A stretch of DNA of 40,288 bases. It comes from a virus. The notes beneath the pieces were generated by a model. It saw nothing but the letters and a program-made list of their open reading frames with translations, was not told the origin of the DNA and ran no database searches. The translations under genes and the position numbers were made by a program. Below, piece by piece: positions 1 through 40,288 of the stretch. Position 1 is the stretch's first letter, and each line of letters opens with the position of its first letter. Location: IMG/VR virus record IMGVR_UViG_3300035145_003246, positions 1 to 40,288 of that record; one strand, given 5' to 3'.

Positions 1-120
1 TTCACGAAGTTTTCCTCTCCGGAAAAGATTTTTTACCCGTGAGTAATCTGAAATACTTTTTCCTTGCCCATCAAGATTGACATATTCAAAATCTGGAATG
101 TAACTGAAATAATTTGCCAT
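1..120 (-). CDS. 53: Baseplate wedge protein gp53 (N-terminal fragment, cut by window edge)
   Basis: The reverse complement opens with ATG at 120 and reads MANYFSYIPDFEYVNLDG, continuing open to the window edge (40 codons). This opening matches the start of the gp53 baseplate wedge protein as I know it from T4-like cyanophages. In T4, gp53 sits in the baseplate wedges, near the hub junction. The start codon is separated by one base from the gp48 stop codon on the same strand, so the two are almost certainly co-transcribed. Only the first 40 residues are visible, so nothing can be said about the rest of the protein. Confidence 0.8.
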   Translation of the reverse strand, partial: MANYFSYIPDFEYVNLDGQGKSISDYSRVKNLFRRGKLRE

Positions 121-121
121 T

Positions 122-1507
122 TTAGAATCCTATGATGCTTGAATCGTTATCGTCACCATCGAGTTTTGTATAGTCGCTATCAAAGATTGGTTCAAGTTCG
201 TTAAATCTTAAAGTTAAATTATAAGATGTCATAGTTTTACTTTCATCATTAAATGTTGAATAAGTTCCATCTGGAGTATAATCAACATCACAACCAAGTA
301 ATGCACATGTTTTTATTCTAGATAATGATGGATGGTGTTCATCTTTGCCGTCTATAGATGTTTGATATTTAATATCAAATACATGAGGTGTCTTCAAAAA
401 TGCATTAGTGCTTATTGTCTTCACAGACATTGCCTGCTTAAAGAATCTAATAATTTTCTTTACTTCTGCAGCTTCTGTTGCCTCTCTTGGTGACAATCTA
501 AATTGAAATGTGAATGGTCTGAGTTGTGGACCTTGGAATAGTAATTCTAAATTAGGATTAAGAACAGTTCCTGTTGCTCTTGATAATAAACCCTGAATAC
601 CAACTGCTTGACCCGCAAGACCTGCTAGTATAGCTGGTTTAAAAGCATCTGTGGCTTCATTAAAAACTTTTTCTTTTACTCCTGTAGCCATAGTTCCTAA
701 TCTATCTATAAATTCAGATGGCGAACCGCGATTCATTAGATCTAAAGAAGCACCAGCTAGAGCAGCATTTATTGCATCTAATTCATTTGGTCCCCACTTA
801 ACTAAATTACTGTCACTTATTCCTGATTGAATTGGTAATGTTACAGAACCTTCTATGTTCTCATTATATTGTCTATCAAAAGGTTTGTCTGTCCCAAATA
901 AATCTGCACTATATTCGACACCTATAACTTCTTTCAATGTAAAATGAATAGTATCCTGCGTGTTTGTATCTAAAGTTTCTGGATATTTTAATACTGCATA
1001 TGATTTTCTTGATATTCCTTCGGCAGCTTTTTGAAATGTTGAAAGATTCGTGTTTACCCTATTTTCGTCTGCCAGTTCAAAGGATAAGTCTGTTCCATCT
1101 ATCGTATCTGATGCTTGTTTTTTTGCTTCTTCTTTGTTAGGAACTGAATTATCTTTTAAAAGACCTCTTTCTAAAATTGTTTTAGCGGGCTTTACTAGAT
1201 ATTGTTCAGTGTGCTGAGGGTCATAGAAAAGATCTTGTTCTGCTTGTGTTGCAGCACCTTCTATATGAGTGAATTTTTTTTCTTTAGGATTATAATCTCC
1301 TATCTTAACCTCAGTATAATCAGTTCCACCACCGCCACCGCCACCATATTGTAAGACCCCCCTAGGTCTCCGAGCAAAAACTTCTACGTTACCAGTTTTA
1401 GAATTCACTTTTAGATGATACATATCATCTTTATTGATTTTTTTTACGGTTGCAAGATTTTTATTTATCTTTATAGCACCGTCAGTTTTCCCTCCGTAGT
1501 CTGCCAT
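122..1507 (-). CDS. 48: Baseplate tail-tube cap protein gp48
   Basis: The 461-aa protein resembles cyanophage gp48, which caps the baseplate hub and nucleates the tail tube together with gp54. Supporting stretches are LRPFTFQFRLSPRE (about residues 330-343) and the C-terminal TSYNLTLRFNELEPI, both typical of tube-like beta folds in gp48/gp54-type proteins. The middle holds a small-residue helical segment (AINAALAGASLDLMN, then AGLAGQAVGIQG). Residues 55-61 are an uninterrupted run of seven glycines, probably a flexible loop. The ATG at 1507 has no clear Shine-Dalgarno sequence, but a late-promoter octamer lies about 20 nt upstream. Gp53 follows after one base. Gp54 is encoded on the opposite strand beyond gp4, whereas in T4 genes 48 and 54 are adjacent. 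Confidence 0.8.
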   Translation of the reverse strand: MADYGGKTDGAIKINKNLATVKKINKDDMYHLKVNSKTGNVEVFARRPRGVLQYGGGGGGGTDYTEVKIGDYNPKEKKFTHIEGAATQAEQDLFYDPQHTEQYLVKPAKTILERGLLKDNSVPNKEEAKKQASDTIDGTDLSFELADENRVNTNLSTFQKAAEGISRKSYAVLKYPETLDTNTQDTIHFTLKEVIGVEYSADLFGTDKPFDRQYNENIEGSVTLPIQSGISDSNLVKWGPNELDAINAALAGASLDLMNRGSPSEFIDRLGTMATGVKEKVFNEATDAFKPAILAGLAGQAVGIQGLLSRATGTVLNPNLELLFQGPQLRPFTFQFRLSPREATEAAEVKKIIRFFKQAMSVKTISTNAFLKTPHVFDIKYQTSIDGKDEHHPSLSRIKTCALLGCDVDYTPDGTYSTFNDESKTMTSYNLTLRFNELEPIFDSDYTKLDGDDNDSSIIGF

Positions 1508-1525
1508 CAGAGATTACTTTTTAGT

Positions 1526-1533
1526 TATTTATT
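1526..1533 (-). promoter_or_regulatory. Late promoter octamer upstream of gp48
   Basis: The minus strand reads AATAAATA, matching the NATAAATA late-promoter motif of T4-like cyanophages (T4 consensus TATAAATA). It ends about 19 nt before the gp48 ATG and overlaps the stop codon of the upstream gene. The match is exact, but an 8-mer this AT-rich also occurs by chance, so position is the main support. Confidence 0.55.
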
Positions 1534-1912
1534 AGGGTCCAAAGAAGTTTCCATAATTCAATGATCTAAGGTATCCTATTTCATCATCTTCTATAACATG
1601 TAAGAACCCCTCCACCTCTTGCCATGTGTAGTTACGAACAGATCCCCAATGATAATTTACACCTCTAAATCCCCACCGTTGAACATCTATACATGCAATT
1701 AGAGGGAACTGGTCAAATTCAATATCTTGAGTTTTTGGTGTATAGATGAAGGTATAATATTTACCAACAGAAGGAATAATTTCAGTCTCACGGAAGACAC
1801 TAATAATTTCAAACATGACATCATCACTCTTAACTAAACCCTTTACTTTTCTTTTGAGTTGGTTTACTCTTGATGATGACGACTGAATGTCTTGTCCGAA
1901 ACCTTGTGCCAT
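1532..1912 (-). CDS. Conserved cyanophage structural-region protein, function unknown
   Basis: This 126-aa protein is rich in aromatic residues. After a basic N-terminus (VNQLKRKVKGLVKSDD) it has a compact predicted beta-rich body with YYTFIYTPKT, DQFPLIACIDVQRWGFRG and NYHWGSVRNYTW, ending YLRSLNYGNFFGP. I do not recognise a characterised family. Its place between the head-completion gene and gp48 suggests a virion or assembly role. The ATG overlaps the gp4 stop by one base (TAATG), so translation is probably coupled to gp4. No signal peptide or membrane segment is visible. Confidence 0.75.
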   Translation of the reverse strand: MAQGFGQDIQSSSSRVNQLKRKVKGLVKSDDVMFEIISVFRETEIIPSVGKYYTFIYTPKTQDIEFDQFPLIACIDVQRWGFRGVNYHWGSVRNYTWQEVEGFLHVIEDDEIGYLRSLNYGNFFGP

Positions 1913-2355
1913 TACTTAATACCTAAATGGTCTTCTGTGATGATTTTAAATTCAATGCGTCTATCCTTACACCATTCATCTGCTGCTTTCCATTTTGCCT
2001 GATTAACAGCGTAAGTTTTTACCTCAGTGATATATGATTTAGACTGTCTTTTTGGTTTCTTTGGTTCCCTAGTTTGTTTTTTGGGTTTTACTTCTATCAC
2101 ATATGTTTTAATATCACCAGTCTGTTCTCTGACTTTGATAATAAAATCTGGATAGTATCTATGAACTCTTCCATCAACAGGTGAACGATATGGAATAGAA
2201 AATTCTTCAGAACCCCATGCTATAATATTATCATTAGCATCACACCACTTACAAAACTTTCTTTCCCAGTTACTTCGACAGATAATATTATTTGGATCGC
2301 CTTGATATTTCTTAGGAAAGGAAGGTTTGTATTTGCTTTTAATACTTTCTCCCAT
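1912..2355 (-). CDS. 4: Head completion protein gp4 (PD-(D/E)XK nuclease fold)
   Basis: This 147-aa protein matches T4 gp4 (gp50/4 family), which finishes the packaged head before tail joining. The family signature is visible: GDPNNIICRSNWERKF near residues 19-34, SIPYRSPVDGRVHRYYPDF at 53-71, and YVIEVKPKK at 85-93. Glu31, Pro69-Asp70 and Glu88-X-Lys90 form a complete PD-(D/E)XK nuclease-type active site. A strongly basic Lys/Arg segment follows (about 90-107). The length is normal for the family. It is the first gene of a leftward unit (gp4, unknown, gp48, gp53) with a perfect late promoter 32 nt upstream of its ATG. Confidence 0.88.
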   Translation of the reverse strand: MGESIKSKYKPSFPKKYQGDPNNIICRSNWERKFCKWCDANDNIIAWGSEEFSIPYRSPVDGRVHRYYPDFIIKVREQTGDIKTYVIEVKPKKQTREPKKPKRQSKSYITEVKTYAVNQAKWKAADEWCKDRRIEFKIITEDHLGIK

Positions 2356-2387
2356 ATCTTGTCTACATAATATATACGGTCAAAAAG

Positions 2388-2395
2388 TATTTATA
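2388..2395 (-). promoter_or_regulatory. Late promoter (perfect TATAAATA) for the gp4-gp53 unit
   Basis: The minus strand carries the exact T4 late consensus TATAAATA, followed by C. It lies 32 nt upstream of the gp4 ATG, a normal distance for a late promoter with a short leader. On the plus strand the same bases lie one base before the gp54 start codon, so the element is packed into the 41-bp divergent intergenic space. Confidence 0.75.
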
Positions 2396-2396
2396 G

Positions 2397-3218
2397 ATGG
2401 TAGCAAAAAGACCTACAAGTGTTGGATTGTCTAAACTTAAATCTAAGTTGATGCGTCCAGCAACAACTTCACATTTTTTGTGCCAGTTTCAACCACCAGC
2501 GGGGAAAGCAATACAAAGTTTTGCATCTTCTAGAGCAGCGGATGGATTTCTAGGTGCTACAGCATATACTGATAGTGGTGGGGCAGAATTAATTGAGTTA
2601 TCATGTGCCAATGCATCATTGCCAGGATCTTCATTAGCAACACACGAAATCAATAATGATTTCACAGGTGTGACTGAGAGACATGCATATAGAAGACAAT
2701 ATGATGAACGTTCTGATTTTACTTTTTATGTAGATAGTGATTATAAGATAATAGATTTCTTTGAAAGTTGGATGTCGTTTATTGTTGGTGAGGATAATTT
2801 AGATGAACAAGTTAATCCAAATTATTCTTATAGAATGAATTTTCCTAAGGAATATAAAACCGATTATTTGTACATAACCAAATTTGAAAAAAATTATAAT
2901 TCTCCTCAAAAACTTGGAGAAGAACTTGTCCCTACATCTCTTACATATCAGTTTATAAATGCTTTTCCAATAAGCATAAATTCAATGCCAGTTTCATATG
3001 AGGGATCTGACGTTTTAAAATGCACAGTATCATTTACTTATAGTCGTTATGTGATTAATTCGCGTCCAATAACACAAAGACAACAGAATTGGGAAGATGA
3101 ATTGGGTGGAGGAGACAGAATTATTGGAAGCGGGACACTGGATGAATTGAATGCAATTAAAACAGGAGCAATAAGTACTCCAGTCACATTACCAGATCAA
3201 GGTTTTGTAAATACTTAA
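2397..3218 (+). CDS. 54: Baseplate tail-tube initiator protein gp54
   Basis: This 273-aa protein resembles cyanophage gp54, which together with gp48 starts tail-tube polymerisation on the baseplate. The N-terminus RPTSVGLSKLKSKLMRPATT followed by SHFLCQFQPP is the family's usual opening. The core contains a tube-protein-like beta pattern: ELSCANASLPGS, the FTGVTERHAYRRQYDERSD region, DFTFYVDSDY, and a C-terminal YQFINAFPISINSMPVSY then LKCTVSFTYSRYVI. These last strands are typical of the tail-tube fold. The ATG at 2397 has no recognisable Shine-Dalgarno sequence and lies one base after the divergent late promoter element, so the promoter for this gene itself is not clear. Confidence 0.82.
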   Translation: MVAKRPTSVGLSKLKSKLMRPATTSHFLCQFQPPAGKAIQSFASSRAADGFLGATAYTDSGGAELIELSCANASLPGSSLATHEINNDFTGVTERHAYRRQYDERSDFTFYVDSDYKIIDFFESWMSFIVGEDNLDEQVNPNYSYRMNFPKEYKTDYLYITKFEKNYNSPQKLGEELVPTSLTYQFINAFPISINSMPVSYEGSDVLKCTVSFTYSRYVINSRPITQRQQNWEDELGGGDRIIGSGTLDELNAIKTGAISTPVTLPDQGFVNT

Positions 3219-3224
3219 TAAATA
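3217..3224 (+). promoter_or_regulatory. Late promoter octamer upstream of the gp26-type gene
   Basis: AATAAATA, an exact NATAAATA match, overlaps the end of gp54 and lies 28 nt before the ATG of the gp26-type gene. It is the only clear late element ahead of the hub and tape-measure genes that follow. Confidence 0.6.
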
Positions 3225-3251
3225 ACCATACTGAAACTTCTATAAGAGATT

Positions 3252-3971
3252 ATGCCTTTACCAAAAATTGCTACACCAACATATGAGTTGGAATTGCCAT
3301 CAACAGGAAAAAATATAAAGTATAGACCATTTCTAGTTAAGGAAGAAAAACTTTTGGTTCTTGCACTTGAAAGTGAGAATACGAAGGAAATTACTACCGC
3401 TATTAAGAATGTAATCAAAGCATGTATTCTTTCTAGAGGTGTTAAGGTTGAAACACTTCCTACATTTGATATTGAATATTTGTTTTTGAATATCAGAGGC
3501 AAGTCAGTTGGTGAAGAAATTGAAGTCAATATTGTTTGTCCAGATGATGGGGAGACTTATGTTCCTGTGAAAATTAATATTGATGAGATTGGAGTTGAAA
3601 AATCAGAAAAGCATACTAATAAAATTAAAGTAGACGATAGTCTTACAATGGAGATGAAATATCCATCACTGGATCAGTTCATCAAATCCAACTTTGATTT
3701 CTCAGAAGATGCTGGCATGGACCAGTCTTTTGATTTGGTTGCAAATTGTATTGAAAAGATTTACAATAGTGAAGAAGCATGGACATCTGCGGATTGTACT
3801 AAGAAGGAATTGATTGATTTCTTAGAGCAAATGAACTCATCTCAGTTTAAAGAGATTGAAAAGTTTTTTGAAACGATGCCTAAACTTTCTCATGAGGTTG
3901 AGGTTGTCAATCCTAAAACAGAAGTTAAGAGCACTGTTGTACTGGAGGGACTGTCAAGTTTTTTCGCGTAG
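3252..3971 (+). CDS. 26: Baseplate hub / tail-assembly protein, gp26-gp51 (T4_baseplate) type
   Basis: This 239-aa protein resembles the T4 baseplate family that includes gp26 and gp51. Visible features are the N-terminal LPKIATPTYELELPSTGKNI followed by KYRPFLVKEEKLL, which is the conserved start of the family, then an FLNIRGKSVGEE segment, a VNIVCPDDGETYVPVKINID beta hairpin, and an acidic helical C-terminal half. The length is near that of T4 gp26 (208) and gp51 (249). Gp26 versus gp51 cannot be separated by eye. The last codons before the TAG form a minus-one slippery heptamer followed by a perfect hairpin, and the minus-one frame continues into the next small ORF. The gene may therefore make both a 239-aa protein and a minor fusion of about 299 aa. 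Confidence 0.75.
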   Translation: MPLPKIATPTYELELPSTGKNIKYRPFLVKEEKLLVLALESENTKEITTAIKNVIKACILSRGVKVETLPTFDIEYLFLNIRGKSVGEEIEVNIVCPDDGETYVPVKINIDEIGVEKSEKHTNKIKVDDSLTMEMKYPSLDQFIKSNFDFSEDAGMDQSFDLVANCIEKIYNSEEAWTSADCTKKELIDFLEQMNSSQFKEIEKFFETMPKLSHEVEVVNPKTEVKSTVVLEGLSSFFA

Positions 3972-4000
3972 GTCTCTCCCATATGGATCTTGAGACCTAC
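3959..4000 (+). promoter_or_regulatory. Probable programmed -1 ribosomal frameshift signal (slippery heptamer plus hairpin)
   Basis: T TTT TTC at 3959-3965 is in the zero frame of the gp26-type gene and fits X XXY YYZ. One sense codon (GCG) separates it from the TAG stop. A perfect 9-bp inverted repeat follows: GTAGGTCTC at 3968-3976 and GAGACCTAC at 3992-4000, with a 15-nt loop. The 2-nt gap between heptamer and stem is shorter than usual, so the lower stem pairs may be open when the ribosome pauses. The minus-one frame is open from 3929 to the TGA at 4148. After slippage the product reads FF then RVGLSH, then the 55-aa small ORF. Seen directly: heptamer, stem, open frame. Inferred: that it functions. 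Confidence 0.7.
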
Positions 4001-4150
4001 TATAAATTAAATTTTTCCTTGATGCAGTACCATAAATATTCACTAACAGAGATAGAAAATTTAATTCCTTGGGAAAGGGACATTTATGTTGAATTGTTGA
4101 AGGCACACATAGAAGAAGAAAAACAAAAGCAGCAACAAAATGGGACCTGA
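3983..4150 (+). CDS. Small -1-frame ORF, probable frameshift extension of the gp26-type protein
   Basis: The 55-codon ORF reads MDLETYYKLNFSLMQYHKYS, then LTEIENLIPWERDIYVELLK, and ends in a Glu/Lys/Gln-rich tail. It is too short for routine gene calling. The ATG lies in the loop of the hairpin at 3968-4000, and the only AGG that could act as a Shine-Dalgarno sequence is inside the stem, so independent initiation looks poor. It is in the minus-one frame of the upstream gene, in line with synthesis as a C-terminal extension (238 + 6 + 55 residues). The short helical body with a PWERDIYVELL motif recalls the small T-type partners of lambda G/GT tail-assembly chaperones, but this is analogy. It overlaps the next gene by 11 nt. 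Confidence 0.7.
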   Translation: MDLETYYKLNFSLMQYHKYSLTEIENLIPWERDIYVELLKAHIEEEKQKQQQNGT

Positions 4151-6353
4151 CGAACTCGACGATCTACTAGCATCTATAAGAGCAGAATCCGAAGAGGAGT
4201 CTAAGGAAAAGGGTGGTGCTTTAACATTATATGAGGGAACAAGAGAGACAGATTTAGTATCAGAATCTATAGATGAAAGAATTTTAAGACTTCTTGGATT
4301 GGAAGAAGTCTTTGATATGGATTATGCAACTTACTTATCTCTTTTAAAAGAGAAACTGGTTGCTGCTAGAATGGTTAACGCCAATCTACCGGGCGATGAA
4401 AACGAATTACTTACTGATGAGTTTAGAAGAGTAAAGCGTAAAGTTGGAAGATTTAAGATAGTTAGAAAGAAAATATCTTCTGATGATATTGGTACAACAG
4501 GAAAAGTCATTGTTTCTCCAGATAAATTTTTCTTAGTATCTAAAGCAGTTATTCCATCTACAAGTGAAGGTGACGGAAAAGAAAGTTCTTCTGACATTAT
4601 AAAAAAACTAGATGAACTTATTGATGTAATTAAAAATGACAACAAACTTGAACTGAAAAAACAAGAGGATGAAAGAAAAAATAAACAGAATAAAAAAAGA
4701 CAAGATGCAGAAAATAGACTAGAGTCTATTTCAAAACCAGTTCAAAGATTACTGAAGACCGTGGTTGCTCCATTCCAGAGTATCCTTGGTCGCATATTTA
4801 AGTTCCTTAAGTTTACTATACTTGGATATGCTTTTAATCGATTTGTCACATTCTTTTCTAATCCAAAAAATCAAAAGAAAATAGAAGCAATTGGTAGATT
4901 CTTAAAAGATTGGTGGCCATCACTACTTGGTGTTGCAGCATTATTCTTTACACCTCTTGGGGTTCTTGTAAAGGGTGTTATCAGTTTAATGCGATTTGCA
5001 ATTCCTGCATTATTGAAAATAGTTAAACGAAATCCATACACAGCACTTGCCATAGCTGGTGTTTCTGGTATTGGTCTTATTTCAAAGTTACTTCCAAAAA
5101 GCGAAGAATCAACAGTAGAAAGTGGTGATATAAAAGGCATAGAAAACTTTAAAGATACTGGAAAACTACCTGATGTAGTAACAAAATTTAATCAGGGTGG
5201 AATCGTAAATGATCAGATATTAAAGTATAATCAAGGAGGTATGGTTCCAGTCATGCTCACAAAAGGTGAGTATGTAGTCCCACCGAATCAAGCTCAGAAT
5301 ATTGGTGCTTCAACATTATATGCAATCAATAATGTCAAAAATTATAATCAAGGTGGATTGATACCAGGAAGGGGACCGAATGTTGATACTGTAAGAACTC
5401 AACTAAGAGAAGGTTCTTTTGTAATTAAAAGACCAGCAGTAGATGCTTTAGGTTCTAATAATATTCACAACTTTGTATCAAACTACAATCAAGGCGGCAT
5501 AATCGGAGGACTGAGATTTCCAAGAACTGGAAGAGTTATGACACCTCCTGGAAGCACAGGTGGAAGATATGTGCGAGATGGTGGAACCGTAACTAATCAG
5601 ATATTTAAATATAATCAAGGTGGTATGATTGGAGGACTGAGACTTCCCAGAACTGGAAGAGTTATGGCACCATTATCCTCACAGGGAGGCACTTACGATA
5701 GAGATGGTGGAACTGTACAGAAGTTTCTTGGAATGACAGTTCCTGGATCTTTTAGAAGAACTGGATACACCTCTGAGGATATTAAAAGATATAATCGAGT
5801 AAGTCCAAATAATTATCTTGAACAGTTTGAAGCAGGTTTGAAACCTGAAACTTATTCACCAGATTTCTATCAATATGCTGCAGAGATGGGTATAGACACT
5901 GAGGGAGCACATAGAGTTAAACCAAAACCATTATCAACTTCAATTCTAAATACGGGATCTAATAATACTAGATTGAACAAAGCAATAGAAGATGCAAGTC
6001 AAATTGGTGACATGACAGGAACTCAAGGATTGATGAGAAAGGCAAGTGGCACTGCATTGCAAATGCAGGGCAGATATGATACCTTACGTGACGTTATGCG
6101 TCAGGGAGGGATATCTGGTGCAGATGAAACCATGAATCTTTATGGTAAACCAATGCTCGGACCACAATCCAGAGTTTCGCCGGTAGATATGCCACAAACC
6201 ATGTCTAAAATGCAAACCATTGTATTGCCACCAACTACAATGCAAGCGAAAAAACCACCAAATCAAGGTAGTGCTGCAACAGAACTTCCTTCGTTTAATA
6301 TTGCGCGTGCTAGATCTTCTAACCATGTTCTAGAATATCTTGGTATAGGATGA
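4140..6353 (+). CDS. Tape-measure-like tail protein (NQGG-repeat protein)
   Basis: This 737-aa protein has an acidic N-terminus, a charged coiled-coil-like region (residues about 150-200, very rich in Lys/Glu/Asn), and a hydrophobic block at about 220-320 with FLKFTILGYAFNRF, WWPSLLGVAALFF and YTALAIAGVSGIGLISKLL. Residues 350-530 carry five (K/N)(F/Y)NQGG(I/M/L) repeats. Some are followed by tape-measure-style phrases such as MVPVMLTKGEYVVP and GLIPGRGPNVDTVRTQLREG then SFVI. The GG-(V/I)PG...D.V...L..GEFVI pattern is common in tail tape-measure proteins. It directly follows the candidate frameshifted chaperone, where tape measures sit in lambda-like gene order. T4 gp29 is the functional counterpart I would propose. 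The start overlaps the small ORF by 11 nt. Confidence 0.6.
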   Translation: MGPDELDDLLASIRAESEEESKEKGGALTLYEGTRETDLVSESIDERILRLLGLEEVFDMDYATYLSLLKEKLVAARMVNANLPGDENELLTDEFRRVKRKVGRFKIVRKKISSDDIGTTGKVIVSPDKFFLVSKAVIPSTSEGDGKESSSDIIKKLDELIDVIKNDNKLELKKQEDERKNKQNKKRQDAENRLESISKPVQRLLKTVVAPFQSILGRIFKFLKFTILGYAFNRFVTFFSNPKNQKKIEAIGRFLKDWWPSLLGVAALFFTPLGVLVKGVISLMRFAIPALLKIVKRNPYTALAIAGVSGIGLISKLLPKSEESTVESGDIKGIENFKDTGKLPDVVTKFNQGGIVNDQILKYNQGGMVPVMLTKGEYVVPPNQAQNIGASTLYAINNVKNYNQGGLIPGRGPNVDTVRTQLREGSFVIKRPAVDALGSNNIHNFVSNYNQGGIIGGLRFPRTGRVMTPPGSTGGRYVRDGGTVTNQIFKYNQGGMIGGLRLPRTGRVMAPLSSQGGTYDRDGGTVQKFLGMTVPGSFRRTGYTSEDIKRYNRVSPNNYLEQFEAGLKPETYSPDFYQYAAEMGIDTEGAHRVKPKPLSTSILNTGSNNTRLNKAIEDASQIGDMTGTQGLMRKASGTALQMQGRYDTLRDVMRQGGISGADETMNLYGKPMLGPQSRVSPVDMPQTMSKMQTIVLPPTTMQAKKPPNQGSAATELPSFNIARARSSNHVLEYLGIG
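5481..5717 (+). repeat. Imperfect direct repeat in the tape-measure-like gene (126-bp period)
   Basis: Two 111-bp copies start at 5481 and 5607. Each encodes 37 residues opening (N/K)YNQGG(I/M)IGGLR(F/L)P, continuing RTGRVM, and ending RDGGTV. They are the last two of the five NQGG units, and the similarity is visible at DNA level, which points to an internal tandem duplication. Confidence 0.85.
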
Positions 6354-6354
6354 T

Positions 6355-8751
6355 ATGAAAACTATCGATTCCAAAAAACTATTACCTTCTAGTGGGCAGG
6401 ATAAGAAACAAGTATTTCTTGTCCCTGTTAATAATATTATTCCATCTAAACCAAAACTTCTTTCTGGCATAAAACCTGAGAAGAAAGATGATGACTCTGA
6501 AAAGTCTTCAGTTATTAGTGAAAAGATTTCCGATATCACTAAACTTCTTAGATATGGTTTATTATTGAAAGAAAGAGATAAAAGAAGAAAAAGAAGAGAG
6601 CAAGAAATAAAGAACAGAAATGAAAGGGAACGTGAATTAGAAACAAAGAAGTTAGGAAAAAAAGGAGAACAAGAAAAGCAGGCAGTAAAGATTCCAGGGT
6701 CTAGCATCTTTGATAGATTGATGAGATTTGCTGGGTTTACTCTCCTGGGATTTTTATTCAATAATTATGGTAGACTTCTTCCTCAACTTAATGTTATTGG
6801 TCGTATTTTAAAACCAGCTGCGGTTGGTATTATGAATTTTGCGGAAGGACTTCTGTCAAATACTGTTGATTGGATTGAAAAAGGATATAAAGCTTATGAT
6901 GCTGTATCTGAATTCACAAAAGAAATTGGTGGAGAAAACTTTCAAAAATTATTCAATGATTTTTCTGGTGCTTTAACTCTTGCTATTAATGGTGTTATCA
7001 TTGCTGGTGCTGCTGCACTTCGTGGTGGTCTGTTTAAAAAACCTTCACAGTCTCTATCACGACCTAAGGCAATCAGTTCGCCTAATACTACAAGGGGATT
7101 TAGATCCCCTGGGCGATATCGTCTTCCCGGACAAGCTGCTGCTGGAGGTACATTTCAAGAAAATTTAATCAGACAACAACGAACAAGACAAGGAATGCTA
7201 TCACCAAGCAGATCAAGAGGACCTCTTGGTAGACTTAGCGCGATGGGAAGAGGATTTGGTGCTAGTCTTGAAACCGGAACTGCATTTGGAGGTGCAGGAG
7301 GTGGCATTCAAAAAGGTGCTGTAAGCACACTTAGAAAAGTAACAAATCTTGGAAGAGGAATTGGTGGTGGTGCTAGAGGAATTCCTATTATAGGTCCATT
7401 AATTAATTTTGGAATTTCTATAGCACTTGGAGACAGACCAGATAAAGCAGCTGCTGGTGCTGTTGGTTCTGCTTTTGGAGCAGCTTTGGGTAGTTTTCCA
7501 GCATTACTTCCTTTTGGTGGTCCGATATGGGGAGGATTACTAGGTGATATAGTAGGTAGAAGTTTATATGATGTTGTTTTAAAATTTACAGGAACACCCA
7601 CAGAGGAGTTTAACAAAGGTGGTATGGTTAATCCACCACCACAATTGCCGAAAGCAAAGAAGGAAAAGGAACCTGAACCTGATTTATTTAAAGATTCTTT
7701 AGGAACCCTAAAAGGTAAAAAAATATATGGTAGTGGTGATAAAGAGGAATATGAAAAAGTCTTTGGTATTATAAAGGGAACGTATGACAGTATACTTAAT
7801 ACTTCTGGTGGATTTATCAGTAGTTTGATGGCAGGTGCCATTGGTTTACTTGCAGGTAATGACTTTGACGAAAATCTTCTGAAACATGTTGGTGATAGGT
7901 ATGGAATAACTACCGTTAATGGAATGAGAGATCTTAGCAATAAAACAAAAGATATCTTAAATCGAGAAAGTTCTAATATTATAGGGAAGAAGAAGGATCT
8001 TGATGATGCAGGTCAGGATAAAAAGGGTAAAAATCAATGGTGGGATTTTTTAGATCTGTTCCCTAATTCTAAAAGTGATAGTCGAGGCAGTGGTAGTGAA
8101 GGTGGTTCAGGTGGTGGCACTCCAAAATACACTGCTTCAGATGGTTCATTAAAAGGAAAGATCAGATCATTGGAATCTGGTGGTGATTATGGATCTACAT
8201 TTAAGAGATATCTTGGTGGTTTCTCAAGAAAAGATGAAGATATTACCAAAATGACAATCAATCAGGTTGTTCAATATCAGAAAGATTACATCGCCCATCA
8301 AAAGAATATAGGTATTAAACCAGAGCATAGAAGTGCTGCGGTTGGTGCATATCAAATGTTATATCCTGAAGTTGCTGCAAAAAAAGTGGGTGTTGATTTG
8401 AATGCAAAATTTGACCAAGAAACTCAAGATAAACTTGCAGAGTATTATCTCAACATGGCAGGACAACAGAAATTTCTAGCTGGAGATATCACTGCGGAAC
8501 AATATAATGATAGACTGGCAGGTCAATTTGCTTCGATTAAAACAGTCTCTGGAGGAGGTGTTTACGATGATGATGGTGTCAATACAGCATATGGTTCGGT
8601 TTTAGATGAAATTAAAAGAACTAAAGCGAAACCCACTAAACTAAAATTAGAACCTCAAAAAAAATCTGACATAAAAGAGATTGCGATGACTCCTGCATAT
8701 AATACAATTGAACTACATACCGTGTTGGTTCAACCTGTAATAGTGGGTTAA
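6355..8751 (+). CDS. Tape-measure-like tail protein with C-terminal muramidase-like domain
   Basis: This 798-aa protein begins with a Lys/Arg/Glu-rich helical region (residues 40-110). A hydrophobic stretch follows at about 120-145 (MRFAGFTLLGFLFNNYGRLL), resembling the neighbouring upstream protein. Next come Ala/Gly-rich helices at about 195-225 and 345-405, an EEFNKGGMVNPPP unit, and a flexible Gly/Ser linker (GSGSEGGSGGGT) near 580-592. From about 600 to 745 there is a lysozyme-like domain: IRSLESGGDYGS with Glu607 as the likely catalytic acid, then RSAAVGAYQMLYPEVA, matching the ESGGDY...GAYQ layout of lysozyme-fold muramidases. Such domains on tail-core proteins locally open peptidoglycan during DNA entry. 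The gene starts one base after the preceding stop codon. The exact lysozyme subfamily is not assigned. Confidence 0.65.
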   Translation: MKTIDSKKLLPSSGQDKKQVFLVPVNNIIPSKPKLLSGIKPEKKDDDSEKSSVISEKISDITKLLRYGLLLKERDKRRKRREQEIKNRNERERELETKKLGKKGEQEKQAVKIPGSSIFDRLMRFAGFTLLGFLFNNYGRLLPQLNVIGRILKPAAVGIMNFAEGLLSNTVDWIEKGYKAYDAVSEFTKEIGGENFQKLFNDFSGALTLAINGVIIAGAAALRGGLFKKPSQSLSRPKAISSPNTTRGFRSPGRYRLPGQAAAGGTFQENLIRQQRTRQGMLSPSRSRGPLGRLSAMGRGFGASLETGTAFGGAGGGIQKGAVSTLRKVTNLGRGIGGGARGIPIIGPLINFGISIALGDRPDKAAAGAVGSAFGAALGSFPALLPFGGPIWGGLLGDIVGRSLYDVVLKFTGTPTEEFNKGGMVNPPPQLPKAKKEKEPEPDLFKDSLGTLKGKKIYGSGDKEEYEKVFGIIKGTYDSILNTSGGFISSLMAGAIGLLAGNDFDENLLKHVGDRYGITTVNGMRDLSNKTKDILNRESSNIIGKKKDLDDAGQDKKGKNQWWDFLDLFPNSKSDSRGSGSEGGSGGGTPKYTASDGSLKGKIRSLESGGDYGSTFKRYLGGFSRKDEDITKMTINQVVQYQKDYIAHQKNIGIKPEHRSAAVGAYQMLYPEVAAKKVGVDLNAKFDQETQDKLAEYYLNMAGQQKFLAGDITAEQYNDRLAGQFASIKTVSGGGVYDDDGVNTAYGSVLDEIKRTKAKPTKLKLEPQKKSDIKEIAMTPAYNTIELHTVLVQPVIVG

Positions 8752-8767
8752 ATAGTTAATAAAAGAT

Positions 8768-10048
8768 ATGAGCAGAACACAGTCCTTAAAATACAATAAG
8801 TTTGAGATTTATTCAAACGAAGATAGTAGTAAGTTTGGAAATATTTCTGGGGGCACTCCTAAAGTTCTCTATCGGGAAAGTGTTCTTGAACCATCTATTG
8901 AAATTTCTGTAGATGTCCTTGAAACTGGTGGTGCTTTTCCTGATGGCAAAACTATATTGGAAGGTCTTCCTCTTTATACTACAGAAAGAGTTCAATTTGA
9001 AATTGAACTAGACGAAAATAAAGTATCTTTTAAAAATCAAGATGATTTAAGAGTTGCTAGTATTGAAAACATAATGGAGTCTTTCTCAAATGTTTCATAT
9101 AATTTGAAGGTTGTATCTAAAGAAGCATTTGATAATACGCTTTGTGATACTAGGGTTAAAAGGAAATTGGAGGGTAAGATATCTACAATTGTAGCTGATA
9201 TAATTCAAAATGATTTGGGGTCTGATAAACCTGTCTATGTAGATCCAACACATAATAGTTATTATGATTTTGGTGGAGATATGTCACCATTCAGTAAGAT
9301 TTTAGAACTTCAAACCTATGCTATTCCGGATGGGATGTCTGGAAAGAGTGCTGGATATTTGTTTTGGCAAACTTCTGAGGGATTTCATTTCAGATCTTTA
9401 GATAAACTGTTTGATAAAAAAGGAAAATATATCAAAAAATTTATTGAGAATAAAAAACCAGGACCTCCGCCAGTAGGATACGATGGAAAAATATTACAAT
9501 CTTCTAGAATTAGATCTATTAATGGATTAGACCAATTTGAAACAGGTTCTTATGGAACAATTTTGGAAGTTTTTGATTCAGTCATTAAAAAATATGTTAG
9601 GAAGGAACCCTCAACCCCACCACCAGAAGGAAATGGAAACATCGCCGGTAAAAAATTACCAACGTTTCATCCAGATCTTCATGGAAAAGCAACAGATAAG
9701 ATCCAAGTACGTAAAAATAATGGTGGATCGTTTTCATACGAAGACAAACCGGAACGTCAAGTTGAAAAATTTACAGAGGAGGATATAGTAGTAGAGGAGG
9801 TAATATATCAGGCAAAGCAAAATTTCAGACAAAAATTTACCACAGTTGCTGAGATTACAATACCTGCAGATCTTAGTTTACATGCTGGAGATCTGATTGA
9901 GTGTGATTTCCCTGGAATGACACTAGATAAAACTACTAAAAAATCATCTAGGGATAGTGGTATATATATGATAGCAGACTTATGTCATTATGGTGATAGG
10001 TCCCAATCTTACACGGGACTTCGTTTAGTTAGAGATTCTTTTGGATAG
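8768..10048 (+). CDS. Baseplate hub protein, gp27-like candidate
   Basis: This 426-aa protein shows the layout of phage tail hub proteins (gp27 / gpD type). The N-terminal beta-rich domain has SIEISVDVLETGGAF. A middle domain has VSYNLKVVSKEAFDN and the helical KISTIVADIIQNDLGS, followed by FSKILELQTYAIPDG and GYLFWQTSEGFHFRSLDKLF. The last sets resemble the hub feature in which a small domain probes 'sheds light on' a local frame, then returns to the barrel. The C-terminus FTTVAEITIPADLSLHAGDL then IECDFPG and GIYMIADLCHYGD is typical of hub barrel closure. A Pro-rich linker (EPSTPPPEG) lies near 281-289. Position after the tape-measure genes and before a gp5-like gene supports the hub call. 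Assignment is by pattern, not by detailed identity. Confidence 0.5.
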   Translation: MSRTQSLKYNKFEIYSNEDSSKFGNISGGTPKVLYRESVLEPSIEISVDVLETGGAFPDGKTILEGLPLYTTERVQFEIELDENKVSFKNQDDLRVASIENIMESFSNVSYNLKVVSKEAFDNTLCDTRVKRKLEGKISTIVADIIQNDLGSDKPVYVDPTHNSYYDFGGDMSPFSKILELQTYAIPDGMSGKSAGYLFWQTSEGFHFRSLDKLFDKKGKYIKKFIENKKPGPPPVGYDGKILQSSRIRSINGLDQFETGSYGTILEVFDSVIKKYVRKEPSTPPPEGNGNIAGKKLPTFHPDLHGKATDKIQVRKNNGGSFSYEDKPERQVEKFTEEDIVVEEVIYQAKQNFRQKFTTVAEITIPADLSLHAGDLIECDFPGMTLDKTTKKSSRDSGIYMIADLCHYGDRSQSYTGLRLVRDSFG

Positions 10049-10065
10049 TATTTGGAGTAACTTAA

Positions 10066-10293
10066 ATGGAAAACATCGAAGCACACATTGAGAAGGATAA
10101 AAAGATCCTAGAGGATCCTACAACTTCTCCACAGCAGCGTCGTCACGTTGAGGGAGAACTGCATGAACTTGAAGTTTATGTAGAGAATCATAAGGATGAA
10201 ATTGAAGCAGGAGATCACCATGATCCAACTGCACTTGAACTGTATTGCGAAGTAGAACCAGGCGCACCAGAGTGTAAAACCCACGATAACTAA
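10066..10293 (+). CDS. cp12: CP12-like Calvin-cycle regulator (auxiliary metabolic gene)
   Basis: The 75-aa protein has the size and C-terminal signature of CP12: LELYCEVEPGAPECKTHDN, with Cys61 and Cys70 spaced as in the host C-terminal Cys pair. In cyanobacteria this pair forms the redox loop that binds GAPDH and, with phosphoribulokinase, shuts the Calvin cycle. The middle RRHVEGELHELEVYVENHKD aligns in position with the AWD-VEEL helix of host CP12, but the AWD core is not conserved and the N-terminal Cys pair is absent. Known cyanophage CP12 genes are thought to divert carbon from the Calvin cycle to the pentose phosphate pathway. It has a good Shine-Dalgarno sequence (GGAG, 8 nt before the ATG) and overlaps the next gene by one base, so it is embedded in the virion operon. 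Confidence 0.78.
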   Translation: MENIEAHIEKDKKILEDPTTSPQQRRHVEGELHELEVYVENHKDEIEAGDHHDPTALELYCEVEPGAPECKTHDN

Positions 10294-13196
10294 TGTCAGA
10301 TATCAGGACGCTTTATAATTCTGCCATCTTAAAGAAGAGTGGGTATGCAGAAGTCAAACCCACTCTTGCACGAATTGCCCCTGGCAATGAGTCTGAGATA
10401 GCTTATGTTGCAACTTTACCACAAGGTAAATATGATACTGATCCGACAGAAAAGGATCAGTATCGTCCTGGATATAAAATATTCGTATTAGGTGAGCATG
10501 AAGAAGGAACACCAACCTTACAACTTCCTTGGGCAACTCCTTACGGACCACCCGGACTTGCAAATGGAGACACACCACTTCGCTTACCACCCAACACATA
10601 CGTTGAGGTTATTAGGCATGGTGAACGTGAGGGGCAACCATTTTATTGGATTGTAAATGTACTTCCAAATTATGAGATAAATCCAGAAGACAGTGGATAT
10701 GTTCCTGGATCATCATTGTATTTTGTTCCAGAGGATTGTGTAAATCCATCCGGAACTGGAATTGCTCCAGGGTGTGAAGCGAATATCAGTGTTCCAAATT
10801 TAGCGGATAAAAAATTAAATAGAGATAACTACTCAATAAAACTACCACAACCATCAAAATGTGTTAAAGTTGATACTTCAGCAATTAATGGTAGAATAGC
10901 AAAATTAATGAAAGATATATCAGACCTAAGAACAGAGTTACTTGGTTCTGATAGTTTCATAGCAACAAGTCAAGACTTTTTAAATTCTATAAATGAGGAA
11001 GTAGATAAAGCATCATCTTTCCTTTCAAAAAAAATTGCCTGGTTAATACAAGAGATAAGAAGAACCACAATACGTGGTATTAATGTAGTTATTAATAACA
11101 CCATAGGGAATGTATATCTCAATCTTAGATATGAAATCTTGGATAAAAGTGATCTTGCACTTGATGGTGTTTCTTGTATGTTTCTTAAAATACTGCAAAA
11201 CCTTAGGGGTCTGATTAGTAAGTTTTTGAAAAACTTTATTGATAAGTTTATCAACACTGGAGTTTGTGTCATAGAATCTTTCTTATCAACTTTGTTGGGA
11301 AATTTGATGGCACAAATCAAGTCCATTCTTGGATCAATATTGGGACCTATACAACAACTTTTAGGTGCAGGTGCTAATTTTATTAATAATGTTCTTTCCT
11401 TTGTTGAATCTATTCTAGGTTTCTTAGATTGTAAACCACCAGCAGTATGTACGGTAACAAATGAATGGAACTTCTTAGATGGTGCAGTATCACCTACTCC
11501 AACTTTAGATTTTAATTCAATATTTGAAAGCGCAAAAGGAATTGGTGATGCACTCACTGCAGTTGGCAATATACCATCCGATTTAGCAAATCAAAATTTT
11601 GATATTGGTGATGCATTTGATGGTGCTTTGGCCGCTGCTGAAGGTTGTCTTGGTGGACCTGGTAACATTCTTAGATGTGGACCTCCGGAAGTTGTATTCT
11701 GGGGAGGTGAAGGTGGAGGAGCAACTGGCAATGCTGTTGTGAATACACTTGGTGAAATTATAGGAGTTGATATTATAACCTCTGGCAATTATGTAAAACC
11801 ACCATTTATTGATATCAAAGATAGTTGTGGTAATGGAAGGGGTGCTATTGCTGTTCCCGTTTTAGGTCCAATACCAGATCCTCCACCTGGTCCTGGAATT
11901 GGTACTACTGGTGGTCCTGGTGGTCCTGGTGATGATGGTGATGGTGATGGCGTTCTTATTCCTCTTATTCCCCCCACCGATATTGGAATTGGTACTACTG
12001 GTAGTCGTACTCGATTAGGTTCACCACCAGTAGTACCGATCACAGGAATTGGTACTACTGGTAATTTTGGAGTTGTTGAAGTGATAATAAAAGATCCTGG
12101 ATATAACTATCCATCAATAAATGATGGAAGTCTTGGTGGTGGTGGGAGAACCTTTGCTAACAGATGTCAGAGTGCTATAAGAAGATCCGATACTCAAGTA
12201 TGGGAAGGACCTTTTGACGAAGGTGATATTATTGATATAAAAATTGGAGATCTAGTATACATTTCAGGACAACCCGAATATATCTCTGAAGTTGAAGAGT
12301 CTATCACCGCACCAGGATGCCCACCAACAGTTTCTGGTATTACAACTGTTCCTCCATCAGGACGACCTCGGGCAGGTAGATGTCAAACAACTGTATATCG
12401 AGCGAATAATAAATGGGAAACTCCTTATAGTAAAGGTTCCACAATAACTGCATACTATGGAGATAGAATAACTTTTGGTGATGGTGTTGTTGGTGTCCCC
12501 GGCAAAAAATCCATATTAATAGATGAAAACTTTACTCAGGATATGATACCGGGATGTGTGATCAAGGGGACTAGTCCTAAAATTAAGGATATGACTAACT
12601 TTGATTATACTCAAGGAAAAACTTATGAGACTGGGATCAAGCAACAATTTGGAGCGTTTCTTGATCTTCGACTTGCAAAAGAACAAGGATTTTCTGATCA
12701 AGATGTAAGATTTTTCTTGACAAACAAGTTCTCTGAAAGAATTGGCAAGAAAATGCAAGATTTATTAGATGATCCTGAATGGGGTAAAATTCCTGAATAC
12801 AGTGTTACATTTACTGTTCCCGGATGTCCTCCAGGAACGCCCGAACAACTTCCAACTGGTGGTGGTCCGACTCGCGGTACTTATAATTTAATATCCATTA
12901 TTGGAGATTTTGAAATTAGTAATCCTGGATTTGGTTATACAACTGGCGATACTGCCACAATCATTGGTGGTGGTGCAGACATTGAATTGGAAATTACTAA
13001 TGGTGGAATCAGTGGTGTAAATATCATTAATTCTGGTATGGGATTTGATTCTATTCCAGAAGTACAGATAAATACAGACACTGGATACAATGCAAGATTG
13101 ACCCCAGTTCTTTCATTCATTAGGGAAGATCTTGCAGGTGATATACCATCAGGAACGAAGATTCTCAGTGTCGTTGATTGTGTAGGTAAAAATTGA
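10293..13196 (+). CDS. Large virion structural protein with N-terminal gp5-like OB region
   Basis: This 967-aa protein begins with a beta-rich region (residues 18-125: VKPTLARIAPGNESEIAYVA, YKIFVLGEHEEG, TYVEVIRHGEREGQPFYWIV) that looks like an OB-fold domain of baseplate spike or gp5-type proteins. Residues 195-380 are long amphipathic and hydrophobic helices (SSFLSKKIAWLIQEIRRT, LRGLISKFLKNFIDKF). A Gly/Pro-rich linker follows (about 525-590) with an acidic GDDGDGDG run and three GIGTTG units. The C-terminal part has repeated beta modules with conserved Cys (GRCQTTVYRANNKWETPYSK, PGCPPGTPEQLP) and motifs such as DPGYNYPSIND and NPGFGYTTGD, which recur as a 'GxGY' fibre unit. It is probably part of the baseplate. 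No enzymatic motif was seen. Confidence 0.65.
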   Translation: MSDIRTLYNSAILKKSGYAEVKPTLARIAPGNESEIAYVATLPQGKYDTDPTEKDQYRPGYKIFVLGEHEEGTPTLQLPWATPYGPPGLANGDTPLRLPPNTYVEVIRHGEREGQPFYWIVNVLPNYEINPEDSGYVPGSSLYFVPEDCVNPSGTGIAPGCEANISVPNLADKKLNRDNYSIKLPQPSKCVKVDTSAINGRIAKLMKDISDLRTELLGSDSFIATSQDFLNSINEEVDKASSFLSKKIAWLIQEIRRTTIRGINVVINNTIGNVYLNLRYEILDKSDLALDGVSCMFLKILQNLRGLISKFLKNFIDKFINTGVCVIESFLSTLLGNLMAQIKSILGSILGPIQQLLGAGANFINNVLSFVESILGFLDCKPPAVCTVTNEWNFLDGAVSPTPTLDFNSIFESAKGIGDALTAVGNIPSDLANQNFDIGDAFDGALAAAEGCLGGPGNILRCGPPEVVFWGGEGGGATGNAVVNTLGEIIGVDIITSGNYVKPPFIDIKDSCGNGRGAIAVPVLGPIPDPPPGPGIGTTGGPGGPGDDGDGDGVLIPLIPPTDIGIGTTGSRTRLGSPPVVPITGIGTTGNFGVVEVIIKDPGYNYPSINDGSLGGGGRTFANRCQSAIRRSDTQVWEGPFDEGDIIDIKIGDLVYISGQPEYISEVEESITAPGCPPTVSGITTVPPSGRPRAGRCQTTVYRANNKWETPYSKGSTITAYYGDRITFGDGVVGVPGKKSILIDENFTQDMIPGCVIKGTSPKIKDMTNFDYTQGKTYETGIKQQFGAFLDLRLAKEQGFSDQDVRFFLTNKFSERIGKKMQDLLDDPEWGKIPEYSVTFTVPGCPPGTPEQLPTGGGPTRGTYNLISIIGDFEISNPGFGYTTGDTATIIGGGADIELEITNGGISGVNIINSGMGFDSIPEVQINTDTGYNARLTPVLSFIREDLAGDIPSGTKILSVVDCVGKN
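11895..12062 (+). repeat. Three copies of an 18-nt direct repeat encoding GIGTTG
   Basis: GGAATTGGTACTACTGGT occurs identically at 11895-11912, 11985-12002 and 12045-12062, at offsets of 90 and 60 bp, all in frame. Codon choice is identical in the three copies, which suggests recent duplication or conversion within the linker of the large structural protein. Confidence 0.9.
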
Positions 13197-13810
13197 TGAG
13201 AAAAGTACATACATTTGCACAGAAAGGAACCAATGAAGGCAAGGTCCAGTATGGCACCGTGCTGCCAAGTGGATCAAAGATGGCAATCATGGTTCGCAAT
13301 ATGTTCAATGATCCCGAATTTAAAAAAGATCATTATATTGGTTTGCAAATGGAGGGCAAATTAAAAGGTTCTACCCTAGAAAGATCGCCTGCAGTTCATC
13401 AAATTATTTGTGGCGAAAAACCGCAAGGTGATCTTGCAGGTATGTGGTATGCAGAAAATGGTAACATTTACATAGGAGCACCGGAAGGAAAAGTTATAAT
13501 CTTTGCGGAGGATATTGAAATACTTGCTTCTGGTGATGGGGCTACAACGGGGAATGTTATTATTGAATCTAATGCTGCAACTGAAATTAAATCACCAGAC
13601 GTTACAATAGAAGCTGCTGATATATTAAAACTTGAAGGTGAGAAAAGAGTGGTTATTGACACCACAGGAAGAGTATTTATTGAAGGTATGATAAAGTGCA
13701 TTGAAGGTGTTGATGCAGCTCCATTGGCAGCGTCCACTGGAAATCTTACCGTCCCACAACGATTTATTGCTGTTAAAAAATTCATCGAGAGTGTTCCGGG
13801 AGTAGGGTAA
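13196..13810 (+). CDS. Baseplate spike-like structural protein with beta-helix repeats
   Basis: This 204-aa protein starts at the ATG that overlaps the previous stop by one base (TGATG). A TTG one codon upstream is possible but less likely. The N-terminal domain (VQYGTVLPSGSKMAIMVRNM, then YIGLQMEGKLKG) looks beta-rich. From about residue 90 there are short alternating strands: NIYIGAPEGKVIIFAEDIEI, NVIIESNAATEIKS, VTIEAADILKLEG, RVVIDTTGRVFIEG. This resembles the repeat pattern of gp5 / VgrG-type spike beta-helices. Following the gp5-like OB protein, it could supply the needle part of a spike that in T4 gp5 is one polypeptide. No lysozyme motif is present. The split-gp5 idea is inference. 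Confidence 0.6.
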   Translation: MRKVHTFAQKGTNEGKVQYGTVLPSGSKMAIMVRNMFNDPEFKKDHYIGLQMEGKLKGSTLERSPAVHQIICGEKPQGDLAGMWYAENGNIYIGAPEGKVIIFAEDIEILASGDGATTGNVIIESNAATEIKSPDVTIEAADILKLEGEKRVVIDTTGRVFIEGMIKCIEGVDAAPLAASTGNLTVPQRFIAVKKFIESVPGVG

Positions 13811-13813
13811 AAA

Positions 13814-14854
13814 ATGGAAGTAAATCAATTACACGTAGGCACCAGTATACAAGTTACCGCAGGAAGTCTTGGTGCGGCACCAGGACTACCAAACCTTGCA
13901 CATCAATCAGCAACGCAAGCATCTACTGTTCCTGGAACTATATGGGCTGATGGCGGTCTTCATATTGGTTCACCAATATTTGTACCTGGAGAGACTCTTG
14001 TTGGGTTTGCAAGAGCACCAGTTCTTACAAATCCAAAAGCTTCAGCGAACTTATCAATATTTAAAGTTACAAGTCGAGGATTTACTCCAACACCAATTGA
14101 TGTTGTGGTTGGTGATCCAAGTGGACCTGTTGGTGTTGCAGTAAATGGTACGCAGGTCAATATGCTTATTGCTACGAGCATGAATATTGTTTGTCCTGCT
14201 ACAAATCATGTTGGAACATTTAAAGTAGTTGGATTAGAATCTGTGATTGGTGCTAAGATTGCAAAAGCTGTTAAAACAGCAATCGGAAAGGAATCAAAGA
14301 TAGGTGCTTTTGTTTCTAGTGGAGCAAAAGCACAAAATGGTGTCTTAAAAAATAATGGTATAGTTGCTAACCCAGTTTCCAAAACACCAGTTGTTGTTGG
14401 TACGGCAACTGGAAATAAACCTGCAAGTGCTTTTGATATTCCACATTGGAAAAAGAAAAATACTAGAGTACGTCATCTTTGCGCTGAGGGCCCTGAAGCA
14501 GGAATCTATATTCGTGGAAAACTTGAGGGTTCAAATGTCATTGAACTACCAGAATATTGGCAAGGTCTAGTTGATTATGATACAATTACAGTATCTCTTA
14601 CGCCCTTTGGAAAACCTGATAAATCTTTATACGTAAAAAATATTACAGAAGATAAAGTGATTGTCTCTTCAGATCATTTAACGCAAGTTAAATGTTTTTA
14701 TGAAGTGTGGGTAGCAAGGTGGATTGATCCAAGAGATCATGATAAAATATTACATGTCACTTATGAAGGAGAAACGCCTGCAGATTATCCCGGCGATCCC
14801 AAAGATTTCTTAGTAGGTGGTTGGGACTATGATAGAAGAAAACAGGAATGGTAG
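13814..14854 (+). CDS. Virion structural protein with C-terminal 'ELPxYW' domain
   Basis: In this 346-aa protein the N-terminal two thirds is small-residue and beta rich (APGLPNLAHQSATQAS, GTIWADGGLHIGSPIFVPGE). The C-terminal 110 residues form a recognisable domain: RVRHLCAEGPEAGIYIRG, NVIELPEYWQGLVDYD, TITVSLTPFG, ending in YEVWVARWID. The same domain appears as a stand-alone protein at 16365-16700. I know this EGPEAG / ELPxYW / LTPxG pattern from phage fibre-tip and bacterial fibre-like proteins but not its biochemical role. It is three bases after the preceding stop codon, so part of the same unit. It has no membrane segment. Confidence 0.65.
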   Translation: MEVNQLHVGTSIQVTAGSLGAAPGLPNLAHQSATQASTVPGTIWADGGLHIGSPIFVPGETLVGFARAPVLTNPKASANLSIFKVTSRGFTPTPIDVVVGDPSGPVGVAVNGTQVNMLIATSMNIVCPATNHVGTFKVVGLESVIGAKIAKAVKTAIGKESKIGAFVSSGAKAQNGVLKNNGIVANPVSKTPVVVGTATGNKPASAFDIPHWKKKNTRVRHLCAEGPEAGIYIRGKLEGSNVIELPEYWQGLVDYDTITVSLTPFGKPDKSLYVKNITEDKVIVSSDHLTQVKCFYEVWVARWIDPRDHDKILHVTYEGETPADYPGDPKDFLVGGWDYDRRKQEW

Positions 14855-14895
14855 ATAAATCAAATGATAATTATTTTTAATTGGAGGAACCAATA

Positions 14896-16368
14896 ATGGG
14901 TATAAGAAGAAAGATTGCAGATAGAAAAAAGCAAGCAGATGAAGCCATAGAATATATGGCTGAAGAGATTCTTGTCGCTGATGCTGAAAAGGAAGAATAT
15001 GATTCAGAGATTAAAAAGATTGATAAAAAGTTGGTAAAACAAATTAATATTGTCAATCAATCCATTGCAGATGTGGGAATTGCATACCAAAATAGAATAG
15101 ATGCGGGTTGTCGTTCTGATTTATTCTGGAGAGTTATTGGAGTGACCCCAGGTAGTGGTGGTCAACAATCTCAAACACAATACACTTTGCAATGTGTTCA
15201 GATATCAAAGAATGGATATCCAGTCGAAGAACCCACAGCACTAAACCCCACAGGATTTACAACTTACTTAGCTAAGTATGTAGGAGGGGACTCTAATACA
15301 GGAATTGTTAGCGTTTCTTATGATACAGTAGAATTGCCTGATAAAAGTAAGGTCATACAAGATGGTGCGGGATTTAGTGTTGATAATTTTTATGGATTAA
15401 AGTATGTAGATCAACCAATAACTAAAGATATTGGTGATACTACGGTAGCTAGTTTTATCGGAATCGTTGGGTTTGGATCAACTGCTTTAACGATGTTGAG
15501 TCGGTATTCAGATAATCTTTTTGAAGAATTTGAAATAGGTCAACGTATTATTTGTGATAAACCTGGGGTGTTTAGTCAAGAGGTAAATACGATTGTTGGA
15601 TTTTCTTCAGCAATTATTGATATGAGTGTAGTGTCCGCTGGATTGGGAGTTACATCTGTTCTCGTCATAGAACTTGAAGATGCCACAATTGGATTTGCAA
15701 CAGCACCAGAATCTGATGGAAGTTTTGTCGATTTTACTGTAATTGATAATCCAGTTGGAATTAAAACATACAATGATTATGCTATACCTTTTGACAAAAA
15801 TCCATTTTCGCCAGAAGAACATGGAATTGTTACGGGAGATACTCTTGGAATAGGAATATCTGTATTTTATACAAATTCTGGTTTATCTTCTGCTACTAGA
15901 AGTTGGAAACCAGAAAATGCAATTGAAGGATATGAACCGGAAATTCCTGATGTAAAACCACCACCAGTTGGTGCAGGTCAAATTGTTTATATTGAAGGAT
16001 TTGAAGAAAGACCAATAGACGCATTTGGAGATCCTGCAGAAGCTGGTGATGTAATCACTAGTACACTGAATGCATTAACAATTGCGACTAATCCGTTATA
16101 TGAACCCACTCCTTCATGTTCTTCGCAGATAGCTGATGCGCTCACAGATGCAATAGCAGATCGTGACGCAAAAGAAGCTGCACTTGCATCAGATTTAGGT
16201 AGATTTAATAAAAGAGTTCAGGCAGTTAATGCTCTTCGTAATGAAAGAGATAATAATTACAATGCACGTATTCACGCATGTCGTTCTGCCATTGGTTCAG
16301 AAATTGATGAAAAAAATCGCCTAGATGTCTTACTCGAATATCTCACTCAAGAAGAAATAGAAACATGA
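14896..16368 (+). CDS. Virion structural protein with terminal coiled coils
   Basis: This 490-aa protein starts at the ATG preceded by GGAGG (14883-14887). The TTG at 14881 is in frame but lies ahead of the Shine-Dalgarno sequence, so it is not the start. Residues 1-65 form a charged helix (RRKIADRKKQADEAIEYMAE), and the C-terminal 80 residues form another (DRDAKEAALASDLGRFNKRV, then QAVNALRNERDNN). Between them is a beta-rich body (FIGIVGFGSTALTMLSRYSD, YVGGDSNTGIVSVSYDTVEL). The shape suggests an elongated, probably trimeric, fibre or wedge component. It shares a 4-nt ATGA overlap with the next gene. A near-match late octamer (GATAAATC, 14854-14861) lies upstream. The family is not recognised. 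Confidence 0.65.
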   Translation: MGIRRKIADRKKQADEAIEYMAEEILVADAEKEEYDSEIKKIDKKLVKQINIVNQSIADVGIAYQNRIDAGCRSDLFWRVIGVTPGSGGQQSQTQYTLQCVQISKNGYPVEEPTALNPTGFTTYLAKYVGGDSNTGIVSVSYDTVELPDKSKVIQDGAGFSVDNFYGLKYVDQPITKDIGDTTVASFIGIVGFGSTALTMLSRYSDNLFEEFEIGQRIICDKPGVFSQEVNTIVGFSSAIIDMSVVSAGLGVTSVLVIELEDATIGFATAPESDGSFVDFTVIDNPVGIKTYNDYAIPFDKNPFSPEEHGIVTGDTLGIGISVFYTNSGLSSATRSWKPENAIEGYEPEIPDVKPPPVGAGQIVYIEGFEERPIDAFGDPAEAGDVITSTLNALTIATNPLYEPTPSCSSQIADALTDAIADRDAKEAALASDLGRFNKRVQAVNALRNERDNNYNARIHACRSAIGSEIDEKNRLDVLLEYLTQEEIET

Positions 16369-16700
16369 CTACACTATCACACCCTTCAATCGAAAATTAT
16401 AATCTTAATCTTGAAGGGTTACTTGGACCAGAAAATGCCGTTTATTATCGTGGCAGAATTACTAGTAAAACTGAAATCAAACTTCCAAACTATTGGGAAG
16501 GATTAGTAGACTACAGATCCATTTCAGTACATCTAACACCAATTGGTGCTCACCAAAATATCATTGTTAAGCGTGTTGATGAAGAGATGGTTCACTTACA
16601 ACCTCAGGGTGGTATGCCTATTGATGCTTACTATCTTATCATTGCGGAGAGGATGGATGTGCCACGTCTTAAAGTGGAGCAAAGGGTTGACACGGATTGA
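16365..16700 (+). CDS. Stand-alone 'ELPxYW' domain protein
   Basis: This 111-aa protein is essentially one copy of the domain at the C-terminus of the 346-aa protein upstream: GPENAVYYRGRI, EIKLPNYWEGLVDYRSISVH, LTPIGAHQNIIVKRV, YYLIIAERMDV. Compare EGPEAGIYIRG, ELPEYWQGLVDY and LTPFG there. It starts inside the previous stop (ATGA), implying translational coupling and joint assembly. It may be a fibre cap or a stoichiometric partner. Its last codons contain the -35 box of the sigma-70 promoter at 16687, so the end of this gene doubles as a regulatory site. Confidence 0.7.
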   Translation: MTTLSHPSIENYNLNLEGLLGPENAVYYRGRITSKTEIKLPNYWEGLVDYRSISVHLTPIGAHQNIIVKRVDEEMVHLQPQGGMPIDAYYLIIAERMDVPRLKVEQRVDTD

Positions 16701-16715
16701 TCGTCATCCTATAAT
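16687..16715 (+). promoter_or_regulatory. Perfect consensus sigma-70 promoter inside the structural block
   Basis: TTGACA at 16687-16692, a 17-nt spacer, and TATAAT at 16710-16715 match the bacterial housekeeping consensus at every position. The -35 box lies in the last codons of the preceding gene. Expected transcription start is near 16722, giving a leader of about 17 nt before the ATG at 16739. Host-type promoters of this strength are characteristic of phage early genes, so the small genes downstream are probably expressed early. Confidence 0.85.
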
Positions 16716-16738
16716 AAGCAAGTAATCAAACGAACCAC

Positions 16739-16918
16739 ATGCAAGAAGACTACCTGACCCGTTGCGTCGTTGATCCTGTTAAGCGTAGTTTCTATATCTA
16801 TTCCGAGCAAGGTGATGATCGTGTGATAGAATGTGAGACTGTAGATCAGTTCATGTCTGTGCTTGAAATGTGTCGCAATCTTCTTGATGAAGATACTCTT
16901 ATTTACTCACCCCTCTAA
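16739..16918 (+). CDS. Small conserved-looking phage protein, unknown function (59 aa)
   Basis: The 59-codon ORF (MQEDYLTRCVVDPVKRSFYI to DEDTLIYSPL) is shorter than usual gene-calling limits but is well placed. It starts 23 bp after the TATAAT of a perfect promoter, and a hairpin follows its stop codon. The protein is acidic, with a beta-type first half (SFYIYSEQGDDRVIECET) and a helical second half (VDQFMSVLEMCRNLLDE). No Shine-Dalgarno sequence is evident in the very short leader. I recognise no family. Its early promoter and small size suit a host-takeover protein, but that is inference only. Confidence 0.65.
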   Translation: MQEDYLTRCVVDPVKRSFYIYSEQGDDRVIECETVDQFMSVLEMCRNLLDEDTLIYSPL

Positions 16919-16945
16919 ACCAAAATTGACTTTTAATTCCAAAAA

Positions 16946-16991
16946 AGGTCGAAAAAAAATTCGCCAAATTTTTTGACCTGTAGGGTTTTTT
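16946..16991 (+). terminator. Hairpin with downstream T-run, possible terminator or attenuator
   Basis: AGGTC pairs with GACCT, and after a 3-nt bulge AAAAAATT (16954-16961) pairs with AATTTTTT (16967-16974) around a CGCCA loop. Six T follow at 16986-16991, seven bases after the stem. The late T-run and AT-rich upper stem make this weaker than the terminator at 17823. It may only partly stop transcription into the tRNA region. Confidence 0.4.
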
Positions 16992-17043
16992 GAAAAAATG
17001 ATTAAATACACAGAATCTTTTTACGACGAAATTATCAAGTGTT

Positions 17044-17202
17044 ATGAGTATGAGACCAGAAACACGTCAATCTATGGAAATGTTATTTTCCGCAAAATGG
17101 AATCTGCCAAAAGCAGCGGAAAACTGTGGGTTAACAAACAAGGAGATGAAAATCACTTTTAACGAATATTGTAGATTTCACCTTCCCACCTGGGAGGAGT
17201 GA
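17044..17202 (+). CDS. Small HTH-like protein, unknown function (52 aa)
   Basis: The 52-codon ORF starts MSMRPETRQSMEMLFSAKWN and continues LPKAAENCGLTNKEMKITFN. The LPKAAENCGLTNKEMKITFN stretch has the helix-turn-helix rhythm (helix, CGLT turn, helix), as in small DNA-binding modules, and similar short proteins are common in marine cyanophages. The stop codon lies five bases before the tRNA, so the gene and tRNA share a transcript. An alternative start at the second ATG (17050) would remove only two residues. A regulatory role is possible but unproven. Confidence 0.6.
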   Translation: MSMRPETRQSMEMLFSAKWNLPKAAENCGLTNKEMKITFNEYCRFHLPTWEE

Positions 17203-17207
17203 TTTTT

Positions 17208-17292
17208 GCGAGTGTGGCGGAATCGGTAGACGCACCAGACTTAAAATCTGTTGGGAGTTAATCCCGTGGGGGTTCAAGTCCCCCCACTCGCA
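17208..17292 (+). tRNA. tRNA-Leu (anticodon UAA)
   Basis: The acceptor stem GCGAGTG pairs perfectly with CACTCGC (17285-17291), followed by discriminator A and no encoded CCA. The D-stem GCG/CGC encloses GAATCGGTAGA, the anticodon loop is CTTAAAA with TAA at 17242-17244, and the long class II variable arm (GGGA/TCCC) and T-arm GGGGG TTCAAGT CCCCC are all present. The first anticodon-stem pair is a C-U mismatch (position 27-43). Leucine codon UUA suits the AT-rich phage reading frames. In the phage it probably supplements host UUA decoding. Confidence 0.96.
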
Positions 17293-17319
17293 CTAAATAT
17301 ACGAAAGTAGGTGCTGCCT

Positions 17320-17586
17320 ATGAAATATGAAATTGATGCCAGATATGTTTGGTATAATGAAGGAAAACAAATAGTCCTTATGTATTTCATTCAAGGTATG
17401 CCATTTACATTTGACGAAATTGATGACTGGGCAGAAGATCCAAAACTTATTGAACTTGCTGATCAAGAAAAACGTTATTCTATAGATCATGTATACGAAG
17501 CATCAAATTACTTAATTCAGGAAGAGTGTCATCCTATGTTGTTTGATGTAGAATTGAAAAATCCGGAAATTATGCCAACTGACTGA
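17320..17586 (+). CDS. Small acidic conserved-looking protein, unknown function (88 aa)
   Basis: The ATG at 17320 is chosen over the in-frame GTG at 17311 because the protein then opens MKYEIDARYVWYNEGKQIVL, a normal folded start. The protein is acidic and helical (FDEIDDWAEDPKLIELADQE, RYSIDHVYEASNYLIQEE). It lies 27 bp after the tRNA and five bases before the next small gene, so it belongs to the same unit. An ACTAAATA element (17292-17299) upstream resembles a weak late octamer. I do not recognise a characterised family. Confidence 0.65.
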   Translation: MKYEIDARYVWYNEGKQIVLMYFIQGMPFTFDEIDDWAEDPKLIELADQEKRYSIDHVYEASNYLIQEECHPMLFDVELKNPEIMPTD

Positions 17587-17591
17587 AAATT

Positions 17592-17771
17592 ATGAAAATT
17601 AACTTATGGTACTCTAAAAGTATGGGGCAATGGAGATGGACTTTATCTGAAGAATTTAGGAATGGTGTTACTAAGATAGAACAACATTCTGGACAACAAC
17701 CAATGTTGCGCGATGCTATGGATGACGTTGCAAATACAGTTGAATATATATTAGATACAAAAGAAGAATAA
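17592..17771 (+). CDS. Small protein, unknown function (59 aa)
   Basis: The 59-codon ORF reads MKINLWYSKSMGQWRWTLSE, then EFRNGVTKIEQHSGQQPMLR, and ends with an acidic helix (DAMDDVANTVEYILDTKEE). Tryptophan-rich beta strands followed by one helix suggest a small compact fold. It starts five bases after the previous stop and is the last gene before the strong terminator. I have seen similar short proteins in cyanophage genomes but know of no function. Confidence 0.65.
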   Translation: MKINLWYSKSMGQWRWTLSEEFRNGVTKIEQHSGQQPMLRDAMDDVANTVEYILDTKEE

Positions 17772-17789
17772 GTATGCTATAATATAACT

Positions 17790-17848
17790 TCCGTGTGAAG
17801 GATTTGCATTCTGTGCATATAGGCACCCAGACATCTGGGTGCTTTTTT
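17790..17848 (+). ncRNA. Candidate short phage RNA ending at the intrinsic terminator
   Basis: An extended -10 element (TGCTATAAT, 17775-17783) lies just after the last small gene, and a strong terminator ends at 17848, with no ORF between. A start near 17790 would give an RNA of about 59 nt. It contains a possible small hairpin (CTTC-CGTGT-GAAG), a TGCA...TGCA pairing and the terminator stem. No -35 box is convincing and the element may be chance AT-richness, so the region may simply be the 3' end of the upstream transcript. Confidence 0.3.
17823..17848 (+). terminator. Strong intrinsic terminator
   Basis: GCACCCAG (17823-17830) and CTGGGTGC (17835-17842) form a perfect 8-bp GC-rich stem with an ACAT loop, followed directly by six T. 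This is a textbook rho-independent terminator. It separates the sigma-70-driven small-gene island from the late promoter and fibre genes that begin a few bases later. Confidence 0.93.
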
Positions 17849-17853
17849 CTTGT

Positions 17854-17861
17854 GATAAATA
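17854..17861 (+). promoter_or_regulatory. Late promoter octamer upstream of the 1943-aa fibre gene
   Basis: GATAAATA, an exact NATAAATA match, lies five bases after the terminator T-run and 30 nt before the ATG at 17892. The terminator-promoter pair cleanly resets transcription from the small-gene island to the late fibre block. Confidence 0.7.
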
Positions 17862-17891
17862 ATCTATAACAGAACTTATCGTGCTAATAAG

Positions 17892-20800
17892 ATGCCTCTC
17901 AGTCGTTTAGATAATTTTCTAAAGAATACCCGTGGCAATATACTCTATGTCAATCCGAATGATTTAGATTCCACAGATAGTGTAGAAAATCAGGGTAATT
18001 CATTAACTCGCCCATTTAAAACTATCCAACGTGCTCTGGTAGAAGCAGCAAGATTTTCTTACCAAAGAGGTCTGGATAACGATAGGTTTGGAAACACAAC
18101 TATTATTTTATATCCTGGTGAACATGTAGTAGATAATAGGCCAGGATGGATACCAGATGGTCCAAATAACTATAGACTTAGGAATGGGGCAACATCAAAT
18201 GATCTTCCTCAGTTTGATTTAACGACCAACTTTGATTTAAGCACTGAAAATAACGTTCTTTATAAACTCAATAGCATTCATGGTGGTGTTATCATTCCAA
18301 GAGGCACTTCTATTGTTGGAATGGATCTTAGAAAGACTAAAATTCGTCCAAAGTATATTCCAAACCCAGAAAACGACAATATTGAAAGAAGTGCATTATT
18401 CCGTACAACTGGTGCTTGTTATTACTTCCAGTTCTCCATATTTGACGGAGATCCAAATGGTGTAGTTTACAAAGATTATACACAAAACACTTTTGTTCCT
18501 AATTTTTCACACCACAAATTAACTTGCTTTGAATATGCTGACGGAAAAAATCCCATAGACATTGATGATGGAATTATCACATATAGCACAACCAGAACTG
18601 ATCTGGATATGTATTATGAGAAGGTTGGACTTGTTTACGGTCCTTCTTCTGGTAGAGAAATTGAACCAGATTATCCCGCAGCAGGTTTAGACATTCAACC
18701 AAAAATTGAAGAATTCCGTATTGTTGGACCTACTGGTGGAGATGTTGGAATTACCAGTATTAAGGCGGGTGATGGTCTTACTTCATCTACCGTAATTACA
18801 GTTACCACATCAGAACCATTTGATGGCATCTCTGTGGATACTGCTATCCAAGTCAATGGAATTAGTGCCAATGGATATGATGGTAAGTATGTTATTAGTG
18901 ATATCATAAGTCCAACAGAATTTAAATATCAAGTTTCTGTTGCTCCTACTAATCCAAGTCCTGTACCAACTGGTGCTACTGTAAATTTAAGTGTAGATAC
19001 GGTTACTTCTGCATCACCTTACATCTTCAATATCTCACTGAGATCTGTATTTGGTATGTGTGGTCTTCATGCAGATGGAGATAAGGCTGATGGATTTAAA
19101 TCCATGGTTCTTGCACAATTCACTGGTATTGGTTTACAAAAAGATGATAATGCATTTGTAAAGTATGATAAAACCAGTGGTCTTTATCGTGATAACACCT
19201 TTGCTGGCAATGAAAATCTACACAGCGATTCAAGATCTAGATATAAACCAGAATATCAAAACTATCACGTAAAGTGCAGCAATAACGCCATTCTGCAAGT
19301 TGTTTCTGTATTTGCTATTGGTTATGCGAACCATTTTCTTGCTGAAAGTGGTGGAGACCAATCAATTACAAACTCCAACTCAAACTTTGGTGCTCAAGCA
19401 CTGATTGCTAAAGGATTCCGAAGAGATGCTTTTTCAAGAGATGATGTTGGATATATCACCCATATTATTCCCCCTAAAGAAATTACTGATGCAAATGTAA
19501 ATATTGAATTTGATTCTATTGATGTAAATACAACTGTTGGTGTTGCGTCAACAAATAGACTATATCTTTACAATAGAACTAACCAAGATGTTAAACCATC
19601 TAATGTTATAGAGGGATATCGTATTGGTGCAAAGGAAAACGACCAGTTAAAGTGTCTTATTTCGGCAGAAGAGTATTCTGCAAGAATTATTCTTCCAAGC
19701 ACTGAATTTAGTGGAAATGAATCAACTTCTAAGAAAACATTTAGTGTTGGTAGAGTTGGTGTTGCTAATAGTATTGCTTCCAATATTATTACATTAAATC
19801 GACCACATAGTTTTATTGAAGGTGAATCTATTCGCGTTATAAGTGACAATGGATTTCTTCCAGATGGTCTTGAAGATAATAAGATCTATTATGCAATTAC
19901 ATCTGGAATTAGCACATTCCAAATTAAAGTTGCAAAAACATTAAATGATGCTTTAAACGGTCAACAGTTACCAATCAATAACAGAGGTGGAAGACTTTCT
20001 GTAGAATCTAGAGTTTCTGATAAAAATTCTGGAGATATAGGACACCCAATTCAATATGATGGAAATCAAGGTCAATGGTATGTTAACGTAGCTACTGCGT
20101 CTAGTGATAACAATCTTTATAATGAAATTGTATCTTTGGGTTCAACTGTTCTTGGTTCTGCTACTCCAAGAACATATATTACAAGACAACCAGATACGAG
20201 AAACCTTGCAGACTCCATTTATAAGATGAGATATGTGATTCCTGCAGGATCTGGAATCACATCTGCAAGACCACCAGTGGATGGATTTGTTATTCAAGAA
20301 TCTAGTGATACCACTGGATTAACAGATTTAGAGGTTCAATCGTATTTTAGTCCAACAACAATTTCTCTGAATAATGTTAATGAGCAGAGAAACTTTAGAT
20401 TTATTGCTGGGGCAAATTGGGATGGAAGTAAAGCATATTATGAGACGGAATTGCCACACAACTTGTCAGTTGGATCTGTCATTGAGATTAAAGGTGTAAC
20501 CAGTTCTGCAAATACTTCGGGTATTTCTAGTTCTGCATATAATAATACCTTTACTGTCTCTGGAATTAGTAGTACAAAATCCTTCTTTGTTGATCTTGCA
20601 GATAATCCAGGAACATTTACGAATGACACCACAAATAGAACTACTGCACTTCCTAAATTTGAGCGTAAGAATTATAAAGATACTTATTACATCTATAGAT
20701 CTCAAGAAATTCAGAGATATGTTGCAGGAGAACAAGATGGTGTTTATCATTTAATTGTTCTTAACGCATCAAATGCCCCGACTGTTGCTCCGTTTACTGG

Positions 20801-23723
20801 TGAGAATTTCTCCCAACCAGTAAAAAATCTATATCCACAGTCAAATAGAGATAATGCAGCGTCAGATCCAGAAAAATCAATTTCATATGCTACTGCTACC
20901 ACTATTGGTGAAGTTAATATTGATAGTCCAGAGCATAGTATTACTAGAGAAACTTTTGAGAAAAAATTAGTTGATGTTGGCGTTGGGTTTGGCATCACTG
21001 ATATTATTTCTAATCCAACAGGAACAGCACATACTATTCGTACTTCATATGATCATGGATTGAATAGAATTACTTCTGTTAGTATTGGAAATAGTGGTGT
21101 TGGATATGGGAATGGAACTGCAGGATCTATTTACAATGCAAAACTTGTTGGAACTGCTGGATCGGTAACTGGAGAACATGCAACTGCAAGAATTTCTATA
21201 GATGCTCTTGGAGGAATTACTGATGTTGAGATTATGGATGGCGGTTCTGCTTATGGAATCGGTAATACTCTTTCTGTTGTTGGTGTTGCAGTAACATCTG
21301 GTCATGTTCCAGGTTATGTAACAGTTACTGACATTTATGATAATACGAATGATGTTATTAAGATTTCTGGAATTTCTTCAGCATCGGTAAGTGATTATAA
21401 CCAACTTTATAGAATTACTTCTGTTCCTGTTGGACTTACCACTGAATTTATTGCAGAATCTGCAGATCCAGTAGGAATTGCCCGCACTATGGGCATTAAT
21501 GTTGATGTTACAACTGATGCGTTTGCATACAATACTGGTGAAGCACTGAATATTGTCAGTTTGGTATATGATAATGTTTCCGGTCTTGCCACAGTAACTA
21601 CTGCACAAAATCATGGTCTTGCAGTTGATAATAAAATTCGTGTAGATAATGGAGTCATAGATCTTTATAATGGTAACTTTATTGTTAAACAAGTTACTGG
21701 ATTGAATAAATTTATTGTCAATATTGGAGTTAGCACAAATGTCCCAACACCTTTAGATTCCACATTCGTTTATAGAAATGGTTATTCTTCAAATGAAGGT
21801 AATGTTACACTTGAAGATGAAAATCTTTCAGGTCGTCAAGTTACATCATATGCGGGTATTACAACTACATTATCTGCAGTAATTTCAAGTGCAACTACTT
21901 CCGACATTCAACTTCAAAATGTATCAAGTCTTGATGTAAAGATTGGTGATTATCTTGAAATTGGTGGAGAAATTGTAAGGGTCAAAGAAACCGTAGTTAC
22001 CAATCCAATTTCAGTATTCAGAGGAGTTCTTGGTACAAGAGCAACTGCACATCCTATTAACTCTGTGGTTAGAAGAATTAAACCACAACCAGTTGAGTTT
22101 AGAAGAAATTCAATTCTCCGTGCATCTGGTCACACCTTTGAATATCTTGGTTATGGTCCTGGCAACTATTCAACTGCTCTTCCTGACAGACAAGACAGAC
22201 AACTGTCAACTTCTGAGGAATTCTTGTCACAATCAGTCAAGAATGATGCTGGTGTAGTTGTTTACACTGGTATGAATAGTGATGGAGATTTCTATATTGG
22301 TAATAAGAAGGTAAGTTCTGCTACAGGTCAAGAAGAAGTCTTTGATGCACCTATTCCTACAGTAACTGGTGAGGATATTGCACCAACCGGCGTAAGTGTT
22401 GGATTTGATGTTCTTTCGCCACTTGAAGTTTCAATCAGTCGTTCACTAAGAGTTGAGGGTGGTTCTGATAACAATATCATTTCTGAATTTGATGGACCAG
22501 TTGTCTTTAACAAAAAACTTACGTCTACGGCGGACAGTGGAATTGAGGCAACCTCTTTATTCTTACAAGGAGATGCAACTGTATCTAGAAAGTATACTGT
22601 AGGAATTGCGACACCGATTCTTTCAGGAAACCCCGGCGACATTGTATATAATGCAACACCGGACAAAGGTGGATATCTTGGATGGGTCTATACTAATGAT
22701 AATGATTGGTATCGTTTTGGTGATGTAAGTCTCTCTAAAGATGTAAATATCAGTCTTGTAGATAAAGTTGGTATTGGAACTGATATCATAAATGAAAATA
22801 CTTTAACAGTTGGCGGTGGATCTTCAATATTCTTTGTAAATGGATCTGGACAAGTTGGTCTTGGAACAACATCCACTCAAGGATACAAGATGTATGTAAA
22901 TGGAACTGTCTTCGGAGCATTCTCCGGCGATGGTTCGCAATTATCAAACCTTGATAGTATTTGGGAAGAAGATTCTACAAATACATTTGTCTTTGATAAG
23001 GATGATGTCAATCATCGTGTTGCTATTGGATCGTCTGAAAATATCACTGCACAACTTCAAGTTGCAGGAACTGCAACAACTTCAATACATGCAGCAAATC
23101 AATCTAGATTCCAGAAAGTAGCACATTTTGAAGAGGAAGTTCATATTGCCGGTATATTAACCGCCTCTAATTATCACTTAGATGGATTTGCTGGTGGAAC
23201 TGCAACTGGATTTATTAGATCAGGAATAACTACCACTAATCTTCTTCATGTTGGAACTGACGGAAGTGTTCTTGATGCTTCTGCAGTTACAGGAAGAGTT
23301 GGTGTTGGCATAGCTATTCCAAGATCTAAATTTGATGTAGAAGGATTAACAAGACTGAAAACACATCATGAGAATGTACAATCCGTCACCAGTTCTTCAA
23401 ATGTTGTTACTTTAGATTTGTCTGAAGCACAAAACTTCACTTTAACATTGACAGAAAATGTATCATACTTTGTTATCACCAACGTACCATCAGACGCAAG
23501 TAGTTTTACTATTAAGATATCTCAAGATGGCGTTGGAGGTAGAACTGCTACTATTGATGACTTAAGACAAAGTGGCGGCGCATTAATTCCGGTTAATTGG
23601 CCTGGTGGAGGTGTTCTTCCTTTTGTAACATCTACTGCTAATAGATCTGATATCTATACATACAAAACATTTGATGGTGGTTCTACTTTCTATGCAGTTG
23701 TTGTTGGTCAAAACTTTAACTAA
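17892..23723 (+). CDS. Very large tail-fibre / baseplate protein with beta-helix N-terminus
   Basis: This 1943-aa protein is the largest gene in the window. The N-terminus (LYVNPNDLDSTDSVENQG, then RPFKTIQRALVEAARFSY) is a pectate-lyase-like right-handed beta-helix signature, followed by IILYPGEHVV and GGVIIPRGTSIVGMDLRKT. The middle (about 650-1500) is a chain of repeated small beta modules, for example SIGNSGVGYGNGTAGSIYNA and DGGSAYGIGNTLSVVGVAV. The C-terminal 400 residues resemble phage fibre shafts (FSGDGSQLSNLDSIWEE, VGVGIAIPRSKFDVEGLTRL) and end in a typical fibre terminal domain (FTLTLTENVSYFVITNVP to FDGGSTFYAVVVGQNFN). It is common in cyanomyoviruses as a virion structural protein. 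It probably connects baseplate to fibres or binds host surface sugars. No catalytic residues were assigned. Confidence 0.75.
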   Translation: MPLSRLDNFLKNTRGNILYVNPNDLDSTDSVENQGNSLTRPFKTIQRALVEAARFSYQRGLDNDRFGNTTIILYPGEHVVDNRPGWIPDGPNNYRLRNGATSNDLPQFDLTTNFDLSTENNVLYKLNSIHGGVIIPRGTSIVGMDLRKTKIRPKYIPNPENDNIERSALFRTTGACYYFQFSIFDGDPNGVVYKDYTQNTFVPNFSHHKLTCFEYADGKNPIDIDDGIITYSTTRTDLDMYYEKVGLVYGPSSGREIEPDYPAAGLDIQPKIEEFRIVGPTGGDVGITSIKAGDGLTSSTVITVTTSEPFDGISVDTAIQVNGISANGYDGKYVISDIISPTEFKYQVSVAPTNPSPVPTGATVNLSVDTVTSASPYIFNISLRSVFGMCGLHADGDKADGFKSMVLAQFTGIGLQKDDNAFVKYDKTSGLYRDNTFAGNENLHSDSRSRYKPEYQNYHVKCSNNAILQVVSVFAIGYANHFLAESGGDQSITNSNSNFGAQALIAKGFRRDAFSRDDVGYITHIIPPKEITDANVNIEFDSIDVNTTVGVASTNRLYLYNRTNQDVKPSNVIEGYRIGAKENDQLKCLISAEEYSARIILPSTEFSGNESTSKKTFSVGRVGVANSIASNIITLNRPHSFIEGESIRVISDNGFLPDGLEDNKIYYAITSGISTFQIKVAKTLNDALNGQQLPINNRGGRLSVESRVSDKNSGDIGHPIQYDGNQGQWYVNVATASSDNNLYNEIVSLGSTVLGSATPRTYITRQPDTRNLADSIYKMRYVIPAGSGITSARPPVDGFVIQESSDTTGLTDLEVQSYFSPTTISLNNVNEQRNFRFIAGANWDGSKAYYETELPHNLSVGSVIEIKGVTSSANTSGISSSAYNNTFTVSGISSTKSFFVDLADNPGTFTNDTTNRTTALPKFERKNYKDTYYIYRSQEIQRYVAGEQDGVYHLIVLNASNAPTVAPFTGENFSQPVKNLYPQSNRDNAASDPEKSISYATATTIGEVNIDSPEHSITRETFEKKLVDVGVGFGITDIISNPTGTAHTIRTSYDHGLNRITSVSIGNSGVGYGNGTAGSIYNAKLVGTAGSVTGEHATARISIDALGGITDVEIMDGGSAYGIGNTLSVVGVAVTSGHVPGYVTVTDIYDNTNDVIKISGISSASVSDYNQLYRITSVPVGLTTEFIAESADPVGIARTMGINVDVTTDAFAYNTGEALNIVSLVYDNVSGLATVTTAQNHGLAVDNKIRVDNGVIDLYNGNFIVKQVTGLNKFIVNIGVSTNVPTPLDSTFVYRNGYSSNEGNVTLEDENLSGRQVTSYAGITTTLSAVISSATTSDIQLQNVSSLDVKIGDYLEIGGEIVRVKETVVTNPISVFRGVLGTRATAHPINSVVRRIKPQPVEFRRNSILRASGHTFEYLGYGPGNYSTALPDRQDRQLSTSEEFLSQSVKNDAGVVVYTGMNSDGDFYIGNKKVSSATGQEEVFDAPIPTVTGEDIAPTGVSVGFDVLSPLEVSISRSLRVEGGSDNNIISEFDGPVVFNKKLTSTADSGIEATSLFLQGDATVSRKYTVGIATPILSGNPGDIVYNATPDKGGYLGWVYTNDNDWYRFGDVSLSKDVNISLVDKVGIGTDIINENTLTVGGGSSIFFVNGSGQVGLGTTSTQGYKMYVNGTVFGAFSGDGSQLSNLDSIWEEDSTNTFVFDKDDVNHRVAIGSSENITAQLQVAGTATTSIHAANQSRFQKVAHFEEEVHIAGILTASNYHLDGFAGGTATGFIRSGITTTNLLHVGTDGSVLDASAVTGRVGVGIAIPRSKFDVEGLTRLKTHHENVQSVTSSSNVVTLDLSEAQNFTLTLTENVSYFVITNVPSDASSFTIKISQDGVGGRTATIDDLRQSGGALIPVNWPGGGVLPFVTSTANRSDIYTYKTFDGGSTFYAVVVGQNFN

Positions 23724-23731
23724 GATTAGCG

Positions 23732-25744
23732 ATGATTATTAAGCAGACTACTCTGGACCTTAATGGTCCAGAACTTTCTTTTACAGTTCACCCCCAGTCC
23801 CAAACCGTTAATAGTGGTGATAGTGTAGTATTTACAGGTAATGCTGTTGCTTCATTTCCAACACAGGATCCAATAAACCCAGCAACTAATACCGGAACGA
23901 TTGTTTACCAATGGTATGTCCAAGGAGATGGTGCCCCTGAAGATGGTCAGTTAGAAGATGGATTAATATCCTCTTTAGGTGCTACGTTTACAGGAAGTTC
24001 GTCGCCTATATTAACTGTTAGTAATGTTACTAATCCCACATCCAATGGTCTTAGTTTTTACCTAGAGGCAGATTATGTATCAACTGCATATGCAGATCCA
24101 CATATTTCTCCTGTAACTGTTGGGACAGCAAGATCAACGGGTAACGCTATCAATGATCCTCATGCATCTAATCTTGCTACTTTAACTGTAAATCCTACAA
24201 TATCAGTTACTTCTCATCCATCTAATCAAGAGGTTGCTGAAGGTTTATCTGCTACTTTTACTGCAAGTGCAACAGCAAGTGATGGAAGTGAGGTTGGCGT
24301 TCAGTGGCAACTAAACGGTGTTGACTTAACTGATAGTTCCACTGTAGCAGGTTCTACATCCAATACACTAACAATAGCATTATCCTCTGCTTCGATTAAT
24401 GATATAAGAGCAAAGTTCACTCATCCAACGGCATCAAACAGTCCAATATTTTCTAATAGTGCAACATTTACCGTTGTTCTTGCAAGAGCAATGGTAAATT
24501 ATGAATTTTTTGGTTCTGGTCAACGTAGATTTGGTAGTTTTAATCTAGCAGACCAACCTAATGATACTTATACATTTTATGCAGACAAAAATCTTGGTTC
24601 AAATTCCACTGTTTTATATGTACCTGAAAAGGATGTTGAGGTTGAAATTGAAGTTGCTGGTGCTGCCGGAGATGATAGTGGATCAAGGACAGGCGGTCAT
24701 GGTGGAGTTACAACTATAAGATATACATTACAACAAAATAGAGAATATGTTTTAAAAATTGGACATGCTGATGGATATGGACTAGGACCAAAAGGTGGAA
24801 CTCCTAATGGTGGTGGCGCAACATTTTTCCACCATGGAGGAATTGTTATTACCGTTGGTGGCGGCGGTGGTGGCGCTAGTAGTGGTGGAAATGGTGGAGA
24901 TGGTGGTGGTGCGGGACAAGCAGGACAATCTGGAACTGGAAGTGGTGCTGGATCTGCTGGATCGGCTGTTAGCAATGGTACAATGCCCGGCACTGGAGGA
25001 AGTTTTGCAAATGGAACAGTTGGTGGTCAATTAGAATCTTGTACTTTAGGTAAATATTGGGCACAACAAGGTGTTTCTCCATGTAGTTTTATGGGGTTTG
25101 GATATTTACTTAATGCTATTGGTAATGTTGTCAGTGGGACAACAAACACTATTATTAGAGGATTTAAAGAAGGTATAGCATATAGAAATAATGGTGGTAA
25201 AGGATCCTATGGCGGTGGCGGTGCAGGAGCAAGAGGTGGTAACGCATCAACTTCCAACGGAGGAGGTGGAGGCGGATCTGGATATTGGAATGGAGAAGGA
25301 ACTTTTGTAAGTGCAACCAGAGGTGGTAATAGTAGTATTGTTGGTTATGTAAAAATAACCGCACTCAGTACAGAAACTGTAACTCAGAATATTACCGATA
25401 CTCAAGGAACATTAAATGTATCCTCTCCATTCACTATAACCAGATACATTAGTCCTGGTTTGTCTGGAACTGAGGGCCATCCAATAGGATCTATTTTATA
25501 TACAGTTAATATATCTGGATATATTGATCCTGAGTTATCTGCAAGTGTTATTGATAATTCACTTAGAGCAAGTGGACTTTCTGATCCTAATAATTCTATA
25601 GCAGTTTCGGCAGGTTATCCTAAGAAAATTTCAGCAAATACATATGAAGTTGCTTTTGACATGGATAGTAGTCAAACTGCTGGACAAAGACAGGCAACAT
25701 TTGTCAGAAGTTTCAATCTTACAATGACTGCTAAAGTGGCTTAA
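23732..25744 (+). CDS. Ig-like and glycine-rich tail-fibre / adhesin protein
   Basis: This 670-aa protein has two immunoglobulin-like domains: residues about 14-150 (FTVHPQSQTVNSGDSVVFTG, TIVYQWYVQGDG) and about 155-250 (VTSHPSNQEVAEGLSATFTA, VGVQWQLNGVDL). A glycine-rich domain spans about 265-555. It opens with beta strands (VEVEIEVAGAAGDDSGSRTG) and runs through GGGGGGASSGGNGGDGGGAG and similar tracts. The C-terminal 110 residues are beta-rich. Ig domains on tail proteins usually bind cell-surface polysaccharide, and glycine-rich tips act as receptor-binding domains in some T4-like phages. Its glycine-rich domain resembles those of the four paralogues at 32066-38638. The gene starts eight bases after the large fibre gene. 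A perfect inverted repeat lies within its first codons. Confidence 0.75.
   Translation: MIIKQTTLDLNGPELSFTVHPQSQTVNSGDSVVFTGNAVASFPTQDPINPATNTGTIVYQWYVQGDGAPEDGQLEDGLISSLGATFTGSSSPILTVSNVTNPTSNGLSFYLEADYVSTAYADPHISPVTVGTARSTGNAINDPHASNLATLTVNPTISVTSHPSNQEVAEGLSATFTASATASDGSEVGVQWQLNGVDLTDSSTVAGSTSNTLTIALSSASINDIRAKFTHPTASNSPIFSNSATFTVVLARAMVNYEFFGSGQRRFGSFNLADQPNDTYTFYADKNLGSNSTVLYVPEKDVEVEIEVAGAAGDDSGSRTGGHGGVTTIRYTLQQNREYVLKIGHADGYGLGPKGGTPNGGGATFFHHGGIVITVGGGGGGASSGGNGGDGGGAGQAGQSGTGSGAGSAGSAVSNGTMPGTGGSFANGTVGGQLESCTLGKYWAQQGVSPCSFMGFGYLLNAIGNVVSGTTNTIIRGFKEGIAYRNNGGKGSYGGGGAGARGGNASTSNGGGGGGSGYWNGEGTFVSATRGGNSSIVGYVKITALSTETVTQNITDTQGTLNVSSPFTITRYISPGLSGTEGHPIGSILYTVNISGYIDPELSASVIDNSLRASGLSDPNNSIAVSAGYPKKISANTYEVAFDMDSSQTAGQRQATFVRSFNLTMTAKVA
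23752..23772 (+). other. Perfect 8-bp inverted repeat at the 5' end of the Ig/glycine-rich gene
   Basis: TCTGGACC and GGTCCAGA flank a TTAAT loop within codons 7-14, followed by a T-rich stretch (ACTTTCTTTT). The hairpin could attenuate transcription between the two fibre genes or affect initiation from the ATG 20 nt upstream. The T-run is interrupted, so it is not called a terminator. Confidence 0.6.
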
Positions 25745-25752
25745 CTTAAGTT

Positions 25753-25760
25753 GATAAATA
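25753..25760 (+). promoter_or_regulatory. Late promoter octamer upstream of the S74 fibre gene
   Basis: GATAAATA, an exact NATAAATA match, lies nine bases after the preceding stop codon and 42 nt before the ATG at 25803. An AGGAG ribosome-binding site follows at 25792-25796. Confidence 0.68.
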
Positions 25761-25802
25761 CTTAAAAATATAAAGAGGGGATAGTGAACCTCAGGAGATC
25801 TA

Positions 25803-28232
25803 ATGGGCGTCAATAAGAATTTTGTAGTAAAAAATGGACTGGAAGTTGATTCTGGTCTGCTACTTGCTAATTCAGTCACTCAAAAAGTCGGTATTGGTTC
25901 TACTTCACCGAGAGCAGAATTAGATGTTCGAGGTGGTATTGCTGCAACTGATATACAAATTTCTGGTATATCTACAGTATTAGGAGAATTCAATATTGGA
26001 CCAGGGGGTCTTACCCTAACTGCGATTGGTGGAAGTTATATTGGTATTGGAAGTGCTAATCCTGCTTACTTAGTTGATATTGCAGGTGCAGGATCAACAG
26101 CACTATATGTTGATGGTAATGCGGAAGTTACTGGAAAAGTAACTACTCCAAACTTAGTTGTTAGTGGCATTTCAAGTTTTGGGACGATACATGCAAATGC
26201 AGGTATTGTAACACTTTCCAGATTGAATGTCACTGGAATTACAACATTAAACAATTTGATGCTGACGGGAGTTGGAACAGCATCAACAATTCATATCAAT
26301 GATGGAACCGCTACTCTTTCTTCTTTAAATGTTACTGGTGTTTCTACATTCCAAAGTAATGTTGATCTTGGTGATAATGACCAATTAAGATTTGGTGATA
26401 GTCAAGACTTACAGATTTTTCACAACGGAAGCAGTAGTCTTATCCAACAATCGGGAACTGGAAACCTTCTTATTACTAACACTAGTGATGATCAGGATGT
26501 TGTTATCTCATCAGATGATGGTTCAGGGGGAACTACCCAATACTTCCGTGCCGATGGTAGCACTGGTGAGGTTACACTTTCTTACTATGGTTCCGACAAA
26601 CTCACTACCAAGTCTAATGGTATTGATGTAACGGGTCATACTGAAACTGATACACTAAGAGTTTCTGGTATTACTACTTTTACAGGTGAAGTAGACGCCA
26701 ATGGAAGAATAGTTGGTGCTGCTGTAAGTAATGTAATTCCTTTCTTATATTCGGATTATTCTGATTTACCCTCAGCAATTACATATCATGGTGCTTTTGC
26801 TCATGTTCATAGCACTGGAAAAGCATTATATGCCCATGCTGCTAATTGGATTGAATTAGTAAACAAAGAAGTAAATGGAACAGTTGGACTTGGTACTGAA
26901 AGATATAACATAGGACCAGTCAATGCCACATCTTTATCAGTTTCTGGGATTACTACCGTTGGAATTGTTACTGGTTCCAATGCAGTTTACTATGGTGATG
27001 GTCAGTATCTCGAAAATGTAATTCGTGGTTTTGGTCTGAACAAAAATGGATCATTAGTTGGATTTGGTGTAACATACTTAGATCTGAGAGGAACTGGTCT
27101 TTCTACCACCTTCTATGACCCAACTGTAGGTATTGCTACTGTCTTTATTGAAGGCGGTGGAGGAGGTGGAGGAGGTTCCATCAGTATCAGTACTGTGGCA
27201 CCAGGATCACCATCTCACGGAGATTTGTGGTATAGTCCCATTTATGCAAGAACATTCATCTTCTATGATGAATCTATAATTGGTATTGGTGGAACTGATG
27301 CACAATGGGTCGATGCTGCACCATTCAATACAAAGTTGGATGATGATTTAAAAACGGAACCAGGAAAAGCAACTTATACATTTGTTGCTGGTATTAATCA
27401 ATCGCAGTTTGTAGTTTCATATACTGTTGGTTATATTGAAGTATATTTAAATGGTATTCGTTTAAACGATTCTGAATATACTGCAAATAATGGTAGTTCA
27501 ATATTCCTGGCATCACCGGCAACTGTAGGTGATATTCTAGACATTGTAGAATATAGAGTTGGCATCGGTAATACTGGTCCAGCCGGAGCACCAGGTCCTG
27601 CAGGTCCATTACCAAATGTTGCTAATAACACCAGTTCACAAACACAGTATCCAATTATTGTTGCTGGAGTTGGCACCACATTAGCATCAATTACAACAAC
27701 CTCAAATTACTTTAGTTTTATCCCATCAACAGGAAAACTAACAGTAAATCAATTAGGTGTTTCTAGTGACTCACAACTTGGCAATGTAACTAGTTTAAAT
27801 GTTACTGGAATCGCTACAGCGTCTTCAATAAATGTGACTGGCGTTACTACAGCGAATGTTCTACATTCAAATGCTTTAGTTGTTACTGGTATCACCACCT
27901 CAACCGATTTTAATACAACTTCAGATCTCTATCTGAAGGAAAATATTGAACCAATAACAAACCCACTTACTAAACTTAACGATCTTAATGGTGTTACTTT
28001 TAATTGGAAAGATACTAGAGAAAAGTCTGCTGGTTTAATCGCACAGCAAATTGAAAAAGTGATGCCTGAAATTGTTAATGAAAGTAATGGGCATAAAGTA
28101 GTTAATTACAATGGAATAATTGCGTTATTAGTTGAAACATGCAAAAAACAACAACATATTATTGCTGATTTGGACTCTAAGATAAATAATTTGAACGAAA
28201 GACTTGAAGGACTAGAATCAAAGGAGCAATGA
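25803..28232 (+). CDS. Tail fibre with collagen-like segment and C-terminal S74 self-cleaving chaperone
   Basis: The 809-aa protein starts after an AGGAG Shine-Dalgarno sequence. The shaft is built from repeated V(T/S)GI(T/S)T units (VTGITTLNNLMLTGVGTAST, then LNVTGVSTFQSNVDLGDND). A glycine run (EGGGGGGGG) precedes a fibre module with HGDLWYSPIYARTFIFYD and AQWVDAAPFN. Residues 589-603 are five Gly-X-Y collagen triplets (GNTGPAGAPGPAGPL). The C-terminus is a peptidase S74 intramolecular chaperone. TTSDLYLKENI holds the Ser707/Lys712 dyad (S-D-x-x-x-K), followed by GVTFNWKDT, GLIAQQIEKVMPEIV and a coiled coil. In known S74 fibres the chaperone trimerises the shaft and cleaves itself off before the Ser, here releasing about 103 residues. 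This is probably a host-recognition fibre. Confidence 0.85.
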   Translation: MGVNKNFVVKNGLEVDSGLLLANSVTQKVGIGSTSPRAELDVRGGIAATDIQISGISTVLGEFNIGPGGLTLTAIGGSYIGIGSANPAYLVDIAGAGSTALYVDGNAEVTGKVTTPNLVVSGISSFGTIHANAGIVTLSRLNVTGITTLNNLMLTGVGTASTIHINDGTATLSSLNVTGVSTFQSNVDLGDNDQLRFGDSQDLQIFHNGSSSLIQQSGTGNLLITNTSDDQDVVISSDDGSGGTTQYFRADGSTGEVTLSYYGSDKLTTKSNGIDVTGHTETDTLRVSGITTFTGEVDANGRIVGAAVSNVIPFLYSDYSDLPSAITYHGAFAHVHSTGKALYAHAANWIELVNKEVNGTVGLGTERYNIGPVNATSLSVSGITTVGIVTGSNAVYYGDGQYLENVIRGFGLNKNGSLVGFGVTYLDLRGTGLSTTFYDPTVGIATVFIEGGGGGGGGSISISTVAPGSPSHGDLWYSPIYARTFIFYDESIIGIGGTDAQWVDAAPFNTKLDDDLKTEPGKATYTFVAGINQSQFVVSYTVGYIEVYLNGIRLNDSEYTANNGSSIFLASPATVGDILDIVEYRVGIGNTGPAGAPGPAGPLPNVANNTSSQTQYPIIVAGVGTTLASITTTSNYFSFIPSTGKLTVNQLGVSSDSQLGNVTSLNVTGIATASSINVTGVTTANVLHSNALVVTGITTSTDFNTTSDLYLKENIEPITNPLTKLNDLNGVTFNWKDTREKSAGLIAQQIEKVMPEIVNESNGHKVVNYNGIIALLVETCKKQQHIIADLDSKINNLNERLEGLESKEQ

Positions 28233-28237
28233 TCTAA

Positions 28238-29416
28238 ATGGGAAGGACACGCAAAACTGCAAATCTAGTCAATGATTTAGTTGGTATTGATACTACCGCT
28301 AAAAGTACTTTTACCGATATTGATTTTTCTGGTGATCTCGTTGGTGATGGTTCCGAGTTATCAGGAATTTCTGCTGGTTTAGGGACAGCTTTAAGTTCCG
28401 ACACCACTAATCCTTTAAGTAACATTTATTATACCAATCAAGTTTTAGAGATTGATAATACTTCAACTATTGATGTCCCATCAACAGCAAAGGTCGCATA
28501 TACACAATATGCAGAGATACAGGTCAATGGTACTGCAGATTTAATTATTGCAGATGGTGATGATCTTGTCCCAGATATTCTTGGAATTGGGACAACAGGA
28601 ACCAGTAGCGGAACACTAGCAGGTGGTGGTGGAAGACTTAGAGCAGATAATATTACTGGCAAAGAGGGAGTTTCTGCACCTACATTTCCTAGTGGGTTAG
28701 TTGTTACTGGAGTATCAACTTTTGCTAGCATATCTGCAGATGCCATATCTGCAGATTCTTTTAATAGTAATTCTTCTTTAATAGTTTCTGGTGGATTGCT
28801 TGTTGGAACTGCAGCGACTTTCAATGGCAATGTAAATATTGCCGGAGTTTTAACTTATGATGATGTAACTAACATTGATTCTGTAGGTCTTATCACTGCA
28901 AGAAGTGGTATCAGCGTTGTTGGTAGTGGAGTTACTATTGTAGATGGTATTAATGTAACTAGTGGTGGTGCTACCATTAGTGGTGGTATTAATATTACAG
29001 GAGACACTGATTTTAATGGATTATTAAAGGAAAAAGTAATTGTAACTGCTGGTAAGTTAAGTGATAATACAAACATCTATCTTGAGAACGGATGTGTTCA
29101 TATATTCACTACCGCTGAGTCAACTACATCCACGCCTGCTATTAAATATAATGCAACTACAAATCTAAAAGATAAGATGTCTGTGGGCGAATCGGTGGTG
29201 GTAACTCTTATCACTACTGCAAATGCATCAGCATATTCGGCAAATATTACAATTGATGGTGATACAGTAACAGAGAATTGGGTTGGTGGTAGCGCCCCAG
29301 CAGATGGTGGTAGTTCAGGTGTAGATATTCATACGTTTACAATCATTAAAGTTGCATCATCTGGCACAACTGATCAACAATTAACTGTTATTGCTAATCA
29401 TAGCAAGACTTCTTGA
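28238..29416 (+). CDS. Tail-fibre-like protein (beta-repeat shaft)
   Basis: This 392-aa protein starts after an AAAGGAG Shine-Dalgarno sequence, five bases beyond the S74 fibre gene. The N-terminus RKTANLVNDLVGIDTTAKST and SGDLVGDGSELSGISAGLGT is a common cyanophage fibre opening. The middle is a repeated fibre shaft (GGLLVGTAATFNGNVNIAGV, TSGGATISGGINITGDTDFN), as in the neighbouring fibre. The last 120 residues (GKLSDNTNIYLENGCVHIFT to TDQQLTVIANHSKTS) form a compact beta-rich tip without an S74 domain, so any chaperone function must come from another protein. It is likely a receptor-binding or linking fibre. Confidence 0.75.
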   Translation: MGRTRKTANLVNDLVGIDTTAKSTFTDIDFSGDLVGDGSELSGISAGLGTALSSDTTNPLSNIYYTNQVLEIDNTSTIDVPSTAKVAYTQYAEIQVNGTADLIIADGDDLVPDILGIGTTGTSSGTLAGGGGRLRADNITGKEGVSAPTFPSGLVVTGVSTFASISADAISADSFNSNSSLIVSGGLLVGTAATFNGNVNIAGVLTYDDVTNIDSVGLITARSGISVVGSGVTIVDGINVTSGGATISGGINITGDTDFNGLLKEKVIVTAGKLSDNTNIYLENGCVHIFTTAESTTSTPAIKYNATTNLKDKMSVGESVVVTLITTANASAYSANITIDGDTVTENWVGGSAPADGGSSGVDIHTFTIIKVASSGTTDQQLTVIANHSKTS

Positions 29417-29428
29417 GGAGGAGTGTAG

Positions 29429-30619
29429 ATGTCTTTTTTAATATATCCAACTATTAAAGAGTCTCCTTTTCTTTCTGTGCTTGGAATGGGTGGAGGAGGA
29501 ACAGGCACTGTTATAGGTGGTGCTGGTCCTGATATGAGCGAAGATTATAATACCAACACGTATTATGTAATAATTCCATATTATGCATATGGTACTGGTG
29601 GTAGCGGTAATAGAATAGCATTATTTAACCCTACCACAGGAAAATATGCTGCTGATTTTGAAACCTCTACTAGTACTGGAAGAATATACAGATTTGGGGA
29701 TGGTATTTTAGTAACATCAAACTGGTCAAGATGGTATAAGTATTATCATTACAGTAATAACTGGACTGAAACAAGTGGTCAATTTGCTACCTCATATGTA
29801 GGTGACGAAGTTAAGATTTCTTCTGATAGGTTATGGACACTTAGTTGGGAAACATCTGGAAGTAACACTGCTACTGTCAGAGTTTATTCAGCTGGTGGTA
29901 GTGGTAATATAGGTCTACAATTTAGTTACACCACTACTAGCATGGGTTATCGTAATAGTGCTTTTGGTGGTAATATGATTGATAATCCAGTAATTGGTGC
30001 TCAGGCAAACGTTAATGCTTCAACTGGAATACTCAGTTCTCTATCCAGATTACATGTGAAAGCGCCGGATGGTAATAATTCCAACGCACATGAAAGGAGG
30101 AGTGTAGTTACTATTAGTAATAATACCAATGGTTCTTTTAGTGTTTCTTCTACTAGTAGTAATTCAGGTAATTATTCTCGGCCAATTGCTGGTACTGGGT
30201 GGGATGGATATTGTTATACGTCGGGGATGGATGGTGCAAGAAACTACGTTACAAGTGGCGGTACTGCTAGCGGGTGGTCTGGGTCAACGGTCCAACCACC
30301 AGCTAATGGATTTCATGGTGTTGGCGTTTTAGGAAGAAGTGGCAGATTTATATCTATCGTGAACAGTGGTGGTACTCATTATTTCGCTTGGGTGACAACA
30401 GGGGGGGCTAGTCTCCAATATGCTATACCTACGACAACTGGTGCAACAGTTCAGCAATATCCTAATGGTTGTGCCACTTGTGATTATGACTCCACAGTGA
30501 ATAAAATTAGAGTTAGAATATATAATTCATCAAGTGGATGGTCAACAATGTATGCTGCTACCGAATATTCACCAGTTAATATGCTTAATTATGGTTATAG
30601 AAAGATTATAACCTATTAG
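29429..30619 (+). CDS. Orphan aromatic/Ser/Thr-rich protein in the fibre block, possible adhesin
   Basis: This 396-aa protein has a strong Shine-Dalgarno sequence (GAGGAGG). After a short start (MSFLIYPTIKESPFLSVLGM) and a GGGG-TGTVIGGAG linker, it is rich in Tyr, Trp, Ser and Asn. Repeated units include RIALFNPTTGKYAADFETST, RIYRFGDGILVTSNWSRWYK, ISSDRLWTLSWETSG and GRSGRFISIVNSGGTHYFAW. The spacing of these units suggests a beta-propeller-like or repeated beta-sheet fold, but I cannot assign a family. It has two Cys close together near the C-terminus (NGCATCDYD). Its place between fibre genes suggests a fibre tip or adhesin. This is one of the least recognisable genes here. Confidence 0.6.
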   Translation: MSFLIYPTIKESPFLSVLGMGGGGTGTVIGGAGPDMSEDYNTNTYYVIIPYYAYGTGGSGNRIALFNPTTGKYAADFETSTSTGRIYRFGDGILVTSNWSRWYKYYHYSNNWTETSGQFATSYVGDEVKISSDRLWTLSWETSGSNTATVRVYSAGGSGNIGLQFSYTTTSMGYRNSAFGGNMIDNPVIGAQANVNASTGILSSLSRLHVKAPDGNNSNAHERRSVVTISNNTNGSFSVSSTSSNSGNYSRPIAGTGWDGYCYTSGMDGARNYVTSGGTASGWSGSTVQPPANGFHGVGVLGRSGRFISIVNSGGTHYFAWVTTGGASLQYAIPTTTGATVQQYPNGCATCDYDSTVNKIRVRIYNSSSGWSTMYAATEYSPVNMLNYGYRKIITY

Positions 30620-30628
30620 ATCTTATTT

Positions 30629-30636
30629 AATAAATA
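30629..30636 (+). promoter_or_regulatory. Late promoter octamer upstream of the second S74 fibre gene
   Basis: AATAAATA, an exact NATAAATA match, lies between the stop at 30619 and the ATG at 30653 (16 nt downstream). The leader would be very short. Confidence 0.6.
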
Positions 30637-30652
30637 ACTAAAAAGTATAAAG

Positions 30653-31615
30653 ATGGCACTCAATTTCCCATCCGCGCCAACAGTAGGACAAACATATGCT
30701 GATCCACAATCTGGATTCAGTTATTCTTGGAATGGGGTGGTGTGGCAAAGTTATACATCTTCAAATTCATTACAAATAAGGACGATAGATGATATTGCTG
30801 GATTATTTGATGACACTACAACATCCTTTGTATTAAAACAAGGTGGTAACATTGTTGCTGGAACAAGATCAAATCAATACAGAATAACTTTGGGTGGTAT
30901 AGTTCAATCACCTGAAATTGATTATACTATAAGCGGTAATAATATTGTATTTTCGGTAGCACCATTAGCTGGATTGACTTTTTCCGGTGTTATGTTGGGT
31001 AATTCAATCGGAATTACTGAAGTTGCTGATGGTTCAGTAACACCACTTAAAATTTCTACTGGTGGACCATATTGGGATACAAGCGGAAATACGGTTGTCG
31101 TTGGTGTCTTAACTGCAAATAATTTAAAATATCCAGTTTCTGATGGAAATTCTAATGATGTTTTAGTCACCAATGGAAGTGGTGTTCTTTCATTTGCTCC
31201 ACCATCAACCCTTGGAATGCTTGCCAATGTTGTTGAAGATACAACACCACAACTTGGTGGAAATTTGGATATGAATAGTAAAGTTATCAATGGCACTGGT
31301 CAAATTAGTATAACTGGTGAAATATCAGCGACTGACTTTAATACTACTTCTGATATAAACCTGAAGGAAAATATTGAAAATATAGACAATCCGCTTGCAA
31401 AAGTGTTAAGTATCAATGGAGTTACTTTTAATTGGAAGAGTAGCAAAGAACCTTCCGCAGGTGTAATTGCTCAAGAAATTGAAAAAATATTACCTCAATT
31501 AATTAATGAAACCGAAGCAGGAACTAAGTCGGTAAATTACAATGGTTTAATAGGTCTTCTTATTGAAGCAGTTAAAGAGTTATCGGATGAAGTTAAGGAA
31601 CTCAAAGGATTATAA
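30653..31615 (+). CDS. Short tail fibre with C-terminal S74 self-cleaving chaperone
   Basis: The 320-aa protein opens with a fibre-attachment module (LNFPSAPTVGQTYADPQSGF, then SYSWNGVVWQSYTSS), a frequent phage fibre N-terminus. A beta domain follows (YRITLGGIVQSPEIDYTISG). The shaft includes VTNGSGVLSFAPPSTLGM and PQLGGNLDMNSKVINGTGQI. The S74 domain begins at ATDFNTTSDINLKENIEN, with the Ser233/Lys238 dyad intact, then GVTFNWKSSKEPSAGVIAQE and a C-terminal coiled coil (LLIEAVKELSDEVKELKGL). Cleavage would release about 88 residues. The domain resembles that of the 809-aa fibre at both protein and DNA level, indicating duplication of the module. Confidence 0.85.
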   Translation: MALNFPSAPTVGQTYADPQSGFSYSWNGVVWQSYTSSNSLQIRTIDDIAGLFDDTTTSFVLKQGGNIVAGTRSNQYRITLGGIVQSPEIDYTISGNNIVFSVAPLAGLTFSGVMLGNSIGITEVADGSVTPLKISTGGPYWDTSGNTVVVGVLTANNLKYPVSDGNSNDVLVTNGSGVLSFAPPSTLGMLANVVEDTTPQLGGNLDMNSKVINGTGQISITGEISATDFNTTSDINLKENIENIDNPLAKVLSINGVTFNWKSSKEPSAGVIAQEIEKILPQLINETEAGTKSVNYNGLIGLLIEAVKELSDEVKELKGL

Positions 31616-31618
31616 ATA
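31611..31618 (+). promoter_or_regulatory. Late promoter (perfect TATAAATA) upstream of the small fibre and glycine-rich genes
   Basis: TATAAATA, identical to the T4 late consensus, overlaps the stop codon of the S74 fibre gene and lies 28 nt before the ATG at 31647. It is the last exact octamer before the first three glycine-rich paralogues, so it probably drives the run from 31647 to 37009. Confidence 0.75.
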
Positions 31619-31646
31619 AAAACAAAGACCTAGTGTATTCACGAAG

Positions 31647-32039
31647 ATGGCAATTAAAGTCGGAGGAATTACCGTCGTAGATGACGGTAGAAATTTAGCT
31701 AATATTAGTGGTGGTGCCATCACCGGTATTCAGTCTTCTGGACTGCCAATCGGTGCAGGTGCTACCACTTTAAATTTTACAGGATCTGGGAATCAATTAA
31801 CCTATGATTCTGCGACAAAAACCATCGATATTAGTATTGCAGGTGGCGGCGGTGGCGGCGGGGGTTCCGTTGATCCAACAGGAATTTTAACCACCGGATT
31901 TTATTCCAACCCCTCAATTGTTGCAAATAATGCTACTTTGGATCAACCAAATCAGAATTACTTTATGGTTGGACCTGTTACTGTTGCAACGGGTGTAAAC
32001 ATTACCGTTGGAACAAGTAATACCTTTAGAATTCTTTGA
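31647..32039 (+). CDS. Small fibre-like protein (130 aa)
   Basis: The protein opens MAIKVGGITVVDDGRNLANI, a familiar start of small cyanophage fibre-associated proteins. It continues through short beta repeats (QSSGLPIGAGATTLNFTGSG), an eight-glycine run (AGGGGGGGGSVDPTGILTTG) and a compact C-terminal beta region (YFMVGPVTVATGVNITVGTS). The same glycine run and shaft style occur in the 809-aa fibre. It may be a fibre adaptor or shaft fragment. No chaperone or enzymatic motif is present. Confidence 0.7.
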   Translation: MAIKVGGITVVDDGRNLANISGGAITGIQSSGLPIGAGATTLNFTGSGNQLTYDSATKTIDISIAGGGGGGGGSVDPTGILTTGFYSNPSIVANNATLDQPNQNYFMVGPVTVATGVNITVGTSNTFRIL

Positions 32040-32065
32040 AAAAAATTATCTAGGAAGGAAAGAAA

Positions 32066-33655
32066 ATGTCAAGAATTAATGTAAACGAAATTGTTGGAGT
32101 TGGTAACACTCATGTTCAAATATTAAGTGGACTCATTGGGGACGCTTCTCAATTAACCTTTCCACCTAATATTGTTTCATTCTCTCCTGATTATCTGGAG
32201 GATGCTGCTGAAGTTAATACTAATATTGTTTTTACGTTTAACCAACCCATTATGTTCAGGGGCACTGGAAGTGTCATATTGAGATCGGGAAGTGCTACTG
32301 GATCTGTTGTTCAAACTTTCTCAATTACAGATGGTTCACCGGGAAGTGGACTTAGTATTGCTGGCAGTCAATTAGTAATAAATCCCAGTAGTGATCTTTC
32401 TTATGACACTCAATATTATGTAGAACTTAATACTAATCCAGGTGTTGCTAATACTCATGGGGCATATTATAAGGGAGATAATACTTACAACTTTAAAACC
32501 AAGTTAATTCCCTTTACCGCAACAGGAGGAAATTATACTTATACTAAGTATGATGCTAGTTCTCCAACAAATTACTACAAATATCACATATTTACTGGAT
32601 CTGGACCATTACAGATGAGTCATCCATCTTCACAAGCAGTTGATTTAGATTGGATGTTGGTTGCTGGTGGTGCTACTGGTGGAACTGCTTATAGTCCTAC
32701 TTATTCTGCCGGTGGCGGCGGAGGTTCTGGTGGTGTACGTACTGGAACTGGACCAACGATGAACTTATCGGCCGGTAGCTATACTGTAACAGTTGGTGGT
32801 GGTGGTGCGTACATGCCATACACTACACCGCCGGGACCATCTTATGATGGAAATTCAAGTAGTTTCGGTAGTATTACTGCACTTGGTGGTGGTAATGGTG
32901 GTGGATATCCATCACCCAATAATACATATAGACAAGGAAGACCTGGTGGATCTGGTGGCGGATCTACAGGGAATCCGGACGACAGTCCTCCTGATAGAGG
33001 TGGTGCTAGTCCGCCAGGTGGATCTGGAGCATCTGGCCAAGGGAATCCTGGCGGATATGGCGGATGTATCCGGACCTATAGTCCAGGTACTAAGCAATTC
33101 GTGGCTGGCGGCGGCGGTGGAGCTGGCAGTTCTGGTAGTAATTCATCATTTCCAAATTACAATGCTCCATCATATCCACCATCATCATATCCTGTACCAA
33201 CTTGGAGTGGATGGAACGCTACTGCCGGATCCGGCGGCGCTGGAAAACCAAACACCGCTTTTGCATCAACAAATCTTGCAGGTTATGTTCCTGAACCCGC
33301 ATTTCCATTAAAAGATTTGGTACAAGAAGTTGGACCTACTGGACTCTATGGTGGTGGTGGAGGAGGTGGCGGTAACATGCACCCGAGTGAATACTATAGG
33401 ATAAGGTGTGGTAATGGTGGTCAGGGCGGTGGCGGACATGGTGGCGGGTCCTGGAACAATCCTCCTACTCAACAAAATCCTTCGCCATTTGTATCGGAAT
33501 GGCCTGAACCAAGTCCCGGTTATCAATATGCAAGACCTGGGCATCAATATCTGGGCGGCGGTGGTGGCGGCGCTCAAGGATACCCCACTAGTATAACATC
33601 AGGGCAAGGTGGATCTGGTTGCTTTATGTTGCGCTACGCTGTCCCAGGAGTATAA
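32066..33655 (+). CDS. Glycine-rich adhesin-like protein, paralogue 1
   Basis: The 529-aa protein has a GGAAGG-type ribosome-binding site. Residues 1-30 are an attachment start (SRINVNEIVGVGNTHVQILS) shared with three following genes. Residues about 35-150 are a bacterial SbsA-type Ig-like domain (IVSFSPDYLEDAAEVNTNIV, FTFNQPIMF, LVINPSSDLSYDTQYYVELN). A YKYHIFTGSGPLQM motif opens the glycine-rich domain (about 170-525). There, GGGGGSGG-type tracts alternate with variable Pro/Asn/Ser-rich loops, for example YPSPNNTYRQGRPGG, and the protein ends in a beta strand (GSGCFMLRYAVPGV). The arrangement recalls glycine-rich receptor-binding tips such as gp38-type adhesins. This resemblance is structural inference. 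Confidence 0.75.
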   Translation: MSRINVNEIVGVGNTHVQILSGLIGDASQLTFPPNIVSFSPDYLEDAAEVNTNIVFTFNQPIMFRGTGSVILRSGSATGSVVQTFSITDGSPGSGLSIAGSQLVINPSSDLSYDTQYYVELNTNPGVANTHGAYYKGDNTYNFKTKLIPFTATGGNYTYTKYDASSPTNYYKYHIFTGSGPLQMSHPSSQAVDLDWMLVAGGATGGTAYSPTYSAGGGGGSGGVRTGTGPTMNLSAGSYTVTVGGGGAYMPYTTPPGPSYDGNSSSFGSITALGGGNGGGYPSPNNTYRQGRPGGSGGGSTGNPDDSPPDRGGASPPGGSGASGQGNPGGYGGCIRTYSPGTKQFVAGGGGGAGSSGSNSSFPNYNAPSYPPSSYPVPTWSGWNATAGSGGAGKPNTAFASTNLAGYVPEPAFPLKDLVQEVGPTGLYGGGGGGGGNMHPSEYYRIRCGNGGQGGGGHGGGSWNNPPTQQNPSPFVSEWPEPSPGYQYARPGHQYLGGGGGGAQGYPTSITSGQGGSGCFMLRYAVPGV

Positions 33656-33657
33656 TT

Positions 33658-35331
33658 ATGTCGAGTTTAGAGTTACAGCAAATAGCAGGTGTTAGCAGTG
33701 CTCCTGTAGTTTTTGTGCATGGAATATCTGGAGACGGTCATGGATTAACTTTTCCGCCAAAAATTGTTTCAATTTCACCAGCACCATTTCAAAAAAACGC
33801 ATCCATTTCTAGTAATATTGTTATTACATTTGATCAAAATATTAGATTTTCTCCGTTTACAGGTGAGGCGATTTTTAACATAAGAGAAAATTCTATTAGT
33901 GGTCCTATCAAAGAATCTTTTTCCATCCACAACCCAGTAACAGGTATTTCTCCTAGAATAAGTATTGGTGGATCTACGTTAACAATTGATCCTACAACTA
34001 ATTTTGCATACGGCAAAAAATATTATTTGGAAATGCCAAATATAGGTATTGCTGCAACTTTACATCTAGCATTATTTGCTGGTGAAGATGCATATTATTT
34101 CGAGACACCATTTGAACCACTGAATGCTACTGGTGGAAATACTTATCAATATAGTAGTTACAGATATCATATATTTACGGGTTCTGGAACCTTTCAACTT
34201 AATGTACCTAGTGAATCTAATCCAGGATTTCAGTATCTTGTAGTTGGAGGCGGTGGTGCTGGCGGAAGCGGTAGTCCTGGTCCACAAGGAAATGTCGGTG
34301 GTGGTGGCGGTGGAGGAGGAGTTTTAACTGGTACTGGAGAACAACTTCTTTTAACTGCCGGAACTTATACGATTAGTGTTGGTGGGGGTGGTGCAAATAT
34401 GCCACCTGGAAATAACTCTAGCCCCGGATCATATGATGGTACTCCATCTTCAATCAAACAAGGTTCTAATACTATAATTGAAGCACGCGGTGGTGGTGCT
34501 GGTGGTGGTGGACCAGTACCTAATGAAATGATGACATCGCGATATGGTGCTTCTGGTGGCGGTGGTGGTGGTTGGCCATCAATGTGGGAACAACGTCCGG
34601 TAAACAGTGGAACAATTGATCCTGCACAAGACTGGCATCCTGAGGGTGGCGGTGGAACGTGGCCAGGTCCACAGTTCCCTAACTATTATTATAGAGGAAC
34701 TCGTAGTCATGGTGGCAAAAGAGGTGTTGAGGGTCAGGGAAATGCTGGCGGTTATGGGTCCAGTGGTAGAGGGGGTAGTAGTCAAAGAACCTGGCAAGGT
34801 GGCGGCGGCGGTGGTTCTTATGCTAATGGAGGTAATGCACCTTATCCAACAACACCTTGGTCGCCCACCAACTATGCGTGGCCAACCTACAGTCAATGGC
34901 CTGGTTGGGGTGCTCGTGCTGGTGATGGTGGGCCGGGATACAACATTCCAGCTTTTTCTGCACCACAGTTGCCTACTACTGACTTTCCAACAGCATCACG
35001 TCCAGAAACACCATATGGATATGGTGGCGGCGGTGGTGGTGGCGCTAGTAATTCTGGCGGTTATACTGGTTATCAGTTTACATTTGCTGGACAAGGAGGT
35101 GCAGGTGGTGGCGGACATGGTGGCGGAACATACCCACGCCCAGGATATGGATCACCACAACGATTTAGTCCAGAAACTGGAAACGAGTGGGATGCACAGG
35201 CTGGATATGCTTCAATGGGCGGCGGTGGCGGGGGCGCATCCGCTTATCCGTCTACTCCAGGGATGACTGGTAAATCTGGTGGATCTGGAGTCGTAATGTT
35301 TAGATACTTATATCCCCACGTAGCTTCTTGA
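33658..35331 (+). CDS. Glycine-rich adhesin-like protein, paralogue 2
   Basis: This 557-aa protein starts at the ATG at 33658, two bases after the previous stop. An upstream in-frame start inside the previous gene would add 13 unlike residues and is rejected. The layout repeats paralogue 1: attachment start (SSLELQQIAGVSSAPVVFVH), SbsA Ig-like domain (IVSISPAPFQKNASISSNIV, FTFDQNI-type strand, TLTIDPTTNFAYGKKYYLEM), then YRYHIFTGSGTFQL and a long glycine-rich domain with GGGGAGGSGSPGPQGNVGGG and aromatic-rich inserts (PTNYAWPTYSQWPGWGARAG). The C-terminus is GSGVVMFRYLYPHVAS. Loop sequences differ strongly from the other copies, while framework strands are conserved. Confidence 0.75.
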   Translation: MSSLELQQIAGVSSAPVVFVHGISGDGHGLTFPPKIVSISPAPFQKNASISSNIVITFDQNIRFSPFTGEAIFNIRENSISGPIKESFSIHNPVTGISPRISIGGSTLTIDPTTNFAYGKKYYLEMPNIGIAATLHLALFAGEDAYYFETPFEPLNATGGNTYQYSSYRYHIFTGSGTFQLNVPSESNPGFQYLVVGGGGAGGSGSPGPQGNVGGGGGGGGVLTGTGEQLLLTAGTYTISVGGGGANMPPGNNSSPGSYDGTPSSIKQGSNTIIEARGGGAGGGGPVPNEMMTSRYGASGGGGGGWPSMWEQRPVNSGTIDPAQDWHPEGGGGTWPGPQFPNYYYRGTRSHGGKRGVEGQGNAGGYGSSGRGGSSQRTWQGGGGGGSYANGGNAPYPTTPWSPTNYAWPTYSQWPGWGARAGDGGPGYNIPAFSAPQLPTTDFPTASRPETPYGYGGGGGGGASNSGGYTGYQFTFAGQGGAGGGGHGGGTYPRPGYGSPQRFSPETGNEWDAQAGYASMGGGGGGASAYPSTPGMTGKSGGSGVVMFRYLYPHVAS

Positions 35332-35341
35332 GGTAACTATT

Positions 35342-37009
35342 ATGTCACAAATAAAAGTAAACGAATTATCTGGTGATGCAGAAAATACACCAGTTCATTT
35401 TCCTCAGGGATTAAGTGGAGATGGAAAGAGTCTGTTATTTGAACCGGAGATTCGGTCATTTACACCAGCACCAGGTGCAACCAATGTGAGTGTTGGTTCA
35501 AATATTGTTCTTACTTTTGATCAAAATATTCAATTTTCTGTGGGCATAGGAACAATTAAGATAAGAAAAGATTCTGTGACTGGAACAGTTCATGAATCTT
35601 ATACAACTGGTTCCTCAGGAAATCTTACTATTTCAAATAACCAACTTACAATAAATCCATCATCTGATTTAAGTCCAAATTCAACTTACTTTTTGGAAAT
35701 TCCAAATGTTGGTATAGCAAATACAATGGGAGTTTCATATAAAGGAAATGGTGAATCTCCTTATAAATTTTCTACACAAACTGGAACTTTTAGCGCAACA
35801 GGAGGTTCTTCCACTCATACCACTGGTGGTTATAAGTATCATGTTTTTCTTGGAACTGGACCTTTGAACCTTGAGTATAATACAAAATATGGTGGTAACA
35901 TAACCTTAATGCTAGTTGGTGGCGGTGGTGGTGGTGGTGGCTATCCAACCAGCGACAAGGCCAGCGGTGGCGGCGGTGGTGGTGGTGTCGTCGTTCAAAG
36001 AAATTTTGAAATACCAGAAGGTGAATATACTATAACTGTCGCCGGCGGCGGTGCTGGATCAGGAAACGGTGCTCCTACTTATTTTGGATATCCGGGTGGT
36101 GATACTTGGTTACAGCGTGCTCCTGGACACCCAGAATATGTGGGGAATGATAATGATACTGTTTTCAGAGCATATGGTGGTGGTGGAGGATATTCTCGGC
36201 ATCCCAATATGCCGTCCGGTAATGCTACTTCAATAAAAGGATCCGGCGGTGGAATGAATGGATTTTGGGTATTAAATAGACCCACCTTTGCCCATGGGTT
36301 TAAAAATGCTGATGGATACGCTGGAAGAAATATGCCCGGTCAAGGGAATAGGGGTGGTGGTAGTCAAGGTCAACCTACTGGACCGAGCCCTCAAGATGGA
36401 CCTTATAGAGGTATGCAAACTGCTGGTGGCGGTGGGGGCGCTGGTGGAGTAGGAAATGCATGGAGTACACGTCCCAATCCACCTAACCCCACTTATCCAG
36501 GAACAACTGCGGGTTTTGGTGGGGATGGACTCTACGTGCCAGAATTTGCATGGTCTAATTGGGGTCCTCATGTTCCTGATCCTGCTTCTGGAGTTGGAAG
36601 TAATTGGCCGATATGGTCAACTTATGTTTTGGATTCAACAGGTCCAGCAAATATGCGGGGTATCGGCCCTGGCTACTATGGCGGTGGCGGTGGAGGTGGA
36701 TCTAATATATCACCAAATCCACAACATCCAGTACCGACTACCTGGATGACCGCTGGGGGAGGTGGTCCGGGTGGTGGTGGACATGGACATAGAACCGAAA
36801 CACCAATTAGTAATTTTGGATATCCAGTATACTCTCCATCCTGGTCAACACGTCCAAATATTGCGCCTATTTATCCTGGTCCAGAAAATTATGCACAACC
36901 TGGTGCCTATGCCACTGGTGGTGGAGGAGGTGGAACATCTGGATCCCCACCAAGTTACAGAGCAGGAAGTGGTGGACCTGGTATTGCCATATTAAGATAT
37001 CCAGTTTAA
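35342..37009 (+). CDS. Glycine-rich adhesin-like protein, paralogue 3
   Basis: The 555-aa protein starts ten bases after paralogue 2, with GAGGT upstream. It has the same three parts: attachment start (SQIKVNELSGDAENTPVHFP), SbsA Ig-like domain (IRSFTPAPGATNVSVGSNIV, LTFDQNIQF, LTINPSSDLSPNSTYFLEIP), and a YKYHVFLGTGPLNL-led glycine-rich domain. In it, GGGGGGGGYPTSDKASGGGG, FRAYGGGGGYSRHPNMPSG and similar tracts alternate with Pro/Asn/Trp loops. It ends GGPGIAILRYPV. The Ig domain is the most similar to that of paralogue 2 by eye. It probably displays a distinct receptor-binding surface. Confidence 0.75.
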   Translation: MSQIKVNELSGDAENTPVHFPQGLSGDGKSLLFEPEIRSFTPAPGATNVSVGSNIVLTFDQNIQFSVGIGTIKIRKDSVTGTVHESYTTGSSGNLTISNNQLTINPSSDLSPNSTYFLEIPNVGIANTMGVSYKGNGESPYKFSTQTGTFSATGGSSTHTTGGYKYHVFLGTGPLNLEYNTKYGGNITLMLVGGGGGGGGYPTSDKASGGGGGGGVVVQRNFEIPEGEYTITVAGGGAGSGNGAPTYFGYPGGDTWLQRAPGHPEYVGNDNDTVFRAYGGGGGYSRHPNMPSGNATSIKGSGGGMNGFWVLNRPTFAHGFKNADGYAGRNMPGQGNRGGGSQGQPTGPSPQDGPYRGMQTAGGGGGAGGVGNAWSTRPNPPNPTYPGTTAGFGGDGLYVPEFAWSNWGPHVPDPASGVGSNWPIWSTYVLDSTGPANMRGIGPGYYGGGGGGGSNISPNPQHPVPTTWMTAGGGGPGGGGHGHRTETPISNFGYPVYSPSWSTRPNIAPIYPGPENYAQPGAYATGGGGGGTSGSPPSYRAGSGGPGIAILRYPV

Positions 37010-37012
37010 TTT

Positions 37013-37020
37013 ACTAAATA
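37013..37020 (+). promoter_or_regulatory. Possible late promoter (variant octamer) upstream of paralogue 4
   Basis: ACTAAATA differs from NATAAATA by one base. It lies just after the stop of paralogue 3, 22 nt before the ATG at 37043, with a GAAGGGA ribosome-binding site between. It is kept only because of its position. Confidence 0.35.
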
Positions 37021-37042
37021 ACTAAACGACAAAAGAAGGGAA

Positions 37043-38638
37043 ATGTCATCAAAACTAAGAGTTGATCAAATAACAAATGCTAATGCGGATGGTCCAGTAT
37101 CATTTCCGAATGGAGTTACTGGTGATGGATCTCTATTAAGATTCGCTCCTAAAATTGTAGGTTTTTCGCCATTGGCGTTGTCTAATGATTCTGAATTAGA
37201 TATAAATATAGTATTTACTTTTGACCAAGAGATTATGTTCTCTGGTGTTGGAACTATTCATATTAGAGAAGGATCTGCAACCGGAACCATTTTTGAATCA
37301 TTTACTTGTGGTGTATCTACAAGAGCAATTATTAGTGATAGAAATTTAGTTATTGATCCTACAAATAATTTAAATGTCAATACCAATTACTTCGTAACCC
37401 TTCCGTCAGTTGGTATTGCAGATACATTTGATTCATCATTCTATGCAGGAACAAGTTCATATAATTTTAATACAAAAATAGCCCCATTCACTATAACTGG
37501 TGGAAATTATCAATTTGATCAGACAAGTGGATCTTCTCCTACAGGATATTATAGATATCACTTATTTACAGGAACATCTAATTTTACTTTAGGTTCGGCA
37601 TCTTCTAATTCCTCTGACATGGTTATGATGATGGTCGGCGGCGGCGGAGCTGGTGGTTATTATCACACCTCATACCGTTCTGGTGGCGGCGGCGGTGGTG
37701 GTGGTGTTATTAAAAGAACTGGACCATCAGCACTTGGTTTATCTGCCGGAACTTATACAATGACTGTTGGTGCTGGCGGCGCAAAATATAGTCCAAATCC
37801 TTATAACAATCCAGGAGAGGATACTGTTTTAACTCCATCAACTTCGCCTGGTACGGTTCATTTTAGAGCAGTTGGTGGTGGTACTGGTGGTAGTGAAAAC
37901 CCAACAATGCCATCACCAAACCCTTCGCCATTTGGAAATCATTGGGGGAAAGGTCAAAATGGTGGATCTGGTGGTGGTGCATTCTCTCAATATAATAGTA
38001 CTAATGGCACTCCACCAGTTTCAGTAGGTGGTGCTGGACAACCAGGACAAGGATATCCTGGTGGAGGAAATGCTAGAAATTCAACTCCTAATAATGTCCC
38101 TAATGGTGGTATTGTCGGTGGTGGCGGTGGCGGCGCTGGTGGTGCTGGACAAAGAGCATATACGGAATATCCTTACCCACAATCTCCACAATACCCAACT
38201 GGAAGGTATTATGCTGGTAATGGAGGACCAGGACTTTCTGTTCCAGAATTCCCAATGCCATTTATGTTGGCACCTGGAGTAATACCAGAATCTATCATGC
38301 CATTTGATACTATAATACGTTTTGATGGATCCTTTGGTGGCGGCGGTGGTGGTGGAAGCACTCCCAATTACTCATATGCATATCGCGGATTAGGTGGTAC
38401 TGGTGGCGGCGGTGAAGGTGGTGGTCCACAAAATCAACAATATCCAAATTATCCTTCTCCTCCTGGCGGCGATAGTGCGCCTCCTACACAAAACGGTCCA
38501 TATCCCACCAATTATGGTCAACATGGCGCAATGATGATGGGAGGCGGCGGTGGTGGCGGTGGCAGTGGACCTCATGGCGGTTCTGGTGGTTCGGGCATTG
38601 CTATAATTAGATATGCAATTCCTTCTGATTTAATTTAA
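37043..38638 (+). CDS. Glycine-rich adhesin-like protein, paralogue 4
   Basis: The 531-aa protein follows a GAAGGGA ribosome-binding site. It begins with the attachment start SSKLRVDQITNANADGPVSF, then the SbsA Ig-like domain (IVGFSPLALSNDSELDINIV, FTFDQEIMF, LVIDPTNNLNVNTNYFVTLP), then YYRYHLFTGTSNFTL. The glycine-rich domain contains MMMVGGGGAGGYYHTSYRSG and GGGGGGGSTPNYSYAYRGLG, ends with GGGGGGGGSGPHGGSGGSG and finishes IAIIRYAIPSDLI. It is the last of the four tandem copies. A late octamer after it starts a new unit. Confidence 0.75.
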   Translation: MSSKLRVDQITNANADGPVSFPNGVTGDGSLLRFAPKIVGFSPLALSNDSELDINIVFTFDQEIMFSGVGTIHIREGSATGTIFESFTCGVSTRAIISDRNLVIDPTNNLNVNTNYFVTLPSVGIADTFDSSFYAGTSSYNFNTKIAPFTITGGNYQFDQTSGSSPTGYYRYHLFTGTSNFTLGSASSNSSDMVMMMVGGGGAGGYYHTSYRSGGGGGGGGVIKRTGPSALGLSAGTYTMTVGAGGAKYSPNPYNNPGEDTVLTPSTSPGTVHFRAVGGGTGGSENPTMPSPNPSPFGNHWGKGQNGGSGGGAFSQYNSTNGTPPVSVGGAGQPGQGYPGGGNARNSTPNNVPNGGIVGGGGGGAGGAGQRAYTEYPYPQSPQYPTGRYYAGNGGPGLSVPEFPMPFMLAPGVIPESIMPFDTIIRFDGSFGGGGGGGSTPNYSYAYRGLGGTGGGGEGGGPQNQQYPNYPSPPGGDSAPPTQNGPYPTNYGQHGAMMMGGGGGGGGSGPHGGSGGSGIAIIRYAIPSDLI

Positions 38639-38649
38639 ATAAATAAATA
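38638..38649 (+). promoter_or_regulatory. Late promoter: two overlapping octamers upstream of the 138-aa gene
   Basis: AATAAATA occurs at 38638-38645 and again at 38642-38649, right after the stop of paralogue 4 and about 25 nt before the ATG at 38675. A GAGAGG ribosome-binding site follows. Confidence 0.62.
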
Positions 38650-38674
38650 TCAAAGAGAGGATTATTAATTAACC

Positions 38675-39091
38675 ATGGCACATTTTGCAGAATTAGATTC
38701 AAATAATGTTGTGACACGAGTTATTGTTGTTGCAAACCAAGATGTTTTAGATTCAAATGGAAATGAAGATGAATCAGTTGGTGTTGAATTCTTGAAGGGA
38801 TTATTTGGTGAAAGCACTAATTGGAAGCAAACCTCATATAATGGAACTCAAAGAGCAAGATATGCAGGAAGAGGATTTACTTATGATCCAAGCAGAAATG
38901 TATTCCTTCAACCACAACCACACCCATCTTGGACTGTAAACGAAGTTACTACTGAATGGGATTCGCCAATTCCTATGCCAGAAATTCCTGAAGGAAAAGA
39001 TGGATGGTATGAATGGAATGAAGAAGCATATCAAGCAGATAACACAACAGGATGGGTATTTAACGAAATCCCATCTGCAGAAGAAGAATAA
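38675..39091 (+). CDS. Conserved phage protein, unknown function (138 aa)
   Basis: The protein opens MAHFAELDSNNVVTRVIVVA and continues NQDVLDSNGNEDESVGVEFL, then WKQTSYNGTQRARYAGRGFT and FLQPQPHPSWTVNEVTTEWD. This is a widespread small protein of marine T4-like phages: I recognise its pattern, but no function is assigned to it that I know. It is acidic at the C-terminus (GWVFNEIPSAEEE). It lies between the glycine-rich adhesins and the oxygenase genes and has late octamers upstream, so it is probably a late, perhaps virion-associated, protein. Confidence 0.75.
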   Translation: MAHFAELDSNNVVTRVIVVANQDVLDSNGNEDESVGVEFLKGLFGESTNWKQTSYNGTQRARYAGRGFTYDPSRNVFLQPQPHPSWTVNEVTTEWDSPIPMPEIPEGKDGWYEWNEEAYQADNTTGWVFNEIPSAEEE

Positions 39092-39097
39092 CTTTAG

Positions 39098-39126
39098 TTG
39101 ACTTTACAATTTACTTAAACTATAAT
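39098..39126 (+). promoter_or_regulatory. Sigma-70-type promoter upstream of the 2OG-Fe(II) oxygenase gene
   Basis: TTGACT (39098-39103), a 17-nt spacer and TATAAT (39121-39126) differ from the housekeeping consensus at one position. It begins seven bases after the stop of the preceding gene. A transcript starting near 39133 would carry the AGGAG site at 39141. It marks a switch from late to probable early or middle expression. Confidence 0.8.
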
Positions 39127-39153
39127 TGATTTTGAATACTAGGAGAATGAAAA

Positions 39154-39774
39154 TTGGCATTTCAAAGTGTTTGGTATTATTCCGACATCCCTGAGGATGT
39201 TGTAGATATTTTAGAGAGAGATTTGTCCGAAAAGTTTGACCATGAAATGGGTGATTCTCGTCTTATGGGTGATGCGCTGAATAAAGATAAGCGCAACTCA
39301 AAAAATGCATGGGTTCCATCCTCTCATTGGTTGGGTGGATTCATGTGGCATTATATTGAACGTGCAAATCGTGAAAACTTTTTGTATGATCTTCACTGTA
39401 TTGATGGCGAGTCTATGCAATACACACAGTATGGACCCGGACAATTTTATAGTTGGCATAATGATTCTGGTCTTGCATGTCATTATAAACCAGCAAGTGT
39501 TGGCAACAGAATGGAAGGTAGAGCACAGGACTTTGTTAACGAGAATACCGAACTAGTTCGTAAACTTTCATTTGTACTTCAACTTTCTGATCCTGATGAT
39601 TATGAAGGTGGCAATCTTCAATTACTTGATGAGGCGGGTAAGTCATACTTTGCTCCCAGAAAACGTGGTTGTGTAATTCTTTTTGATTCTCGCACTCAAC
39701 ATCGCGTTCTTCCTGTTAAGTCTGGTCTTCGTAAGTCTATCGTTGGGTGGACTGTTGGTCCTCGTTGGAAGTGA
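39154..39774 (+). CDS. 2OG-Fe(II) oxygenase, prolyl-4-hydroxylase-like
   Basis: This 206-aa protein is read from a TTG start. AGGAG (39141-39145) lies 8 nt before the TTG, whereas the ATG at 39147 is one base from the AGGAG, in another frame, and leads to a short dead end. The Fe(II)-binding triad is visible as His102-X-Asp104 (FYSWHNDSG) and His183 (RTQHRVLP), with Arg193 (SGLRKSIVGW) for 2-oxoglutarate. EGGNLQLL near 151-158 is also typical of P4H-type double-stranded beta-helix enzymes. It would hydroxylate a peptide or small-molecule substrate that cannot be told from sequence. Such oxygenases are frequent in cyanophages. It shares its promoter with the next gene, nine bases downstream. 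Confidence 0.85.
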   Translation: MAFQSVWYYSDIPEDVVDILERDLSEKFDHEMGDSRLMGDALNKDKRNSKNAWVPSSHWLGGFMWHYIERANRENFLYDLHCIDGESMQYTQYGPGQFYSWHNDSGLACHYKPASVGNRMEGRAQDFVNENTELVRKLSFVLQLSDPDDYEGGNLQLLDEAGKSYFAPRKRGCVILFDSRTQHRVLPVKSGLRKSIVGWTVGPRWK

Positions 39775-39782
39775 GGTAAATT

Positions 39783-40288
39783 ATGGCAGAACAAATGAAC
39801 CTCGACCAAATTCAGTTTCAAGAAAGAATTAATAGTGGAACTTCTTGGACAAAGAATGAACAATTTGATAGAGATGGATATCTTGTCATAAAAGATTTGT
39901 GGGATCCTAAAGAATTATTTGTTCCTGTTCCAGAAATGAGAGGACAAATTAATTATTGGGGCAAAAAAGAAGATCAATTTACCTTTGATAATCTTGAAGG
40001 GCAGGTAGAAGGGTCACTTGCTTGTTATACACGTCCACAATATTTACATATTCATACTGGTATTAGAATAAAATTAGAAAAAGTAATTGGTAGAAAGTTA
40101 TACAATACTTATTACTACGATCGTTTTTATTTTGCCGGTCAAGGATTAGCACTTCATGCTGATAGACCTGCTTGTGAAATATCTGTAAGTGTTCACATTG
40201 GCACTAATCTTAAAGAATGTTGGCCTTTGTGGATTAAAACTCCAGATACTTATAGTGATGAGAAAAAAACAGAGGTTGTAAAATCAGG
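39783..40288 (+). CDS. Putative 2OG-Fe(II) oxygenase-like protein (cut by window edge)
   Basis: The first 168 codons read MAEQMNLDQIQFQERINSGT, FDRDGYLVIKDLWDPKELF, then YYYDRFYFAGQGLALHADRP, and EISVSVHIGTN with WPLWIKTP. The FDRDGYLVIKDL opening resembles phytanoyl-CoA dioxygenase-like proteins, and HADRP supplies a His-X-Asp iron motif in the expected place after YYYDRFYF. The second metal His and the Arg for 2-oxoglutarate are probably past the window end or obscured. The gene has a weak AGGT ribosome-binding site and follows the first oxygenase closely, so both are probably co-expressed. The family call is moderate because the C-terminus is missing. Confidence 0.6.
   Translation, partial: MAEQMNLDQIQFQERINSGTSWTKNEQFDRDGYLVIKDLWDPKELFVPVPEMRGQINYWGKKEDQFTFDNLEGQVEGSLACYTRPQYLHIHTGIRIKLEKVIGRKLYNTYYYDRFYFAGQGLALHADRPACEISVSVHIGTNLKECWPLWIKTPDTYSDEKKTEVVKS

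Follow-up and report, generated by a model that had tools for sequence, protein, structure and literature searches.

A probable programmed -1 ribosomal frameshift at the end of gp26, predicted to yield two forms of a tail-assembly chaperone in a T4-type phage and its relatives

A programmed -1 ribosomal frameshift very likely operates at the 3' end of gp26 in the marine T4-type phage studied here, where it would yield two forms of a tail-assembly chaperone, a short one and one extended at its C-terminus. The window, that is the whole stretch of 40,288 nucleotides that was analysed (IMG/VR virus record IMGVR_UViG_3300035145_003246), had led an earlier note to propose such a shift onto a 55-codon ORF, and this proposal is now supported by heptamer conservation, by selection on the -1-frame protein, by loci in which the small ORF has no start codon, and by structure downstream of the heptamer. 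The basis of the present analysis is the anatomy of the site, its conservation, the coding selection in the -1 frame and the homology that links the long form with T4 gp51. Judged from these comparisons of sequences, a -1 slip at the end of gp26 very probably takes place in the window and in nearly all of the examined relatives outside the T4 group.

Results

The site follows the tail tube gene and comprises the following features.

2397 to 3218, + strand: tail tube protein gene, directly 5' of gp26 (phrog_45 tail tube, 1.3e-35; PF23849 Phage_TTP_2, 2.1e-16)
3252 to 3971, + strand: gp26, read here as the putative short tail-assembly chaperone, 239 codons plus stop in the zero frame (PF12322 T4_baseplate, 1.8e-76; phrog_150, 3.8e-81)
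3959 to 3965, + strand: slippery heptamer T TTT TTC, in phase with gp26 and one codon ahead of its stop
3969 to 3971, + strand: zero-frame stop TAG, the end of the short product, as read in the sequence
3965 to 4150, + strand: -1 frame extension, 61 codons by translation, beginning RVGLSHMDLETYY and closed by the stop TGA at 4148-4150
3983 to 4150, + strand: 55-codon ORF, annotated elsewhere as a separate gp51 (phrog_634, 2.8e-26), with its ATG in the hairpin loop

A base-by-base check gave AGT TTT TTC GCG TAG as the 3' end of gp26 in the zero frame and bore out the in-phase T TTT TTC at 3959-3965 that the earlier note had pointed to. Translation likewise confirmed the -1 frame, described there as open from 3929 to 4150, which opens just past a TAG at 3926-3928 and closes at the TGA. 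The predicted long product would consist of gp26 residues 1-238 followed by the -1 extension, about 299 aa in all. The statement that the 55-codon ORF was otherwise uncalled proved wrong, since it matches phrog_634, 'baseplate hub assembly catalyst'; the small -1 ORF is annotated under this name or as gp51 in P-SSM2, P-SSM4 and many other cyanophages. No second full-length gp51 gene of the T4 kind was found in the 40,288-base record, itself a fragment, which holds one PF12322 gene, and no NCBIfam family scored over its cut-off for gp26 or for the -1 domain.

Relatives were gathered by gp26 homology, from IMG/VR and among named phages, and not by the heptamer; every junction was read mechanically, and ten gp51 genes of the T4 type were set aside as natural fusions, leaving 266 gp26 loci. 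An in-phase T TTT TTC or T TTT TTT was present 7-13 nt 5' of the stop in 264 of these loci, which argues against chance since the loci had been fetched by gp26 homology. The earlier note's expectation of a conserved heptamer was thus confirmed in nearly every gp26-type relative. The T run comprises six residues in most loci and seven in some, always in the X XXY YYZ phase. The heptamer is also found in Vibrio nt-1, Vibrio D525, Delftia phiW-14, Aeromonas P19, Rhizobium LG08, Aeh1, Vibrio VmeM-32 and phage 65, and the hosts of the phages that carry it include cyanobacteria and several proteobacteria. In all 128 representatives, the codon 5' of the Phe pair has T as its third base (log10 P about -26), and TTT is used for the first of the two Phe residues, vs 70% TTT among Phe codons elsewhere (log10 P about -20), both probabilities being uncorrected for relatedness and therefore overstating the independence of related sequences.

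The two exceptions among the 266 loci are Vibrio K364 and a cyanophage contig (L217:2205-2240), in which gp26 and the extension lie in frame without the heptamer, apparently through a 2-base deletion at the site; this in-frame junction may be a natural fusion or an assembly error. Two Ackermannviridae also carry no canonical in-phase heptamer. In the latter phages and in Vibrio K364 (L282, L288 and L092), gp26 is accompanied by a small -1-frame ORF.

T4 gp26 matches PF12322 (8.8e-64), as do residues 1-201 of T4 gp51 (3.9e-52), and residues 147-246 of T4 gp51 match phrog_634, to which the small ORF of the window also belongs. In a profile comparison with hhalign, positions 14-200 of T4-type gp51 aligned with gp26 26-240 (E 5.7e-11) and positions 200-245 aligned, collinearly, with the -1 domain (E 3.1e-6), and the boundary between the two alignments falls on the Phe-Phe of the slip site. 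On the evidence of these alignments, T4 gp51 is a gp26 paralogue fused in frame to the -1 domain. In the split-gene T4-type phages, the Phe-Phe of the short gp26, where kept, is encoded by TTC TTT or TTC TTC, which leaves the amino acids unchanged but no heptamer, as expected of a negative control, since phages with separate short and long genes have no need to slip. Because T4 gp51 unites a gp26 paralogue with the -1 domain, and because the split-gene phages are devoid of the heptamer, the short 'gp51' of cyanophages is very probably, in the main, the domain by which a long chaperone is extended, on the lambda G/GT pattern. These data also suggest that, within the T4 superfamily, the frameshift is more widespread than the split genes, those of T4 being a likely derived replacement. 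As separate observations, RB43, L285:2001-3294, carries the fused long form and, following it on the same strand, the short form, a tandem order that contrasts with the divergent genes of T4, and L278:1501-2246 holds a T4-type gp51 homologue with an apparently broken reading frame, perhaps owing to a sequencing error.

The alternative that survives best, unlikely as it is, would have the 55-codon ORF translated as an ordinary separate gene (gp51) from ATG 3983, perhaps coupled to the termination of gp26 at TAG 3969. This agrees with the annotation of many cyanophages, and an ATG is found at the aligned codon in 127 of 234 distinct loci, with an upstream Shine-Dalgarno match slightly above random (-2.67 vs -1.41). 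The window itself shows a weak to moderate match at ATG 3983 (-3.3), and separate initiation is therefore possible there. Vibrio K364 and the Ackermannviridae, without a canonical in-phase heptamer, carry TAATG overlaps which also favor this alternative and suggest a stop-restart, or another slip site, in those phages. However, if the small ORF were begun at its ATG, the stretch between the heptamer and this ATG would go untranslated in the -1 frame, whereas the six codons 5' of the ATG are under selection for the -1-frame protein. Among the 128 representatives, 53% of the single-base codon differences in this stretch are synonymous in the -1 frame vs 23% expected, and the synonymous share is 26% in frame 0 and 8% in +1. 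By this measure, the segment between heptamer and ATG is evolving as a -1-frame protein.

The start codons also weigh against a separate gene. The codon aligned with ATG 3983 is an ATG in only those 127 loci; 42 of the 234 have no ATG within the first 13 codons of the -1 frame, and 31 have no ATG, GTG or TTG in these 13 codons or upstream in the -1 frame, and hence no start codon ahead of the domain core. The absence of a conserved start codon, which the earlier note had anticipated, was thus borne out. Named phages with such start-less -1 ORFs are Melnitz-3, S13, Aeh1 and phage 65, and the heptamer is combined with the lack of a usable start in Aeh1, phage 65, P19, S13 and Rhizobium LG08. A separate gene would moreover leave the near-invariant in-phase heptamer unexplained, and T4 has the same domain fused to a gp26 paralogue.

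A programmed frameshift is further supported by RNA structure 3' of the heptamer, the arms of which in the window are as follows.

3968 to 3976, + strand: 5' arm of the putative stimulatory hairpin, GTAGGTCTC, pairing with 3992-4000
3992 to 4000, + strand: 3' arm of the putative stimulatory hairpin, GAGACCTAC, a perfect 9 bp with 3968-3976

This perfect 9-bp hairpin, first described in the earlier note, stood up to a base check, and the region folds at -16.1 kcal/mol (z = -3.79 vs dinucleotide shuffles). The spacer to a stimulatory stem usually measures 5-9 nt. That between heptamer and stem is only 2 nt in the window, so that a slip could follow only once the lowest base pairs of the stem had opened. 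Over the 128 representatives, the hairpin segment has a mean z of -2.4 vs synonymous-codon shuffles, which preserve the -1-frame protein, and the control region has -0.26. The mean folding z is -2.25, -2.51 and -2.49 for folding windows that begin 6, 9 and 12 nt from the heptamer start; the signal decays almost to nothing by 39 nt and is close to zero upstream.

In the P-SSM2 clade, selected by protein identity, 95.5% of the stem cells are paired vs 23-49% in slid controls, and both sides have changed in 12 cells; the window's own clade has a weaker pairing signal, split over two registers in which 68% and 84% of cells are paired. The idea of one conserved stem at 3968-3976/3992-4000 was considered and rejected, the full 9-bp stem being present in only 5 of the 234 distinct loci. 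The hairpin register differs by clade, with at least three registers in use, and this shifting accounts for the lack of conservation of the exact stem. Of the conserved stem with compensatory changes envisaged in the earlier note, the structure and the compensatory pairs are therefore kept, but not the exact 9-bp stem. Sorting hairpins by their predicted register selects for pairing, and the conclusion leans on the clade-based and shuffle-based tests; these support a stimulatory hairpin downstream of the heptamer, of which the 9-bp stem of the window would be the local version. No Rfam match was found within 3800-4200.

The same long product could in principle come from an altered mRNA, if transcriptional slippage on the T6 run inserted a U. 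The site is indeed a homopolymer, T6 or, in some relatives, T7. However, T6 is short for slippage by bacterial RNA polymerase, and most loci keep its length at six, the X XXY YYZ phase being invariable and structure lying just downstream, as a ribosomal site requires, which makes slippage of the polymerase very improbable. Mere coincidence of a heptamer and an open -1 frame in an ordinary gene pair has next to no probability. Slippery heptamers are common in AT-rich sequence within one genome, but this heptamer is kept across several phage families and hosts, and the split-gene control and the comparative data refute coincidence.

The in-frame fusion of the L217 contig was modelled confidently, with a pLDDT of 90 and a pTM of 0.84. 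Compared with the PDB, including the solved tail chaperones, this model gave no match at E <= 0.001, a search that brought out no fold in common with the lambda or HK97 chaperones, and its significant structural matches were gp26-type and uncharacterised viral models. Searches by sequence for homologues of solved structure gave no credible match.

Downstream of the -1 ORF, two large genes are candidates for the tape measure.

4140 to 6353, + strand: tape-measure candidate 1, 737 aa, with a weak match to phrog_934 tape measure (0.0047) and a central hydrophobic stretch
6355 to 8751, + strand: tape-measure candidate 2, 798 aa (phrog_18972 and phrog_35997, function unknown)

The gene order is thus tube, gp26, -1 ORF and large tail gene, and phiM12 has, a short way downstream, a gene whose annotation gives a similarity to tape measure proteins. 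The ATG of the next gene (4140) overlaps the end of the -1 ORF (4140-4150), an overlap that is conserved, mostly at 8 or 11 nt, and that is found in 177 of the 209 relatives with a clear next gene. This next gene has almost no Shine-Dalgarno signal (mean -0.79 vs -2.23 for gp26 and -1.49 for shuffled sequence), such a signal being also missing from other genes in the window. The conserved overlap and the near-absent Shine-Dalgarno signal hint at translational coupling. That the slip would also dose the tape-measure protein, with initiation on its gene coming mostly from ribosomes that had shifted to the -1 frame beforehand, is a speculative and rather doubtful extension of this; if true, the long chaperone and the tape measure would be tied to one slip event. 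Elsewhere in the tail gene cluster, positions 10066-10290 of the window encode a protein of 75 aa whose C-terminal module is CP12-like (PF02672, 1.1e-7), with LYCEVEPGAPEC near its end, CP12 being a Calvin-cycle inhibitor often borne by cyanophages.

Discussion

From a mechanistic point of view, the majority of ribosomes would read gp26 to the TAG at 3969-3971 and release the 239-aa short form. A smaller share, delayed at the hairpin, would slip by -1 on T TTT TTC and read on to 4150, giving a long form of about 299 aa in which gp26 is followed by a helical domain at the C-terminus. If the roles are analogous to those in lambda gpG/gpGT, coating of the tape-measure protein would fall to the short form and recruitment of tube subunits to the extension. 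We infer the occurrence of the slip, its rate and these chaperone roles; the putative chaperone function is proposed because of the gene order, the frameshift itself and the literature.

Such a mechanism bears on the status of gp51. In T4, gp51 is an essential hub-assembly protein of unknown function, absent from the final particle (PMC3004832). The gp51 of cyanophages and marine vibriophage was described as having only about 20% of the length of other gp51 proteins, the first ~200 residues being missing, and Aeh1 was described as having no gp51 (PMC3037559). In Aeh1, we found the domain to be present, unannotated, in the -1 frame. The missing part of the short gp51 would be gp26 itself, joined by the shift, which would explain the oddity of the annotation. 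In addition, gp51 would gain a testable role, as the long form of the chaperone, and hundreds of phage records may need one joined gene instead of two.

The tail chaperones of T4-like phages were reportedly identified by Vladimirov, Gautam and Davidson in 2022 (doi 10.1016/j.virol.2021.11.003), under a title that argues for a mechanism other than frameshifting. In two later papers, this work is credited with a non-frameshift route via short and fused genes (PMC10885494) and with poly-T slip sites in T4-like short genes (PMC12846349). A cyanophage frameshift may therefore already have been described, and the earlier note's remark that it knew of no described case in the gp26/gp51 family is doubtful. 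Other papers that cite this work added nothing further on cyanophages. The literature searched yielded no description of start-less -1 ORFs, of selection in the -1 frame or of a register-shifting hairpin, nor of the loss of the heptamer in split-gene phages, and no explanation of the short cyanophage gp51 or of the missing Aeh1 gp51.

Among known systems, the arrangement resembles that of lambda gpG/gpGT, in which ribosomes slip by -1 close to the 3' end of a small gene flanked by tail tube and tape measure, giving a short and a C-terminally extended form (Xu, Hendrix and Duda 2004; PMC5009743). No relationship to lambda gpG/gpGT was detected in sequence or fold. The lambda heptamer is G GGA AAG, whereas T TTT TTC is found here, in a contractile phage of the T4 type. 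Vandenendeviridae and Andersonviridae also have a tail-chaperone frameshift, with GTTTTT (PMC12846349), and share with the window a poly-T -1 site at which the gene of the short chaperone ends, followed by a -1 frame that stays open up to the tape measure or, in the window, to its candidate; they differ in their GTTTTT motif and belong to other phage families. Frameshifting in tail chaperones is an old finding, and a review of 2016 held it to be widely conserved 'except T4' (PMC5009743), an exception that counts against the present reading, as does the title of 2022. T4 shares its families with the window, gp26 corresponding to the short form and gp51 uniting a gp26-type domain with the domain that lies here in the -1 frame. 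In T4, however, the short gp26 and the long gp51 are separate genes on opposite strands, without the heptamer, whereas the window has a single gene with a probable shift site.
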